Shown here one piece after another: positions 1-64,000 of a stretch of 64,000 nucleotides of DNA. The first letter of the stretch is position 1; every line of letters begins with the position of its first letter. The stretch is from Sphingosinicella sp. BN140058. GTDB lineage: Bacteria > Pseudomonadota > Alphaproteobacteria > Sphingomonadales > Sphingomonadaceae. The notes beneath the pieces were generated by a model, which was not told the origin of the DNA, made no database searches, and saw only the letters and a list, made by a program, of their open reading frames with translations. Location of the stretch: assembly GCF_004135585.1 (NCBI RefSeq), contig NZ_CP035501.1, positions 2,923,501 through 2,987,500 on the forward strand. The letters are read 5' to 3'. The position numbers were made by a program, and so were the translations under genes.

Positions 1-1702
1 GCAGCGCTTCGTAGGCGTCATATTGCGCCGAGAGCGCGGCGCCGGCCTGCTCGAACCGCTTGAGATCCGCCGCCGTCCACCAATTGTGCAGACGCCCGTT
101 CGAGTCGAAATCCGCACCGAGATTGTCGAAGCTGTGGCTTATCTCGTGGCCGATGATCGAACCGATCGCCCCGTAATTGGCGGCGGCGTCGAAGCGTGCG
201 TCGAAATAGGGCGATTCGAGGATCGCGGCCGGGAAGTTCAGCGCATTCTGAAGCGGCAGGTTGATCGCGTTGACCGTCTGCGGCGTCATCCACCACTCGC
301 CGCGATCGACCGGCTTGCCGATCTTGGCGAGCTGGTGGCGATATTCGAACATCTGTGCACGCCGAATGTTGCCGAGCGGATCGTCGGCGCGGACCTCCAG
401 CGCGCGGTAATCGCGCCACTGCGAGGGATAGCCGACGCCGACCTTCAAGACCTGCAGCTTGCGGCGGGCCTCGGCCTTGGTGCTCGGTGCCATCCAGTCG
501 AGCGCCGCCACCCTCTTGTCGAAGGCGCCGACGATATTCTTCACCATCGTCTCGATCTCGGCCTTGGACGATGCCGGAAAGAAGCGGTCCGCGTAGATCC
601 TGCCGACCGCGTCGCCGAGATTGGCGTTGACCGCGGCGATGGCGCGGCGTTCCCGGCTGAGCTGGGTGGGGGTGCCGTTCAGCGTCTTGCCGTAGAAATC
701 GAAATGCGCGTCATCGACCGCCTTGGGCAAAGCAGCGGAGGCCTGGTTGATGGTGTGGAAGGCGAGCCAGTCCTGCCAGCTTTGCAGCGGCTCACTGCCG
801 ACCAGCCCGGCAAGCTTGCTGATCGCCGCCGGCTGCCAGACCCCGAAATCCTGCTGATCGCCGAGGCTGGCCGCCTGCCAGTAGCGGGACCAATCGAGGC
901 CCGGCGCCTTCGAGGCGAAATCCCGACGCTTCCAGTTCTGGACCTTGTGGGCATCCTGGCTGCTCTCGATGTCGGCATGCGCCGCAGCGATCTTGGTCTC
1001 GAGCGCGACGATTCGTTCGGCACGGGCGGCCGCATCGCCGATGTCGGCGAGCGTCAGCAGGCGCTCGACATAGGCGCGATAGGCCGTCCGCAGCTCCGCC
1101 ATGTCGGGCTTGTCGGACAGATAATAATCGCGATCGGGCAGGCCGAGGCCGCCCTGCATCAGATAGGGGATGGTGACGCTCGGCCGGGCGAGATCCTGCG
1201 AGACGAACAGGCCGAACAGATTCTCGGTCGAGAAGTTGGTCGCGTTGATCGGGTCGGTGTCGGCGCGCATCGTTGCGCCGAGCATGGTCGCCAGCGCAGC
1301 CTTGTCTCGGATGGAGGCGATCGCGGCGAGATCGGGCGCGATCGGCGCGAGGCCGCGCCGCTCGATCCCCGCGGTATCGACGAAAGCCGCATAATAATCG
1401 GCGATCCGGCGCGGATCGGTTCCCGCTGCCGGCCGCGCCGCGCCGGCGCCCTGGATGATCTCGGCGTTGCGCTTCTCGGCCTTGAGGAAGACGTCGTAGC
1501 TGACCCCGACGCTGGAGCGATCGGCCGGGATCTCGGCCGTCTTGCGCCAGCCGCCATTGGCATAGGCGTCGAAATCGTCGCCGGGGGCGACGCCGTCGTC
1601 GACATAGCTCTGCTCAACGCCGGCAAGCATTGCGGCGATGGCGGGCGCGGACAGGAAGGCGCAACCGAGCAGGGCGGCCTTGGAAATCAGGAACTTGCGC
1701 AT
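1..1702 (-). CDS. M13 (neprilysin-type) zinc metallopeptidase, C-terminus cut by window edge
   Basis: The gene reads leftwards from an ATG at 1702 and stays open to base 1, so about 567 residues are visible. It opens with a signal peptide (MRKFLISKAALLGCAFLSAPA) and a mature start typical of the family (SYVDDGVAPGDDFDAYANGGW). The zinc motif HEISH begins at about residue 519 within GSIIGHEISHSFDNLGADFD, and the WW-containing segment that follows is also typical of M13. M13 enzymes are usually about 680-700 residues, so roughly 120 are missing beyond the window, including the GENxADLGG segment that carries the third zinc ligand. The predicted role is periplasmic or exported oligopeptide hydrolysis. 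It is separated from the collar-domain genes by about 165 bases in which I see nothing. Confidence 0.93.
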   Translation of the reverse strand, partial: MRKFLISKAALLGCAFLSAPAIAAMLAGVEQSYVDDGVAPGDDFDAYANGGWRKTAEIPADRSSVGVSYDVFLKAEKRNAEIIQGAGAARPAAGTDPRRIADYYAAFVDTAGIERRGLAPIAPDLAAIASIRDKAALATMLGATMRADTDPINATNFSTENLFGLFVSQDLARPSVTIPYLMQGGLGLPDRDYYLSDKPDMAELRTAYRAYVERLLTLADIGDAAARAERIVALETKIAAAHADIESSQDAHKVQNWKRRDFASKAPGLDWSRYWQAASLGDQQDFGVWQPAAISKLAGLVGSEPLQSWQDWLAFHTINQASAALPKAVDDAHFDFYGKTLNGTPTQLSRERRAIAAVNANLGDAVGRIYADRFFPASSKAEIETMVKNIVGAFDKRVAALDWMAPSTKAEARRKLQVLKVGVGYPSQWRDYRALEVRADDPLGNIRRAQMFEYRHQLAKIGKPVDRGEWWMTPQTVNAINLPLQNALNFPAAILESPYFDARFDAAANYGAIGSIIGHEISHSFDNLGADFDSNGRLHNWWTAADLKRFEQAGAALSAQYDAYEAL

Positions 1703-1868
1703 CGAACAACCTCAAGGGGGCGAATGCCGCCTATGTAGTTGCCGCGCTGGCGCCGCACCAGCCCGCGGCGCAGGTGCGAACCTGTTTTCAGCGCGTGGCG
1801 TCAGCTGCGCTCAAGCGACGTCATCCTCGGCTTGGCCAGCCGTTCATGTGCTCCCGCCAGGGATCTTC

Positions 1869-2417
1869 TCAATTCTGGCTCGGGAAGATCCCCTGCAGCG
1901 CGATGCAGAAGTTGAGCGCCAGATACGGCTGGCGGTTCTCGTGCGGCTGGCTGCCGCCACTGTTGGTGATCGTCGAGGGCGCCATCGCGCCGTCGATGGC
2001 GCCGGTGCCGTAAAGCTGCGCCTGGTTGGTGCCGCCGCCCTGCAGCGAAACCAAAGCCTGCGCCGGCGCCTTGGTCGCCCCCGGCGTAATGCCGCTGATA
2101 TCCGCCGATCCGGTGCCGGGCAACGCGCTCATCGTGTGATTATGCTGCGGCATCTCGCTGATCGTGAGGGTATGAAACGTCTCGCCGCCGTTCGTCCCGA
2201 TCGTATAGGGGGAATCGACATAATGCAGCGCCGCTCGGCCCTGCAGATTGGGAAGCGCGAAATTGGTCTGCCCGTTTCCGCCATATGCGGTGCCGAGCAG
2301 GGCGAACAACGCCTGGTTCTGATTGATCGGCAGAAGCTGACCATTGCAGAATGCCCAGCCCTTCGGCGGGAAATTGAAGCTGAAAATCCGGACTTCCGCC
2401 AGAAAAGGCTCGGCCAT
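1869..2417 (-). CDS. phage tail collar domain protein (MdpB-like), copy 1
   Basis: This 182-residue protein starts MAEPFLAEVRIFSFNFPPKG and carries the tail-collar signature near its N-terminus (GWAFCNGQLLPI, then YGGNGQTNFALPNLQGR). The C-terminus YLALNFCIALQGIFP is also shared by the family. Related proteins are annotated as microcystin-dependent or tail-fibre proteins, and their cellular role is not established. It is the last of three tandem minus-strand paralogues and sits 31 bases after copy 2, so it is probably co-transcribed. No other phage structural gene is nearby, so I do not read it as part of a prophage. Confidence 0.88.
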   Translation of the reverse strand: MAEPFLAEVRIFSFNFPPKGWAFCNGQLLPINQNQALFALLGTAYGGNGQTNFALPNLQGRAALHYVDSPYTIGTNGGETFHTLTISEMPQHNHTMSALPGTGSADISGITPGATKAPAQALVSLQGGGTNQAQLYGTGAIDGAMAPSTITNSGGSQPHENRQPYLALNFCIALQGIFPSQN

Positions 2418-2448
2418 GTTCGATGCTCCTCGTTTTTCCGGCTGGGGT

Positions 2449-2991
2449 TCAGGGACGCGGTGGGAAGACGCCCTGCAGGGCGATGCAATAGTTCAACGCC
2501 AAGAACGGCATCATGTTGTTGTGCGGGAGGTTGCCGCCGGTCATGCCGATCGCCAGCGGATCCATCTGCACGAAGGCGGCGGCCGTGTTGTAGAAGGCGA
2601 TCGCGCCGCTTTGCGGGCCCGTCGAGTACCGCCCCTTGGCTAGTGCATTGCCGTTGGCAACGGCGGTGGAGGCATTGGCGTTCACCGCCTGCATCATGTG
2701 GTTGTGAACCGGCATTTCGGTTTGCAGGAGGGTCACGGTCGAAGACCCGCCTTGCTCGCCCAGATCCCGCAAGCTGAGGCCGGGGCCCTGGCCCGGTTGC
2801 ATCGCCACATTGCCGGACATGTTCGGAAGCGCGAAATTCGACTTGCCGTTCCCGCCATAGGTGGTGCCGAGCAACGAGAACAAGGCCGTATTCTGCGAGA
2901 TCGGCAGCAATTGTCCGTTGCAGAACGCCCAGCCCGTCGGCGCGAAATTGAACCCGAAAATGCGGATCTCGGCTACGAAGGGATCTGCCAT
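2449..2991 (-). CDS. phage tail collar domain protein (MdpB-like), copy 2
   Basis: The product is 180 residues from the ATG at 2991 (MADPFVAEIRIFGFNFAPTG). The frame is open further upstream, but this start aligns with the N-termini of both neighbours. It has the same core as copy 1: GWAFCNGQLLPI followed by TYGGNGKSNFALPNMSG, and an ending LNYCIALQGVFPP. The middle, after the collar, is the most divergent part of the three copies (QAVNANASTAVANGNA). The function is unknown beyond the domain. It is the central gene of the three-gene tandem array. Confidence 0.88.
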   Translation of the reverse strand: MADPFVAEIRIFGFNFAPTGWAFCNGQLLPISQNTALFSLLGTTYGGNGKSNFALPNMSGNVAMQPGQGPGLSLRDLGEQGGSSTVTLLQTEMPVHNHMMQAVNANASTAVANGNALAKGRYSTGPQSGAIAFYNTAAAFVQMDPLAIGMTGGNLPHNNMMPFLALNYCIALQGVFPPRP

Positions 2992-3034
2992 ATCACCACT
3001 CCGAAAAGATAGAAGAAGGTCGCTCTGACGGCAC

Positions 3035-3562
3035 TCATGTCGGCGAGGGAAAGATGCCGAACAGCGAGATGATGTAGTTGATGCACAGGTAAGGCTGCAC
3101 ATTGTCGTGCGGCTGGCTGCCGCCGGCTGGACCGACGAGTTGCGGCAGCAGCGCGACGTTGGCGGTCGCCGGCGCATAGGCCGTGACACCGGCAGTGGTG
3201 CTGGTGATGTCCGCGAACTTGGCCCCCTGCGGCGTCAATGTCTGCGACGTCGTCGTCGACGACATCGGATGCGTATGTGACGGCATCTGCTGCGTCGTCA
3301 GCGTCACCGTCTCAACCCCGGCTGCCTCCGCAATTTGATAAGCGATGCCGCTCGGTCCGTTGCCGAAGTGGATCGGGATGCGGCTCTGCAGATTGGGCAG
3401 GGCGAAGGTCGACTCGCCATCGCCGCCATAGGTCGTGCCGATCAGCTGGAAGAGCGCCTCGTTCTCGGAGATCGGCAGGACCTGGCCATTGCAGAACAGC
3501 CACCCCGACGGCGGGAAATTCCCGCCGAACATCCGGATCTCACCGACATATGGCTGGGCCAT
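3035..3562 (-). CDS. phage tail collar domain protein (MdpB-like), copy 3 (first in transcription order)
   Basis: The product is 175 residues from the ATG at 3562 (MAQPYVGEIRMFGGNFPPSG), preceded by AAGGGA at suitable spacing; a longer open frame upstream to 3670 is low-complexity and unlikely. The collar motif GWLFCNGQVLPI and TYGGDGESTFALPNLQSR are present, with C-terminus CINYIISLFGIFP. It is the probable first gene of the three-paralogue operon. It stands divergent from the giant RTX protein gene at 3986, with a 423-base gap between them. Confidence 0.88.
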   Translation of the reverse strand: MAQPYVGEIRMFGGNFPPSGWLFCNGQVLPISENEALFQLIGTTYGGDGESTFALPNLQSRIPIHFGNGPSGIAYQIAEAAGVETVTLTTQQMPSHTHPMSSTTTSQTLTPQGAKFADITSTTAGVTAYAPATANVALLPQLVGPAGGSQPHDNVQPYLCINYIISLFGIFPSPT

Positions 3563-3985
3563 GGTTCGTCCCTTTCGCTGCACACCCGCCGGACGCCCTG
3601 GCGTCCGCCGCTGGAATGAAGGAGAGGGGGAGGATGGACGAAGAGGCGCGAAAGGTCGGTACGACCTCATAGCGGCTCAAAGAGTCGACCATCAATGCAT
3701 TCCCCCCGATTGCCCTTAGTCTGAGCGTAACCGCGCATGCTGTCAAACGCGATCTGGCGAATTTTCCGATCCTGCCGGCCGAAGACTTGGAACCAGCCCT
3801 TCATACTTGCCGGTTTGCGAATAAGTCTTTGGAGTAGCTCACTTTCGCAGGTATATCCATTTCGGACCAAACCGCCTGCGCCTCTGGTAACCTGACCGCT
3901 TCTGTGCCATGGGGACCCTGGAAGGGCTCTATTCGCGAACCGATGCCTGTGGGGGGTGCGGCGCTAGCCCTGTGGGGAAATTGAC
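3563..3985. other. 423-base divergent intergenic region with no gene
   Basis: The region lies between the collar-protein operon (minus) and the first giant RTX gene (plus) and should hold both promoters. It is less GC-rich than its surroundings. I find no convincing -35/-10 pair, hairpin or small gene. The short open frames in it lack coding character. Confidence 0.5.
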
Positions 3986-6900
3986 ATGGTTGCTACGACC
4001 CTCAGCGTCGGCCAGATCGCCATTATCGGCGTCAACAGCGAAGATACCGGCAATCCGCAGCGTGACGCGATCACCTTCATGCTGCTCTCGCCGATCGGAT
4101 CGGGCACCCAGATCTTCTTCACCGACCGAAGCTGGAACGGCACCACGTTCGCCGCGGCGGGCGGCAACGAGGGCACGTTCACCTATACTGCGGGCGTCGA
4201 CCTTCCCGCCGGGACGGTGATCACGATCACCCAGGCGCAGCTGACGGGCGCCGGGATCGATCTTTCGGACGCGGGCGAGACCGTCTACGCCTATCAAGGC
4301 GCAATCAACGCGCCGAGCCGCTTCCTCCACGCGGTCGACATCGCGGACGGCACCGCCGGCTTCGACGGCAACGAATTGCTCAATACCGGCCTCACCAACG
4401 GCGTCTCCGCGGTCTCGATCGCCGTCGACAATGCCGAGTTCGGCACGCGCACCCACAACATCAATTACGGCGAGCTGTTCGCCCAGATCAACAACGCCAC
4501 CGACTGGGTGCAGAATGACAACAGCCCGCAGGACGGCACCCCTGCGGGCCCAGCCACCACCGCCCCCGATGCCCAGATCTGGGTCGCCGGATCGGGCGCC
4601 GGCGAAGCGATCGTTACGATCAATCTCGACGGCACCTATTCCTCCGGCACCGTCGGCTACCAGATCGTCCACGCCTTCCAGAATGCGGCGCAGCTCTTCC
4701 ACCCGAGCGACATCACGCTCGATACCGTCAACGACAAATATTTCTTCGTCGACGCAGATCTGAACGGCAACAACCGCATCATCCAGGGCAGCATCAGCGA
4801 GCTGCTGGCCAATCCGGGCGCCGTGCCGAACTTCACCGTGCTGTACAGCAACACCGGCAGCAGCGCGACCGGCAGCATGCGGACTCTGTCGATCGACCCC
4901 GCGACCCAGAAGATCTATTTCGACGTCGAGCATAGTCTGCTGCGGATCAATTACGATACTCAGGCTCAAGCCGGTACCGTGCTCGCGACGCTCGACCCCG
5001 ACGCCTATATCACGCAGCTGACAATCAATTACGCGACCGGCACCGTCTATCTCGGCAGCAGCAGCGTCACCAGCGTGTTCGGCAGCGACATGATCGACAC
5101 CAACCGGGTGTTCGTCGCCACCGGTCTCACGGGTTCCAACGCTGCCAATTCTCTGAGCTTCAGCCAGATCAACTGGGGCGCCAACGGCGACAGCTCCGTC
5201 GGCGGCGAGGGCAATCCGCTTCCGAACGACAGCTGGCCAGTCGAGCGCGGCACCGTCCGCGGCGTCGACGTCGATCCGGTCACCGGGAAACTCTACATCG
5301 TCACCGGCACCGTCATCCTCGACAATGACGGCAATGGCCTGACCACTTATTATGGCGGCGTCTGGGTGTACGACCCGTCCAACGGCTCGGTCACCAATCT
5401 TTACACCCAGAACGGAAGCACCGGTCCGGTCGGGCTGCTTTATTATATCGAGGTCGATAACGCGACCGGCAGCTATTACGTCATCGACGAGACCGGCACC
5501 AATGGCGGCGTCGGCGACGGCGGCGTGTATCGCGGCAGCCTCACCGTGGCCGGCACGCCGACCCTGCTCGCCACGGTCGGCAACATCAACGGCCTCGGGC
5601 CCCAGGGACTGGAGATCCAGCACGCGCCGACCCTGGTCGGCACCGCGATCGCGAGCCTTGCCGTCACCGAGGCGAGCAGCGCGCCGGCATCGGGCGAAAC
5701 CTCGCGGGTGGCGCTCTATTCGGGGCTGACCGCGTCCGACATCGACACGCCCAATACGGGCGACGAGCTGCGCGGCGCGCTGGTCCGCGTGTCCGGCAAT
5801 TTCCAGGCCGGCGCGACCCATCAGGACATCCTGACGATCAACGGCACGCAGAGCGGCACCATCGCCGGATCGGGCATCAGCTACAGTTACAATCAGGCCA
5901 ACGGGCAGATGACGCTGTCGGGCGTCGCCACCGTCGCCGAATATGCGGCGGCGATCGCTCTGGTCAATTTCTCGACCAGCGGCGACAACGTCACGGCGTT
6001 CGGCACCGCCGGCACCCGCACCATCTCCGCATCGGTGTTCGACGGGCTGCTCTACTCCGACGAGATCAACAACAATGTCACCGTCACCGGGATCAACGAC
6101 GCGCCGGTGAACAGCGTGTCCGGTGCGCAAAGCTTCGCCGAGGACGGCACGCGCACGTTCAACACAGCCAACGGCAATCTGATCAGCGTCTCCGACGTCG
6201 ATGCCGATCCCACCAGCCAGTCGCTGCAGGTGACGGTGGCCGTCGTCCATGGCACCCTGACGCTGTCCGGAACCGCCGGATTGAGCTTCAGCGTCGGCGA
6301 CGGCACCGGCGACGCGACGATGACCTTCACCGGCACCGCGAACGCGATCAACGCTGCGCTGAACGGCCTCGTCTACACGCCGACACTCGATTATTATGGC
6401 GCAGATACGCTGACGCTCACGACCAACGATCTCGGGCTCAACGGCAATGACCCCGGGCTTACCGGCACCGGAACCAGCGAGCAGGACAGCGACACGGTGG
6501 CGATCACCGTTACCGCCGTCGCCGACATCGCCAATGACGTCTTGAACATCGCCGAGGACGCGGCGATTGCAAGCGTGGCGGTGCAGGCCAACGACACGTT
6601 CGAGAATTCCGGCCACGCGATCACTGCGTTCACGCAGGGTGCCCACGGCACCGTCGTCCTCAACGACAATGGCACCGCGGGCAACTTCGCCGACGACTTC
6701 CTGCAATATACCGCCAATGCCGACTATAACGGCACCGACAGCTTCACCTATACGGTGACATCGGGCGGCGCGACCGAGACTGCGACGGTCAACGTCACGC
6801 TCTCGGCCGTTGCCGACATCGCCAACGACAGCGTGAACCTCACCGAAGATGCGGGCGCAACCACGCTCGACGTCCTCGCCAACGACAGCTTCGAGGATCC

Positions 6901-9900
6901 AACCCGGGCGATCACCGCCGTCGGCAGCGCCGCGCATGGCATCGTCACGATCAACAACAACGGCACGCCTGGCGTCGGCAGCGACGACTACATCGTCTAC
7001 ACGCCGACCGCCGATTATAACGGCACCGACAGCTTCACCTACACCGTAACGTCCGGTGGCGTGACGGAGACCGCGACCGTCACCGTCAATCTCTCGGCCG
7101 TGACCGATATCGCGAACGACACCGTCAGCGTGCTCGAGGATAGCGGCGGCAACACGCTCGATCTGCTCGGCAACGACAATTTCGAGAATCCCGCCCGTGC
7201 GATCACCGCAGTCGGCTCGGCGCTGCACGGGAGCGTGTCGATCAACAACAACGGCACTGTCGGCAACACCGCCGACGATTATGTCGTCTATACGCCTACC
7301 GCGAATTACAACGGCGCCGACAGCTTCACCTATACCGTGACATCGGGCGGCGTGACCGAGACCGCGACTGCCAACGTGACGGTGACCTCCGTCAACGACG
7401 CGCCGACGATCGGAAACGTTCAGGGCGACAGCGCTGCGTTCGTCGAGGGCGGAACCGCAGTAAAGCTCGATCCCACCGGGAATGCCGCGGTTGCGGACGT
7501 CGACAGCACCGACTTCAACGGCGGCAGCCTCACCGTTTCCATCACTTCCGGAAAGGTGGTGGCCGAGGACGTGCTCGGCCTCGACACCAGCGGCAGCGTG
7601 ACGGTGGCCGGGGGCATCGTTTCGGTGGCTGGACAGGCGATCGGCACCTTGAGCGGCGGCGGCGCCGGCGGCGCGGATCTGGTCGTTACCTTCGACACCG
7701 CCAATGCCACCGCGGCGCGAGTCCAGACGCTGATCACCGCGCTTACCTACGTCAATGCCAACACGCTCGATCCGGCGACGGCCGCGCGAACCGTCGCGAT
7801 CTCGCTCGTCGATGGCGATGGGCGCACCAATGGCGGCGACGACGACGCCACGGTGACGACGACCATCACCGTCACTGCGGTCAATGATGCACCCGCGGGG
7901 ACCAACGCCACAGTGACCGCAAGCGAGGACGATCCTTACGTTTTCCTCGGTTCGAATTTCGGGTTCAGCGACGGCGATGGCAACAGCTTCGCCGGAATCG
8001 TGGTCAGTTCGCTGCCCGCTGCCGGAACGCTGAAGCTCAACGGCGTCGACGTCACGCTCAACCAGTTCATCACGGCCGCTGACATCGCCGGCGGCCTCTT
8101 CACCTTCGTGCCCGCCGCGGACACGTTCGGAGCGGCTTATGCCAGCTTCAACTTCCAGGTTCGCGACAATGGCGGCATCGCCAATGGCGGCGTCGACACC
8201 GATGCTTCGGCGAACACGATCACCATCGACGTGCTCGCGGACAACATCGCACCCGTCGCCAACGATGACGGGCCGTTCACCGTCGTTGAGGACACGCCGA
8301 TCCAATTGTCGACCGAACTCACCGGCAACGACACCGACGCCGAGAACGACACGCTGACGATCGTCGGCGTCTCGAACTTCGTCGGCGGCGCCGCCACGGT
8401 CACGGCCGGCGTGGTGACCTTCACGCCGACCTCCAACTTCGTCGGCGCGGCCTCGTTCGACTACACGATCAGCGACGGCTTCGGGAACACGGCGACCGCA
8501 ACTGCGTCGCTCACGGTGACGGCGGTGAACGACGCACCCGTGCAGACCATCCCGGTTGGCGTGCAGACGTTCGGCGAAGACACTGCGATCACGTTCAACA
8601 GCGCCAACGGCAATCTCATCTCGATCGCCGACGTCGATGCCGGCTCCGGCACGATGGACGTCACCCTTTCGGTGCAGACCGGCGCCCTGACCCTGTCGAG
8701 CACCAGCAACCTGACGGTGACCGGCGACGGCACCAACGCGGTCACCCTCTCGGGAACGCTGGCCGACATCAACGCGGCGCTCAACGGGCTCGTCTACAAT
8801 CCCGGCGGCAACTATAATGGCGATCGTTCGATCGTCATCACGACCAACGATCGCGGCAGCAGCGGTGTCGATCCGGGCCTTTCGGGGGACGGCACCAGCG
8901 AGCAGGATTCCGATACCATCCTGGTCCACGTCAACGCGGTCAACGACGCGCCGACGGTGATCGACGACGGCAGTGTCGACGCGAGCGTGATCCTCGAAGA
9001 CACGCCGGGCGCCGGCCAAAGCGTTTCCGCCCTGTTCGCAGGCCAATATTCCGACGTTGCCGACGCCCAATTCAGCGCCGGAAATCCCGGCGGTTCGTCT
9101 CCCGGCGCGTTCAGCGGTGTCGCCGTGGTGACGAACGGCTCGAGCGGTTCCACCGGGCAATGGCAGTATTTCAACAGCACGACGACGACGTGGGTCGATG
9201 TCGGCAGCGTCTCCAGCGGCGCTGCGCTGCTGATCGGCTCCGGCACCAGCATCCGGTTCAACCCGGCTGCGAATTTCAATGGTCCTGCGCCGACCCTCGT
9301 CGTGCATCTGATCGACAATTCGCTCGGCTTCGGCATCTCGCACGGACAGACCGTCGACATCTCCGCGCTCGGCGCGACCGGCGGGGCAACCGCCTATTCG
9401 GCCGGTACCGTCGTTCTCAGCCAGACAGTCACCGCCGTCAACGACGCGCCGACGATCAGCGCGCTCGGCGGCGACAGCGTTGCCTATACCGAGAACGATG
9501 CGCCAGTGCAGCTCGATGCGGGCAATAACGCATTGGTTGTAGACGTCGACAGCGCGAACTTCGCCGGTGGAACGCTGACCATCACCATGGATGCGATCGG
9601 CGACGACGCGATCGTGCTCGATCCGGCCATCGTCGTTGATCCCAGCACTTTCGACGTCACGGTTTCGGGCGTTTCGATCGGGACCTACGCTCCGGTGGCG
9701 ACACCGCCGCAGCTCGGCTTCGCGATCACCTTGAGCGCCAACGCCACGCCGGCCCTGATCCAGCAACTGATCCGCGGACTTTCCTACACCAATACAGGCG
9801 ATATGCCGACGGCCGGTACGCGCACGGTTCACTACACGCTGGTCGACGGGGACGGCGGCACCGACACGGCGAGCCACACCAGCGCGATTGTGGTCACCGC

Positions 9901-11647
9901 CGTAAACGACGTGCCGGTGCTCGATCTCAACGGTGCATCGGCTGGAATCGACGGCACCGGCAGCTATACCGAAAATGGCGCGTCCGCCTTCCTGCATGCA
10001 TCGCTGCTGCTGAGCGATGCGGATCACAGCGTCCTGCAGAGTGCCACGGTGACGATCAGCGGCGGGCTGCTGTCAGGCCAGGACTATTTGACCGTCAACG
10101 GTGGCACGGCCGGAACGATCAACGGGGTCACCATCGCCTACAATGCCGCCACCGGCATTCTGACGCTGACCGGCGCTGCCTCGGTGGCGGTCTATCAGAA
10201 CCTCCTCCGCCAGATCGGGTTCGAGTCGGTCAGCGACACGCCCGGGGCGAGCCGTACGCTCACCTGGACGGTGAACGACGGCACCGCCAGCAGCGTCGTT
10301 GCGAGCACGACGATCGCGGTGACGGCCGTCAACGACGCGCCGATCAACAGCCTGCTGGCCACTCAGGGCGGTACTGAGGATTCCAACGTCGTCTTCTCGG
10401 CTGCGAACGCGAACGCGATCACGGTTTCCGATGCCGAGGCGAGCACGCTGCGGGTGACGCTCAGCGTCGGGCAAGGCTTGCTGACCCTCAGCGGAACGGC
10501 CGGCCTCAGCTTCACCGTGGGCGACGGCACCGGCGACGCGACGATGACGTTCAGCGGCACCGCATCGGCGATCAACGCGGCGCTCGACGGCCTTATCTAT
10601 CGGGGCGCACTCAATTATCACGGCGTCGACATCCTGAACGTCGCGACCAGCGATCTCGGCGCGGCCGGCACGGGCGGGACCAAGACCGATCAGGACGGGA
10701 TCACGATCAACCTCGTCACCGACGGCTATATCGACGGGGACAGCGGCGACAACAACATGTCGGGCACGGGCGGCCCCGAGCAGTTCCTGTTCCAGCATGG
10801 CGGCAACGATCATGGCGACGGCGGCGGCGGCAACGACCGCTTCTATTTCGGCGACCAGTGGAATTCCGGCGACAGCGTCGACGGCGGCACCGGCGAAGAC
10901 TCGCTCCAGCTCGCCGGCGACTACACCTACACGTTCGGCGAGACCCAGATGGTCTCGATCGAACGGCTTCGGCTCAACAGCGGCGGCGGCGCCGATTTCG
11001 ATTATTATCTGACCATGGCCAACGGCAACGTCGCTGCCGGGCAGCAATTGCTGGTGGATGCGCAGGGGCTCGTCGCCGGCGAGACCCTGACCTTCGTCGG
11101 CATCGCGGAGACCAACGGCTTCTACAAGATCCTGAGCGGCGCCGGCGACGACATCCTCGCCGGCGGAACGCAGAACGACATCATCTCCGGCGGCGCCGGC
11201 GACGATACGATCTACGGCCTGACCGGCAACGACACGATCACAGGCGGCCTCGGCCACGACATCCTGAACGGCGGATCCGGCAGCGACGTGTTCGTCTATG
11301 GATCGGCCGCGGAATCGACCGGCACCGGCTTCGACACGATCGAGAAGTTCAGCACCTATGTCGACCGGATCGACCTGCCGTTCGCAGTGACCGGCTGGAG
11401 CGGCACGGTAACGAGCGGCGGACTCAGCACCGCAAGCTTCGACAGCGATCTGGCGGCCGCGGTCAATGCCGCGCTCAATGCCCATTCCGCCGTCCTCTTC
11501 ACCGCCAGCAGCGGCAGCTTCGCCGGCCGCAGCTTCGCGGTGATCGACGGCAATGGCGACGGATCCTACCAGGCGGGACAGGATTACGTGATCGAGTTCG
11601 CCCAGCCCGTCGCCCCGCTCGACGCGCACGCTGCCTATTTCATCTAG
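3986..11647 (+). CDS. giant RTX-type secreted surface protein with tandem cadherin/Ig-like repeats (2553 aa)
   Basis: The start at 3986 has GGGGA nine bases upstream. The N-terminus (about residues 1-190) begins TLSVGQIAIIGVNSEDTGNP and resembles the lamin-tail-like domain common at the front of alphaproteobacterial exoproteins. Residues about 200-540 look like a beta-propeller (repeated DNATGxYYVID and VDPVTGKLYIVTG units). From about 550 to 2240 there are many cadherin/Ig-like domains marked by VNDAP or INDAP linkers, including three nearly identical 97-residue units. RTX-like glycine/aspartate nonapeptides (GGAGDDTIYG, TGNDTITGG, GSGSDVF) lie at about 2380-2440, followed by an uncleaved C-terminal type I secretion-type module ending AAYFI. 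There is no N-terminal signal peptide, as expected for type I secretion. The likely role is surface adhesion or matrix formation; the substrate is unknown. No exporter genes are in the window. Confidence 0.92.
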   Translation: MVATTLSVGQIAIIGVNSEDTGNPQRDAITFMLLSPIGSGTQIFFTDRSWNGTTFAAAGGNEGTFTYTAGVDLPAGTVITITQAQLTGAGIDLSDAGETVYAYQGAINAPSRFLHAVDIADGTAGFDGNELLNTGLTNGVSAVSIAVDNAEFGTRTHNINYGELFAQINNATDWVQNDNSPQDGTPAGPATTAPDAQIWVAGSGAGEAIVTINLDGTYSSGTVGYQIVHAFQNAAQLFHPSDITLDTVNDKYFFVDADLNGNNRIIQGSISELLANPGAVPNFTVLYSNTGSSATGSMRTLSIDPATQKIYFDVEHSLLRINYDTQAQAGTVLATLDPDAYITQLTINYATGTVYLGSSSVTSVFGSDMIDTNRVFVATGLTGSNAANSLSFSQINWGANGDSSVGGEGNPLPNDSWPVERGTVRGVDVDPVTGKLYIVTGTVILDNDGNGLTTYYGGVWVYDPSNGSVTNLYTQNGSTGPVGLLYYIEVDNATGSYYVIDETGTNGGVGDGGVYRGSLTVAGTPTLLATVGNINGLGPQGLEIQHAPTLVGTAIASLAVTEASSAPASGETSRVALYSGLTASDIDTPNTGDELRGALVRVSGNFQAGATHQDILTINGTQSGTIAGSGISYSYNQANGQMTLSGVATVAEYAAAIALVNFSTSGDNVTAFGTAGTRTISASVFDGLLYSDEINNNVTVTGINDAPVNSVSGAQSFAEDGTRTFNTANGNLISVSDVDADPTSQSLQVTVAVVHGTLTLSGTAGLSFSVGDGTGDATMTFTGTANAINAALNGLVYTPTLDYYGADTLTLTTNDLGLNGNDPGLTGTGTSEQDSDTVAITVTAVADIANDVLNIAEDAAIASVAVQANDTFENSGHAITAFTQGAHGTVVLNDNGTAGNFADDFLQYTANADYNGTDSFTYTVTSGGATETATVNVTLSAVADIANDSVNLTEDAGATTLDVLANDSFEDPTRAITAVGSAAHGIVTINNNGTPGVGSDDYIVYTPTADYNGTDSFTYTVTSGGVTETATVTVNLSAVTDIANDTVSVLEDSGGNTLDLLGNDNFENPARAITAVGSALHGSVSINNNGTVGNTADDYVVYTPTANYNGADSFTYTVTSGGVTETATANVTVTSVNDAPTIGNVQGDSAAFVEGGTAVKLDPTGNAAVADVDSTDFNGGSLTVSITSGKVVAEDVLGLDTSGSVTVAGGIVSVAGQAIGTLSGGGAGGADLVVTFDTANATAARVQTLITALTYVNANTLDPATAARTVAISLVDGDGRTNGGDDDATVTTTITVTAVNDAPAGTNATVTASEDDPYVFLGSNFGFSDGDGNSFAGIVVSSLPAAGTLKLNGVDVTLNQFITAADIAGGLFTFVPAADTFGAAYASFNFQVRDNGGIANGGVDTDASANTITIDVLADNIAPVANDDGPFTVVEDTPIQLSTELTGNDTDAENDTLTIVGVSNFVGGAATVTAGVVTFTPTSNFVGAASFDYTISDGFGNTATATASLTVTAVNDAPVQTIPVGVQTFGEDTAITFNSANGNLISIADVDAGSGTMDVTLSVQTGALTLSSTSNLTVTGDGTNAVTLSGTLADINAALNGLVYNPGGNYNGDRSIVITTNDRGSSGVDPGLSGDGTSEQDSDTILVHVNAVNDAPTVIDDGSVDASVILEDTPGAGQSVSALFAGQYSDVADAQFSAGNPGGSSPGAFSGVAVVTNGSSGSTGQWQYFNSTTTTWVDVGSVSSGAALLIGSGTSIRFNPAANFNGPAPTLVVHLIDNSLGFGISHGQTVDISALGATGGATAYSAGTVVLSQTVTAVNDAPTISALGGDSVAYTENDAPVQLDAGNNALVVDVDSANFAGGTLTITMDAIGDDAIVLDPAIVVDPSTFDVTVSGVSIGTYAPVATPPQLGFAITLSANATPALIQQLIRGLSYTNTGDMPTAGTRTVHYTLVDGDGGTDTASHTSAIVVTAVNDVPVLDLNGASAGIDGTGSYTENGASAFLHASLLLSDADHSVLQSATVTISGGLLSGQDYLTVNGGTAGTINGVTIAYNAATGILTLTGAASVAVYQNLLRQIGFESVSDTPGASRTLTWTVNDGTASSVVASTTIAVTAVNDAPINSLLATQGGTEDSNVVFSAANANAITVSDAEASTLRVTLSVGQGLLTLSGTAGLSFTVGDGTGDATMTFSGTASAINAALDGLIYRGALNYHGVDILNVATSDLGAAGTGGTKTDQDGITINLVTDGYIDGDSGDNNMSGTGGPEQFLFQHGGNDHGDGGGGNDRFYFGDQWNSGDSVDGGTGEDSLQLAGDYTYTFGETQMVSIERLRLNSGGGADFDYYLTMANGNVAAGQQLLVDAQGLVAGETLTFVGIAETNGFYKILSGAGDDILAGGTQNDIISGGAGDDTIYGLTGNDTITGGLGHDILNGGSGSDVFVYGSAAESTGTGFDTIEKFSTYVDRIDLPFAVTGWSGTVTSGGLSTASFDSDLAAAVNAALNAHSAVLFTASSGSFAGRSFAVIDGNGDGSYQAGQDYVIEFAQPVAPLDAHAAYFI
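6521..7393 (+). repeat. three tandem 291-base coding repeats inside the first giant RTX gene
   Basis: Three successive units begin at 6521, 6812 and 7103, each exactly 97 codons. Each starts with (A/T)DIAND and contains DSFTYTVTSGG near its end. They encode successive Ig/cadherin-like domains. Units 2 and 3 are the most alike (GTxGxxxDDYxVYTPTA). Exact periodicity suggests expansion by unequal recombination. Confidence 0.8.
10781..11647 (+). repeat. near-identical direct repeat, copy A (RTX C-terminal module)
   Basis: This segment matches 19847-20713 at a constant offset of 9066 bases with no insertion or deletion. By eye I count about 20 substitutions in 867 bases, many at third codon positions. 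It encodes the RTX repeats and C-terminal secretion module of the first giant protein. The flanking cadherin-like part upstream is related but clearly more diverged. Confidence 0.92.
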
Positions 11648-12064
11648 AGCGGGGAGGAGGCGGCAAATCGCCTCCTCTCGACAGCCGCGATCGAACCCGC
11701 CGCTCCCAATGGAGCGTACGGTCGATCGCGACCGTCCGAGCGATGTCCGACATCGCGCGGTAAAGGGCCACTATTGTTTCGGGTCCGGTCACCCCCGGGG
11801 AACTGTGGGCTTGCTTGACGCGCCGCCTTGCAATGTCGAGCAGTAACAATTCGCGACGATTGCACCCCGATCGTGTTGCAGAAGGCACTGCGAGTCTCTT
11901 CCCATCACAGGAGCCGTAGCACTCGAGGAGGGGAAGAAGCCGTTGCTGCACGTCGTGATGTCGCTTTACTTTGCCTAGCCGCGCAAGCGTTTCTGTGTCA
12001 TTGCTTCAACGGGGGCTCGCGCGATCGATGACGCGCATGTCGGCTCGCCGCCGGGGGGATCGAA
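11648..12064. other. 417-base intergenic region between the two giant RTX genes, with a hairpin cluster
   Basis: After the terminator-like hairpin, three more inverted repeats follow in a row: 11701-11716 (CGCTCC/GGAGCG), 11718-11735 (ACGGTCG/CGACCGT) and 11740-11756 (GCGATG/CATCGC). The rest is featureless to me. The second giant gene starts at 12065 behind a GGGGGGAT ribosome-binding site. No credible small gene is seen. Confidence 0.5.
11654..11677 (+). terminator. hairpin after first giant RTX gene
   Basis: A perfect 9-bp stem (GAGGAGGCG / CGCCTCCTC) with loop GCAAAT lies seven bases after the stop. There is no strong T-tract. The same stem with another loop follows the second giant gene. 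Confidence 0.6.
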
Positions 12065-15000
12065 ATGGCCGTGACTTTTACCGTAACCCGCAGCACCACC
12101 CTGTTCGCCGATCAGGACGAGATCGGGGTGGTGGATCCCGGCGATACCCTCCGCACCTGGATCGTCGTCACCAACATGTCGGGCCAGCCGGCGGATCTTG
12201 GCACCGGAGTCACCATCGCCGACTCGTTCGGCGGCTCCAGCCTGATCGCCGGAACGCTCAACGTCTCGCCGATCGCGTTCAACGATTCGTTCACCGCCGT
12301 CGGCAATACCGTGCTGCGCGTCGGCGGCGCTGCGAACATCGGCACCGGCGCGTCTTCGGTGGTGGCTGGAAATTTGCTCGCCAACGACATCGGCAGCGGG
12401 CCGTCTGCGATCGCGGGCGACGATGCACCTGGGTTCTCGATCGTCGCCGTCAGCAACGGCGTCAGCGCCGGCGGCGGCACGTTCAACATCTTCAGCGACG
12501 GCTCGTTCAACTACGTGAACCAGGCCGGTGATACCGGAACCGACAGCTTCACCTACACGATCCGGGACAATGGGCTCGACGGCATCGCCAACAATGCCGA
12601 CGATCTCACCAGCACCGCCACCGTCACGATCACGCTGTCGGGCGAAGTGTGGTACGTCGACACGGCCGCCGCGGGCGGCGGCACGGGCACGTCGGACAAC
12701 CCCTTCAACACGCTCGCTGCCGTGGGCGGCGCCGGCGATCCCGACGGCAATGGTGACATCATCTACCTGAAGGGCAGCGCCAACGGCACGATCGCGCTCG
12801 AGACCGATCAGCAACTTGTCGGCACCGGCGCGGCGCTCACTGTCGAGGGCTTCAATCTCGCCGCGGCGAGCAGCAGATCGACGATCACGGCATCCGGCGG
12901 CACCGTCGTCACGCTCGCAACGGGGAACAGCGTGCTCGGCGTGAACGTCGTCACCGGGGACGCCTCCACCGTCGGAATCCAGGACGGCGGGGGCACCGTC
13001 GGCGCGTTGAAGATCGATGCCATCACCGTCACCGGTCTCGGCAAGGCGATCGACATCGACCAGGGCGGCGCCCTGGATGTCGACATCAACTTGCTAAGCG
13101 CGAGCGGCACCAGCGAAGGCGTGCATCTCGCGGGTACGGCAGCGAACCTGCTGACGGGTTCGTTTCACGCCAGCAACGGCGTTATCCAGACTGCCACCAA
13201 TCAGGGCTTCCTGATCGGGGCGGCGGGCGGCGGCACTGCCAGTTCCGGGGGCAGCGCCAACATATATTATGGCGGATCGATCTCCAGCAACGGCCTCGCG
13301 CTCGTCGAAATCCAGGACCGCACCGGCGGCACCGTCACCTTCACCGGCGTGTTCACCGACGGTTCCGGACCGGGGATCATCGCCGACGGCAATGCCGGCA
13401 CGATCAGTTTCGACAACCGAATCTTCATCGAAAGCGGCGCCAGCACTGCCGTGTCGCTCACCAACAACAGCGGCGCCATTGCCTTCAGCGGGGCCGGGGC
13501 TGGAATGGACCTGACGACCACCACCGGCACAGGGTTCAACGCGGTGAACAGCGGCACCGTGGTCATTCAAGGTTCGGGCAACACGATCACTTCGAGCGGC
13601 GGTACCGCCCTCAATGTTGCGTCCACCACGATCGGCACCGGCGGCCTTACCTTCGAGAGCATCAGCGCCAACGGCGGCGCAAAGGGTGTCATCCTCAACA
13701 ACACCGGCAGCACGGCCGGGCTGACCATCACCGGTACCGGCACCACCGACGGATCGGGCGGTACGATTCAGAATACCGATGTGCGCGGCATCGAGCTCAT
13801 CGATACGGCGCAGGTCAGCATCAAGAATCTCAATCTGACCAATGCCAACGACAGCGCCGACACGGCCGGCAACGATCTTACCGTCACCAATGCCAACGGC
13901 GCAGTCTACATGCGCAACGTCAGTACGGCCGTGTTCGACAACATCAACGTTACCGGGACGATCCTCGACAATGGCATAACCGGCACCAACGTCAGCAATT
14001 TCCAGCTGAACAACAGCCTGATCAGCGGCGCCGGCAACGGCGCCCACGAGAGCGGAATCGAGTTCAACAATCTGTCCGGCACATCGTCGCTGACCAACAG
14101 CGAAATTGCGCTCTCCGAGACCAACAGCCTCGACATCGTCAATACCGACGTCAACCTCAACCTGACGCTCAACAACGTCATCTTCCGCGACACGCAATCC
14201 GGCGCGATCGGCGAAGGCGGGCTTCAGTTCCGCAGCTTCAGCAATGCGGCGGGCGCGCCAGTCACCAACATCGACATTCTCGACAGCGATTTCCTGCGTC
14301 TGCGCACGCAGGCGATTCAGGTGATCGGCGAAGACGATTCCACGGTCAGCGTCGACATCGTCAACAACGTCATCGACAGCGGCACCGGGATCGGCACCGG
14401 CATCGACATCAACGGCAACGACACTGCCAACGTCGCCTTCAACATCAACAACAATCCGACGATCCGATCGAGCGGCGGCGCCGCCGTCAACATCACGTCG
14501 TTCCTGAACGCAACCGTGATGGGGCGGATCAACAACAATCCCGACATCGAAGTCTACAGCCAGACGCCCGCCGGCACCGGCGCGTCCGGCAGCGGCATCC
14601 GCGTGCTCGCCCAGGAAAGCTCCCACACCATCGTCTCGGCGTCCGGCAACACCCTCACCCAGGATGTGGGCAACAACAGCTCCGCAATCGACGCGATCGC
14701 GCGCGAGGGCAGCGCCCGGCTCGACATTACGCTGATCGGCAACGTGATCGATTCGACCGATCCGAACACCCTCGCCGACATCAACCTTCAGAGCGGTTCC
14801 TCGTCCGGCACCAACATCGAGACGAACCAGATCTATGCGAACATTGCCAACAACAATCTGACTGCCACAGCCGCTCCGAACCTGCTGCGGCTGCGCGTGT
14901 CGGAACTCAACGACGGCCACAATCCGCGAATCTTTCTGCAGGGATTCGTCGAAGGCGGAGCCGGGATCGAGGACGACGCCGTGGCGACGTGGAACGCGAA

Positions 15001-18000
15001 CGGCAACACGCCCGGTGCGTCCACCTCGAATATCGCGGTCAGCCTGACGGGCACCGCCACCGGGCCCAGCGCGGGCACCGCCCAGACCCCGACCAACCCG
15101 CTGCCGATCTTCGCGGCGGCAGCCCCGCCGGCGTCCGAAGCCTCGGAAGACGTCGGGCAGGCGCCCCCCGCGCAGGGAAGCGGCACTCCATCGGTCGACG
15201 ATTCGCCCGAGGTCCCATTGTCCGCCGGGCCCGTGGTGGTCGATGACGGAGTCCTCGCCGCGGCCGAGCTCGCGCTGATCGTCGACGCTGCGATCGCGCG
15301 GTGGGCCGCAGTCGGCGCGACCGCCGTCCAGCTGGCGGCAATGCGCACCGTCGACGTCTCGATCGCGAACCTCGCCGGCTTGCAACTGGCGGAGAGCGGC
15401 GCCGGCGAGATCCGGATCGACGACAATGGTGCGGGCTTCAGCTGGTTCATCGATGCGAGTCCCGGCGACGATGCGGAATATCAAGCGCTTGCCGGCCGTC
15501 TTGCGGCGGCTGACGCGCACGGTGCCGCCGGAACCCGGATCGATCTCCTCACCGTCGTCATGCACGAACTCGGGCACCAGATCGGGCTCCTCGACGAATA
15601 TGCATCGACGGATCGTGCCGACCTGATGTTCGGCACGATCAACCCAGGCGAGCGGCGACTGCCCGGCACCGATGCGGTGCAGGCGGCGAGCGGCAATGCC
15701 GTGGCCGGCGCGTTCGCTTTGTCGCCGATCAACATCGGCAACCTGCCCGCCGGTCAGAGCGTCACCATCGAGTTCCGCCACATCGTCAATGCTGCGGGCG
15801 AGGACGGCCTGGTCGCCGGCGTCTCCGGCGCGACAATCGTCGATTCCGATCAGACCGCACCCCAGAGCAGCGCAACCAACGTCACCGCCGTCGATGGGCT
15901 GACGCTCGGGGGCCAGATCTTCATCGATCTCGACAAGGACGGCGTTCTCGAGGCCGGCGAGAACGGGCCAAGCGGCGTGACACTCACGCTCTATGCCGAC
16001 AGCAACAATGACGGCGTCTTCAGCGCCGGGGACCTTTATGTCGGCTATAACGAACTCGGCGGCGGCGCCGGCTATCAGCAGGGCATCGACACGCCGGCGC
16101 CGGGCGGCACCGGAACGGCGCTGACCACTGCCACTCTCGCAAACGGATTTTACAGTTTCGCCAACCTGGCGCCGGGCGATTATATCGTCGTCGTCGACTC
16201 CGCGAATTTCGCCCCCGGCGGAGCGCTGAACGCACGCGTCGCGAGTGCGAGCGCCAATGATCCGGACGACAATGTCGACAACGACAATAATGGCCAATCA
16301 CTCTCCGGCCTCGTTGCGACGCGCGCGATCACGCTCGCCTACGGGACCGAAACATCGACCGGGCCGACCGGTCCGGCGCTCGACACCAACACCACGCTCG
16401 ACATCGGTTTCGAGATTCCGAACCAGCCGCCGGTGATCGGCAACCTTCAAGGGGACAGCGCCAACTTCATCGAGGGCGGCACGACCATCGGCTTCGACCC
16501 TTCGCTCGACGCCACCGTCACCGATGGGGACAGCCCCGATTTCGCCGGCGGCTCGCTTACCGTCACCATCATCGATCCGCTCGACGACGATGCCATCGTC
16601 ATCAGGACCGGCGGCGCCGTCAGCGCGACGATGGATGCCGGCAATGCGTCGGGCACGGTGTCGGTAGGCGGCGTCCAGATCGCCACCTGGGCGCTCGCCG
16701 GCACCGGCCTGTCGATGGTCTTCTCGTTCGATGCCGATGCGACACCGGCCGCCGTTCAGGATCTTGTTCGTGCGCTCGGCTATCGCAACACCAACGCAAT
16801 CGATCCAGGCACCGCGACCCGCAACGTCAGCTTCACCCTGATCGACGGCGACGGCCGGGCCAATAACGGCGACGACGATACGACCGTGACCACCACCGTC
16901 ACCCTCACCGCGGTCAACGATGCGCCGAGCGGTCAGGACGACGGTGCCACGATCGTCGAAGATTCGACCCACGTCTTCACCGCCGCGGATTTCAACTTCA
17001 GCGATGTCGACGGCAATGCCTTTGCCGGCGTGGTGTTCACCACGCTGCCGGCAAATGGCGTCGTCAAGATCAACGGGGTCGCGATCAGCGCCGGCGGGTT
17101 CGCGTCGGCAGCCGATATCTCGAGCGGCCTCGTCACCTACACGCCGAATGCCGATCAGGTTGGAATTGCCCTCGACACGTTCACCTTCCGGGTGCGGGAC
17201 AATGGCGGCACCGCCAATGGCGGCGCCGATACGGATCAGACGCCGAACACGTTCACGTTCGATGTCACGCCGCTCAACGATGCGCCGGCGATCTCCAATC
17301 TGAACGGCGACACCTCAACCTATACGGAGAATGGTGCGCCGCTGCTGCTCGATGTCGGCAGCAATGCTGTGGTCACCGACGTCGACAGCTTCAATTTTGA
17401 ACTGGGAACACTGACCGTCACCATCAATGCGGTTGGCGACGACGCGCTCTCGCTCGCGCCCGGAACCGTGGCCGTCGACAACGGTACCCTGGCGGTTTCG
17501 GTTGCCGGGGTGGAGATCGGCACCCTCTTTCCGGTCGCCTCGCCACCCAGTTTCGGTTTTTTCATCGCCCTCAATGCCAATGCCACGCCCGCACGCGTCC
17601 AGGAGGTCATTCGCGCCGTCCAATATTCCAATACCGGCGACGATCCGGCGGCGGGTACGCGCACCGTCACCTATACCTTGTCGGACGGCGACGGCAGCGG
17701 TCCCGGAGAGACTAGCACGATCATTCTTCAGAACTCGTTCGCGGTTCTCGCCGTCAACGATGCACCGGTGGGCATCGACAAGACGATCGAGGTCAGCGAG
17801 GATGATCCTTACGCCTTCTTCCTCACCGACTTCGGCTTCAGCGACGCCGAAGGGGACGACTGGGCCGAGGTCGTCATCACCACCTTGCCGGGCAATGGCG
17901 CGTTGCTGCTGAACGGCGTCGCGGTCGCGGCGGGGCAGGCGGTTTCGCGGGCGGACATCAATGCGGGCCTGCTCGTCTTCGTGCCGGATCCCGATGAAAC

Positions 18001-20713
18001 CGGCGACAATTATGCCAGCTTCACCTTCCAGGTCCGGGACGACGGCGGCACCGCCAATGGCGGTGTGGATCTCGACGCCACGCCGAACACGATCACGATC
18101 GACGTCGCTCCCGACAATTTGCCGCCGGCACTCGATCTCAACGGCGCGGCCGCGGGCATCGACAATAGCGGCAGCTACGGCGAGGGCGCCGGTGCCTCAG
18201 TTCTCGCCCCGGCGGCGCTGGTCACCGATGCGGACGACACCGACATCGAAAGCGCAACGGTGACGATCACCGGCGGTCTCATCGCAGGACAGGATCGGCT
18301 CACCGTCAACGGCGCCACCACCGGGACCGTCAACGGCATCACCATCGCCTACAACGCGACGACGGGCGTCCTGACCCTGACCGGAATCGCGACGCTTGCC
18401 GACTATCAGGCGTTGCTCCGCCAAGTTGGCTTCAACTCGACCAGCGAGGCGCCGGGCACCTCGCGCACCCTCAGCTGGACGGTGAATGACGGCGTGGATG
18501 ACAGCCCCGCCGCGACGACGACGATCGCGGTGACGTCGATCAACGATCTGCCCAGCGGGACGAGCAGCACGATTGTCATCAACGAGGATGCCGCACGCAC
18601 GCTCGGTGCGGCCGATTTCGGCTTCAGCGACGTCGACGGCAGCTTCGCCAGCGTGACGATCGGTTCCGTCAGCGGCGGCAAGATCTTCTTCGATGCGGAT
18701 GGAGCCGGACCCGCGCTGGCAACGGAAGTGACGTTGCCGCGGGTGTTCACGTCCGCCGACCTCGCCGGCGGATGGGTCAGCTTCGTGGCGACCGCCAACG
18801 CCAACGGTAGCGGGCTCGGCAGCATCAGCTTCGCCGTCACCGACAATGAGGGCGGCAGCGATGCCAGCCCGAACACGCTGACCATCGACGTAACCGCCGT
18901 CAACGACGCCCCGTCTCTCAGTGCCGCCGCCCCGGTGTCGGCGACGGAGCAGATTGCGATCGCCGTGCTTTCGGGCGTGACCGTCGCCGACGTCGACCTC
19001 GATCAGAAGAATGGCGGGCTCGGCGACTATGCCGGCGCGGTGTTCAGCGTGAACCGCAATTCGGCGGCCAATGCGCAGGACGTTTTCAGCCTCGTTGCCG
19101 GATCCGGCTTCACCATCGACGGCAACCAGCTCAAGGCGGGCGGGCTGGTCTTCGGCACCTTCTCGATCAGTGCGACCGGTTTCATCCAGATCAGCTTCAC
19201 CAGCAGTCAGACGGCGGCGACCTCGGCGCTGATCGACCAGGTGATCCAGTCCATACGCTACCTCAACTCCAGCGACACGCCGCCCGCATCGATCGATCTC
19301 GCCTATGGCTTTACCGACGGTTCGCCGGGTCAGGGCCAGGGCAGCGGCGCGACCAATCTCGACGTCAAGCTGGTCAGCGTCGGCATCACCGCCGTCAACG
19401 ATGCGCCGATCAACACCTTGCTGCCGACCCAGGCCGGCGTCGAGGATTCGAACCTCGTCTTCTCGGTCGCCAACGCCAATGCGATCAGCGTTGCGGATGC
19501 CGAAGCGACCAGTCTTCAGGTCACCCTGAGCGTTTCGCACGGTCTGTTGACCCTGGCAGGCGCGGCAGGCCTCAGCTTCACCACAGGTGACGGCACCGCC
19601 GACGCGACGATGACGTTCAGCGGCACCGCATCCGCGATCAACGCGGCGCTCGATGGCCTCGTCTATCGCGGCGCACTCAATTATCACGGCGTCGATGCCC
19701 TGACGGTCACCACCAGCGATCTCGGCGTCGCCGGTACCGGCGGTGCCAAGACCGACCAGGACATCGTCACGATCAACCTCGTCACCGACGGGTTCGTCGA
19801 TGGCGACAGCGGCGACAACAGCGTCTCGGGCAGCGGCGGCCCCGAGCAGTTCCTGTTCCAGCATGGCGGCAACGATCATGGCGACGGCGGCGGCGGCAAC
19901 GACCGCTTCTATTTCGGCGACCAGTGGAATTCCGGCGACAGCGTCGACGGCGGCACCGGCGAGGACTCGCTTCAGCTCGCCGGCGACTACACCTACACGT
20001 TCGGCGAGACCCAGATGGTCTCGATCGAACGGCTTCGGCTCAACACCGGCAACGGCGCCGATTTCGATTATTATCTGACCATGGCCAACGGCAACGTCGC
20101 TGCCGGGCAGCAATTGCTGGTGGATGCGCAGGGGCTCGTCGCCGGCGAGACCCTGACCTTCGTCGGCATCGCGGAGACCAACGGCTTCTACAAGATCCTG
20201 AGCGGCGCGGGCGACGACATCCTCGCCGGCGGAACGCAGAACGACATCATCTCCGGAGGCGCCGGCGACGATACGATCTACGGCCTGACCGGCAACGACA
20301 CGATCACCGGCGGTCTTGGCCACGACATCCTGAACGGCGGATCCGGCAGCGACGTGTTCGTCTATGGATCGGCCGCGGAATCGACCAGCACCGGCTTCGA
20401 CACGATCGAGAAGTTCAGCACCTATGTCGACCGGATCGACCTGCCGTTCGCAGTGACCGGCTGGAGCGGCACGGTAACGAGCGGCGGGCTCAGCGCCGCA
20501 AGCTTCGACAGCGATCTGGCGGCCGCGGTCAATGCCGCGCTCAACGCCCATTCCGCCGTCCTCTTCATCGCCAGCAGCGGCAGCTTCGCCGGCCGCAGCT
20601 TCGCGGTGATCGACGGCAATGGCGACGGATCCTACCAGGCCGGACAAGATTACGTTATCGAGTTCGCCCAGCCCGTCGCCCCGCTCGACGCGCACGCGGC
20701 CTATTTCATCTAG
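12065..20713 (+). CDS. giant RTX-type secreted protein with beta-helix, metzincin-like motif, SdrD-B-like and cadherin-like repeats (2882 aa)
   Basis: The N-terminus (residues 1-195) is a surface-protein domain with DSFTYTIRDNG. About 195-980 is an Asn/Thr/Gly-rich right-handed parallel beta-helix, beginning EVWYVDTAAAGGGTGTSDNP. A proline-rich linker (about 1005-1060) leads to a segment with HELGHQIGLLDEY at residues 1167-1179, a zinc motif of the HExxHxxGxxD type, followed by DLMF with a possible Met-turn methionine at 1188. About 1280-1455 resembles an SdrD-B/Cna-B repeat (GQIFIDLDKDGVLEAGENG). Cadherin-like domains with VNDAP linkers follow to about 2570, then the RTX nonapeptides and the C-terminal module ending AAYFI, almost identical to the first giant protein. 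It is probably exported by a type I system. It could be a surface adhesin with a protease domain; activity is unproven. Confidence 0.92.
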   Translation: MAVTFTVTRSTTLFADQDEIGVVDPGDTLRTWIVVTNMSGQPADLGTGVTIADSFGGSSLIAGTLNVSPIAFNDSFTAVGNTVLRVGGAANIGTGASSVVAGNLLANDIGSGPSAIAGDDAPGFSIVAVSNGVSAGGGTFNIFSDGSFNYVNQAGDTGTDSFTYTIRDNGLDGIANNADDLTSTATVTITLSGEVWYVDTAAAGGGTGTSDNPFNTLAAVGGAGDPDGNGDIIYLKGSANGTIALETDQQLVGTGAALTVEGFNLAAASSRSTITASGGTVVTLATGNSVLGVNVVTGDASTVGIQDGGGTVGALKIDAITVTGLGKAIDIDQGGALDVDINLLSASGTSEGVHLAGTAANLLTGSFHASNGVIQTATNQGFLIGAAGGGTASSGGSANIYYGGSISSNGLALVEIQDRTGGTVTFTGVFTDGSGPGIIADGNAGTISFDNRIFIESGASTAVSLTNNSGAIAFSGAGAGMDLTTTTGTGFNAVNSGTVVIQGSGNTITSSGGTALNVASTTIGTGGLTFESISANGGAKGVILNNTGSTAGLTITGTGTTDGSGGTIQNTDVRGIELIDTAQVSIKNLNLTNANDSADTAGNDLTVTNANGAVYMRNVSTAVFDNINVTGTILDNGITGTNVSNFQLNNSLISGAGNGAHESGIEFNNLSGTSSLTNSEIALSETNSLDIVNTDVNLNLTLNNVIFRDTQSGAIGEGGLQFRSFSNAAGAPVTNIDILDSDFLRLRTQAIQVIGEDDSTVSVDIVNNVIDSGTGIGTGIDINGNDTANVAFNINNNPTIRSSGGAAVNITSFLNATVMGRINNNPDIEVYSQTPAGTGASGSGIRVLAQESSHTIVSASGNTLTQDVGNNSSAIDAIAREGSARLDITLIGNVIDSTDPNTLADINLQSGSSSGTNIETNQIYANIANNNLTATAAPNLLRLRVSELNDGHNPRIFLQGFVEGGAGIEDDAVATWNANGNTPGASTSNIAVSLTGTATGPSAGTAQTPTNPLPIFAAAAPPASEASEDVGQAPPAQGSGTPSVDDSPEVPLSAGPVVVDDGVLAAAELALIVDAAIARWAAVGATAVQLAAMRTVDVSIANLAGLQLAESGAGEIRIDDNGAGFSWFIDASPGDDAEYQALAGRLAAADAHGAAGTRIDLLTVVMHELGHQIGLLDEYASTDRADLMFGTINPGERRLPGTDAVQAASGNAVAGAFALSPINIGNLPAGQSVTIEFRHIVNAAGEDGLVAGVSGATIVDSDQTAPQSSATNVTAVDGLTLGGQIFIDLDKDGVLEAGENGPSGVTLTLYADSNNDGVFSAGDLYVGYNELGGGAGYQQGIDTPAPGGTGTALTTATLANGFYSFANLAPGDYIVVVDSANFAPGGALNARVASASANDPDDNVDNDNNGQSLSGLVATRAITLAYGTETSTGPTGPALDTNTTLDIGFEIPNQPPVIGNLQGDSANFIEGGTTIGFDPSLDATVTDGDSPDFAGGSLTVTIIDPLDDDAIVIRTGGAVSATMDAGNASGTVSVGGVQIATWALAGTGLSMVFSFDADATPAAVQDLVRALGYRNTNAIDPGTATRNVSFTLIDGDGRANNGDDDTTVTTTVTLTAVNDAPSGQDDGATIVEDSTHVFTAADFNFSDVDGNAFAGVVFTTLPANGVVKINGVAISAGGFASAADISSGLVTYTPNADQVGIALDTFTFRVRDNGGTANGGADTDQTPNTFTFDVTPLNDAPAISNLNGDTSTYTENGAPLLLDVGSNAVVTDVDSFNFELGTLTVTINAVGDDALSLAPGTVAVDNGTLAVSVAGVEIGTLFPVASPPSFGFFIALNANATPARVQEVIRAVQYSNTGDDPAAGTRTVTYTLSDGDGSGPGETSTIILQNSFAVLAVNDAPVGIDKTIEVSEDDPYAFFLTDFGFSDAEGDDWAEVVITTLPGNGALLLNGVAVAAGQAVSRADINAGLLVFVPDPDETGDNYASFTFQVRDDGGTANGGVDLDATPNTITIDVAPDNLPPALDLNGAAAGIDNSGSYGEGAGASVLAPAALVTDADDTDIESATVTITGGLIAGQDRLTVNGATTGTVNGITIAYNATTGVLTLTGIATLADYQALLRQVGFNSTSEAPGTSRTLSWTVNDGVDDSPAATTTIAVTSINDLPSGTSSTIVINEDAARTLGAADFGFSDVDGSFASVTIGSVSGGKIFFDADGAGPALATEVTLPRVFTSADLAGGWVSFVATANANGSGLGSISFAVTDNEGGSDASPNTLTIDVTAVNDAPSLSAAAPVSATEQIAIAVLSGVTVADVDLDQKNGGLGDYAGAVFSVNRNSAANAQDVFSLVAGSGFTIDGNQLKAGGLVFGTFSISATGFIQISFTSSQTAATSALIDQVIQSIRYLNSSDTPPASIDLAYGFTDGSPGQGQGSGATNLDVKLVSVGITAVNDAPINTLLPTQAGVEDSNLVFSVANANAISVADAEATSLQVTLSVSHGLLTLAGAAGLSFTTGDGTADATMTFSGTASAINAALDGLVYRGALNYHGVDALTVTTSDLGVAGTGGAKTDQDIVTINLVTDGFVDGDSGDNSVSGSGGPEQFLFQHGGNDHGDGGGGNDRFYFGDQWNSGDSVDGGTGEDSLQLAGDYTYTFGETQMVSIERLRLNTGNGADFDYYLTMANGNVAAGQQLLVDAQGLVAGETLTFVGIAETNGFYKILSGAGDDILAGGTQNDIISGGAGDDTIYGLTGNDTITGGLGHDILNGGSGSDVFVYGSAAESTSTGFDTIEKFSTYVDRIDLPFAVTGWSGTVTSGGLSAASFDSDLAAAVNAALNAHSAVLFIASSGSFAGRSFAVIDGNGDGSYQAGQDYVIEFAQPVAPLDAHAAYFI
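19847..20713 (+). repeat. near-identical direct repeat, copy B (RTX C-terminal module)
   Basis: This is the partner of 10781-11647, in the same orientation at a constant 9066-base offset. Replacement differences include NSGGG versus NTGNG, TGTG versus TSTG, and TAS versus IAS. The pair can support homologous recombination that would delete or amplify the intervening 9 kb. Confidence 0.92.
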
Positions 20714-21089
20714 ACCGGTGAGGAGGCGGCCGATCGCCTCCTCCTCGCCGGCCCGCGACGATCGAAGCGCGGGCGCAGAGACCACGTGCTCACGGCTCGT
20801 TGGGGACACCGGACTCGAGTCAGATATTCCGGCTTCCGCAACGTCGCGATCGTAACGGATCATACCAATTGGGAGCAGGAGATGTGATCGCATCCGTGCA
20901 GACGGTCGGCATCTTGCCGGGAGGCGTTGAGATCTTCGTCTGAACTGCAGGCGGCGAAGCGACTTCGGAACCAAAAAGAAACGGTAACGGTTCCGCAAAT
21001 AGAAGCGAGTGGTATCTGCTTAACCGCTTGGCGACCAAACTTTCTTGTGGCACCATCTCCGAATAAACCATGTCCAAAGAGGGGGCGAC
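20714..21089. other. 376-base intergenic region upstream of the TIR gene
   Basis: Past the terminator hairpin the composition becomes distinctly AT-richer towards 21089. There is an inverted repeat CGGAACC (20966-20972) / GGTTCCG (20989-20995) enclosing an A-rich loop. I see no gene. The TIR operon promoter should be here, but I cannot place it with confidence. Confidence 0.4.
20720..20743 (+). terminator. hairpin after second giant RTX gene
   Basis: A perfect 9-bp stem GAGGAGGCG / CGCCTCCTC with loop GCCGAT lies seven bases after the stop. The stem is the same as the one after the first giant gene, so the repeat unit seems to include the terminator. Confidence 0.6.
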
Positions 21090-22652
21090 ATGGAGTCGGG
21101 GCAGGGCATTGGCACGCGCTACCGCGCGTTCCTGAGCTATAACCACAAGGATCGGCAGCAGGCGCGGTGGCTTCATCGTCGCCTCGAAAGCTATCGGATG
21201 CCGCGGCGACTCGCCGGTCGGGACGGTGCGCGCGGTATCGTTCCTGCACGACTTTCGCCGATCTTCCGCGATCGCGAGGAATTGCCGGCGGCCGGCGATC
21301 TTTCCACCGAGGTGCGTGCCGCGCTGGCCGCGTCCGAGAGCCTGATCGTCGTCTGCTCGCCCAACGCGGCCGCCTCGCCGTGGGTGGCGAAGGAAGTGCG
21401 CACCTTCCGGGAACTCCACCCGGAGCGCCCGATCTTCGCCGCCATCCTGGAGGGAGAGCCGGCGCAATGCTTCCCCGCCGGGCTCTCCACGGCCGAGATC
21501 GAGCCGTTGGCGGCAGACCTTCGCCCCGAGGGTGACGGCCGCCGTCTCGGCACCCTGAAGCTCGTCGCCGGGATCGCCGGCGTCGGCCTCGACGCCCTTG
21601 TCCAGCGCGACGCTCAACGCCGCATCCGCCGCGTGACCGCTGTCACGCTCGGCGCCCTGCTGATGATGCTAGTCACGATGGGATTGGCGATCTTCGCTTT
21701 CACTCAACGCGTGGAGGCCGAGCGGCAGCGGGCGGAGGCGGAAGGATTGGTGGAATTCATGCTGACCGATTTGCGCGAGCGGCTGAAGGGTGTGGGGCGG
21801 CTGGATGTGCTGACGGCTACGAACAAGCGCGCTCTTGCGCTGTACGAGGGGAAACCGCTCCGTTCACTTAGTCCGGATTCGCTTGAGCGGCGTGCACGAA
21901 TTCTGCTTGCCATGGGAGAGGATGCGGAGAAGCTGGGCGACCGATCTGATGCGTTGTACCGGTTCCACGAAGCGCATCGCGTTACCGGCGAGCAATTGAA
22001 ACGAGATCCTCAAAATCCCGAGCGACAGATGGTGCATGCACAAAGTGCCTACTGGCTGGGCTACATTGCGTATCTCGATAGGAACTGGGACGTGGCCGCA
22101 ACTTATTGGGGCGAGTACCGGCGCCTTGCCCAGCAGCTCGCTGCCCGCGATCAGGATAATGCGGATTGGTTGCGGGAAGAGGCCTTTTCTGAGGGGAATT
22201 GGTGCACCTTGGAATTAGCGGTCAAGGCTCGACCGGATGCCGCCTTGAGGAGCTGTCAGCGCGCTTTGGTAATCATGGAAAAAGTGCAGCGCCTGCGTCC
22301 GCAGGAGCTTCGAACTATCCGAGATGTCGCCAACAGACAGGCTTGGCTGGCCGATGCGTGGCTGGCGTCCGGCAACCGAGGCAGGGCTCAAGCGGCGCGA
22401 GAGGCACAGCTGCGCTTACTTGAGCCATATGCGTCCAGGTTGCGTCTCGATGCAGACCTCCAGGACCAATGGATGCGCGCGCTAATGGTCATGGCTGAGG
22501 CGCTTGCGGGTGAGGACCGGGCGAAAAGTCGTGCGTACAGGCATCAAGCCGCGAAAGTCGCGCGTGACCTTATGCGCCGCGATCCTAGCAATGAAGCTTG
22601 GAGGAGCTGGAAGCGTCGGATTGAAGGCACAGCAATCAAAGATGGAGATTGA
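21090..22652 (+). CDS. TIR domain-transmembrane-TPR-like protein (520 aa)
   Basis: The ATG at 21090 follows GAGGGGG; a further in-frame start at 21045 is unlikely. Residues about 10-150 form a TIR domain: YRAFLSYNHKD (strand A), FRDREELPAAGDL (BB-loop region) and ESLIVVCSPNAAASPWVAKE. Glutamate 102 in WVAKE aligns with the catalytic glutamate of NAD-hydrolysing TIR domains (WVHKE in SARM1). A single membrane segment lies at about 183-205, then a charged coiled segment with GLVEFMLTDLRERLKGVGRL. A helical TPR-like C-terminal half contains the Trp/Tyr-rich AYWLGYIAYLDRNWDVAATY. The family is common in Sphingomonadales and its function is not established. It would be inner-membrane anchored with TIR in the cytoplasm. 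The next gene starts two bases after its stop, so they form an operon. Confidence 0.88.
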   Translation: MESGQGIGTRYRAFLSYNHKDRQQARWLHRRLESYRMPRRLAGRDGARGIVPARLSPIFRDREELPAAGDLSTEVRAALAASESLIVVCSPNAAASPWVAKEVRTFRELHPERPIFAAILEGEPAQCFPAGLSTAEIEPLAADLRPEGDGRRLGTLKLVAGIAGVGLDALVQRDAQRRIRRVTAVTLGALLMMLVTMGLAIFAFTQRVEAERQRAEAEGLVEFMLTDLRERLKGVGRLDVLTATNKRALALYEGKPLRSLSPDSLERRARILLAMGEDAEKLGDRSDALYRFHEAHRVTGEQLKRDPQNPERQMVHAQSAYWLGYIAYLDRNWDVAATYWGEYRRLAQQLAARDQDNADWLREEAFSEGNWCTLELAVKARPDAALRSCQRALVIMEKVQRLRPQELRTIRDVANRQAWLADAWLASGNRGRAQAAREAQLRLLEPYASRLRLDADLQDQWMRALMVMAEALAGEDRAKSRAYRHQAAKVARDLMRRDPSNEAWRSWKRRIEGTAIKDGD

Positions 22653-22654
22653 AC

Positions 22655-23332
22655 ATGGAATCAGCTCTTCTCGAAGTGGTGGCGGCTCGCGTGGGTAGTG
22701 TTCAGGAGATGGGCAAACTAGACACCACGGACGTACTACCAAAAGACGTTATAGTTTGGAGCCTTGACTTTAAAGTAACCGGAAGCGGAGAGATCGACAT
22801 ATTCTATGACAGAGCTGCTAGATATCGGCTAAGGGGACCGGAAACAATTGAAGATTACACAAGGAGAATCGTAGACGGTCATGATCCGACCTCTCAAGAC
22901 TGGAAAACACCTGGAGAGGTGGTTCCTGGCAAATCGCCGCTTTCAATACACCACACGGAATATGCCTACCTTGTGTTTGTCCTGAACAACAAAAACTGGC
23001 AGTTTATGGATAACTGCTTTCCATTCTCAGTCGAAAACGGCAAATCAGGTTATTATATCGAAGCAACTGGCGTTTGGAGGGATAGACTCACTGGTGCCAT
23101 GAAATACGAATACAAAGTAGAGTCTGGTGCAAAATGTCGTGTTGCTTATTTTATCTCAAAAGCGCAGGAGGAATTCGACAACTCCAAGGAGCCGGGTAAT
23201 GCGTTTGTAACCCGATTCAACTTCTACCTTGATCTAATTGTCAACAGGAAGGGTGTGCCTCGATTATTGCCTACCATCGTTGATCCAGACGTTGGGCATC
23301 CTGGCGGTTACGACCCGAATCCCGTGCCTTGA
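22655..23332 (+). CDS. unrecognised 225-aa protein, AT-rich orphan in the TIR operon
   Basis: The start is the ATG at 22655, two bases after the TIR gene stop, with GGAG nine bases upstream; translational coupling is likely. I recognise no domain. There is no signal peptide or membrane segment. The protein is rich in aromatic and charged residues (EYAYLVFVLNNKNWQFMDNC, GYYIEATGVWRD) and probably a beta-rich soluble fold. It ends with a proline/glycine tail (IVDPDVGHPGGYDPNPVP). The DNA is much poorer in GC than all neighbours: the 60 bases from 22741 contain 25 G+C. Codon choice (AAA, ATA, AGA, AAC mixtures) is equally foreign. This points to recent acquisition. It may be a sensor, ligand-processing or partner protein for the TIR protein; that is only inference from position. 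Confidence 0.8.
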   Translation: MESALLEVVAARVGSVQEMGKLDTTDVLPKDVIVWSLDFKVTGSGEIDIFYDRAARYRLRGPETIEDYTRRIVDGHDPTSQDWKTPGEVVPGKSPLSIHHTEYAYLVFVLNNKNWQFMDNCFPFSVENGKSGYYIEATGVWRDRLTGAMKYEYKVESGAKCRVAYFISKAQEEFDNSKEPGNAFVTRFNFYLDLIVNRKGVPRLLPTIVDPDVGHPGGYDPNPVP

Positions 23333-23483
23333 GATTGGCATCGCTCGCTCCAGATGCCATTGTGAGACGCGGTCGCGCAAGGAAGGGCGTATTCAACTAA
23401 CGTACATGTGCCGGACGCTGGTCTAGTTGGCTATGATCCGCCAAGACCTTCGACGAGGCCACTAACGGTCTGGATGGGACTCA

Positions 23484-25103
23484 ATGGCGAACGATGACCT
23501 GAACTCCCTCCAAGGGATCGGTGCGCTCGCACGGGCCGGGGCTTTGGAGGAGGCTTGGTCCCGGTTCAGCGCTGCCGGATTCGACCGTGACACTCGGCCG
23601 GCGGCACTCGCTCTGCAAGGACGTTTGCTCAAGGATAAAGCCTTGCGAGCGACCGGAGCGGCCAGAGTGAAGCTCTTTCGCGAGGCGGCCAAGATGTACG
23701 CGCACGCGGCTCAAAACGGCAGTACAACCTATCCGCTGATCAACGCGGCGACCCTTTCCCTTCTGAGTGACGATCTGGATGGCGCTGCGTCGTTTGCCGG
23801 TGAGATCCTGCGGCGGCTGTCAGAGGAGCCGGACGAGTTCGAGACGCCCTATTATCACGCTGCGACACGGGCCGAGGCATTGCTCCTTCTCCGCCGCGAG
23901 CATGAAGCCGCCGGTGCGCTCCGCATAGCGATAGCTCTCGCGCCAAATGCGTGGGAGGACCATGCTTCCACCATTCGCCAGTTTGAGCTGATCCTCACTA
24001 AAAGAGGCAGTGAAGCGGATTGGCTCGATGATCTTCGGCCGCCGCGTTCCGTACACTTTGGCGGGCACATGTCGTTTCGATCGGATGTCTCTAGGCACGG
24101 GCTTCTCGGCGAAACGGTCACCAGAGCGCTGGAGGTGGAGAATGTCGGCTTCGCATTTGGTGCGCTCGCAGCGGGAGCGGATATTATCATTGCCGAGGCA
24201 CTGCTCGAGCGAGGCGGGGAGCTGCACCTGATCGTGCCGGGCGGTCCCACGGCGTTCGCTGCGCGCTCGGTGGATCCATTCGGCCCCGAGTGGCGGCGGC
24301 GGTACGATGCGGTGCTCGAACGCGCAGAAGCGGTAAGGCTTATTCGCCCGCTCGCTATGGCGCCCGATGCGGAGACGATTGCGGTTGCGGACGAAGTCGC
24401 CATGGGTGCGGCGCTGATGAACGCTCGACGACTGGAGAGTTCGGCCGTGCAGTTGCTGGTCGTCGATAATGGGGCCGCACCGGAACCGAGCGCGACCTAC
24501 CGTGCGCAGGTGCGCTGGGCTCAGGGTGGCTGGCGCCAATGGCTCATCCCAGCACCACGTGAGGCGGTTGCGCCCACTCCCGCGCATGACACTGCTAGTT
24601 CTTCGTCAAGACGAGCAATGGCTGTCCTCTCAATCCGCTTCGCTGAGCAAGTGGAAGGCGGAGAGCAAGGGAGATTGGCCACCTTGCGCACGTTGATCGA
24701 CCGATTGTCCCACTCGGCGCACCTAGCCTATTTCTCCGAAGACGCCGTGATGCTCGCCTTTGAGAATTTGCTTTCCGCGGCCGACGTCGGATTAAGGCTG
24801 GCAAGCGCGGACTACCGGATCGGAGGGGACTATCTCGCTACAACCGCGTTCACCGACCCCTTTTCCGGAGCGCAGCGCTTGCCCGGCAGTGCCACCGCGG
24901 CCGCGTCTGCCGCGGCGGCATCGACACCGCCGGGTTCGGTCTGCGTCACCGAGGACTTCGCCGCCGCTCTTGCGGTCGCTGGGGATGCCGGACCGCACAG
25001 CGAATATGTCGGCGAGCTCGACCCGCCCGATGAGGGGCCGCCGATCGCCCTCTACGCTCTCAAGCCTAGAATATCATCTCCTCCAGACGGCCCGGTGCGC
25101 TGA
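23484..25103 (+). CDS. TPR-S (TRAFs-binding-like) / SLOG-like Rossmann / degenerate nucleotide-cyclase protein (539 aa)
   Basis: Three parts are visible. Residues about 1-185 are helical repeats resembling the TPR-S/TRAFs-binding domain (YPLINAATLSLLSDDLDGA, APNAWEDHASTIRQ). Residues about 188-335 look like a SLOG-type Rossmann fold: VHFGGHMSF, then GFAFGALAAGADIIIAEALL and GGELHLIVPGG. Residues about 375-528 align by pattern with class III nucleotide cyclase domains (TPPGSVCVTEDFAAAL, EYVGELDPPDEG), but the metal-binding aspartates and the Asn/Arg of the VNxAAR motif are absent. The cyclase part is therefore probably a non-catalytic relic or binding domain. Proteins of this build are described in nucleotide-centred conflict-system surveys, often near TIR genes. 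It follows the orphan gene by 151 bases and overlaps the convergent Crp-type gene by 38 bases. Confidence 0.75.
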   Translation: MANDDLNSLQGIGALARAGALEEAWSRFSAAGFDRDTRPAALALQGRLLKDKALRATGAARVKLFREAAKMYAHAAQNGSTTYPLINAATLSLLSDDLDGAASFAGEILRRLSEEPDEFETPYYHAATRAEALLLLRREHEAAGALRIAIALAPNAWEDHASTIRQFELILTKRGSEADWLDDLRPPRSVHFGGHMSFRSDVSRHGLLGETVTRALEVENVGFAFGALAAGADIIIAEALLERGGELHLIVPGGPTAFAARSVDPFGPEWRRRYDAVLERAEAVRLIRPLAMAPDAETIAVADEVAMGAALMNARRLESSAVQLLVVDNGAAPEPSATYRAQVRWAQGGWRQWLIPAPREAVAPTPAHDTASSSSRRAMAVLSIRFAEQVEGGEQGRLATLRTLIDRLSHSAHLAYFSEDAVMLAFENLLSAADVGLRLASADYRIGGDYLATTAFTDPFSGAQRLPGSATAAASAAAASTPPGSVCVTEDFAAALAVAGDAGPHSEYVGELDPPDEGPPIALYALKPRISSPPDGPVR

Positions 25104-25758
25104 CGATCAGCGCGTCGGCGTCGCGGCGGATGATGCCGCGACGCTGGAGGCCGTTGATCGCCCGGGACGCGGTCTCGCGCGTCGTCGAGACGCGAAGCGC
25201 GAGTTCGGCGATAACGGGGGAAGGTCGGATCGCGAGATCGGGTGCCTCGCGTGCCTGGCGCAGCAGTTCCGCATAGACCCGCCCCATAGCGGAGACGGCG
25301 GCGCGTTCGTACATCCGCTCCGTCGCTTTTCGCAGCCGCTTGAGGAGCATGCGGGAGAGGGCGAGGCTGATGCAGCCGTGCTGCTGGGCGAGCATGGCGA
25401 ATTCGGCGGCTTCGAGCACCAAAGCGCGCGCATCCTCCAGCGCCCGTACGTCCGCCTCCTGCCGCACCGGCTCGAGCTCTCCGAGCGCGCCGAACAGGTC
25501 GCCGGGATGATATTCGTGGAGCAAAACCATCTGACCGTCGGCGCTGTAGAGCAGGGCTTGCGCACGGCCGAGCAGAAGCAGGAAGGCGGTGCTCAGCCAA
25601 TCGCCCTGGCGCAGGATCGTCGCATGGCCGGCATAAGCGCGGATCCGGCCCCGCCGCATCACCTGGGCGGCGACGTCGGCGGAGCAGGCGAAGATGCGCG
25701 CGATCAGATCGTGCGTGGCCTGGGCCTGCGGATCGCCGGTGCTGGAGCCCCCTTCCAT
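25066..25758 (-). CDS. Crp/Fnr-family transcriptional regulator
   Basis: From the ATG at 25758 the product is about 230 residues; a TTG at 25776 is an alternative and neither has a strong ribosome-binding site. The N-terminal two thirds form a cyclic-nucleotide-binding-like beta roll (ATILRQGDWLSTAFLLLLGR, EYHPGDLFGALGELEP). A long dimerisation helix (LALSRMLLKRLRKATERMYE) follows, then a Crp-type winged helix with recognition segment VSTTRETASRAINGLQRRGI. There is no cysteine cluster of the Fnr type. It is convergent with and overlaps the TPR-S/SLOG gene by 38 bases. Whether it controls that operon cannot be told from sequence. Confidence 0.9.
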   Translation of the reverse strand: MEGGSSTGDPQAQATHDLIARIFACSADVAAQVMRRGRIRAYAGHATILRQGDWLSTAFLLLLGRAQALLYSADGQMVLLHEYHPGDLFGALGELEPVRQEADVRALEDARALVLEAAEFAMLAQQHGCISLALSRMLLKRLRKATERMYERAAVSAMGRVYAELLRQAREAPDLAIRPSPVIAELALRVSTTRETASRAINGLQRRGIIRRDADALIVSAPGRLEEMIF

Positions 25759-25820
25759 GAGAGGATCAGACCGCAATTAACGAGGATTCGCAACGGCGTG
25801 CGCGCGTTGGGACAAGAAAA

Positions 25821-25897
25821 TGGTCGGGGAGAGAGGATTCGAACCTCCGGCCCCTGCCTCCCGAAGACAGTGCTCTACCAGGCTGAGCTACTCCCCG
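25821..25897 (-). tRNA. tRNA-Pro (anticodon CGG)
   Basis: On the minus strand the cloverleaf folds fully. The acceptor CGGGGAG pairs with CTCCCCG and the D-stem is GCTC/GAGC. The anticodon stem is CTGTC/GGCAG with loop TTCGGGA, giving anticodon CGG. The T-arm is GGAGG-TTCGAAT-CCTCT, the discriminator is A, and the CCA end is encoded. Length is 77 bases. Confidence 0.96.
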
Positions 25898-26030
25898 ACC
25901 GGATACCGGCTTGCGCCGACCGGAAGGCAGGTGCGAGCCTATAGGGGGCGGTTTTCGGCAGCGCAAGCGGTCTCTTTTGGCGCGCCGGCGGCCTCGCGCA
26001 AACGCGATGCGAGGCGGCTCTGGAAGACCT

Positions 26031-27347
26031 TCAAGGCTGTGGGGCGAGGCTGCCGAGCATGTCCTCGATGCTGACGAATTTCTCGCGCGGGCTGCCGCTG
26101 CGCGCGCGCGCCGCCTCGGCCGCCTCGATCCTTTGCCAGTCGCAGAACGGCACGGCGGTGACGCCGCGCGTCTGGAGCAGGGCGTCGAGGCCGTCCCCGC
26201 CCGGCTTGCCGCCGTCGCCGGTGCCGAAGCGGGCGAAGATCTTCTCGGCGACTTCGAAGCCGTCCGGGCGGTTGGTGCCGATCGTGCCGGTGGGGCCGCG
26301 GCGCGCCCAGCCGACGCAATAGACGCCGTCGCCGATCACGCCTTCGTCATTGGCGAAGCGCCCGCGCGCCGGATCGTAGGGAATGCCCTCGATCGGCGGG
26401 GTCTGGTAGCCGATGCAGGTGACGATCAGGCCGCAGTCGATCGCATGACGCTCGCCGGTGCCGACCGCCCGGCCATCGTCGGTCAGCCGGGTCCGCTCGA
26501 CGATCAGCCGCTCGGCCCTGCCGTCGCCTTCGATCGCGATCGGCATCGCGAAGAATTCGAAGCAGATCGTCTTCGGCTTGTCCCCGTCCGGCGCGCCCTC
26601 GGCGAATGCGCGCAGGTGCGCGACCGACTTGCGCAGCCCGGGTTCAAGCCCGGCATCCGCGGCCTCGGGCGGGAGATCGGCGCGATCGACGAACGGGCGC
26701 GCCGCCTCGAGATGGCCGAGCTCGCCAAGCTCCTTCGGCGTCATCGCGATCTGATGGGGGCCGCGCCGGCCCAAGATGTGGATCGACCGGATCGCCGAGC
26801 GATCGAGCGCTTCGAGAGCGTGGCCGACGATGTCGGAGCCTGCGAACTCGGCCTCGGTCTTGGCGAGGATGCGGGCGACGTCGAGCGCGACATTGCCATT
26901 GCCGATCACCGCGGCGGCGGCAGCAGTGTCGAGCGGCGGATCGAGCGATGCGAAATCCGGATGGCCGTTATACCAGCCGACGAAGGCGGCCGACCCGAGA
27001 ACGCCCGGAAGATCGCTGCCGGGAATGCCGAGCGGCCGGTCCGCGGGCGCTCCGGTCGCGACGACGACCGCGTCGTACAGGTCGCGAAGCTCGTCGATCG
27101 AGACGTCGCGGCCGATCAGCACGTTGCCAACGAAGCGGACACCCTCCGCCACGGCGACCTTTTCGTAGCGCCGGGACACTGCCTTGATCGACTGATGATC
27201 GGGCGCGACGCCGGAGCGGATCAGCCCGTAGGGGACCGGCAGCCGGTCGATCAGATCGATACGAACTCCGGCGCCATATTGCTTCTGCAGCCCCTCGGCG
27301 CTGTAGAAGCCGGCCGGGCCGGAGCCGATGATCGCTATGTGCCGCAT
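26031..27347 (-). CDS. FAD-dependent ferredoxin--NADP+ reductase (adrenodoxin-reductase/FprA type)
   Basis: The product is 438 residues from the ATG at 27347, preceded by GGGAG; the open frame extends upstream but without family sequence. The FAD Rossmann motif GSGPAG is at residues 8-13 (MRHIAIIGSGPAGFYSAEGL). The segment PVPYGLIRSGVAPDHQSIK is highly characteristic of adrenodoxin-type reductases. A second nucleotide fold carries VIGNGNVALDVARIL and HILGRRGPHQ. The C-terminal FAD contact GWARRGPTGTIGTNRPD is intact. It transfers electrons between NADPH and ferredoxins in the cytoplasm. No ferredoxin or P450 gene is adjacent. Confidence 0.94.
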   Translation of the reverse strand: MRHIAIIGSGPAGFYSAEGLQKQYGAGVRIDLIDRLPVPYGLIRSGVAPDHQSIKAVSRRYEKVAVAEGVRFVGNVLIGRDVSIDELRDLYDAVVVATGAPADRPLGIPGSDLPGVLGSAAFVGWYNGHPDFASLDPPLDTAAAAAVIGNGNVALDVARILAKTEAEFAGSDIVGHALEALDRSAIRSIHILGRRGPHQIAMTPKELGELGHLEAARPFVDRADLPPEAADAGLEPGLRKSVAHLRAFAEGAPDGDKPKTICFEFFAMPIAIEGDGRAERLIVERTRLTDDGRAVGTGERHAIDCGLIVTCIGYQTPPIEGIPYDPARGRFANDEGVIGDGVYCVGWARRGPTGTIGTNRPDGFEVAEKIFARFGTGDGGKPGGDGLDALLQTRGVTAVPFCDWQRIEAAEAARARSGSPREKFVSIEDMLGSLAPQP

Positions 27348-27417
27348 CCGCACGCTCCCATTTTCCCCGGATGCTAGCGCTGCGCCCCGGCTTGGCAAGC
27401 CGCCATGGGCGCGCGAG

Positions 27418-27741
27418 TCAGGATTTGCGGCCGCTGCGATCTTCCAGCAATTCATTGCCGTGCCGCCGCAGCAAGCCCTCGATCTGCTTGCCGAAGAAGG
27501 ACAATACGCCCGGCAGGCTTACCTCCACGCGCACCAGTTTTTCCTGCACGTCGAGGGAAGCGCCGACGGTCTGGCCAAGAGCCGTGATGTTCAGGTTCAG
27601 CCGATCGCCGACCCAGTTCTTCTCGACCTGGGCGCCGCTCGGCAGATGATCGGTGAGCTGGCCGATGCCGTTCTGGATACGGCGCTTCGCCTCGGCGGCA
27701 CCAAGTGCGTGCGGAAGATCGACGGTGATCGGGCTGGCCAT
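27418..27741 (-). CDS. polyhydroxyalkanoic acid system family protein
   Basis: This 107-residue protein starts at the ATG at 27741 behind AGGAGACACT. It begins MASPITVDLPHALGAAEAKR, which matches the small PHA-granule-region family (PHA_gran_rgn). It ends in a basic tail (GLLRRHGNELLEDRSGRKS). These proteins are found near PHA genes in proteobacteria and may bind granules or lipids; their biochemical role is not settled. No PHA synthase is in the window. Confidence 0.87.
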   Translation of the reverse strand: MASPITVDLPHALGAAEAKRRIQNGIGQLTDHLPSGAQVEKNWVGDRLNLNITALGQTVGASLDVQEKLVRVEVSLPGVLSFFGKQIEGLLRRHGNELLEDRSGRKS

Positions 27742-27878
27742 AGTGTCTCCTGAACGAGGCGCATTTGGACTGCGTAGCAAGACCATGTGGTGATTGCGGC
27801 GCGGACGGACAACGATGTCCCGGTACGGGAACCCGATTGACGGCCTGATGGATGCGCTTGTGGCCGGGAAGCGGCCGG

Positions 27879-28727
27879 TCAGAGGTGGCCGAAGCGGCCC
27901 GCCTGATAGTCCTGCACCGCGGCGACGATCTCCTCGCGGCTGTTCATCACGAACGGACCGTGGGAGACGATCGGCTCCCGGAACGGCGCACCGTGACCGA
28001 ACAAAATGGTGGCGCCCGCCGGTGCCGCGATCGACACTCCCTCGCCGTCGTCGGCGAACTCGGCGAGGTGGTGGGCGGGAACCGGAACGCCGCCGACCTG
28101 CCCCTCGCCGGCGACGACGTAGAGGAAGATGGTGCGGCCGGCCGGCACCGGTATGTCGACCGTGCCGCCAGCGTCGAGCCGCACGGTCATCAGCCGGATG
28201 TCGGCGATCGGCTTGATCGGGCCTTCGATTCCGTCCCATTGCTCGGAGACGAGATGCAGGCGTCCCTTCGCGATCTCGACGCTGGGAATGTCGTTGGCCT
28301 CGAGACCGACATAAGCGGGGGCGGTCATCTTCAGCCGCGCCGGCAGGTTGATCCAGAGCTGCAGGATTTCGAGCGGCCCGCCCTCCTGCTTGAAGCTATC
28401 CGGCGACAGCTCGGCGTGGACGAGCCCGCGGCCGGCCGTCATCCACTGCACGCCGCCGGCATGGATCACGCTCTCGTGGCCGCCACTGTCCAGATGCGAG
28501 AGCTCTCCCGCGAGGATGAAGGTCACCGTCTCGAAGCCGCGATGGGGATGCGGACCGAACGGGAGGCCGCGATTCCCCGCCGAATAGACTTGCGGGCCAT
28601 GATGGTTGAGGAACAGGAAGGGATCGAGATCGGGCAAGGCCGGGCCCGGCAGCGGCCGCCGCGTGACGAGATCGCCGATATCGTCGCGCAGCGCAGGGTG
28701 GAGGCGCTTGACCTGGCGGCTCCGCAT
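27879..28727 (-). CDS. pirin family protein (cupin, quercetinase-like)
   Basis: The product has 282 residues. The N-terminal cupin holds the pirin metal-binding set: H60 and H62 (PHPHRGFETVTF), H104 and E106 (GRGLVHAELSP). The C-terminal pirin domain includes GRTIFLYVVAGEGQVGG and a late segment GATILFGHGAPFREPI. Pirins with these ligands can bind iron and some show quercetin dioxygenase activity. The substrate is not predictable. Its ATG overlaps the mnmA stop (TGATG), so the two are translationally coupled. Confidence 0.92.
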   Translation of the reverse strand: MRSRQVKRLHPALRDDIGDLVTRRPLPGPALPDLDPFLFLNHHGPQVYSAGNRGLPFGPHPHRGFETVTFILAGELSHLDSGGHESVIHAGGVQWMTAGRGLVHAELSPDSFKQEGGPLEILQLWINLPARLKMTAPAYVGLEANDIPSVEIAKGRLHLVSEQWDGIEGPIKPIADIRLMTVRLDAGGTVDIPVPAGRTIFLYVVAGEGQVGGVPVPAHHLAEFADDGEGVSIAAPAGATILFGHGAPFREPIVSHGPFVMNSREEIVAAVQDYQAGRFGHL

Positions 28728-29833
28728 CAGGCGGGCTCCAGTTCCGAAGCCTGCGTTTCCTCGATCCAGCCGCCGCCGAGCACCCGGTCGCCCGCATAGA
28801 GCACCGCCGCCTGGCCGGGGGAGACACCATATTCGGGCGCCTCGAAATGGATCGCCTCGCCGTCGAAGCGGACCGGGGCCGGACGCGCCATCGAGCGAAC
28901 CTTGGCGGTCAGGCCTTCGCGCTGGTCCTCACCGAGCCAGTTGATTGCGGACAGGCGTGCCGCACGGACGGCGAGCGCGCTTTTCGGCCCCACGACGACG
29001 CGCCGCGCTTCGGCATCGATGCGGACGACGTAGAGCGGCTCGGCCTGGCCGCCGATTTCGAGACCGCGGCGCTGCCCGACCGTGAAGTGGATGAGGCCCT
29101 TGTGCCGCCCGAGCACATCGCCGTTGCGGTCGACGATCTCGCCTTCCTCGGCCGCCTCCGGACGCACCTTCTTCACCACGGCGGCATAATCGCCGCCGGG
29201 CACGAAGCAGATATCCTGACTGTCGGGCTTGTCGGCGACGACGAGTCCGAGATCGCGGGCAAGCTCGCGGACGAGCGGCTTGGGAAGCCCGCCGAGCGGG
29301 AAGCGGAGATAATCGAGCTGCGTGCGCGTGGTCGCGAACAGGAAGTAGCTCTGGTCGCGCGCCGGATCGGCGGCGCGGTGCAGCTCGGCGCCGCTGGCCC
29401 CCTCCACGCGGCGGACATAATGGCCGGTGGCGAGGCAATCCGCACCGAGATCGCGGGCAAGGCCGAGAAGATCGGTGAACTTGACGCCCTGGTTGCACGA
29501 CACGCAGGGGATCGGCGTGCGACCCTTCATATATTCGTCGGCAAAACGTTCGATCACGCTGCCTCGAAAGGCGCTTTCATAGTCGAAGACGTAATGGGCG
29601 ATGCCGAGACGGTCGGCCACCGTCTTCGCATCATAGATGTCCTGACCTGCGCAGCAGGTCTTGGTTCGCCCGATCGCCTCACCATGATCGTAAAGCTGAA
29701 GGGTAACGCCGATCACTTCCGCGCCGCTTCGTGCGGCGAGCGCGGCGACCACCGAACTGTCGACGCCCCCCGACATGGCAACGACGATCCTGGCACCCTG
29801 TGCGGGCCGGCCGAGCTGAAAATCCACCTGCAT
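28727..29833 (-). CDS. mnmA: tRNA-specific 2-thiouridylase MnmA
   Basis: This 368-residue protein has the PP-loop motif SGGVDSS at residues 21-27, which activates uridine 34 with ATP. The two catalytic cysteines are C113 ([11 protein letters not shown]) and C209 ([11 protein letters not shown]), equivalent to C102 and C199 of E. coli MnmA. The central [13 protein letters not shown] segment and C-terminal beta-barrel residues are intact. It inserts sulfur at the wobble uridine of Lys, Glu and Gln tRNAs. It is the first gene of a two-gene unit with the pirin gene. Confidence 0.97.
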
Positions 29834-29935
29834 ATCGGGCGCTTACATAAGAGCGGCGGGTCGCAAAGCCCACCCCTTCCCAAAAAAGACGGTGTCTTTA
29901 CCCGGTCTTCAACCTTCCCGCGCTAAGGCGGCCGG

Positions 29936-30199
29936 ATGGACCTTGGATTTCTCCGCCGCGCGGAACAGCGTTTCGCCAGCCGCACCGCCGTCGCGCCCGA
30001 TCCGGGCGTGGTGACCGCGCTGCTGCAGGCGCAGCGCGCGGCCTCCGCGGCGGCGCGTGCCGAGGCGCTGCTCGAGGAGCCCAAGGTTGCCGATCCGATT
30101 GCGGAAATCGTTCTCGGCGGCTCCGGCTGGCGGCGCGCGGTCGCGTCACAGCGCGGCTCCTTCAACAGCGCCCTGGCCGGGCAAGACGACGGTAACTGA
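29936..30199 (+). CDS. small hypothetical protein (87 aa)
   Basis: It starts MDLGFLRRAEQRFASRTAVA and has an alanine/arginine-rich helical middle (ALLQAQRAASAAARAEALLE). There is no membrane segment and no recognised domain. It stands divergent to mnmA and in front of sciP. Codon use suits the genome. The call rests on position and coding character only. Confidence 0.5.
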   Translation: MDLGFLRRAEQRFASRTAVAPDPGVVTALLQAQRAASAAARAEALLEEPKVADPIAEIVLGGSGWRRAVASQRGSFNSALAGQDDGN

Positions 30200-30307
30200 A
30201 ATGACCGCGGCGTTTACCTTGCGGTTTCAATCTTCCTTCAAGGCTCGGGGCTTACACCCAATGGGCAGGGGAGCAAGAGTTTCAGGTTTCGCGAGTTTGA
30301 GGTGCGA

Positions 30308-30607
30308 ATGATCGAGAATCAGAAAATCCGGCCAGCGCAGGTGATCGGCCCCTTGGGGGAGCCGCTCACTCTCGACTCGCTGCCGCCCGCGGGCACCTCG
30401 CGCTGGGTCGTTCGCCGCAAGGCCGAAGTGGTTGCCGCGGTCAATGGCGGCCTGCTCTCGGTCGACGAAGCCTGCGACCGTTATGGTCTGACGCTCGAGG
30501 AATTCGCCAGCTGGCAGCGTGCGGTCGATCGCTCGGGCATGCCCGGCCTGCGGGTGACCCGGATCCAGCATTACAAGTCGCTCTACGAACGGCAGCAGAA
30601 GTTCTGA
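30308..30607 (+). CDS. sciP: SciP / DUF1153 family CtrA-inhibitory protein
   Basis: The product is 99 residues from the ATG at 30308; a GTG two codons upstream is less likely. The protein matches the family strongly: IRPAQVIGPLGEPLTLDSLP, then a helix-turn-helix (RWVVRRKAEVVAAVNGGLLS, EACDRYGLTLEEFASWQRAV). In Caulobacter, SciP binds the cell-cycle master regulator CtrA and blocks activation of its target promoters. This is an alphaproteobacterial marker. A strong terminator lies 100 bases downstream. Confidence 0.93.
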   Translation: MIENQKIRPAQVIGPLGEPLTLDSLPPAGTSRWVVRRKAEVVAAVNGGLLSVDEACDRYGLTLEEFASWQRAVDRSGMPGLRVTRIQHYKSLYERQQKF

Positions 30608-30707
30608 GCGGGATGCAGAGGTGGTGCCGCCGCAGGGTGCCAGCTTTGCGAAACAAAAAGAAGCGCTTCGCCGCAATCTGACGCGTATCAGATAGGCGGC
30701 CTGTACG

Positions 30708-30741
30708 GCCCTCCCTCCGCCGCGGCGGCGGGAGGGCTTTT
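30708..30741 (+). terminator. rho-independent terminator after sciP
   Basis: The arms GCCCTCCC (30708-30715) and GGGAGGGC (30730-30737) enclose a further GC-rich inverted repeat (CCGCC/GGCGG) and are followed directly by TTTT. Confidence 0.85.
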
Positions 30742-30781
30742 CACGGGTGCCGCATACCGCAGTTGCGCCCGCGGGCGCGGG

Positions 30782-30964
30782 TCAGCCGAAATAAGGTCGA
30801 TCGGACAAAGGGCGGGAGCCTGCGACCGAGTCGGTGATCGTGGCGGGACTCCCGCTCTCTTGCGCCGCCTCTGCAAGCCACAGCAATATCGGGTGGATCG
30901 GCGCCGCATTCTGGCCGAAGCGACGGGCGCGACGTCCGCGATCCTTGCGTCCGATGGGATGCAT
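30782..30964 (-). CDS. small hypothetical protein (60 aa)
   Basis: The start MHPIGRKDRGRRARRFGQNA has a good ribosome-binding site (GAGGTGA, five bases from the ATG). The product is basic at the N-terminus with a possible short helix (IHPILLWLAEAAQES). There is no known domain. A weak LacI-like palindrome lies upstream at 31037-31050. The evidence is modest. Confidence 0.4.
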   Translation of the reverse strand: MHPIGRKDRGRRARRFGQNAAPIHPILLWLAEAAQESGSPATITDSVAGSRPLSDRPYFG

Positions 30965-31036
30965 TTCTTCACCTCTCCCCTTCGATCCGGGTCCATATTG
31001 CGGACTCTCGAGTCAAATGGGATCCTAACGCAAAGC

Positions 31037-31050
31037 TGATAACGCTAACA
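31037..31050. promoter_or_regulatory. weak LacI-type palindrome
   Basis: TGATAACGCTAACA has a central CG and five of seven paired positions. It resembles the better operators at 39873 and 43339. It lies upstream of the 60-aa minus-strand ORF. It may be chance. Confidence 0.3.
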
Positions 31051-31070
31051 GATGCTTTTTGCGTCAGTCG

Positions 31071-31238
31071 TCATTTTTGCGCCGGAGGAGGCTGGCGAAA
31101 CGACAGGGGAGCCGAGGCGGCCGCGATTGCGGAATCGCCGCAGCAGGCGCGCGGCGCGGCAAGGCCGAGCTGCGCCACCAGCAGGGTCAGCGTGGCCAGG
31201 GCGACGCCGGCCATGCCGATGAGCAATCTCTTTTCCAT
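31071..31238 (-). CDS. small single-span membrane or exported protein (55 aa)
   Basis: From the ATG at 31238 (GAGGGT about eight bases upstream) the protein reads MEKRLLIGMAGVALATLTLL, a hydrophobic N-terminal segment. It continues with APRACCGDSAIAAAS and a proline-rich end. It could be a signal-anchored peptide or an exported Cys-containing protein. I do not recognise it. Confidence 0.45.
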   Translation of the reverse strand: MEKRLLIGMAGVALATLTLLVAQLGLAAPRACCGDSAIAAASAPLSFRQPPPAQK

Positions 31239-31331
31239 CTGTGCTACCCTCGGCAATGGCCTTCGGATTGATGACGTCGCCGCGCCCTGCTTCCCGCATC
31301 TCCCAGACCCCCATCGGACGCTCCGACCTCT

Positions 31332-31736
31332 TCAAAGGTAGCGCGTTTCCTCCGGCTCCTGCCACCAGGCGTTGTTGCGCCCATCGCCGATGCGAACCGG
31401 CGCTGCAGCCATCTCCGCGGGGCTGGCGTCATCGAGGCAGGCGATGCTGACCGAGACGAACGCGCCGCCGATCTCGGCAACGTCGCCTCGGGAAAACGGA
31501 GCGCAGCCGCAGGTGGAACAGAACAGCCATTCGCCTTGCTTGCTGCCGAAGGCGTAGCTGCTGAGCGCCTGGTCGCCGGCAAGCTGCCGGAAGGAGTCCG
31601 GCTTGATCAGCGCGTTCCAGTTGCGGCGCTTGGTGCAGATCGAACAATTGCATTTGTTCGTGCCCGCGGCGAGATCGATGTCCGCTTCGAATTGCACTGC
31701 GCCGCAATGGCAGCTGCCATGATAGGTCTTCAGCAC
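31332..31736 (-). CDS. GFA/CENP-V-fold protein (glutathione-dependent formaldehyde-activating enzyme family)
   Basis: A GTG at 31736 is chosen as start because AAGGAG lies seven bases before it; the next residues LKTYHGSCHCGAVQF match family N-termini. The zinc-binding cysteines are all present: SCHCGAVQF, KCNCSICTK and LFCSTCGCAPF. Length (134 residues) is normal. Members are zinc proteins whose substrates are mostly unknown; the family name comes from one enzyme acting on S-hydroxymethylglutathione. The gene is divergent from the TonB receptor at 31948. Confidence 0.9.
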   Translation of the reverse strand: MLKTYHGSCHCGAVQFEADIDLAAGTNKCNCSICTKRRNWNALIKPDSFRQLAGDQALSSYAFGSKQGEWLFCSTCGCAPFSRGDVAEIGGAFVSVSIACLDDASPAEMAAAPVRIGDGRNNAWWQEPEETRYL

Positions 31737-31783
31737 CGTCTTCTCCTTGCAAAGTGAATGCGCTGAAACGCCTACCAGCACCC

Positions 31784-31805
31784 TGCTGACAGCGTGCTGT
31801 CAGCA
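31784..31805. promoter_or_regulatory. perfect 10-bp inverted repeat, candidate operator
   Basis: TGCTGACAGC-GT-GCTGTCAGCA lies between the divergent GFA gene and the TonB receptor-phospholipase operon, 143 bases before the receptor start. The 10-bp arms with a 2-base spacer suit a dimeric regulator. It differs from the TGTTAAC-type palindromes further right. Confidence 0.5.
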
Positions 31806-31947
31806 ATGCTCCCTCGGCAACAATGCCGCTGTGTCATCCGGGTGTCCGCAAGCCGAAATTTCTCCGCAATGGAGCGGCCCCAAAAGCGCAACAGAGCGCC
31901 TCTATGGGCACCCCCGAAGGCCATCCGGCCTGGGGGAGAAGTACCAC

Positions 31948-34626
31948 ATGTCGCAACGATCCCGCCTGCTTTGGGCGACCCTGCCGTTCACCCTGGCCAC
32001 GCTGGGCAGCGCACAATCCGCGCACGCGCAGGCCGCGGCCGCTACCGCAGCCGACGCCGCCATCTCCGCAGACCCGGCGGCATCGGGCGTCGAAGGCGGT
32101 GCAGACGAGGAAATCGTGGTCACCGCCACCTACGCGCGCAGCCTTGCCGCGGCGACCGAGACCAAGCGCCAGGCGGCCTATGGCGTCGACTCGATCAATT
32201 CGACCGACATCGGCAAATTCCCGACCCAGAACGTCGCCGAAGCGCTGCAACTCGTCACCGGCGTCGCGATCACGCGGCCGCGCGGCGAGGGCCTGTACGT
32301 CAGCGTCCGCGGTCTCGGACCGCAATTCCAGAGCACCCTCGTCAACGGCCGCACCGTCGCGATCAACGACCTGATCGAGAATGGCGGCGCCAACGGCCGC
32401 CAATTCCGCTTCGAAATGCTGCCGGCGGAGTTCGTGTCGCAGATCGATGTGGTCAAGACGCCGACTGCGGACATGACCGAGGGCGCGCTCGGCGGCAATA
32501 TCGAGGTCAAGACCTTCCATCCCCTGGATGTGGGCGACCGCACCACCGTCAATCTGCGCGGCACCTACACGACCCTGACCGAGAAGGTGAAACCGAACGC
32601 GACCATCCTGAGCAGCAAGGTAACGGAGGACGGCACGTTCGGCATCCTCGCCGCCGCCCAATATTGGGGCAAGCAGGTCCGCAACGATCGCTTCATGAAC
32701 TTCGGCTGGAACCTCGACAAATTCGCCTCGGTGCTCGGTACCGGCTTCTATACGCCCACCCGCACCCGTCCGACGATCGAGACCGAGGATCGCAAGCGCA
32801 TCGCCGGCTTGATCTCGGCCCAGTGGCGCCCGTCCGACGAACTGGAAACGACGCTGGACGTGCTCGCGACCCGGCTCGACGTCGCCTATGATGAATTCGG
32901 GATCGACATCTATCCGGACGACACCAGCGTTGCCGGCCACCGCCCGGTTCTCGTTCCCGGATCGGTGAAGCTCGACGGCAACACCGTGGTTGCCGCAACG
33001 ATCAACGACGTCCGCTTCATGGCCTCGCGCGAATACAGTCTCAACCGCCACGATCTCATCACCGCGGGGCTCAAGCAGGTGTGGAAGCCCCAGGATTGGA
33101 CCATTACGGCCAACCTCAATTATTCCTACGCCCACAGCTACCATCCAAGCTACGCGGAAGGGACGGTGCGCAGCCGCGCGATGTTCTTCGCGCCGCTGAC
33201 CTATGACGCATCGGGCGGCTACAAGACGCTGCCGACGATCACCACCACCAAGGATCTCACCGATCCCGCCAATTACGTCCTCTACCCCTTCAACATCGCG
33301 CCGAAGAACAGCAAGGATTGGGACGCCTATGGCCGGCTCGACGTCGCGCACGATTTCGAGGGCTTCCTCACCAGGCTCGCCGCCGGCGGCGAGTATCACT
33401 GGCGCAAGCGCGACTATCGACGGCGCGATTTCAACGTCAATTCGGCCAACAACCAGCCGCTGACCAGCCTCGGATCGAACGCGTACGAGACCATCCCGTA
33501 CGATGATTTCCTCGATGGAGTCTCGGGCAACACGCCGCGCAGCTGGCTGGTGCCGATCACCGGCGCTTTCTACGACACGCTGTTCACCGACGCGATCGCA
33601 AGCGCACCGCTGACCCCGGGCGATCTGCGCGCTTCGTACATCGTCGAGGAGAAGGTCGCGGGCGCGTATGTCCGTGCCGATTACGGTTTTGCGCTGGGCA
33701 GCGTCGACGTCACCGGCAATCTGGGCCTGCGCTACGTTCACACCGACCAGGTGGCGAGCGGCACGCTCACCATCGGGACGGCGCCGACGCCGGCAAGCTT
33801 CCCCAAGACGTTCAACAACTGGCTGCCGAGCTTCAACCTGCGCGCCGCGCTGACGCCCGATCTGATCGCCCGTGTCGCGGCGAGCCGCGTGCTGACCCGC
33901 CCCAACGTGACCCAGAGCGCGCCGCAGATCAGCGTCTCCACCGACGCGCCGACCGCGAGCGGCGGCAATCCGGATCTGAAGCCGTTCCTCGCCACCCAGT
34001 TCGACGCGTCGCTCGAATGGTATTTCAACCGCAAGGGCTCGCTCACCGGCGCCGTCTTCTACAAGGCGATGGACGATTACATCACCGCGCAGAACATCAA
34101 CATCGAGATACCGGGACGCGGCACCGTTCTGCTCAGCACCCAGGTCAATGGCGGCAACGCCAAGGTCTGGGGCGTCGAGGCCGCCTACAACCAGGTGTTC
34201 GATTTCCTGCCGGCGCCGTTCGACGGCCTCGGCATGCAGGCCTCCTACACCCACACGTCGGTGGAGGCGAACTACACGGCGGGGGCGCGGCCGATCGTCG
34301 ACCAATTGATCGGTCTGTCCAAGAACAGCTTCAACCTGGTCGGCTTCTACGAGATCGGCCCGCTTTCGGCCCGGCTCTCCTACGTCTGGCGCGATCGCTA
34401 TCTGGCAGGCACCGGCAGCACCACGCAGGCGCCGACCTATGTCGCGCCGGTAAGTTCGCTCGACGGCAATCTGTCCTACCGCGTGACGCCCAAGATCACC
34501 CTCAGCCTCGAGGCGATCAACATCGCCGGCGCCAAGGTCTATACCTATAATGACGACGATCTCCGCTTCGGCGAGATCAACTATTACGGGCGTACCCTGC
34601 TCGCCGGCGTGCGGGCGGAATTCTGA
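31948..34626 (+). CDS. TonB-dependent outer-membrane receptor (892 aa)
   Basis: The ATG at 31948 has GGGGGAG upstream and opens a clear signal peptide (MSQRSRLLWATLPFTLATLG, cleaved after AHA). After a TonB-box-like DEEIVVTA segment the plug domain follows (NVAEALQLVTGVAITRPRGE, VSVRGLGPQFQSTLVNGRTV, EGALGGNIEVKTFHPLDVG). The rest is a 22-strand-type barrel with an aromatic end (YYGRTLLAGVRAEF). It belongs to the large TonB receptor class used by sphingomonads for complex nutrients. Its stop overlaps the ATG of the phospholipase C gene, so substrate may relate to phosphoinositides or inositol phosphates; this is inference. Confidence 0.94.
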   Translation: MSQRSRLLWATLPFTLATLGSAQSAHAQAAAATAADAAISADPAASGVEGGADEEIVVTATYARSLAAATETKRQAAYGVDSINSTDIGKFPTQNVAEALQLVTGVAITRPRGEGLYVSVRGLGPQFQSTLVNGRTVAINDLIENGGANGRQFRFEMLPAEFVSQIDVVKTPTADMTEGALGGNIEVKTFHPLDVGDRTTVNLRGTYTTLTEKVKPNATILSSKVTEDGTFGILAAAQYWGKQVRNDRFMNFGWNLDKFASVLGTGFYTPTRTRPTIETEDRKRIAGLISAQWRPSDELETTLDVLATRLDVAYDEFGIDIYPDDTSVAGHRPVLVPGSVKLDGNTVVAATINDVRFMASREYSLNRHDLITAGLKQVWKPQDWTITANLNYSYAHSYHPSYAEGTVRSRAMFFAPLTYDASGGYKTLPTITTTKDLTDPANYVLYPFNIAPKNSKDWDAYGRLDVAHDFEGFLTRLAAGGEYHWRKRDYRRRDFNVNSANNQPLTSLGSNAYETIPYDDFLDGVSGNTPRSWLVPITGAFYDTLFTDAIASAPLTPGDLRASYIVEEKVAGAYVRADYGFALGSVDVTGNLGLRYVHTDQVASGTLTIGTAPTPASFPKTFNNWLPSFNLRAALTPDLIARVAASRVLTRPNVTQSAPQISVSTDAPTASGGNPDLKPFLATQFDASLEWYFNRKGSLTGAVFYKAMDDYITAQNINIEIPGRGTVLLSTQVNGGNAKVWGVEAAYNQVFDFLPAPFDGLGMQASYTHTSVEANYTAGARPIVDQLIGLSKNSFNLVGFYEIGPLSARLSYVWRDRYLAGTGSTTQAPTYVAPVSSLDGNLSYRVTPKITLSLEAINIAGAKVYTYNDDDLRFGEINYYGRTLLAGVRAEF

Positions 34627-35714
34627 TGGTGACGGCGCTCCTCGCCGCCGCTGCACTGGCCTCGGCCGGTGCGGCGACTCCGGCCGCGATGAACGACATC
34701 CAGGTCGTCGGTTCGCACAACAGCTTCAAGGCCGCGATCCCGGCGGCCGTGATGGCGAAGATCCGGACGGCAGACCCGAAGCTGGCGGACGGGCTCGATT
34801 ATCATCATGTCCCGCTCGCCGCCCAGCTCGACGCCGGCGTTCGCCAGATCGAGCTGGACGTCTTCGCAGATCCCGCCGGCGGCCGTTATGCCGATCCGGC
34901 GGGGGAGAAGATCGCCCGCGCAGCCGGGGAGAAGACCGGCTTCGATCGGGAGGCCATGCTGAAGCCCGGTTTCAAGGTCTTCCACATTCCCGACATCGAC
35001 TATCGGAGCACTTGCCCCACCCTGGTCCGCTGCCTGGCCGATGTGGACGCCTGGTCGCGGGCCAATCCGGGCCATCTGCCGATCATGATCACCATCAATG
35101 CCGCCGACACGCCGTCCGGCCGCCCCGGTATCTCCGATCCGCTGTCGCTCGCCGATCCCGTCCTGCTCGACGCCCTCGATGCCGAGATCCGGGCGGCGCT
35201 GCCCGGCAAGAGGCTGATCACGCCGGACGAGGTGCGGGGCGATGCCGCAACCTTGCGCGACGCGGTGCGCAGCCGCGGCTGGCCTTCGCTCGCCGCGACC
35301 CGCGGCCGCATCTTCATCCTACTCGATGTCCGGCCGGCGGTCTCCGATGTCTACCGCGCGGGCCATCCGTCGCTCGCGGGACGGGCGATGTTCGGCTGGT
35401 ATTCCGAGGATCAGCCGGAAGCCGCGATCCAGATCGTCCAGGATCCGCTGATCGAAGGCGATCGCATCCGGCAATGGGTCCGCGACGGCATGATCGTGCG
35501 CACCCGCACCGACGCCAACACGGTCGAAGCGCGTCGCAGCGATCTCGCCAAGGCACGCGCGGCGATGGCCAGCGGGGCGCAGGCGATCAGCACCGATTAT
35601 TATCCGGGCGCGCCGGATCCGCTGAAGCTCGGCTTCGTGGTGACGCTGCCGGACAATGCCATGGCCCGCTGCAGCCCGGTGCGCGTGCCGGAAGGATGCG
35701 CGCTCGCCCCGTGA
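34626..35714 (+). CDS. Ca2+-dependent phosphoinositide-specific phospholipase C (PI-PLC1-like)
   Basis: The 362-residue product starts with a short hydrophobic leader (MVTALLAAAALASAGAATPA), suggesting export. The catalytic TIM-barrel features are present: the first histidine in QVVGSHNSFK, the metal-binding glutamate/aspartate in GVRQIELDVFADPAGG, and the second histidine region in KVFHIPDIDY. Conserved Trp/Tyr and QAISTDYYPG near the end also fit. Family members cleave phosphoinositide head groups with calcium. Start and the upstream stop share a base (TGATG), indicating coupling with the TonB receptor. Confidence 0.88.
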   Translation: MVTALLAAAALASAGAATPAAMNDIQVVGSHNSFKAAIPAAVMAKIRTADPKLADGLDYHHVPLAAQLDAGVRQIELDVFADPAGGRYADPAGEKIARAAGEKTGFDREAMLKPGFKVFHIPDIDYRSTCPTLVRCLADVDAWSRANPGHLPIMITINAADTPSGRPGISDPLSLADPVLLDALDAEIRAALPGKRLITPDEVRGDAATLRDAVRSRGWPSLAATRGRIFILLDVRPAVSDVYRAGHPSLAGRAMFGWYSEDQPEAAIQIVQDPLIEGDRIRQWVRDGMIVRTRTDANTVEARRSDLAKARAAMASGAQAISTDYYPGAPDPLKLGFVVTLPDNAMARCSPVRVPEGCALAP

Positions 35715-35817
35715 CGTGCGGCGCGTGGTCTTGTTTAAGATGACGACGTCGCCCCTTTGCGGGCGAGGCGCCATGCCGTAGGCGGGACGCTCGTGCGGAG
35801 GCCGGGCAAAGAGGGGC

Positions 35818-36855
35818 ATGGCGAAAAGCGGTCGGGTGGAGCGGGGCGCGACGATCGTCGACGTCGCGGCGCATGCCGGCGTGTCGGCGATGACGGTGTC
35901 GCGAGTCATCAACGGCCGCAGCGGCATTCGGCCGGAGACCCGCGCCGCCGTGGAGCGGGCGATCAAAGCGCTCGCCTACACGCCGAACACCGCCGCCCGC
36001 AGCCTGGTGCGATCGGCCGAGCTCCGCATCGGCATCATCTATTCCAATCCCAGCGCCGCCTTCATGAGCGAGTTCCTGACCGGATTGTTCGAGGAGGCCT
36101 CCTCCAGCGGCGCACGCCTGGTCCTGCTCAAGGGGGAAGGCGGGCGCCCGCCCACTGCGGCTGCGCTGACCCGCTTCGCCGCGTCCGGCTTGTCCGGCGT
36201 CATCCTGGCCCCGCCGCTCGGGGAATCGCGTTCGGTGCTGGGCGCGGTGCGCAAGTGGGGGATCCCGGTCGCGGCGGTCGGTGCCTATGATGTCGAGGGC
36301 GCCACCTGCGTCAGGATCGACGATCGCGCAGCCGCCTGCGAGATGACTCGGCACCTGATCGATCTTGGTCATCGCCGCCTCGGCTTCGTGCTCGGCAATC
36401 CCGATCAGGCGGCGAGCGCCGAGCGGATGGCCGGCTTCTACGACGCGGTGCGGGCCGTCGACGGCGTCAGCGTCACCGTCGCGCAGGGCGATTTCAGCTA
36501 TGCCTCCGGGCTCGTCGCGGGCGAGCAATTGCTCTCCGGACCGGAGCAGCCGACCGCGATCTTTGCCAGCAATGACGACATGGCGGCGGCGATCGTCTCG
36601 GTCGCGCACCGGCGTCACCTCGACGTGCCGGCCGAGCTGACCGTTGCCGGCTTCGACGACACCAGTGCGGCGGTGACGCTCTGGCCGCCGCTCACCACCG
36701 TGCATCAGCCGGTGCGGCGGCTGGCGGCCGAGGCACTATCGGCCGTCATCGCCGAGGCGCTTTGCGGCGCAAACGCACCGTCACCAAGGCTGCTCGAGCA
36801 CGAACTTATCAAGCGTCAATCGGCCGCAATGCTGTCGGTGTCCTTCCCTTCGTAG
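35818..36855 (+). CDS. LacI-family transcriptional regulator
   Basis: The product is 345 residues. The N-terminal helix-turn-helix and hinge are canonical (TIVDVAAHAGVSAMTVSRVI, then AYTPNTAARSL). A periplasmic-binding-protein-like sensor domain follows (RIGIIYSNPSAAFMSEFLTG, AIFASNDDMAAAIVSVAHRR, AGFDDTSAAVTLWPPLTTV). It lies between the phospholipase gene and the convergent GH43 gene, whose 3' end it overlaps by 40 bases. It is the only LacI protein in the window. It is therefore the natural candidate to bind the TGTTAACG-type palindromes at 39700, 39873 and 43339; the link is inferred. Confidence 0.94.
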   Translation: MAKSGRVERGATIVDVAAHAGVSAMTVSRVINGRSGIRPETRAAVERAIKALAYTPNTAARSLVRSAELRIGIIYSNPSAAFMSEFLTGLFEEASSSGARLVLLKGEGGRPPTAAALTRFAASGLSGVILAPPLGESRSVLGAVRKWGIPVAAVGAYDVEGATCVRIDDRAAACEMTRHLIDLGHRRLGFVLGNPDQAASAERMAGFYDAVRAVDGVSVTVAQGDFSYASGLVAGEQLLSGPEQPTAIFASNDDMAAAIVSVAHRRHLDVPAELTVAGFDDTSAAVTLWPPLTTVHQPVRRLAAEALSAVIAEALCGANAPSPRLLEHELIKRQSAAMLSVSFPS

Positions 36856-38444
36856 CGAAACCAGGCGAAATCGGCCGGGAGCGCCGCGCCGGACATGTCC
36901 TGACACGCCATGCCAACGAAGCCACCGGTGAAGTTGGGCAGGCCGGGCACCGTCACCTCGTCCGACAAGATGCTCGCATCGAGAGAGTTGGGGAGAAATT
37001 GCCATTCTTCCGACCCGGCCGGACGCCAGGCGAAGCGAAGCACGTCGTGATCGACATCGGCGCGCAGATCGATCGGTCCGTCCGGAAGCAGTGCCACGAC
37101 CTCGCTCGTACAGCCTTCGTCTGCCTGGGCCGACATCAAGGCGAGCTGCCGTCCCTCGTCTCCCCGGGTGACATGGAGATAGTGGAATTTGGTGCTGTTG
37201 TAATAGCAGACCAGGCCCGCCGCCTGCTGGAAGTGCGCCGGTGCGAAGTCGATCCGGGTGGTCGCACGATAGCGGAAATGCTCCTGCCTGCGCGCGACCA
37301 GAGCCTGGTTGAAGTGGCTGCCGATCGTCTCGCGCCCCCAGAAACGCAGCCATCCGGGTCGCGCATCCAGGCTGAAAAGAAAGGCGGGATCGGGCGTGCG
37401 GAGCCATTGGAACTCGGCCGGAAGCTCCGCGCTCCTGAACGTGCCGTCACACCCGGCATCGGGCCACGGCGCCGGGGCGAGCGCCGGCCGCGGCGGGGAA
37501 GGGTCGGGCGCGGCATCTGCAGTCTCGGTGCGCAGCCACCCGTCGGCACCCCAGCGCATCGGCTGCATCGCGGTCTCCCGGCCCATCGGGCAGCGCTCCC
37601 GGCCGGGAAGGGGGCGGCCGCACAGATAAGCGAGCCAGGTGGTTCCATCGGGAAGATCGACGAGGTCGCCATGGCCGGCGCGGGCGAGCGGCGCGTCGCG
37701 GCGACCCGCCGCCGTCAGCACTGCGCCATCGGGATGAACCTCGTACGGCCCGAACAGCGCGCGCGAGCGGGCCATCACCACCGCATGATCCCACCCGGTG
37801 CCGCCCTCCGCGACCAGCAGATGATACCAGCCGTCACGCTTGTAGAGGTGCGGCCCTTCGGTGAAGCCGCGTTCGGTGCCGGTGAAGATCAGCCGCCGCT
37901 CGCCGACCAGGCGAAGAGACGTGCGATCCAGTTCCTGCGCGACGATGCCGGCGAAGCGGCCGCGGCCGGGACGATGGTCCCAAAGCATGTTGAGCAGCCA
38001 GCTGCGGCCGTCGTCGTCGTGGAACAAGGCCGGATCGAAGCCGCTGCTGTTAAGATGGATCGGATCGGACCAGCTGCCGTCGACCTGATCGCAGACCACG
38101 AGATAGTTATGGAAATCCCGCAAGGATGCTCCGGCCGCGCCGGTGACCGTCGTCCGGCCGTACCGCTTGACGTCGGTGTAGACGAGCCAGAAGCGGCCAT
38201 CGGCATGGCTCAGATCCGGCGCCCAGACGCCGCAGGAATCGGGGGCACCACGCATGTCGAGCTGTGCCGCTCGTGCCAGCGGACGAGCCGCAAGGCGCCA
38301 GTTCACCAGATCGCGGCTCTGATGGATCTGAACTCCAGGATACCATTCGAAGGTCGAGGTCGCGATGAAGATGTCTTCGCCGACGCGCACGATCGACGGA
38401 TCGGGATTGAACCCGCGCAGGATGGGGTTGCGAAGGAAAGTCAT
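36816..38444 (-). CDS. GH43 beta-xylosidase / alpha-L-arabinofuranosidase (GH43_11-like)
   Basis: From the ATG at 38444 the product is 542 residues. Catalytic residues align with Geobacillus XynB3: D15 (FNPDPSIV, general base), D138 (SSGFDPALF) and E196 (RGFTEGPHLY, general acid). The early segment STFEWYPGVQIHQSRDLVNW is typical of xylosidases of this subfamily. A C-terminal beta-sandwich (about 330-540; CYYNSTKFHYLHVTRGDEGR) is the usual partner domain. No signal peptide is seen, so it likely acts in the cytoplasm on imported xylo-oligosaccharides. Its start overlaps the MFS stop by four bases (ATGA). Confidence 0.95.
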   Translation of the reverse strand: MTFLRNPILRGFNPDPSIVRVGEDIFIATSTFEWYPGVQIHQSRDLVNWRLAARPLARAAQLDMRGAPDSCGVWAPDLSHADGRFWLVYTDVKRYGRTTVTGAAGASLRDFHNYLVVCDQVDGSWSDPIHLNSSGFDPALFHDDDGRSWLLNMLWDHRPGRGRFAGIVAQELDRTSLRLVGERRLIFTGTERGFTEGPHLYKRDGWYHLLVAEGGTGWDHAVVMARSRALFGPYEVHPDGAVLTAAGRRDAPLARAGHGDLVDLPDGTTWLAYLCGRPLPGRERCPMGRETAMQPMRWGADGWLRTETADAAPDPSPPRPALAPAPWPDAGCDGTFRSAELPAEFQWLRTPDPAFLFSLDARPGWLRFWGRETIGSHFNQALVARRQEHFRYRATTRIDFAPAHFQQAAGLVCYYNSTKFHYLHVTRGDEGRQLALMSAQADEGCTSEVVALLPDGPIDLRADVDHDVLRFAWRPAGSEEWQFLPNSLDASILSDEVTVPGLPNFTGGFVGMACQDMSGAALPADFAWFRYEGKDTDSIAAD

Positions 38445-39688
38445 GCCGGCTTGCGCACCAGGGTCCAGAGGATGGCGGCGCCGATGAGATCGAGGACGCC
38501 GAGCAGGAGGAAGAAGGGGCCGTAGCCGACATCGTCGACCAGGCCGCCGAGCAGCAGCGAGAAGACCAGGACTCCGAAATTGCCGGCAAGCCCCGCAAAG
38601 CCGGTGGCGGTCGCCACCTCGTTGCGGCGGAACAGGTCCGAGGCCATGGTAATGACCGACACGGACAGGGTCTGATGCGCGAAGCCTCCCAGGCAGAGCA
38701 ATGCGATTGCCGCATAGGGGCTCGTGACGGAGCTGACGAACACCATCCCGATCATCATGACCGCTCCGATCGTGAAGGCCGAACGCCGGGCATTGACCAG
38801 GGAAACACCGCGGCGATTGAGGAAGGCGGCGACAAACGGCCCGAACAGGCAGCCGAGATCGGCGGCGAGGAAGGGGAGCCAGGCGAACAAGGCGATCTGG
38901 GTAAGATCGAAGCCGCGCTCGCGCGCCAGGTAGAGCGGCATCCAGAAGGACAGCATGCCCCAGACCGGATCGGCGAGCAGCCGGGGCAGGGCTATTCCCC
39001 ACAGATCCCGGCGCCGCAGCAGCGACGGAATGGAGGCACGATCGCCGACGGCCGCAAGCCGCACCTCCTGCCCTTCGGAGATAAGGGCCTGCTCCTTCGC
39101 GCGGATGAAGCGATGGCGCTGAGGCGTGTCGTACCAGAGGAGCCAGGCGACGACCCAGAGAAGGCCGATCGCGCCGGCTACGAAGAAGGCCAGGCGCCAG
39201 CTGTGCAAGGCCACCGCCCAGGCGACGAGGCCGGGCGCCAGAATCGCGCCGAACGAGGCGCCGATATTGTAGATGCCGCCTGCCAATCCGCGCTCGCGCG
39301 CCGGAAACCATTCGGCGATCAGCTTCTGACCGGCGGGCTGCGCCGAGCCTTCGGCGAGGCCGAGCATGCCCCGCAGCATGGCAAAGCCAAGCCAGCCGTT
39401 GGCAAAGACATGCGCCATGGTCAGCAGCGACCAGAGCGCCGCGCAGGCTGCGAAGCCGAGGCGAAGCCCGGCGCCATCGAGCAGATAGCCCGCCAGCGGC
39501 TGGAACATGATCCCGGCCTGGAAAGCGCCGGTGATCCAGCCATATTGCTCGGTGCTGATCGACTGTTCTTCGAGGATCAGCGGCGCCGCAACTCCGAGCA
39601 CGGCCCGGGTCAGATAGTTGAGCACCATCGCGCCGACGAACAGCGCCATGATCGTCCAGCGCAGGTGAGGAATGCCGGGCCTGGTCAA
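38441..39688 (-). CDS. MFS transporter, anion:cation symporter (hexuronate/sugar-acid) type
   Basis: This 415-residue protein has about 12 hydrophobic segments. The signature WITGAFQAGIMFQPLAGYLL and the loop GSAQPAGQKLIAEWFPARER are typical of the ACS/ExuT-like group. The second half repeats the pattern (PVWGMLSFWMPLYLARERGF). It is translationally coupled to the GH43 gene. With the xylose genes nearby, a role in uptake of xylose, xylo-oligosaccharides or (methyl)glucuronate side chains from xylan is plausible but unproven. A LacI-like palindrome lies 12 bases before its start. Confidence 0.9.
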   Translation of the reverse strand: MTRPGIPHLRWTIMALFVGAMVLNYLTRAVLGVAAPLILEEQSISTEQYGWITGAFQAGIMFQPLAGYLLDGAGLRLGFAACAALWSLLTMAHVFANGWLGFAMLRGMLGLAEGSAQPAGQKLIAEWFPARERGLAGGIYNIGASFGAILAPGLVAWAVALHSWRLAFFVAGAIGLLWVVAWLLWYDTPQRHRFIRAKEQALISEGQEVRLAAVGDRASIPSLLRRRDLWGIALPRLLADPVWGMLSFWMPLYLARERGFDLTQIALFAWLPFLAADLGCLFGPFVAAFLNRRGVSLVNARRSAFTIGAVMMIGMVFVSSVTSPYAAIALLCLGGFAHQTLSVSVITMASDLFRRNEVATATGFAGLAGNFGVLVFSLLLGGLVDDVGYGPFFLLLGVLDLIGAAILWTLVRKPA

Positions 39689-39699
39689 CCGCGATCTCC

Positions 39700-39711
39700 G
39701 TTAACGTGAAC
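39700..39711. promoter_or_regulatory. LacI-type operator-like palindrome before MFS transporter gene
   Basis: GTTAACGTGAAC, with central CG, has five of six paired positions. It sits immediately before the MFS start codon, where a bound repressor would block transcription. It shares GTTAACGT with the operator at 39873. Confidence 0.55.
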
Positions 39712-39841
39712 ATTCCTCTCCGGGTCTCGAGAGCCGAGTACCGGCAGGGCGGCGTTAGAGCAGCCCGGCCATGGTGTCTGCCGACTCACACGCGCAGAAA
39801 CAAGCCCCTCGTTTAGCAAAAGACACCTATTTGTCCGAGTA

Positions 39842-39870
39842 TTGACAAGGTCCAGGAGGCGGCTTAGCGT
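39842..39870 (+). promoter_or_regulatory. sigma70-type promoter for the TonB receptor
   Basis: TTGACA (39842-39847) is followed after exactly 17 bases by TAGCGT (39865-39870). The operator palindrome starts three bases downstream and would cover the transcription start. Position and spacing make this the best promoter candidate in the window. Confidence 0.65.
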
Positions 39871-39872
39871 TC

Positions 39873-39888
39873 ATGTTAACGTAAACAT
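39873..39888. promoter_or_regulatory. LacI-type operator overlapping the TonB receptor promoter
   Basis: ATGTTAACGTAAACAT has a central CG and seven of eight paired positions, the classic form of a LacI-family site. It lies directly after the -10 box, the expected location for repression. The regulator is probably the LacI protein encoded at 35818. Confidence 0.7.
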
Positions 39889-39913
39889 CAACGGCTTGAG
39901 TCAGGTGTGGCTC

Positions 39914-40015
39914 ATGATGATGAACAACGAGCGACTCGATGCAATCGAGCGAGGCGAGCGCCAAGAGGCGCCAGGAGAGGATCTTATGCGAATGATGACT
40001 ACGCACGGCAATTAG
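39914..40015 (+). CDS. possible 33-aa leader ORF
   Basis: The frame begins with three ATG codons (MMMNNERLDAIERGERQEAP) and has AGGTG six bases upstream. It lies in the long 5' leader of the TonB receptor gene. The product is hydrophilic and unrecognised. It may be a chance ORF. Confidence 0.25.
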   Translation: MMMNNERLDAIERGERQEAPGEDLMRMMTTHGN

Positions 40016-40233
40016 TTCCAAATTGCCGGGTATTGCCATTGATCATCCGCTTGCAGCGCCGCGCGGTTCTGCAGGCGTCGTGTGGTCATGACCGATTCGG
40101 CAGGTAATCAGACCATCATCTCCGGCGATCACGCATGCGTGCACTGGCGCGTCGAATAAGTTCGGCGGGCGCGGGCGCTGCTCGCCCGATATCCAACGGC
40201 CATCGACATAACATGCAAGGAGGGAGGCAGCCA

Positions 40234-43233
40234 ATGTATCTTCAACAGGTGAGCGCGCGAACAAGATATTTGCGCACTGTATCATTGGGCGCGATGATGA
40301 TCGCTGCCGCCGTCTTTCCTTCTTCGGCGGTTGCCCAATCGCAGAGTTCCGAAGCGGCTTCGGATGAAGACCGCCAGCAGCCACCGATCGCGGATGCCGA
40401 CCAGCCGGGCGTGAGCGACCCACAAGCCTCGAGCACGGCGCAGGCGGGCGAGATCATCGTCACCGGGACACGTCTTCAGGTGAGCGGTTTCACGGCGCCG
40501 ACCCCGACGACGGTGATCGGCGAAGAACAGATTGCCGCCAACGCCCAGCCCAACATCTTCACGACCGTTGCGCAGCTTCCCTCCCTTCAGGGATCCACCG
40601 GCACGCAGGTCAACACGTTCAGCACCTCCAGCGGTCAGCAGGGGCTCAGTTCCTTCTCGCTGCGCGGGGTCGGCGCGATCCGGACTCTGACCCTGCTCGA
40701 TGGGCAGCGTGTGGTCGGTGCCAATGTCACCGGCGTTCCCGACGTCAGCCTGTTTCCGCAACTGCTGGTGCGCAGGGTCGACGTCGTCAACGGCGGTGCA
40801 TCCGCCTCCTACGGCTCCGATGCGGTCGGCGGTGTCGTCAATTTCATCACCGACACGAGGTTCAAGGGCGTCAAGGGCAATATCCAGGGCGGCATCACCA
40901 ATTATGGCGACGACGAGCAAGGCCTGTTTCAACTGGCAGTCGGCGAAAGCTTCCTGGAGGACAGGTTGCACATCGTTGCGAGTGCCGAATATGGCAAGGA
41001 GGGCGGCGTCGACGGCGGCAATTTCGGCCTCGACCTTGCCGGTGGGCGGGACTGGTTCGTTCAGACCACGTTGATCAACCGCGGCGTGCTCAATGACGGC
41101 ACGCCCCAATATCTGGTCCGCGATTTCGCCCAGTCCACCACGTTCACGAAATATGGCCTGATCACGGCCGGTCCGCTGCAGGGCACAGCCTTCGACCAGG
41201 CCGGCAATCCCTTCCAGTTTCAATATGGCTCCAACGGCGTTCCCGCACGCAACGCCGCCGGCACCGTCATCGGCTGCTACCCCGGCTTTTGCCTGGGCGG
41301 CGACCTTTCGGGCAATGTCGATGCCGGCCGCTCGCTGAAATCCAGCATCGAGCGCCTGACCACCTATGGCCGGATCGGCTACGATTTCGCGCCGGACAAC
41401 GAGCTCTATGCGACGTTGAGCGTGGGGCAGGTGAAAACGAGCAATCAGCCCGTGAACGGACAGAATCGCCCTGGTTTGACCCTGCAATGCGCCAATCCCT
41501 TCGTGCCGGCCTCGATCCAGGCCGCCTGCGCCTCGGCAGGGATAACGAGCTTTCAATATGGGACGAGCAATGCGGCGCTGGGAAATACTCGCGTCCACAC
41601 CGATCGCCGTCTCTATCGCCTCGTGGTCGGCGCGAACGGTCGCTTCGATGCCACCGGAACGGCGTGGAACTACGACGTCTATTACCAGCGTGGCGCCAAT
41701 TACACGGACATCGACGTCGACAACATCCTCCTGTCGAACCGCTTCAATCAGGCGATCGACGCCGTCTCGCTGAACGGCGAAACCGTCTGCCGAAACCCGA
41801 CCGCGCGTGCCTCCGGGTGCCAGCCGCTCAACATCATCGGCGGCAATCCCTCGCAGGCGGCGCTGCGATACATCATGCCGGAGAACGGTCCCTTTCAGCG
41901 CACACGCCAGTCCCAGGACGTGGTCAGCGTCAACTTCTCGGGATCTCCGATCGATCTTTGGGCGGGCCCGCTGGCGATCGCCTTCGGCGCTGAATATCGC
42001 CACGAATTCTACACGGTGCGGGCGGACCCCTATGGCGCCGGGTTCGCCGCGAGTCCGGCCAATGCCGATTATCCTGCAGATCCCGTTCTGCTCGCCGGCG
42101 GAAACAACTGGTATGCGGGCAATTACAAGAACGGCAGCGGCGCCTACAGCGTCAAGGAAGGCTTCTTCGAAGCCAATCTTCCGATCCTTTCATCGGATGC
42201 GACGGGCCGCGCGAACATCAATGCCGCTGCCCGCCTGACCGATTACAGCACCTCCGGCCAGGTCTGGGCGTGGAAGGTCGGCGGGACCTGGGATCTGCCG
42301 ATCGATGGTCTGCGTATTCGCGCCGTCACATCGCGCGACGTCCGTGCGCCGAACCTGTCGGAACTGTTCGCCGCGCCGGTCACCACCACCCTGCCGAACT
42401 TCTTCGATCCGTTCCGCAACACCAATGTGCTCGTCATCCAGAACACGATCGGAAATACGGAACTCACCCCGGAAATCGCGCGCAACACGACGGCCGGAAT
42501 CACCCTCGCGGCGCCGTCCTGGCTTCCCGGACTCAATCTCTCGTTCGACTATTACACGCTCAAGATCAAAGACGTGATCTCGAGCATCGCGCCGGCGGAC
42601 ATCGTCCAGCTCTGCTTCCAGAACGTGCTCCCTGAGACGTGCGACGTGTTCAACCTGAACAACAGCGCCGGACCCAATTTCATCAACGTCCAGGCGTTCA
42701 ATCTCGCCTCGATCGAGACCAAAGGCTTCGACATCGAGGCCAGCTATCGGTGGACCCGCCCGCTCGGCCTGCCCGGAAGTTTCGTGGTGCGCGGTCTCGC
42801 CACGCACGTCATCGAATATGTGACGGACACCGGTCTCCCCGGCACGATCCCCACCGACACCGCCGGCAACAATCTCGGCGCGACCCCGCACTGGAAGTGG
42901 CTCGCGATCCAGAGCTACGAAAATGACCGCTTCTCCCTGCTCGTGCAGGAAAGGTGGTTCAGCAGCGGCACGATCGGCAAACAATATATCGTCTGCCAGA
43001 CCGCTTGCCCGGCCTCGACGGCGGCGCGCCCGACGATCGACAGGAACCACATCCGCGGCGCTTTCTATCTGGACCTTGGCGGCACGTACAACCTCACCGA
43101 CCAGATCACCGCCTATTTCAAGGTGGACAACGTCTTCGATCGTGCGCCGGCCCGCTCCACCATTTTCAACAATCCCGCGCTCTACGACCAACTCGGCCGC
43201 GTCTATCGCGCCGGCGTGCGCTTCAAATTCTAA
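40234..43233 (+). CDS. TonB-dependent outer-membrane receptor (999 aa), xylan/xylo-oligosaccharide locus
   Basis: The ATG at 40234 is chosen because AAGGAGGGAGG lies just before it. The signal peptide is MYLQQVSARTRYLRTVSLGA with cleavage near AVAQ. A TonB-box-like GEIIVTGTRL leads into the plug (IFTTVAQLPSLQGSTG, SFSLRGVGAIRTLTLLDGQR, GGASASYGSDAVGGVVNFIT). The barrel ends QLGRVYRAGVRFKF, the usual aromatic terminus. Two Cys-containing extracellular loops are visible. Its neighbours (GH43 enzymes, xylB, xylA, MFS) point to xylo-oligosaccharides or arabinoxylan fragments as substrate. Regulation by a LacI operator at 39873 is likely. Confidence 0.94.
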   Translation: MYLQQVSARTRYLRTVSLGAMMIAAAVFPSSAVAQSQSSEAASDEDRQQPPIADADQPGVSDPQASSTAQAGEIIVTGTRLQVSGFTAPTPTTVIGEEQIAANAQPNIFTTVAQLPSLQGSTGTQVNTFSTSSGQQGLSSFSLRGVGAIRTLTLLDGQRVVGANVTGVPDVSLFPQLLVRRVDVVNGGASASYGSDAVGGVVNFITDTRFKGVKGNIQGGITNYGDDEQGLFQLAVGESFLEDRLHIVASAEYGKEGGVDGGNFGLDLAGGRDWFVQTTLINRGVLNDGTPQYLVRDFAQSTTFTKYGLITAGPLQGTAFDQAGNPFQFQYGSNGVPARNAAGTVIGCYPGFCLGGDLSGNVDAGRSLKSSIERLTTYGRIGYDFAPDNELYATLSVGQVKTSNQPVNGQNRPGLTLQCANPFVPASIQAACASAGITSFQYGTSNAALGNTRVHTDRRLYRLVVGANGRFDATGTAWNYDVYYQRGANYTDIDVDNILLSNRFNQAIDAVSLNGETVCRNPTARASGCQPLNIIGGNPSQAALRYIMPENGPFQRTRQSQDVVSVNFSGSPIDLWAGPLAIAFGAEYRHEFYTVRADPYGAGFAASPANADYPADPVLLAGGNNWYAGNYKNGSGAYSVKEGFFEANLPILSSDATGRANINAAARLTDYSTSGQVWAWKVGGTWDLPIDGLRIRAVTSRDVRAPNLSELFAAPVTTTLPNFFDPFRNTNVLVIQNTIGNTELTPEIARNTTAGITLAAPSWLPGLNLSFDYYTLKIKDVISSIAPADIVQLCFQNVLPETCDVFNLNNSAGPNFINVQAFNLASIETKGFDIEASYRWTRPLGLPGSFVVRGLATHVIEYVTDTGLPGTIPTDTAGNNLGATPHWKWLAIQSYENDRFSLLVQERWFSSGTIGKQYIVCQTACPASTAARPTIDRNHIRGAFYLDLGGTYNLTDQITAYFKVDNVFDRAPARSTIFNNPALYDQLGRVYRAGVRFKF

Positions 43234-43338
43234 TTCGGGCGACGCCGATGTGACCTCCGCACCCCACGGGTGGTCACATCGGCGACGCCTGAATGCAACA
43301 CGCGCCGATCGCCGGCTTGTGCTCCGACCCAGAACAAT

Positions 43339-43350
43339 GTTAGCGCTAAC
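43339..43350. promoter_or_regulatory. LacI-type operator upstream of the GH43-xylB-xylA operon
   Basis: GTTAGCGCTAAC is a perfect 12-base palindrome with central CG, 42 bases before the GH43 start codon. It matches the shape of the 39873 site (GTTAACGTAAAC). Confidence 0.65.
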
Positions 43351-43392
43351 GGCAGAGCTTGCGGCAAGCGGCCATGAAATGGAGAGTGAAAC

Positions 43393-44514
43393 ATGAAGCG
43401 CTTCAACCTTGCGGTCAGCAGCATCGCCCTTTTCGTCTCTCAGGCGTGTACCGCGCCGGCCGAGGGGCAGGACGATTTGGCCTCCGGCAACACGGCGGCG
43501 ACCCAAGCCGAGTCGGGCGCCAAGGATCCGAGTCGCTATCTCTCGCAGCCGCTGGTCAGCGAGATCTACACCGCCGATCCGTCCGCCCATGTCTGGAGCG
43601 ACGGCAAGCTGTACATCTATCCGAGCCACGACATCGACGGGGACGCCAAGGAGGACGACCTGGGCGGCCATTTCGAGATGCGCGATTACCGCATCCTCAG
43701 CATGGACGCGCCGGGCGGCAAGGTGACGATCCATCCGACCGCGTTGGACGTGAAGGACGTACCCTGGGCGAGCCAGCAGATGTGGGCCCCGGACGCCGCC
43801 TTCAAGAACGGCACCTATTATCTCTATTTCCCGGCCAAGGATAAGCAGGGCGCCTTCCGCATCGGCGTCGCGACCTCCAAGTCGCCGGTGGGTCCGTTCA
43901 AGGCCAACCCCCAGCCGATCAAGGGCAGCTTTTCGATCGATCCGGCGGTGTTCACCGACACGGACGGCAAGTCGTACATGTATTTCGGCGGCATCTGGGG
44001 CGGCCAGCTGCAGCGCAACGTGACCGGCAGCTACGATCCGAACGGCTCCAAGACCGACCTCGAGCAGCCCGACCAGCCCGCCCTCACGCCCAAGGTCGCT
44101 GCGCTCGACGGGAGCATGACCGAATTCTCGGAGAAGCCGCGCGACGTGGTCATCCTCGACGAGGCCGGAAAGCCGCTGCTGGGCAAGGATCACGACCGCC
44201 GCTTCTTCGAAGCGTCGTGGATGCACAAGCACAATGGCAAATATTATTTCAGCTACTCGACCGGCGATACCCACTATCTGGTCTATGCGATCGGCGACTC
44301 GCCCTACGGCCCGTTCACCTACAAGGGCCGGATCCTGGAACCCGTCGAAGGCTGGACCACCCACCACTCGATCGTCGACTGGAAGGGCAAAACCTGGCTC
44401 TTCTATGCCGATAGCCAGCTTTCGGGCCAGACCCGCCTCCGCAACGTCAAGGTGACCGAGCTCAAGTACAATCCGGACGGCACGATCCAGACGATCAACC
44501 CGATCAAGAAGTAA
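43393..44514 (+). CDS. glycoside hydrolase family 43 protein, exported
   Basis: This 373-residue protein starts with an export signal (MKRFNLAVSSIALFVSQACT); the cysteine at 19 may be a lipoprotein site, though the lipobox is imperfect. The five-bladed propeller residues are present: D62 (YTADPSAHVW), D183 (FSIDPAVFTD) and E273 (RRFFEASWMHKH). Repeated NGKYYFSYSTG and KGKTWLFYAD strands support the fold. It probably trims arabinose or xylose from xylan fragments in the periplasm or at the outer membrane. It begins the operon with xylB (four-base gap) and xylA. Confidence 0.93.
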   Translation: MKRFNLAVSSIALFVSQACTAPAEGQDDLASGNTAATQAESGAKDPSRYLSQPLVSEIYTADPSAHVWSDGKLYIYPSHDIDGDAKEDDLGGHFEMRDYRILSMDAPGGKVTIHPTALDVKDVPWASQQMWAPDAAFKNGTYYLYFPAKDKQGAFRIGVATSKSPVGPFKANPQPIKGSFSIDPAVFTDTDGKSYMYFGGIWGGQLQRNVTGSYDPNGSKTDLEQPDQPALTPKVAALDGSMTEFSEKPRDVVILDEAGKPLLGKDHDRRFFEASWMHKHNGKYYFSYSTGDTHYLVYAIGDSPYGPFTYKGRILEPVEGWTTHHSIVDWKGKTWLFYADSQLSGQTRLRNVKVTELKYNPDGTIQTINPIKK

Positions 44515-44518
44515 GCGG

Positions 44519-45982
44519 ATGTTCCTCGGCATCGATATCGGGACGTCGGGCGTCAAGGCGGTCGTGATCGACAGCCATGGCGCCGTCGTCGGACAGGGCG
44601 TCGCGGCATTGACCGTGCAGCGTCCGCAGCCGCTCTGGTCCGAACAGGATCCAGGTGATTGGTGGACAGCGACCAACGCCGCCGTGCTCGCGATCGATCC
44701 GGCGATCCGCCGGTCGGTGCGTGGGATCGGCGTCGCCGGGCAGATGCACGGCGCTACCCTGCTCGGCGCAGACGATCGTCCGCTGCGTCCGGCGATCCTG
44801 TGGAACGACGGGCGCTCCTTTGCCGAATGCGAGGCAATGGAAGCGGAGGTCCCCGACCTGCACGCCGTTGCGGGCAATCTCGCCATGCCGGGGTTCACCG
44901 CGCCCAAGCTGCGCTGGGTGCGGGACCACGAACCCGAAATCTTCGAGCACGTCCGAACGGTCCTGCTGCCCAAAGACTATGTTCGCCTGCTGATGACCGG
45001 CGACAAGGTGTCCGACATGTCGGATTCCGCCGGCACCCTGTGGCTGGACGTCGCCAAGCGGACCTGGAGCGACGAACTGCTCGCCGCCTGCTCGCTCAGC
45101 GCCGATCACATGCCCCGCCTCGTTGAGGGCAGTGAGAAAAGCGGCCAACTGCGCGCATCCGTTGCGGAGCTGTGGGGCATGGCAGAGGTTGCGGTGGCGG
45201 GCGGCGGCGGCGACAACGCCGCGGGGGCCGCGGGCATCGGCGTGGTCAGCGACGGCAAGGCCCTGCTTTCGCTCGGCACCTCGGGCGTGATCTTCGTCGC
45301 CAATGACCGGTTCAAGCCCAATCCGGCGCGCGCCGTCCATGCCTTCTGCCATTGCCTCCCGGACATGTGGCACCAGATGTCGGTGCACCTGAGCGCCGCC
45401 TCCTGCATCGACTGGGTCGCCCGGCTGACCGGAGTCAGCGGCGCGGCCGAGCTGTTCGCGCGTGCCGAGGCGGCCGGTCCGGGCAGCGGCCCGGAGCTGT
45501 TCCTACCCTATCTCTCGGGCGAGCGCACGCCGCACAACGACGCCCAGGTGCGCGGCGGCTTCCTCCATCTCGACAACGATACCGGCCCCGACAGGCTGGC
45601 GCAGGCGGTGCTGGAGGGCGTCGCCTTCGCGCTCGCCGACGGCCTCGACGTGCTGCGCGAAGCCGGCACCGAAGTGGCCGATCTGGCGGTGATCGGCGGC
45701 GGCGCGCGCTCGCGATACTGGGGCGAGACGATCGCCGCTGCGATGGGCGTGCCGCTCGTCTATCTGAACGGCGGCGAGGTCGGACCCGCGATGGGCGGTG
45801 CGCGCCTGGCGCAGCTCGCCGTCGATGGCGGCACGCCGAGCGAGGTCTGCGTGGCGCCGCCGGTCGCCCATGTCATTCAGCCGGATGCGGCGCTTGCCGA
45901 CCGCCTGGCGCCCAAGCAGCAGGCGTTCCGCGACGCCTATCCGCGTATCACCCCGAAACTTGCGTCGAGGAGCCCCCGATGA
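44519..45982 (+). CDS. xylB: xylulokinase XylB
   Basis: The 487-residue FGGY-family kinase starts [20 protein letters not shown], with the phosphate-binding DIGTSG loop. The substrate-side [20 protein letters not shown] and catalytic-aspartate region [14 protein letters not shown] are intact, as is the ATP-site [20 protein letters not shown]. It phosphorylates D-xylulose to xylulose-5-phosphate in the cytoplasm. It is four bases after the GH43 gene, and its stop overlaps the xylA start (ATGA). Confidence 0.96.
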
Positions 45983-47289
45983 GCACCGATTATTTCGCCG
46001 AAATCCCGCAGATCAAATATGAGGGACCGGACAGTTCCAACGAGCTGGCCTACCGCTGGTACGACAAGGACCGGATCGTGCTCGGCAAGCGCATGGAAGA
46101 CCATCTGCGCTTCGCGATCTGCTTCTGGCACACCTTCTGCTGGCCGGGCAGCGACGTGTTCGGCGCGGGAACCTTCAACCGCCCCTGGCATGCCGGTGCG
46201 AACGACAGCGCGGCGGCCGCGGCCAAGCGCGAAATCGCGTTCGATTTCTTCACCAAGCTCGACGTACCTTATTATTGCTTCCACGACGTGGACGTGATGG
46301 CCGAGGCCAGGACGGCGGACGAGCACCGCCGCCATTTCGCCGAAGCGGTCGATCACCTGGAGAGGCTGCAGGCGTCGTCGGGCCGCAAGCTGCTGTGGGG
46401 CACGGCCAACCTGTTCAGTCACCCGCGCTTCCTTGCCGGCGCCGCGACCAGCCCCGATCCCGAAGTCTATGCATTCGCGGCGTTGCAGGTCCGCGACGCG
46501 CTCGACGCCACGCACCGCCTGGGCGGAGTCAATTACGTGCTGTGGGGCGGCCGCGAGGGCTATGAGACCCTGCTCAACACCGATCTGAAGCGCGAGCTCG
46601 ACAATTTCGGCCGATTCCTCAGCCTCGTCGTCGAGCACAAGCACAAGATCGGGTTCGAGGGCACGATCCTGATCGAGCCGAAGCCGCACGAGCCGACCAA
46701 GCACCAGTACGACTTCGACACGGCAACCGTGTACGGCTTCCTCAAGCGCTACGGGCTCGAGAATGAAGTGAAGGTCAACATCGAGGCGAACCATGCCACC
46801 CTGTCGGGCCACACGTTCGAGCATGAGATCGCCACCGCCGCCGCGCTCGGCATCTTCGGCTCGATCGACGCCAATCGCGGCGATCCGCAGAATGGCTGGG
46901 ACACCGATCAATTCCCCAACTCGGTCGAAGAACTGACCCTCGCGGTGCTGGAGATCCTCCGCGCGGGCGGCTTCACCACCGGCGGCTTCAATTTCGACGC
47001 CAAGGTCCGGCGCCAGTCGATCGATCCCGCCGATCTGTTCTACGGCCATGTCGGCGGTATCGACACGGTGGCGAAGGGCCTCCTCAACGCCGCCGCGATC
47101 ATCGAGGATGGCCGCGTCGACGCGGCCAAGGCCGAGCGTTATTCCGGCTGGGACGGGGCATTTGGCAAGCAGATCGCCTCCCTCGATCTCGCCGGCATCG
47201 CGGACCTCACCGCGCAGAAATCGATCGATCCGAAGCCACGGTCAGGGCGCCAGGAGCGGCTGGAGAATTTGTTCAACCGTTTTATGTGA
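45979..47289 (+). CDS. xylA: xylose isomerase XylA
   Basis: The product is 436 residues from the ATG at 45979. Catalytic H102 and D105 sit in [11 protein letters not shown]. Metal-binding and signature segments follow: [50 protein letters not shown] and [20 protein letters not shown]. The length matches the long class II isomerases. It converts D-xylose to D-xylulose. Its presence means the isomerase route is used rather than, or besides, the oxidative Weimberg route known in Caulobacter. It ends the GH43-xylB-xylA operon. Confidence 0.98.
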
Positions 47290-47299
47290 ATCCGGGTTG

Positions 47300-47323
47300 G
47301 GGAGGCGGCTTTCGCCGTCTCCC
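47300..47323 (+). terminator. hairpin after xylA
   Basis: GGGAGGCGGC / GCCGTCTCCC (one G-T pair) with loop TTTC lies 11 bases past the xylA stop. There is no T-tract, so termination strength is uncertain. The following 260 bases to gyrB hold nothing I can support. Confidence 0.55.
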
Positions 47324-47585
47324 GCTGCTCACCCAACCGCGACGCTGCTGGAGCAGGCACGGCCTGCGACAGCGGTGTTGGGGGAGCGCGCGCCCGCTTC
47401 GCTCCGCCGACCCAGGCCACCGACCGCAATACGGGCCGCCCCCATGACCGCTCAACCAGCCGTCACGAAGACGTCTTGCTGCAGAACGATCGTTGCTCAG
47501 GACACTAGAGCCTGCTCCACACCTTAGGTTGGAGCGAACGCAGCCCTGCCGCAAAGCAAGTAAGCGACTGGATCGAGGTCCGTGC

Positions 47586-50367
<2,782 letters not shown>

Positions 50368-50476
50368 GGGCCATCAACGCCGGGCACGTGCTCCGGCTCC
50401 GAGGATGGGCAGTGCGGCGCAATTGTTCGGTCCCGGTGCATTGCACCCGCTCGGGCGCAATCTTAAGTCGCATCTC

Positions 50477-53062
50477 ATGCTCGACGCCCAGAACGCTCCC
50501 GCCGTCCCTACCGCGATCCGCCGCGAGGATTATCGTCCGCCGGATTGGCTGGTGCCCGAGATCGTGCTCGACTTCGATCTCGGCGCCGAGCGCAGCCGGG
50601 TTCGGTCGACTCTTCGGGTGGAGCGCAATGGCGATCACGATCGGCCGCTGGTGCTGGACGCCGAGGCGTTGACGATCGTCGCCGTCACCGTCGACGGCAG
50701 CCCGGCCGATTATTCCTATGCCGGCGATCTTCTTACCATCCAGCTGTCCGCGGCCGCCGCGACCGTCGAAACCCTCGTCGAAATCGCGCCGCGCGCGAAT
50801 ACCCAGTTGATGGGATTGTACGAGTCCGGCGGCATCCTGTGCACCCAGTGCGAGGCGCAGGGCTTTCGTCGGATCACGCCGTTCCCGGACCGTCCCGACG
50901 TGCTCAGCCGCTACCGCGTTCGAATGACGGCACCCAAGGCCGACTATCCGATCCTCCTGTCCAACGGCGACCCGATCGATGCCGGCGATGCCGGCGATGG
51001 CCGCCACTGGGCCGAGTGGCACGATCCTTTCCCCAAGCCCTGTTATCTGTTCGCGCTCGTCGCCGGCGATCTCGTCGCCAATCGCGACCGGTTCGTGACC
51101 GCGTCGGGGCGCGCCGTCGATCTCGGCATCTGGGTGCGCGAGCCGGATCTCGCCAAGACCGATCACGCGATGGCCGCGCTCAAGGCTTCGATGAAATGGG
51201 ACGAGGACGTCTATGGCCGCGAATATGATCTGGCCGTGTTCAACATCGTCGCGGTGGCCGATTTCAACTTTGGCGCGATGGAGAATAAGGGCCTCAACAT
51301 CTTCAACTCGCGCTACATACTGGCCGATGCCGAGACTGCGACGGACGCCGATTTCGATGCCATCGCCGGAGTCGTCGCGCACGAATATTTCCACAACTGG
51401 TCCGGCAACCGGATCACCTGTCGCGACTGGTTCCAGCTGTCGCTGAAGGAGGGCTTCACGGTCTTCCGCGATCAGCAATTCTCGGCCGACATGGGCTCTG
51501 CCGCTGTGAAGCGGATCGAGGACGTGCGCATGCTCCGCGCGGCGCAATTCCCGGAGGATGCGGGACCGCTGGCGCATCCGGTGCGCCCGGAAAGCTATAT
51601 CGAAATTTCCAACTTCTACACCGCCACCGTCTATTCCAAGGGCGCCGAGCTCATCCGGATGATGCACACCCTGCTTGGACCGGAGCGCTTCCGTGCCGGT
51701 ACGGACCTCTATTTCGAGCGCCACGACGGCGAGGCGGCGACCTGCGAGGATTTCGTCCGCGCAATGGAGGAGGGCGGCGGGATCGATCTCGGCGATTTTC
51801 GGCGGTGGTACAGCCAGGCGGGCACGCCGCGGGTCCGCGCTCAGCTCGGCCATGCGGGAGAAGGACGTGCGGTGCTGCATCTCGCACAGGAGGTGCCGCC
51901 GACACCGGGTCAGCCGGCCAAGCAGCCGATGCCGATCCCGCTCAAGCTCGCCTTGTTCGGTGAGACCAGCGGCGCCAAGCTCGACGAGCGCCTGGTCGTG
52001 TTCGACGGCGAGGCGCAGGAGGTCGTCTTCGACGGACTGGCGGAGCGGCCGGTGCTTTCGATCAACCGGGACTTTTCGGCGCCGGTGGTGGTCGAGAGCG
52101 ATCGCACCCTTGCCGAACTCGCGTTTCTCTCCGCGCGCGACGACAACCCGTTCGCGCGCTACGAGGCCACCCAGCAATTGATGCTCGACACCTTGCTGTC
52201 GGCGATCGCCGGCGGTCAGCCGGATCATGGACCGGTTCTGGACGCCATCCGGGAAACGCTTGCCGATACGTCGCTCGACCCGGCGTTCGTGGCCGAAGCC
52301 GTGCTGCCGCCAAGCGAGGCCTTCATCGGCGATCACATGGCCATCGTCGATCCCGAAGCGGTTCGTGGCGCCAGGGAAGCGCTCCGCGTCGCGATCGGCC
52401 GGGAATTCGAAGGGCAATGGCGCGATGCCTATGCGGCCAGTTCCGCCAACCGGTTCGAATATTCGCCCGCAGGCAAGGGCCGGCGACGGATGCGCACGGT
52501 TGCGCTCGGCTATCTGATGGCGGCCGGCGCGAGCGATGCACCGGCGCTCGCGATGCGGCAGTTCGACGATGCCGACAACATGACCGACCGGCATGGTGCG
52601 CTTGCCGCCCTGGTCAGTTCGGACGCTGCGGAACGGCACGGCGCGCTTGCCGCCTTCTACGATCGCTACCGCGACGATGCCCTGGTTCTGGACAAATGGT
52701 TCTCGGTTCAGGCGCTCTCCACCCGCGACGACGTGCTCGATGCCGTCGAGGCGCTTGCCGCCCACCCCGATTTCACCCTGTCCAACCCCAACCGCATGCG
52801 CGCGCTGGTGGGCGCCTTCGCCGCCAATCAACGCGCTTTCCACGATCCGTCGGGCCGAGGCTATGCGTTCCTTGCGGACATGATCCTGGCCGTCGACCGG
52901 CTCAATCCGCAGACGGCGGCGCGGCTGGTGCCGCCGCTCGGCCGCTGGCGCCGCTTCGATCCCGTGCGGGCCGACCGGATGAAGGCGCAGCTGGAGCGAA
53001 TCGTTGCGTCACCGCAGCTGTCGAAAGACGTGTTCGAGCAGGTTTCAAAGAGTCTCGCGTAA
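50477..53062 (+). CDS. pepN: aminopeptidase N (M1 family)
   Basis: The product is 861 residues from the ATG at 50477 (MLDAQNAPAVPTAIRREDYR). The open frame extends further upstream but without family sequence. The substrate-anchoring GAMEN is at 266-270. The zinc motif is H302-E303-x-x-H306 with the third ligand E325 (VVAHEYFHNWSGN, FQLSLKEGFTVFRDQQFS). The C-terminal DUF3458 regions match the alphaproteobacterial/E. coli PepN type (ETLADTSLDPAFVAEAVLPP, DMILAVDRLNPQTAARL). It is a cytoplasmic broad-specificity aminopeptidase in peptide turnover. Confidence 0.97.
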   Translation: MLDAQNAPAVPTAIRREDYRPPDWLVPEIVLDFDLGAERSRVRSTLRVERNGDHDRPLVLDAEALTIVAVTVDGSPADYSYAGDLLTIQLSAAAATVETLVEIAPRANTQLMGLYESGGILCTQCEAQGFRRITPFPDRPDVLSRYRVRMTAPKADYPILLSNGDPIDAGDAGDGRHWAEWHDPFPKPCYLFALVAGDLVANRDRFVTASGRAVDLGIWVREPDLAKTDHAMAALKASMKWDEDVYGREYDLAVFNIVAVADFNFGAMENKGLNIFNSRYILADAETATDADFDAIAGVVAHEYFHNWSGNRITCRDWFQLSLKEGFTVFRDQQFSADMGSAAVKRIEDVRMLRAAQFPEDAGPLAHPVRPESYIEISNFYTATVYSKGAELIRMMHTLLGPERFRAGTDLYFERHDGEAATCEDFVRAMEEGGGIDLGDFRRWYSQAGTPRVRAQLGHAGEGRAVLHLAQEVPPTPGQPAKQPMPIPLKLALFGETSGAKLDERLVVFDGEAQEVVFDGLAERPVLSINRDFSAPVVVESDRTLAELAFLSARDDNPFARYEATQQLMLDTLLSAIAGGQPDHGPVLDAIRETLADTSLDPAFVAEAVLPPSEAFIGDHMAIVDPEAVRGAREALRVAIGREFEGQWRDAYAASSANRFEYSPAGKGRRRMRTVALGYLMAAGASDAPALAMRQFDDADNMTDRHGALAALVSSDAAERHGALAAFYDRYRDDALVLDKWFSVQALSTRDDVLDAVEALAAHPDFTLSNPNRMRALVGAFAANQRAFHDPSGRGYAFLADMILAVDRLNPQTAARLVPPLGRWRRFDPVRADRMKAQLERIVASPQLSKDVFEQVSKSLA

Positions 53063-53702
53063 GTCATTGCCAGGATTGTTTCTGCTGCGTTATCTCCGCG
53101 TCTGGCAGGGGGTGAAGGAGCGCGTCTCCAAGAATCCCGGCCGGACCCTGCGTCTGCAAACGATCCAGCTTCGAAAGTCGTGAAATCAAGTTTTACTTGG
53201 AAACTTTGGGCTGACTTCCGATAGCTGATATCAAAAGCGGGTACTTTCCGGCCTCGTCATTCGATTCCTGCTTTTGTTTCTTTGCTAGACCAGCGCCTTT
53301 GTGCCATGAAGTCGATGCCGCTTCGTGTGTGAGTCTCCACAGGGTTGGGCCGAGCTTTGCGTGCGAGCTCGGAAGGGCGCGCCGGCGGAGCGCCCGCCAA
53401 AGGGAGGAACTCCATGGCCATCAGGATCCGATACTCCGGAGCGGGGAACGCCCTCCAACCGCGCCAGGACGATGGTTGCGCGGGCAAGGATGGGTCGATT
53501 GTCGCTTTGGCGAACGGCGACCCGCCGTTCGCCGGCGGCGGTAATCTTGGCATGGAGTGCGCCATTTCGCTCCGTCCCGGCTGACCAGCCTTCGCGAGCC
53601 GCGCGAACCTTAGTGGCCTTGGTCCGACAACGGATCACCCGCCCGCTCTTTCTCTGCACACCGACCAACCATAATCAACCATGACTGATGGGGAGTAGAT
53701 AC
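53063..53702. other. 640-base intergenic region before the third RTX gene
   Basis: Apart from a 56-codon ORF at 53414 with a strong ribosome-binding site, I see nothing coding. The stretch 53160-53290 is AT-richer than the neighbourhood. GC-rich inverted repeats occur around 53366-53400 (GGCGCGCCGGCGGAGCGCCCGCC). No clear promoter was found. Confidence 0.45.
53414..53584 (+). CDS. possible small protein (56 aa)
   Basis: The ATG at 53414 follows AAAGGGAGGAACTCC, one of the best ribosome-binding sites in the window. The product reads MAIRIRYSGAGNALQPRQDD and ends in a glycine-rich segment. It has no hydrophobic segment and no known domain. The composition does not strongly support coding, so it could equally be part of a structured RNA. 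Confidence 0.3.
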   Translation: MAIRIRYSGAGNALQPRQDDGCAGKDGSIVALANGDPPFAGGGNLGMECAISLRPG

Positions 53703-56105
53703 GTGGCAATAACGATTGATCTTTCTGGTGGTATCAACGGCACCTACACGATCGAAGATGATGGCATTGCCGGCAACGGCACGTCGATCGTGCGTGCGCC
53801 CGACGGCACCGTGTTCACCACCTTCGTGCATCCGGCAGACAGCATCACCGTGCTCAGCCGCGCCGGGCAGAACGTGAACGTCAACGTGACCGATTCCCTG
53901 GCCAATGCCAGCTTCACGATCGGCAGCCTGACCAACGCCGCTGTCCGGCCCGACGCAATCGGCGTCAACTTCCTCCAGACATCGAGCACGATCACGCTCG
54001 GCGCCAACACCACGATCGGCGAATTCGGAAGCGACGGGACCCAGGACCTTCTCGCGTCGACATTGCTGATGCGCGCCGGCACCGGCATCGGGGTGGGCAA
54101 TCAGCTCCGGATACAGGCCGGAACGCTCGAGGCGGAGTCGAACACCGGCGGTATCGACATCTTCAGCTACACCGCCACCACGATCGGCGGCGGTTCGGCC
54201 GACCTGGCGGGCTTGCGCACGGTCACTTCGGGCGACATCAACTTCGTCGGCGGCAGCGTGACCTTGGCCGATACCAACGGTTCGGCGGGCGTCGACAGCG
54301 CCGGCGGCATCTCTCTCACCTCCTACGGTGCGTCTCAGGACATCAGCAGCACTTCGTCGTTCGACTCGTTGATCGCACGCGGCGGCAACATCGTGCTCGA
54401 CTCCGCGCGCGACATCCTGTTGGGCACCGGCGGGACCGATTTCGACAACGATGTTCGGGCTGCGGGCAGCATCACCATCACGGCGGGGCGTGACTTCGTC
54501 ATCGACGGCTTTGCCGACATGGCCGCGAACGACTTCGGAACCGGCAGCAATGGCGGCGTCAGCATCACGACGGGTCGCAACATCAGCGTCAGCGACGACC
54601 ACGGCGTCGATGCCAGCATCGGCGTGAGCACGGGAACTGGGAACCTGGTCCTGACGACCGGCGCCGGCGGAACGCTCGAACTCGCCGCCAATTCGGCGGC
54701 GGCGCTGTTCGCCAATGGCGGAAACGTCATTGCCAATGCCGATCGCATGCTGATCGAAGGCGATTCCGGCATCACCACCACCGGCGGCGGCACGGTTCGC
54801 CTGGGCACGGCTACCGCGGGTCGAAACATCCTGGTCGGCAGCGCCGTCGACGGCGCGACCGCCCTCGAGCTCTCCGATGCCGAAATGGACCGGATCACCA
54901 CCTCGGGCCTCTATGTCGGCAACGTCAGCAGCGGATTCACGTCCGTGGTCGGTTCGCTCACGCGGGCGGCGGGCCAGTTGCTGCTTCAGGGCGGAACCGA
55001 CCTCTGGATCAACGCGAACATCACGACCTCGGCAGGCCTTTCGCTGTTCGCCGCGGACGGCGTCTTCCAGGCCGCGGGCACGACGATCAACGCCCCATCG
55101 CTCAGCGTCGTCGTCGACAGCCCCGATTCCGACGCTGCCGGCGGCACCGCGACCCTGGGCGGCAATCTCGTGGGGGGTTCCGTCACGGTCAACGGCGGTA
55201 ACGACAGCGACAATCTCAGCGGCAGTGGCGCCAACGAGATGTTCCTGCTCGCCGACGGCGGCAACGACGTCGCGTCTGGCGGCGCCGGCAACGACCGCTT
55301 CTATTTCGGCGCGGCCCTCACCGGAGCCGATGTCGCCAATGGCGGCGATGGCGCGGACAGCGTGATCCTCGATGGCGTCTATGCCGGCCTGACGTTCAGC
55401 GGCTCCAGTCTGCAGAGCATCGAGATCATCCGCCTGCTGAGCGGCGGCGGCAGCAACGATTATTCGCTGACGATGAGCGACGGCAATGTCGTCACCGGCG
55501 GCTTCATGACGATCAATGCCGCCGATCTTGTTGCCGGCGAGAATCTGACCTTCATCGCCACGGCCGAAACGGATGGCCGCTATGTCGTCAACAGCGGCGG
55601 CGGCAACGACATTCTCGCGGGCGGGAGCAAGAACGACCAGTTCGATTCCGGGGCGGGCAATGATTCCCTTTATGGCGGTGTCGGGGACGACGTGCTGCAC
55701 GGCGGGCTCGGCAGCGATCTGCTGAACGGCGGTGCGGGGTGGGACACTTTCACCTATTCCGCACCGACGGAGTCGACCGGCATCGATTTCGATCGAATCG
55801 ACCGGTTCCAACCGAACCGCGACTCGATCGACCTGCCCACCGCCGTTACCGGCTGGACCGGGACGGTAAGCGGCGGCGCACTCGGCATCGTCACGTTCGA
55901 TGCCGATCTTGCTTCGGCCGTGAACGGAGCGCTGCAGGCCAATTCGGCGGTTCTGTTCAACCCGACCAGCGGCGATTTTGCCGGCCGAATGTTCGCGGTG
56001 GTCGATGCCGATGGTGACGGTTCGTACACGGTCGGCGCGGACTACGTGTTCGAGTTCGTCAACCCGGTGTCGGCGCCAGCCGCGGCCGCGGCCTATTTCA
56101 TCTGA
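53703..56105 (+). CDS. RTX-type secreted protein with beta-helix region (800 aa), third member of the family
   Basis: A GTG at 53703 is chosen as start because GGGAG lies seven bases before it; the ATG five codons upstream has no such site. Residues about 1-470 are Gly/Thr/Asn-rich beta-strand repeats resembling filamentous-haemagglutinin-like beta-helices (GGNIVLDSARDILLGTGG, AGSITITAGRDFVIDG). RTX-like units follow (GAGNDRFYFG, GGGNDILAGG, GAGNDSLYGG, GLGSDLLNGG). The C-terminus (FAGRMFAVVDADGDGSYTVG to AAYFI) is homologous to the ends of the two giant proteins but clearly diverged at DNA level. It probably uses the same type I exporter. Role: surface or extracellular matrix protein. Confidence 0.88.
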   Translation: MAITIDLSGGINGTYTIEDDGIAGNGTSIVRAPDGTVFTTFVHPADSITVLSRAGQNVNVNVTDSLANASFTIGSLTNAAVRPDAIGVNFLQTSSTITLGANTTIGEFGSDGTQDLLASTLLMRAGTGIGVGNQLRIQAGTLEAESNTGGIDIFSYTATTIGGGSADLAGLRTVTSGDINFVGGSVTLADTNGSAGVDSAGGISLTSYGASQDISSTSSFDSLIARGGNIVLDSARDILLGTGGTDFDNDVRAAGSITITAGRDFVIDGFADMAANDFGTGSNGGVSITTGRNISVSDDHGVDASIGVSTGTGNLVLTTGAGGTLELAANSAAALFANGGNVIANADRMLIEGDSGITTTGGGTVRLGTATAGRNILVGSAVDGATALELSDAEMDRITTSGLYVGNVSSGFTSVVGSLTRAAGQLLLQGGTDLWINANITTSAGLSLFAADGVFQAAGTTINAPSLSVVVDSPDSDAAGGTATLGGNLVGGSVTVNGGNDSDNLSGSGANEMFLLADGGNDVASGGAGNDRFYFGAALTGADVANGGDGADSVILDGVYAGLTFSGSSLQSIEIIRLLSGGGSNDYSLTMSDGNVVTGGFMTINAADLVAGENLTFIATAETDGRYVVNSGGGNDILAGGSKNDQFDSGAGNDSLYGGVGDDVLHGGLGSDLLNGGAGWDTFTYSAPTESTGIDFDRIDRFQPNRDSIDLPTAVTGWTGTVSGGALGIVTFDADLASAVNGALQANSAVLFNPTSGDFAGRMFAVVDADGDGSYTVGADYVFEFVNPVSAPAAAAAYFI

Positions 56106-56126
56106 ACGGAGGACGTCGCCATGATC

Positions 56127-56151
56127 GGATCAGGCTGATTCAGCCTGATCC
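56127..56151 (+). terminator. hairpin after third RTX gene
   Basis: GGATCAGGCTG / CAGCCTGATCC is a perfect 11-bp stem with loop ATT, 22 bases after the stop. Confidence 0.6.
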
Positions 56152-56166
56152 GGTCCGGCGAAAGGG

Positions 56167-56203
56167 GAGGCGCACCATCGGACCGGTGGCGCGCCTCTCT
56201 TTT
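56167..56203 (+). terminator. second hairpin with T-tract after third RTX gene
   Basis: GAGGCGC (56167-56173) pairs with GCGCCTC (56191-56197), with an inner CCA/TGG extension, then TCTTTT. This looks like the actual rho-independent terminator. It may also serve the convergent lipoprotein gene. Confidence 0.7.
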
Positions 56204-56231
56204 GATCATTTGACGTGAAAGTTTTGCCCGG

Positions 56232-56813
56232 TCAGCCCGCCCAGGCGGCGACTTCGGCGGCGACCTGATTGGCGGCTTGATTCAGCGCCGGCGCAATCTG
56301 GGTGCTGTCGGCGGCGGTGACCGGAACCCGCGCCTCGAACCGACGCGTCGCGACAGCCTGCTGGGGCCTGGCGAGATTCGCGTCGAATTGGACGATGGCT
56401 TCCATGCGGTTCGGATCGAAGCCGAAGGCGAGCAGCTGTCCGCCGAGCACCACGCCCTGGACCTGCGCGTAGACGGACGGATCGAGCACCACCCAGCCGG
56501 TCTGCGCCGCCAGCGTCTCCGAAAGCAATTGACGGAAGAGCTCGTTGGGCTTTTCGATCCACTGCGAATCCTTGAGATACTGGATCGAGGTGGGGCTGAC
56601 ATAGACCGGCACGCGCGTGTTGCTGATCGCTTGCGGCACCGTCGGCGAGATCACGGTGATCACCCGCCCCTGCTCCGCCGCGCGGGCTTCGCCGGGGGCG
56701 CGAACCTGGGTGGAGCTCAGGGTCAGCAATTCGGCGGGAACCTTGGCGCCGCCGAAGCAGGCGGAGAGCGAAAGGCAGGCCGTCGCGGCGAGAAGGAGCT
56801 TGCTGCGGTTCAT
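56232..56813 (-). CDS. ABC-type transport auxiliary lipoprotein (PqiC-like) of the Mla-type operon
   Basis: The ATG at 56813 is preferred because AAGG lies eight bases upstream. An earlier ATG at 56819 overlaps the MCE gene stop. The 193-residue protein has a lipoprotein signal (LLLAATACLSLSAC). Then come segments typical of the auxiliary component (ITVISPTVPQAISNTRVPVY, WIEKPNELFRQLLSETLAAQ). It is the last gene of a four-gene minus-strand operon. It is likely to bridge the MCE complex to the outer membrane, as PqiC-type lipoproteins do. Confidence 0.88.
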   Translation of the reverse strand: MNRSKLLLAATACLSLSACFGGAKVPAELLTLSSTQVRAPGEARAAEQGRVITVISPTVPQAISNTRVPVYVSPTSIQYLKDSQWIEKPNELFRQLLSETLAAQTGWVVLDPSVYAQVQGVVLGGQLLAFGFDPNRMEAIVQFDANLARPQQAVATRRFEARVPVTAADSTQIAPALNQAANQVAAEVAAWAG

Positions 56814-56818
56814 CGTCA

Positions 56819-57799
56819 TCACCTTTTCTTCGGCGCATAATCGGGCAGGCGTTCGCCGCCGACGACCCCGCCGATACCGCGCTGGTCGATGCGTTCGCTG
56901 ATGTTGCGGAGCGACTGGCTGGTCGCACGAAGATCGCGGATCAGCTGGCCGACTTCGGGAAGGGTACGGGTGGAGAAGGTCTCGACGCCCGGCTTGGCCT
57001 GACCGATGACGTCGTCGAGGCTCTTCATGCTCGTCTCCGCCGCGCGGATCGTCTGGCGCAGGTCGGCGATCAGCGGCCGGGCATCCTTCTGCAGGATCTG
57101 GTCGCTGGTGTCGGCGAGCTGGCCGAACTCCTCCGCCGCCTGGCCGGCCTGCCGGATCGCGATCCGCGCCTCGGCCATCGTTGCCGCGATCTCGCCCGAG
57201 CGTTCGGCGAGGTTGCGGCTGATCACCTGCACGTTCTCGAGGATCGACGCGATCGAGGCCTGGTTGCGATCCGACAGCAATTCGGTGAGCCGCGCCGTCA
57301 AGGTGGTGATCCGATCGAGCAGCTCGGGCGCGCTGCTCAGCAGCTGGCCGAGCGCACCGGGCTTGGTCGGGATGATCGGTGCGTCATAGGGGCATTGAGT
57401 CACCGCACAGGTGATTTCGCGCTGCGGCCCGGCGGGACGTTTGGGGTCCCGCTCCGGCGGATCGAGCTGGATCTGCGAGACTCCGGTGAAACCGACGCCG
57501 TTGATGGTCGCTGTGGTGCCGACCAGAACCGGCGTGTTGTCGCGAACCGCGATCCTGACGCGCACGAATTGCGGCGTCTTGGGCTCGAGGTTGATCGATC
57601 GGACCTGTCCGACCGGCACGCCCGAGAAGGTGACGGCGGAGCCTTCGGCAAGACCGTCCACCGCCTGGTTGAAGAAGATGTCGAACTGCTTGTCGGCATT
57701 GCCCGACGCCTGGCTGAGCCAGACGATGAAGCCCAGCACGGCGAGGATCATCGCCAGCACGACGCTGCCGACCAGGATATGGTTGGAACGCGTTTCCAT
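56819..57799 (-). CDS. mlaD: MCE-domain lipid-transport protein (MlaD family)
   Basis: The product is 326 residues. An N-terminal anchor (NHILVGSVVLAMILAVLGFI) precedes the MCE domain (about 40-125; FDIFFNQAVDGLAEGSAVTF, GVPVGQVRSINLEP, TINGVGFTGVSQIQLD). A long helical C-terminal region (about 150-310) follows, as in Rhizobiales and sphingomonad homologues, longer than E. coli MlaD (183 aa). It forms the substrate-carrying ring between the permease and the periplasm. Its start overlaps the MlaF stop. Confidence 0.93.
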   Translation of the reverse strand: METRSNHILVGSVVLAMILAVLGFIVWLSQASGNADKQFDIFFNQAVDGLAEGSAVTFSGVPVGQVRSINLEPKTPQFVRVRIAVRDNTPVLVGTTATINGVGFTGVSQIQLDPPERDPKRPAGPQREITCAVTQCPYDAPIIPTKPGALGQLLSSAPELLDRITTLTARLTELLSDRNQASIASILENVQVISRNLAERSGEIAATMAEARIAIRQAGQAAEEFGQLADTSDQILQKDARPLIADLRQTIRAAETSMKSLDDVIGQAKPGVETFSTRTLPEVGQLIRDLRATSQSLRNISERIDQRGIGGVVGGERLPDYAPKKR

Positions 57800-58653
57800 C
57801 AGACGTTACCGCCCCCGTCCTGCATTGCGGCGTCTTGCCTGGCCTCTTCGGCCTCGACCGCTTCCTCGGCCGCACGTCCGCGCGGCCCTCTGAAATATTC
57901 CTGGATCCATTCGTGATCCAAAGCCAACAATTCCGGAATCGTTCCGACCGCCACCACCTTGCGATCGGCGAGCACCGCGACACGGTCGCAGATGGCGTGC
58001 AGCGTGTCGAGATCGTGGGTGATCAGGAACACGGTCAGGCCGAGGCGCGCGCGCAGATCCAGGATCAGCTGATCGAAGGCGGAGGCGCCGATCGGGTCGA
58101 GGCCCGCGGTCGGCTCGTCCAGGAACAGCAATTCCGGATCGAGCGCGAGCGCGCGGGCGATACCCGCGCGCTTCTTCATGCCGCCGGAAAGCTCGGCCGG
58201 ATATTTGGGCCCCGCATCCGCCGGCAGCCCGGCCATGACGATCTTGTAGGCGGCGATCTCATCCAGCAGCTTGTCGGAAAGCCGCGGGTAGAATTCCCGC
58301 AGCGGCACCTGCACGTTCTCGGCAACGGTCAAGGTGGAGAACAAGGCGGCGCCCTGGAACAGAATGCCCCAGCGCTTGCGAATGGCCTGAAGCTGCGCCT
58401 CGTTGGCGCGGCCGATGCCGGTTCCGAAGACCTGGACGTCGCCCTCGTTGGGCTGCTGAAGGCCGATGATCGAGCGCATCAGCACCGATTTGCCGGTGCC
58501 GGATCCGCCGACCACGCCGAGGATCTCGCCGCGGCGAACCTCGAGATCGAGGCCTTCGTGGATGACCTGCTCGCCAAAGGCATTCTTCAGGCCGTGCACC
58601 TCGATGATGTTCTCACGCTCGTCGGTCTGACGAGCGGCTTGCGGTTCGCTCAT
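57799..58653 (-). CDS. mlaF: ABC transporter ATP-binding protein (MlaF family)
   Basis: The product is 284 residues. Walker A is GGSGTGKS, the signature is LSGGMKKRAGIARAL, Walker B is LLFLDEPTAGLDP, and the H-loop is FLITHDLDTLH. The segment RWGILFQGAALFSTLTVAEN is characteristic of MlaF. A charged tail (RAAEEAVEAEEARQDAAM) is additional. It powers lipid movement by the MlaE-MlaD complex from the cytoplasmic side. It overlaps mlaE by four bases. Confidence 0.95.
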   Translation of the reverse strand: MSEPQAARQTDERENIIEVHGLKNAFGEQVIHEGLDLEVRRGEILGVVGGSGTGKSVLMRSIIGLQQPNEGDVQVFGTGIGRANEAQLQAIRKRWGILFQGAALFSTLTVAENVQVPLREFYPRLSDKLLDEIAAYKIVMAGLPADAGPKYPAELSGGMKKRAGIARALALDPELLFLDEPTAGLDPIGASAFDQLILDLRARLGLTVFLITHDLDTLHAICDRVAVLADRKVVAVGTIPELLALDHEWIQEYFRGPRGRAAEEAVEAEEARQDAAMQDGGGNV

Positions 58654-59759
58654 GTCCAGCCGATCTCAGTGAAGAAGACGGCGAAGAACGCATCGAGCAC
58701 GATCACCAGGAAAATGCCCTGAACGACCGCGGTGGTGGTGCGCAGGCCGACTTCCTCGGCATTCGCCTCCACCTGCATCCCCTGGTAGCAGCCGGCGAGC
58801 GCAATGATCAGCCCGAACACCGGCGCCTTGATCAGCGCCTGCCAGAGATCGGTCAGCGGCACCACCTCGCGAATGCGCTGGACGTAGGTGACCGGCGGAA
58901 TGTCGAGACCGATCCAGCAGAAGATGCCGCCGCCGAGGACGACCACCATCGCGGCGTAGAAGGAGAGGAGCGGCATCATCATCACGGTGGCGAAGACGCG
59001 CGGCAGCACCAAAGCTTCCATCGGCGAGACTCCGATGGTGCGCATCGCGTCGACTTCCTCGGCGAGTTTCATCGAACCGAGCTGGGCGGCGAACGATGAG
59101 CCGGAGCGACCGGCGACCATGATCGCGGTCATCAGTACGCCCAGTTCCTTGACGCCGCTTCGCCCGATCAGATTGACCGTGAACACTTCGGCACCGAATT
59201 GGCGCAGCTGCACCGCGCCCTGCTGGGCGATGACGATGCCGACCAGGAAGCTCATCAGGCCGATGATGCCGAAGGCGTGAACGCCGACCACCTCGAAGCG
59301 CTGAACCACGGCGTTGAGCCGGAACCGGCGCGGTTCCCGGATCACCTTGGCGACGCCGATCAGCATCGCGCCGAAAAAAGCGAGCAGACCGACGAGCGTA
59401 CGGCCGGCCTCCACCGTCGCGGTGCCGAGCTGGTCCAGCACCCGGGCGAAAGCGGGCGGCGGATCGGGCCGGACCTTCACCGGCTGATCGAGTTCCGCCA
59501 TCTGCTGCAGCAGCGAGCCGTTGGCCTCGCTCGCGCCGACCACCTCGCCGCCGCGATCGCGGACCAGGCGATGGATCGTCCATGCGCCGATCGTGTCCAT
59601 GCGGCCGACGCCCGAAAGGTCGACGACGAGATCGCGCCCTTTCAGTCGATCGAGCTTGGTTGGAAGCACCCCCAGCCGCGCGAGCGTCAGATCGCCCCCG
59701 AAGCGAAGCACCCGGCGTCCGTTTTCTGTGGTTTCGTTGCAACGGGCGACTGTGCTCAT
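58650..59759 (-). CDS. mlaE: MlaE-family permease with fused N-terminal STAS domain
   Basis: I use the ATG at 59759 (MSTVARCNETTENGRRVLRF); starts at 59810 or 59834 are possible, the last overlapping the divergent HAD gene start. Residues about 15-90 form a STAS/MlaB-like domain (GDLTLARLGVLPTKLDRLKG, DLVVDLSGVGRMDTIGAWTI). The permease follows with family motifs (GIIGLMSFLVGIVIAQQGAV, TAIMVAGRSGSSFAAQLGSM, EEVDAMRTIGVSPMEALVLP). In E. coli MlaB is a separate protein; here it is fused. It is the first gene of the mlaE-mlaF-mlaD-lipoprotein operon. Confidence 0.92.
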   Translation of the reverse strand: MSTVARCNETTENGRRVLRFGGDLTLARLGVLPTKLDRLKGRDLVVDLSGVGRMDTIGAWTIHRLVRDRGGEVVGASEANGSLLQQMAELDQPVKVRPDPPPAFARVLDQLGTATVEAGRTLVGLLAFFGAMLIGVAKVIREPRRFRLNAVVQRFEVVGVHAFGIIGLMSFLVGIVIAQQGAVQLRQFGAEVFTVNLIGRSGVKELGVLMTAIMVAGRSGSSFAAQLGSMKLAEEVDAMRTIGVSPMEALVLPRVFATVMMMPLLSFYAAMVVVLGGGIFCWIGLDIPPVTYVQRIREVVPLTDLWQALIKAPVFGLIIALAGCYQGMQVEANAEEVGLRTTTAVVQGIFLVIVLDAFFAVFFTEIGWT

Positions 59760-59832
59760 GCGAGCGACATGCTTCAATTCTCGGCGCTGGGCAAGCTGGA
59801 CAAAAGACATCCAAACATGCTTCCGCCGGTTC

Positions 59833-60513
59833 ATGAAGGCGCAACTCGCAATTTACGACATGGACCGGACGATCACCCGGCATGCAACCTACACCCCATT
59901 CCTGATCCACGCCGCGACACGGCTGGCACCCTGGCGGCTGCTGCTGTTCCCGTTGGTGCTGCTGACCATGCTGGCGTACGTCCTTCGCCTGATCCAGCGC
60001 GGGACGCTGAAGGAATGGAATTACAACCTCCTGATCGGCCGCGGTGTGACCTCGGCGGGGCTCGAACCGGTGATCGAGAGCTTCGCCGACAAGCAGATTG
60101 CAGGCAACATCATGCCGGGCGCCCGGAGGAGCATCGCCGCCGATCGCGCGGCAGGACGCCGGCTGGTCATGGCGACGGCCTCCTACCGTCTCTACGCGGC
60201 GGCGATCGCGCGCCGTCTCGGCTTCGACGATGTCGTCGCGACCGAGACGGGGCTCGATGCGGACGGGCGGATCATCGCCAGGATCGACGGCAACAATTGC
60301 TACGGCGCGGCCAAGCTCGACATGATCGAGCAGTGGATGGCGCGCGAAGGGCTCACCCGCGACGCCGTGCACATCCGTTTCTATTCGGACCACGTGTCCG
60401 ATCACCACGTCCATCGCTGGAGCGACGAGCCGGTCGCCGCCAATGCCCATGCGCGCCTCGTCCGGCTGGCGAAGGCGGAAGGCTGGGAAGTGGTGGACTG
60501 GGCAAAGGAATGA
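59833..60513 (+). CDS. HAD-IB family phosphatase (SerB/PGP-like superfamily)
   Basis: The product has 226 residues. Motif I is YDMDRTIT (D9, D11), motif II is MATASY, and motif IV is FYSDHVSDHHV. A hydrophobic stretch at about 30-52 (LAPWRLLLFPLVLLTMLAYV) suggests membrane association, seen in this subgroup. The substrate is unknown; related HAD-IB enzymes act on phosphoserine or lysophospholipid-type phosphates. It is divergent from the Mla operon, which would suit a lipid link, but that is only positional. Confidence 0.88.
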   Translation: MKAQLAIYDMDRTITRHATYTPFLIHAATRLAPWRLLLFPLVLLTMLAYVLRLIQRGTLKEWNYNLLIGRGVTSAGLEPVIESFADKQIAGNIMPGARRSIAADRAAGRRLVMATASYRLYAAAIARRLGFDDVVATETGLDADGRIIARIDGNNCYGAAKLDMIEQWMAREGLTRDAVHIRFYSDHVSDHHVHRWSDEPVAANAHARLVRLAKAEGWEVVDWAKE

Positions 60514-60518
60514 GAAGC

Positions 60519-60562
60519 CGGGGCACCACGATCACGATCGATCGAGTGATCGTGGTGCCCCG
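60519..60562. terminator. strong bidirectional hairpin between convergent genes
   Basis: A perfect 17-bp stem (60519-60535 with 60546-60562; CGGGGCACCACGATCAC and its complement) with loop GATCGATCGA lies between the HAD gene and the convergent cystathionine-synthase-family gene. T-tracts are absent on both sides. Confidence 0.7.
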
Positions 60563-60572
60563 ACGGACTCCC

Positions 60573-61889
60573 TCAGCCGATCGCGTCTAGCGCCTGGCTG
60601 AAGTCGGCGATCAGATCGTCCGGATCCTCGACCCCGATCGAGATTCGAACGAGATTGTCGGTGATGCCGAGCGCCTGCTTGCGCTCCTCCGGCACGGAGA
60701 GATGGGTCATGGCGGCCGGCGCGCTGGCCAGGGTCTCGGTGCCGCCGAGGCTGACCGCGAGATGGGCGATCTTGAGCGAATCGAGGAAGGCGAAAGCCTC
60801 CTTCTCGCCGCCCTTCAGATAGAGCGAGAAGGTCGAGCCCGCGCCGGTGCAGTGGCGGCGGTAGATGTCCGCCTGGCGGGCGTCGCCGCCATCTTCGAGA
60901 AAGCCGAGATAGCCGACGCTCTCGACCTTCGGGTGATCGCGCAGGAAGGCGCAGACCTTGGCGGCATTCTCGCCGGCCCGGGTCATGCGCAGTTCCAGGG
61001 TCTCGAGGCTGCGCAGCAGCATCCAGGCGGTGTTCGGATCGGTGATCGTGCCGATCGTGTTGCGCATCATCCGGATCGGATCGAGCAGGGCCTTGGCGCC
61101 GACCACGCCGCCGGCGACGAGATCTGAGTGGCCGCCGGCATATTTGGTCAGCGAATAGATCGACAGGTCGGCGCCCTGTTCGAGCGGCTTCGCCCAGAGC
61201 GGGCCGAGGAAGGTGTTGTCGATCGCGATCGGCGGCCGCTCATCACCGAACACGGCCGCGCGCGCCGCCGCCACGGCTTCGACGTCGACCAGCGCGTTGG
61301 TCGGATTCGCCGGGCTTTCGAGATAGATGAGCGGCACCCGGCCCATCGCCTTGGCGCGGCCGAGCACTTCCTCGATCTGCGCCTGCTCGGCGCCGGCCGG
61401 AAAATCGAGCCACTGGACACCAAAGCGACCGAGGATGCGGCCGATCAGGGTCTCCGTCGCCGCGTAGAGCGGGCCCGAATGGACGATGACGTCGCCGGGC
61501 TGGACGAAGGTCAGCAGCACGGTGGCGATGGCCGACATGCCGGACGAGAAGGTCAGCGCATCCTCGGCATCTTCCCAGAGGCTCAGCCGATCCTCCAGGA
61601 TCTCCTGGTTGGGGCCGTTGAAGCGTGAGTAGACGAGGCCCTCGGCGCCGCCCGGGCGCTTGCCGGTGACGCCTTCGAAGAAGCGCTTGCCGGCCGCGGC
61701 ATTCTCGAAGACGAAGGTCGAGGTAAGGAAGATCGGCGGTTTCAGCGAGCCTTCGGACAGCGCCGGATCGAAGCCGTGGCCCATCATCAGGGTGGCTGGC
61801 TGAAGCCGGCGGCCGCCGACCTCGCGCACCGAATTCTTCGGACGGCGGCGCGGCGTGGTGCCGGTCAGGTCGGATTCGTCTTCTTGCAT
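60573..61889 (-). CDS. cystathionine gamma-synthase family PLP enzyme
   Basis: The product is 438 residues. The PLP lysine is K249 in YSLTKYAGGHSDLVAGG. Other family segments are YSRFNGPNQEILEDRLSLWE, SSGMSAIATVLLTFVQPGDV, IYLESPANPTNALVDVEAV and SLGGTETLASAPAAMTHLSV. The glycine/asparagine at NGPNQ (where methionine gamma-lyases have NPT) and the long N-terminus mark a subgroup commonly annotated only as cystathionine gamma-synthase family. It could act in methionine/cysteine transsulfuration or gamma-elimination; the precise reaction is unclear. Confidence 0.9.
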   Translation of the reverse strand: MQEDESDLTGTTPRRRPKNSVREVGGRRLQPATLMMGHGFDPALSEGSLKPPIFLTSTFVFENAAAGKRFFEGVTGKRPGGAEGLVYSRFNGPNQEILEDRLSLWEDAEDALTFSSGMSAIATVLLTFVQPGDVIVHSGPLYAATETLIGRILGRFGVQWLDFPAGAEQAQIEEVLGRAKAMGRVPLIYLESPANPTNALVDVEAVAAARAAVFGDERPPIAIDNTFLGPLWAKPLEQGADLSIYSLTKYAGGHSDLVAGGVVGAKALLDPIRMMRNTIGTITDPNTAWMLLRSLETLELRMTRAGENAAKVCAFLRDHPKVESVGYLGFLEDGGDARQADIYRRHCTGAGSTFSLYLKGGEKEAFAFLDSLKIAHLAVSLGGTETLASAPAAMTHLSVPEERKQALGITDNLVRISIGVEDPDDLIADFSQALDAIG

Positions 61890-61974
61890 GCGGGCTCTCC
61901 CAAATCGTTGATTGGCCCCTAACGCACTTCGGGGCCGGCCCGCCAGTGGCCCGGGAGAGAGATCGTGCCGCCCG

Positions 61975-62739
61975 TCAGGCGGGAAGGGCGATCAGGCTGA
62001 TCTGACGGCCATAGGTCGGTTCCTCACGATGGGTCGCCCGGCGGTAGCTGTAGAAGCTGTCCGGCTGCGAATAGGTGTCCTGACCGAGCGCCTCGATCCG
62101 CGACAGTCCGGCGGCGGCGAGCCGGGCGACGACGAACCCTTCGAGATCGAATTGATGGTGGCCCGCGCGGCCCAGCGAAAAGAAGCGCTCATTCTCCGGT
62201 GCCGCCGCCGCGAAGCGCCGAAGGAAACTCTCGTCTACCTCATACGACTTGCGCGCGATGCAGGGGCCCACCGCAGCGGCGATCCGGCTCCGATCGGCAC
62301 CCAGCCGCTCCATCGCGGCGACCGTCGCGTCGACGACTCCGGTGAGAGCGCCCTTCCAGCCGGCATGCGCGGCGCCGATCACGCCGGCTTGCGCATCCGC
62401 GAACAGCACGGGCGCGCAATCGGCGGTGAGGATGCCGAGGACGAGCCCCGGACGATCCGCGACCAAGGCATCGGCGTGCGGCCGCGCATCGTCCGGCCAG
62501 GCCGCCACTGCGTGAACCGCGTCGGCCGAATGGACCTGGTGAACCGTGACCAGCGCGGCGCCGGGCATCACCGCCTCGGCGGCGAGGCGCCGGTTCGTCC
62601 GCACCGCCTGCGGATCGTCGTCCGCCCCGAGCCCGACGTTCAGGCCGGCGCAGACCCCGGTCGAGACACCGCCGCGGCGCCCGAGGAATCCGTGCGGGAC
62701 GGCAACGAGCGCTCGGGCGCGAAAGGGTGCGATGGTCAT
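61975..62739 (-). CDS. pgeF: peptidoglycan editing factor PgeF (YfiH/laccase-domain)
   Basis: The product is 254 residues. Zinc ligands H70 (VTVHQVHSAD), C108 (ILTADCAPVLFAD) and H125 (GAAHAGWKGAL) are present, with VGPCIARKSYEV and the late DTYSQPDSFYSYRR. The enzyme removes wrongly incorporated residues from peptidoglycan precursors in E. coli; older names are polyphenol oxidase or DUF152. Its start overlaps the GNAT gene stop by four bases, forming a unit with the GNAT and methyltransferase genes. Confidence 0.95.
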   Translation of the reverse strand: MTIAPFRARALVAVPHGFLGRRGGVSTGVCAGLNVGLGADDDPQAVRTNRRLAAEAVMPGAALVTVHQVHSADAVHAVAAWPDDARPHADALVADRPGLVLGILTADCAPVLFADAQAGVIGAAHAGWKGALTGVVDATVAAMERLGADRSRIAAAVGPCIARKSYEVDESFLRRFAAAAPENERFFSLGRAGHHQFDLEGFVVARLAAAGLSRIEALGQDTYSQPDSFYSYRRATHREEPTYGRQISLIALPA

Positions 62740-63257
62740 GCGGCCTCCAAGGTCAGTCGGAGGATATGGTCTTCGTCGGCCTGATCACCGACCATGAAGG
62801 CATAAGGGGCGACGAATACGAAGCCGTAGCGCTCGTAGAAACGCCGGGCGCGATGATTCTCGCTGAACACCGAAAGGTACAGCTCCTGCGCGCCACGTGC
62901 GCGCGCTTCTCCGAGCACCCACTCCATCAACATCTGGGCGAGACCGGCACCCTGCCAGGGCTTCAAAATGTAGAATTGGCGCAGCTCGGCCGCGGTCCGG
63001 TCCGTATCGACCGGCAGCTTGAGCGGGCCGACCTTGACGAAACCGGCCGCTGCTCCGCCGTCTTCGGCGAGGCGGACGGTCAAGTTCGGGTCCGCAAGCT
63101 CCGCCTGCCAGGCATCGACATCGTGGCCACGCAGGAATGCCGCGAGATCCTCCGGCCGGTAGAGATGGCCGAACGTCTCGACGAAGGTGCGGCGGCCGAG
63201 ATCGGACAGGATCGGAGCATCGTCGGGGGTTGCGTCGCGGAGGCGAAAATCGGGCAC
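62736..63257 (-). CDS. GNAT family N-acetyltransferase
   Basis: A GTG at 63257 is taken as start because AGGA lies seven bases upstream and the sequence begins PDFRLRDATPDDAPILSDLG, a typical GNAT N-terminus. The acetyl-CoA loop is FYILKPWQGAGLAQMLMEW, and motif B is LYLSVFSENHRARRFYERYG followed by FVFVAPYAFMVG. The length of 173 residues is normal. The substrate is unknown. It sits one base after the methyltransferase stop and overlaps pgeF. Confidence 0.92.
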   Translation of the reverse strand: MPDFRLRDATPDDAPILSDLGRRTFVETFGHLYRPEDLAAFLRGHDVDAWQAELADPNLTVRLAEDGGAAAGFVKVGPLKLPVDTDRTAAELRQFYILKPWQGAGLAQMLMEWVLGEARARGAQELYLSVFSENHRARRFYERYGFVFVAPYAFMVGDQADEDHILRLTLEAA

Positions 63258-63258
63258 G

Positions 63259-64000
63259 TCAGAATCCTGCGGGTTGCGGCCAGCCCTCTGCCACGAAAGC
63301 CATCGCCTTGAACAGGGCGCCCATCTGGCGCGGCGAGACCAGCCGATCGCGGGCTGAGGCGATTTCGGGAGACCGGCCCGGCGCGGCGCGGGACAGGGCC
63401 TCGGTGCGGACATCGATGCCCATCTCGCTGAGCCAGGCGCCCTGCGTCGTCGGCCCGAACAGGCTGACCCGTTCCCGCCGGGCGGCGTCCCCAAGCGCCT
63501 GGAAATCGACATGGGCGGTGAGGTCCTGGTCGCCGGGCGCCACCCACGGGTCTGCGTAGCGGTTCGCAGCCACGGCCTGCAGCGTGTCACCGAGTCCGGT
63601 GCGGACATGGCCGTAGTCGAAAACCAGGGCAGCCCCGCCGCGGGCGGCGATCGCATCGGCGATGTCGCCGATGACGGCCGCTGCCATCGGAGCGACTTCC
63701 AGCACGCTGCCTTCGTCGGCACCGCGCAGACTCTCGGGAATCGCCGCGTCGGGAACGCTCGGGCCGGCCGCGGGAAGGAATCGTTCGCCTTCGATCGTCA
63801 CCAGGCGCTCGTGCCAGGCGGCACGGCCGCGGACGAACTGCCGGATCGGCAGAGCATCGAAGAATTCGTTGGCGACCACCAGCAAGGGTTCGTCGCCCGG
63901 AATGTCGGCGAACCGATCGTGCCAGGTCGCGCCGGGGACCCGCTCCGCTTGCGCCGCGCGCAGGGTGGGGCTGGTTTCGACGAAGTGCACCGGCGGCGCC
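63259..64000 (-). CDS. class I SAM-dependent methyltransferase, MidA/NDUFAF7 family, N-terminus beyond window
   Basis: The frame runs off the right edge; about 247 C-terminal residues are visible. Family landmarks are HFVETSPTLRAAQ, PLLVVANEFFDALPIRQFVR, GAALVFDYGH and DLTAHVDFQALGDAA. The eukaryotic member methylates an arginine of a complex I subunit, and bacterial homologues are presumed similar. In sphingomonads this gene often stands between lgt and pgeF, consistent with pgeF two genes downstream here. Confidence 0.9.
   Translation of the reverse strand, partial: APPVHFVETSPTLRAAQAERVPGATWHDRFADIPGDEPLLVVANEFFDALPIRQFVRGRAAWHERLVTIEGERFLPAAGPSVPDAAIPESLRGADEGSVLEVAPMAAAVIGDIADAIAARGGAALVFDYGHVRTGLGDTLQAVAANRYADPWVAPGDQDLTAHVDFQALGDAARRERVSLFGPTTQGAWLSEMGIDVRTEALSRAAPGRSPEIASARDRLVSPRQMGALFKAMAFVAEGWPQPAGF

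Follow-up and report, generated by a model that had tools for sequence, protein, structure and literature searches.

Burroughs and Aravind reportedly described in 2020 conflict systems in which TPR-S occurs together with pNTSase1 and TIR, and Pycsar systems combine an active cyclase with a cNMP-binding effector. In Thoeris, according to PMC10022894, a SLOG domain binds the cyclic ADP-ribose (cADPR) isomers made by a TIR protein. The operon described here lies in a 64,000-nucleotide stretch of the Sphingosinicella sp. BN140058 genome, referred to below as the window, and consists of three consecutive plus-strand genes (21090..25103), here named T, B, and C. As in the TPR-S conflict systems, TPR-S (PF20308) and pNTSase1 (PF20301) are adjacent, with a TIR domain nearby. 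To those systems, the present analysis adds the fold of B, its conserved tail, an exchange of cassettes, and a Crp partner.

Based on Pfam matches and aligned relatives, T is a TIR-transmembrane-TPR protein of 520 amino acids (21090..22652, plus strand). Its TIR domain (residues 14 to 129; 21129..21476, plus strand) scores over the cut-off for both TIR_2 (47.8 bits) and ThsB_TIR (31.4 bits; cut-off, 21.2), a hydrophobic segment follows at approximately residues 184 to 205, and the catalytic glutamate E102 is kept in 87/87 aligned relatives. An earlier, sequence-only reading of this DNA, which saw a TIR domain with an NADase-type glutamate on a membrane-anchored TPR protein, was right in these domain calls. 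By its catalytic glutamate, T is assigned to the TIR NADase type and is predicted to cleave NAD+. Block conservation is 0.53 to 0.78 over residues 1 to 320 versus 0.29 to 0.49 in the C-terminal part, and this drop, together with a stop in DNA homology, delimits a variable part at residues 322 to 520 (22053..22649, plus strand). By these comparisons, this part has been swapped or has diverged strongly in some pairs of close relatives.

Pfam and fold matches agree with the same reading on the third protein, C (539 amino acids; 23484..25103, plus strand), which joins TPR-S, a SLOG domain, and a class III cyclase-like domain. The TPR-S match (residues 12 to 92; 23517..23759, plus strand) reaches 33.9 bits against a gathering score of 27.6. 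The N terminus consists of TPR helices, and residues 186 to 529 are covered by the SLOG and cyclase folds. The SLOG fold is indeed present, as a YpsA-like, Rossmann-like domain at residues 186 to 358 (24039..24557, plus strand), and is followed by the cyclase-fold domain at residues 374 to 529 (24603..25070, plus strand), whose catalytic residues are not conserved. Active class III cyclases carry a metal-binding Asp pair and Asn/Arg residues; in an alignment of C to Ma1120 matched by eye, the G-D and Asn/Arg residues are missing, and column 382 (Leu) is the only one between residues 381 and 420 to reach 60%. The cyclase-fold domain thus appears to be catalytically dead. We infer, as the sequence-only reading did, that C may sense a nucleotide and that T may act on NAD+.

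Like Pycsar, the operon holds a class III cyclase fold together with a TIR/membrane protein, with a cNMP-binding-fold protein adjoining; unlike in Pycsar, the cyclase domain of C apparently lacks catalytic residues, and no cNMP-binding domain was found in T by Pfam at an E value of 1. With Thoeris, it shares a TIR domain that scores above the ThsB_TIR cut-off and a SLOG domain on a protein of its own, C. It could function in the same manner, with T at the membrane making a messenger of the cyclic ADP-ribose type, the SLOG domain of C receiving it, and B or the neighboring Crp protein responding. The TIR score, the invariant glutamate, the SLOG fold of C, and the Thoeris precedent for a SLOG domain that binds TIR-made cADPR isomers all speak for this. 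However, C shows neither a SIR2 nor a macro domain (none by Pfam at an E value of 1), T is membrane anchored and has a TPR part, and the operon includes a third gene, B, for which there is no candidate effector activity. Furthermore, relatives of C stand without an adjoining TIR gene at 12 places in the class-level sample (L186 holds no sequence upstream of C), and we consider a Thoeris-like mechanism unlikely.

The middle gene, B (225 amino acids; 22655..23332, plus strand), had been taken for an unrecognized orphan, a view that does not hold. On B of the window, PF20301 scores 21.3 bits, below the gathering score of 25 and over residues 183 to 217 only; nevertheless, an iterated profile built from this protein reaches members of the pNTSase1 family, and matches to PF20301 with an E value of 0.1 or better occur in 38 of the 48 aligned B proteins. 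By these profile matches, B is a divergent relative of the pNTSase1 family. The Pfam name of that family, "Predicted novel nucleotide synthetase," suggests that B might make the ligand sensed by C, and the 38 matches fit such a role. Our findings on B cast doubt on this name, and we give the idea very little credence. Structural modeling predicts a beta-sandwich, with SO1698, a peptidase of the self-cleaving type and the best match, and PixA as the nearest solved folds.

The most constant feature of B is its tail (residues 210 to 225; 23282..23329, plus strand), which was delimited by alignment and pLDDT and starts with D-P-D-V-G-H-P-G-G. Its D-P is present in 47/47 distinct B proteins recovered by the profile (alignment A3), and 35 of these have an Asn at position +5, where the window has a His; the pLDDT of the model falls across the tail from 93 to 58 and 46. 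The tail could serve as a simple tag for family members that are missed by sequence searches, such as B of the window. Some middle genes are of another kind: one class lacks D-P, ends in GIHPP, is not reached by the B profile, and is assigned to B by position. We also noticed a protein with the HGGIHP motif twice at its end (L151, 2-796) in the class whose tail lacks D-P, as well as middle genes of approximately 215 amino acids in L133 (5238-5891) and in L137 from Kordiimonas (5247-5894) that have no recognizable D-P tail and perhaps form another cassette class.

DP-EP proteins (PF08985), the family of SO1698, cleave themselves at an Asp-Pro bond, and self-cleavage of SO1698 has reportedly been published. 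It is conceivable that B behaves likewise, with cleavage of its conserved Asp-Pro bond releasing or exposing an end that acts as the signal. DP-EP proteins, and possibly PixA/AidA (PF12306) proteins, resemble B in their predicted beta-sandwich with an Asp-Pro near the C terminus, and DP-EP proteins commonly end in D-P-x-x-x-N, with the Asn at +5 as in most B proteins. If the structural alignment ends without gaps, residue 116 of SO1698 falls within one residue of D210-P211, and the lengths of the SO1698 chains in the PDB, 119 residues for the wild type versus 128 for the D37A, S114A, D116A, and P117A variants, fit with cleavage after D116. In contrast, D37 and S114 of SO1698 are not conserved in B: matched by eye, the counterpart of D37 is Asp in only 17/47 proteins and Ser in the window, and S114 has no counterpart. 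No sequence-profile homology of B to DP-EP or PixA/AidA was detected; hhalign gave a probability of 2%, and DP-EP is missing from the four families to which the 48 B proteins show matches at an E value of 0.1. Self-cleavage of B therefore seems highly unlikely. A survey of PixA in relatives of one genome brought nothing new (1/59), and among the papers listed by a literature search, none was relevant to pNTSase or SO1698 (DUF1888), and TPR-S appeared only in unrelated work.

The sequence-only reading treated the three genes as one system, and they do occur together in other genomes. In a family sample of 199 genomes, TPR-S was found in 74 and pNTSase1 in 14, the window among them, and in 13 of these 14 the pNTSase1 match lies directly upstream of the TPR-S match on the same strand. 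Presence is patchy: of four sampled genomes of the window's genus, only the window's own has a pNTSase1 match. Forty TPR-S places were taken with their flanks from the family sample, with B picked by eye; T, a small tail-bearing gene, and C were present at 25, not counting the window, with approximately 760 bases separating T from B in L083. None of the other 15 places has a recognizable B, and 13 of them have a longer C (583 to 657 amino acids). In L048, L052, and L053, a gene for 913 to 915 amino acids with a CPCGSGRKYKHCHG-type end, which we take to be SecA-like, stands directly before a longer TPR-S protein.

A wider scan with an alignment of C matched at least 593 stretches; among the matches listed, 156 encode relatives, and the best 80 of these were used. 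By an automatic rule, T and B were both present in 57 of these 80 loci, only T in 6, only B in 7, and neither in 10. Four of the seven loci with only B (L088, L105, L108, and L119) reflect spurious open reading frames not picked up by the B profile, two (L151 and L164) start at a contig end, and in L114, T sits further upstream. Hosts with both genes include Sphingomonas, Novosphingobium, Caulobacter, Brevundimonas, Phenylobacterium, Asticcacaulis, Maricaulis, and a Kordiimonadaceae bacterium. At the class level, a C relative was present in 19/289 genomes and PF20301 in 3/289; the operon is known in two, the window's genome and G014, and neither T nor B was found at 12 of the other 17 places. 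The T-B-C operon is a recurring set in which T and C stay alike, with the TIR glutamate and the TPR-S and SLOG parts of C kept, and the middle gene is swapped for widely differing versions, most of which retain a short tail.

The sequence-only reading had also called the middle gene foreign looking. The low GC content on which this rests is real (47% in B of the window, compared with 69.7% in the first 600 bases of T, 59.6% in the rest of T, and 64% in C), but it is a family trait, with B below both T and C in 52/52 loci from the best 80 of the 156. This, together with the exchange described below, led us to reject B as an orphan or a one-off foreign insertion. At third codon positions, the GC content of B is below that of T in 39/53 loci and below that of C in 41/53 (window included), and because the bias is weaker at these positions, part of it reflects the amino acid makeup of B.

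Among 3,003 pairs of 78 operons, those with a T identity of 45 to 50% (751 pairs) have a mean identity of 40% in C and 18% in B. Evidence of exchange came from 39 close pairs, defined by an identity of at least 0.70 in the N-terminal parts of both T and C, with some genomes present twice. In 9 of the 39, B identity is only 0.07 to 0.45, at 0.73 to 0.90 in the TIR half of T and 0.76 to 0.82 in the N-terminal part of C; these nine represent four groups of loci, or seven pairs if a genome held twice is counted once, and four involve the GIHPP class, in which B is assigned by position. In the other 30 pairs, B identity is 0.58 to 0.94. Within a B type, B is conserved about as well as its neighbors, with dN/dS values of 0.06 to 0.27 in 23 of 26 pairs (three were not computable), although many dS values are near saturation and the ratios are rough. 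The variability of B is therefore not decay. In several cases, dS is higher for B than for T and C, as in L101/L106 (1.80 versus 0.37 and 0.18), a difference to which codon bias could contribute. Fast point mutation was rejected in favor of exchange as the source of B divergence, given the low dN/dS values and the 30 close pairs that keep B.

Six pairs, five of them picked for low B identity, were compared at the DNA level. In the five, homology breaks in T or at the start of B and resumes within the last 60 codons of B or just past the start of C. In L160/L161, T matches to approximately residue 327 (87.7%), and homology resumes just past the C start (80%); L072/L160 shows the same pattern, and in L104/L141, T matches except for its last 25 codons and homology likewise resumes just past the C start. 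In L065/L067, the whole of T matches, homology is lost over the first two-thirds of B, and it returns approximately 58 codons before the end of B, whereas in L090/L100, it ends at approximately residue 245 of T and, apart from one small patch, resumes in the last 18 codons of B, that is, in the tail. Homology is unbroken in the sixth pair, L101/L106 (B identity, 0.82). As far as these comparisons show, the body of B, at times together with the C-terminal TPR half of T, is replaced in some close relatives in which TIR and C are alike. In L062/L067, the identity of the C-terminal part of T is 0.79 and that of B is 0.34; the C-terminal part of T and B can each change alone, and a fixed partnership between B and T is not supported by these pairs. 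Between the window and Sphingomonas parva (L086), T matches to approximately residue 248, nothing matches through B and residues 1 to 110 of C, and pieces match further on through C, most of the Crp gene, and the tRNA-Pro side, such that the locus is syntenic even though its middle differs; at such a distance, divergence and replacement of the middle are indistinguishable.

The 3' end of C shares 38 bases with a convergent gene for a Crp/Fnr-family regulator (25066..25776, minus strand), which has Pfam matches to cNMP_binding (49.9 bits) and HTH_Crp_2 (32.7 bits). A relative of it stands beside C in 69 of the best 80 of the 156 loci, making it the most constant partner; it lies convergent and directly behind C in 45/53 loci whose B is recovered by the profile and in 24/27 others. 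A cAMP pocket motif was not evident in the alignment of the 69 relatives. The Crp relative is also present in the class-level loci L178, L181, and L182, where a frame ending at the C start looks like it. Since T and B are absent from some loci that have C and Crp, the C-Crp pairing seems to be older than its link to T and B.

Of 46 regions upstream of T, 8 (L098, L104, L110, L129, L136, L146, L148, and L161) contain a perfect CGTGA-N6-TCACG dyad, possibly a Crp-type operator, compared with 0.8% of 1,225 control stretches, the pattern having been chosen from the same upstream regions in which it was counted. It is absent from the other 38 regions, the window included. Exact FNR-type sites were not found upstream of T in any of the 46 regions; the window has 6 near matches versus 3.15 expected, a number reached by 8/100 shuffles. 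The operon could serve endogenous stress or envelope signaling rather than defense, with C-Crp regulating metabolism or redox state and T-B as its controlled output. The constancy of Crp, the mostly metabolic flanks, the synteny with Sphingomonas parva beyond the operon, and the dyad would suit such a role. Yet patchy presence and middle-gene exchange are unusual for housekeeping regulation, and 38 regions lack the perfect dyad; we judge this role distinctly unlikely.

The explanation that we prefer, and hold tentatively at somewhat less than even confidence, is a TIR-based conflict or stress-signaling operon in which the recognition cassette can be swapped, the docking tail is constant, and C and Crp form a control unit that senses a ligand. 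The variable beta-sandwich of B would recognize an infection- or stress-specific trigger, and its constant Asp-Pro tail would dock on a partner that is likewise constant, the simplest candidate being the TPR-S repeats of C, and relay the event. This relay may free the membrane TIR of T, which would then either cleave NAD+ or produce a signal of the cyclic ADP-ribose type. C and the neighboring Crp would form the gate, in which the SLOG pocket of C, possibly with the dead cyclase pocket, might read a threshold-setting ligand derived from a nucleotide, and transcription might be adjusted by Crp. A bolder form of this proposal, possible but rather unlikely in our estimation, is a TIR immune system whose specificity resides in a recombination-swapped cassette of beta-sandwich sensors, most of which would end in the same Asp-Pro tail, this tail plugging into, or being cut and released to, the TPR-S/SLOG-Crp gate. 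How infection is recognized by bacterial TIR proteins is known for few systems. The operon seems to offer a natural swap experiment, with a constant effector and gate, many recognition bodies, and one tail, and these natural swaps make specificity testable through cassette exchange.

A defense role is plausible, and conflict is argued here from patchiness and exchange, not from genomic context. We scanned 91 flanking proteins (48 loci) out of 140 (50 loci), a set that leaves out chiefly the gene immediately following C, in most cases Crp. In raw counts, ten PADLOC families each matched one of the 91, probably representing about five different proteins; the Pfam names of flanking proteins (25 of 94 families displayed) are mostly metabolic, transport, or signaling. 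The examined flanks do not look like a defense island. C was not found in phage records or viral contigs and was found in one plasmid record. A tRNA scan placed a tRNA-Pro gene (cgg; 25821-25897, minus strand) next to the Crp gene, and a tRNA integration site was considered and rejected, as among 60 loci scanned, only those of Sphingomonas parva and the window have tRNA-Pro nearby. Immediately before the operon, the window encodes a giant protein of 2,882 amino acids (12065-20713, plus strand), the first 645 residues of which match Big_9 at a score slightly under the cut-off.
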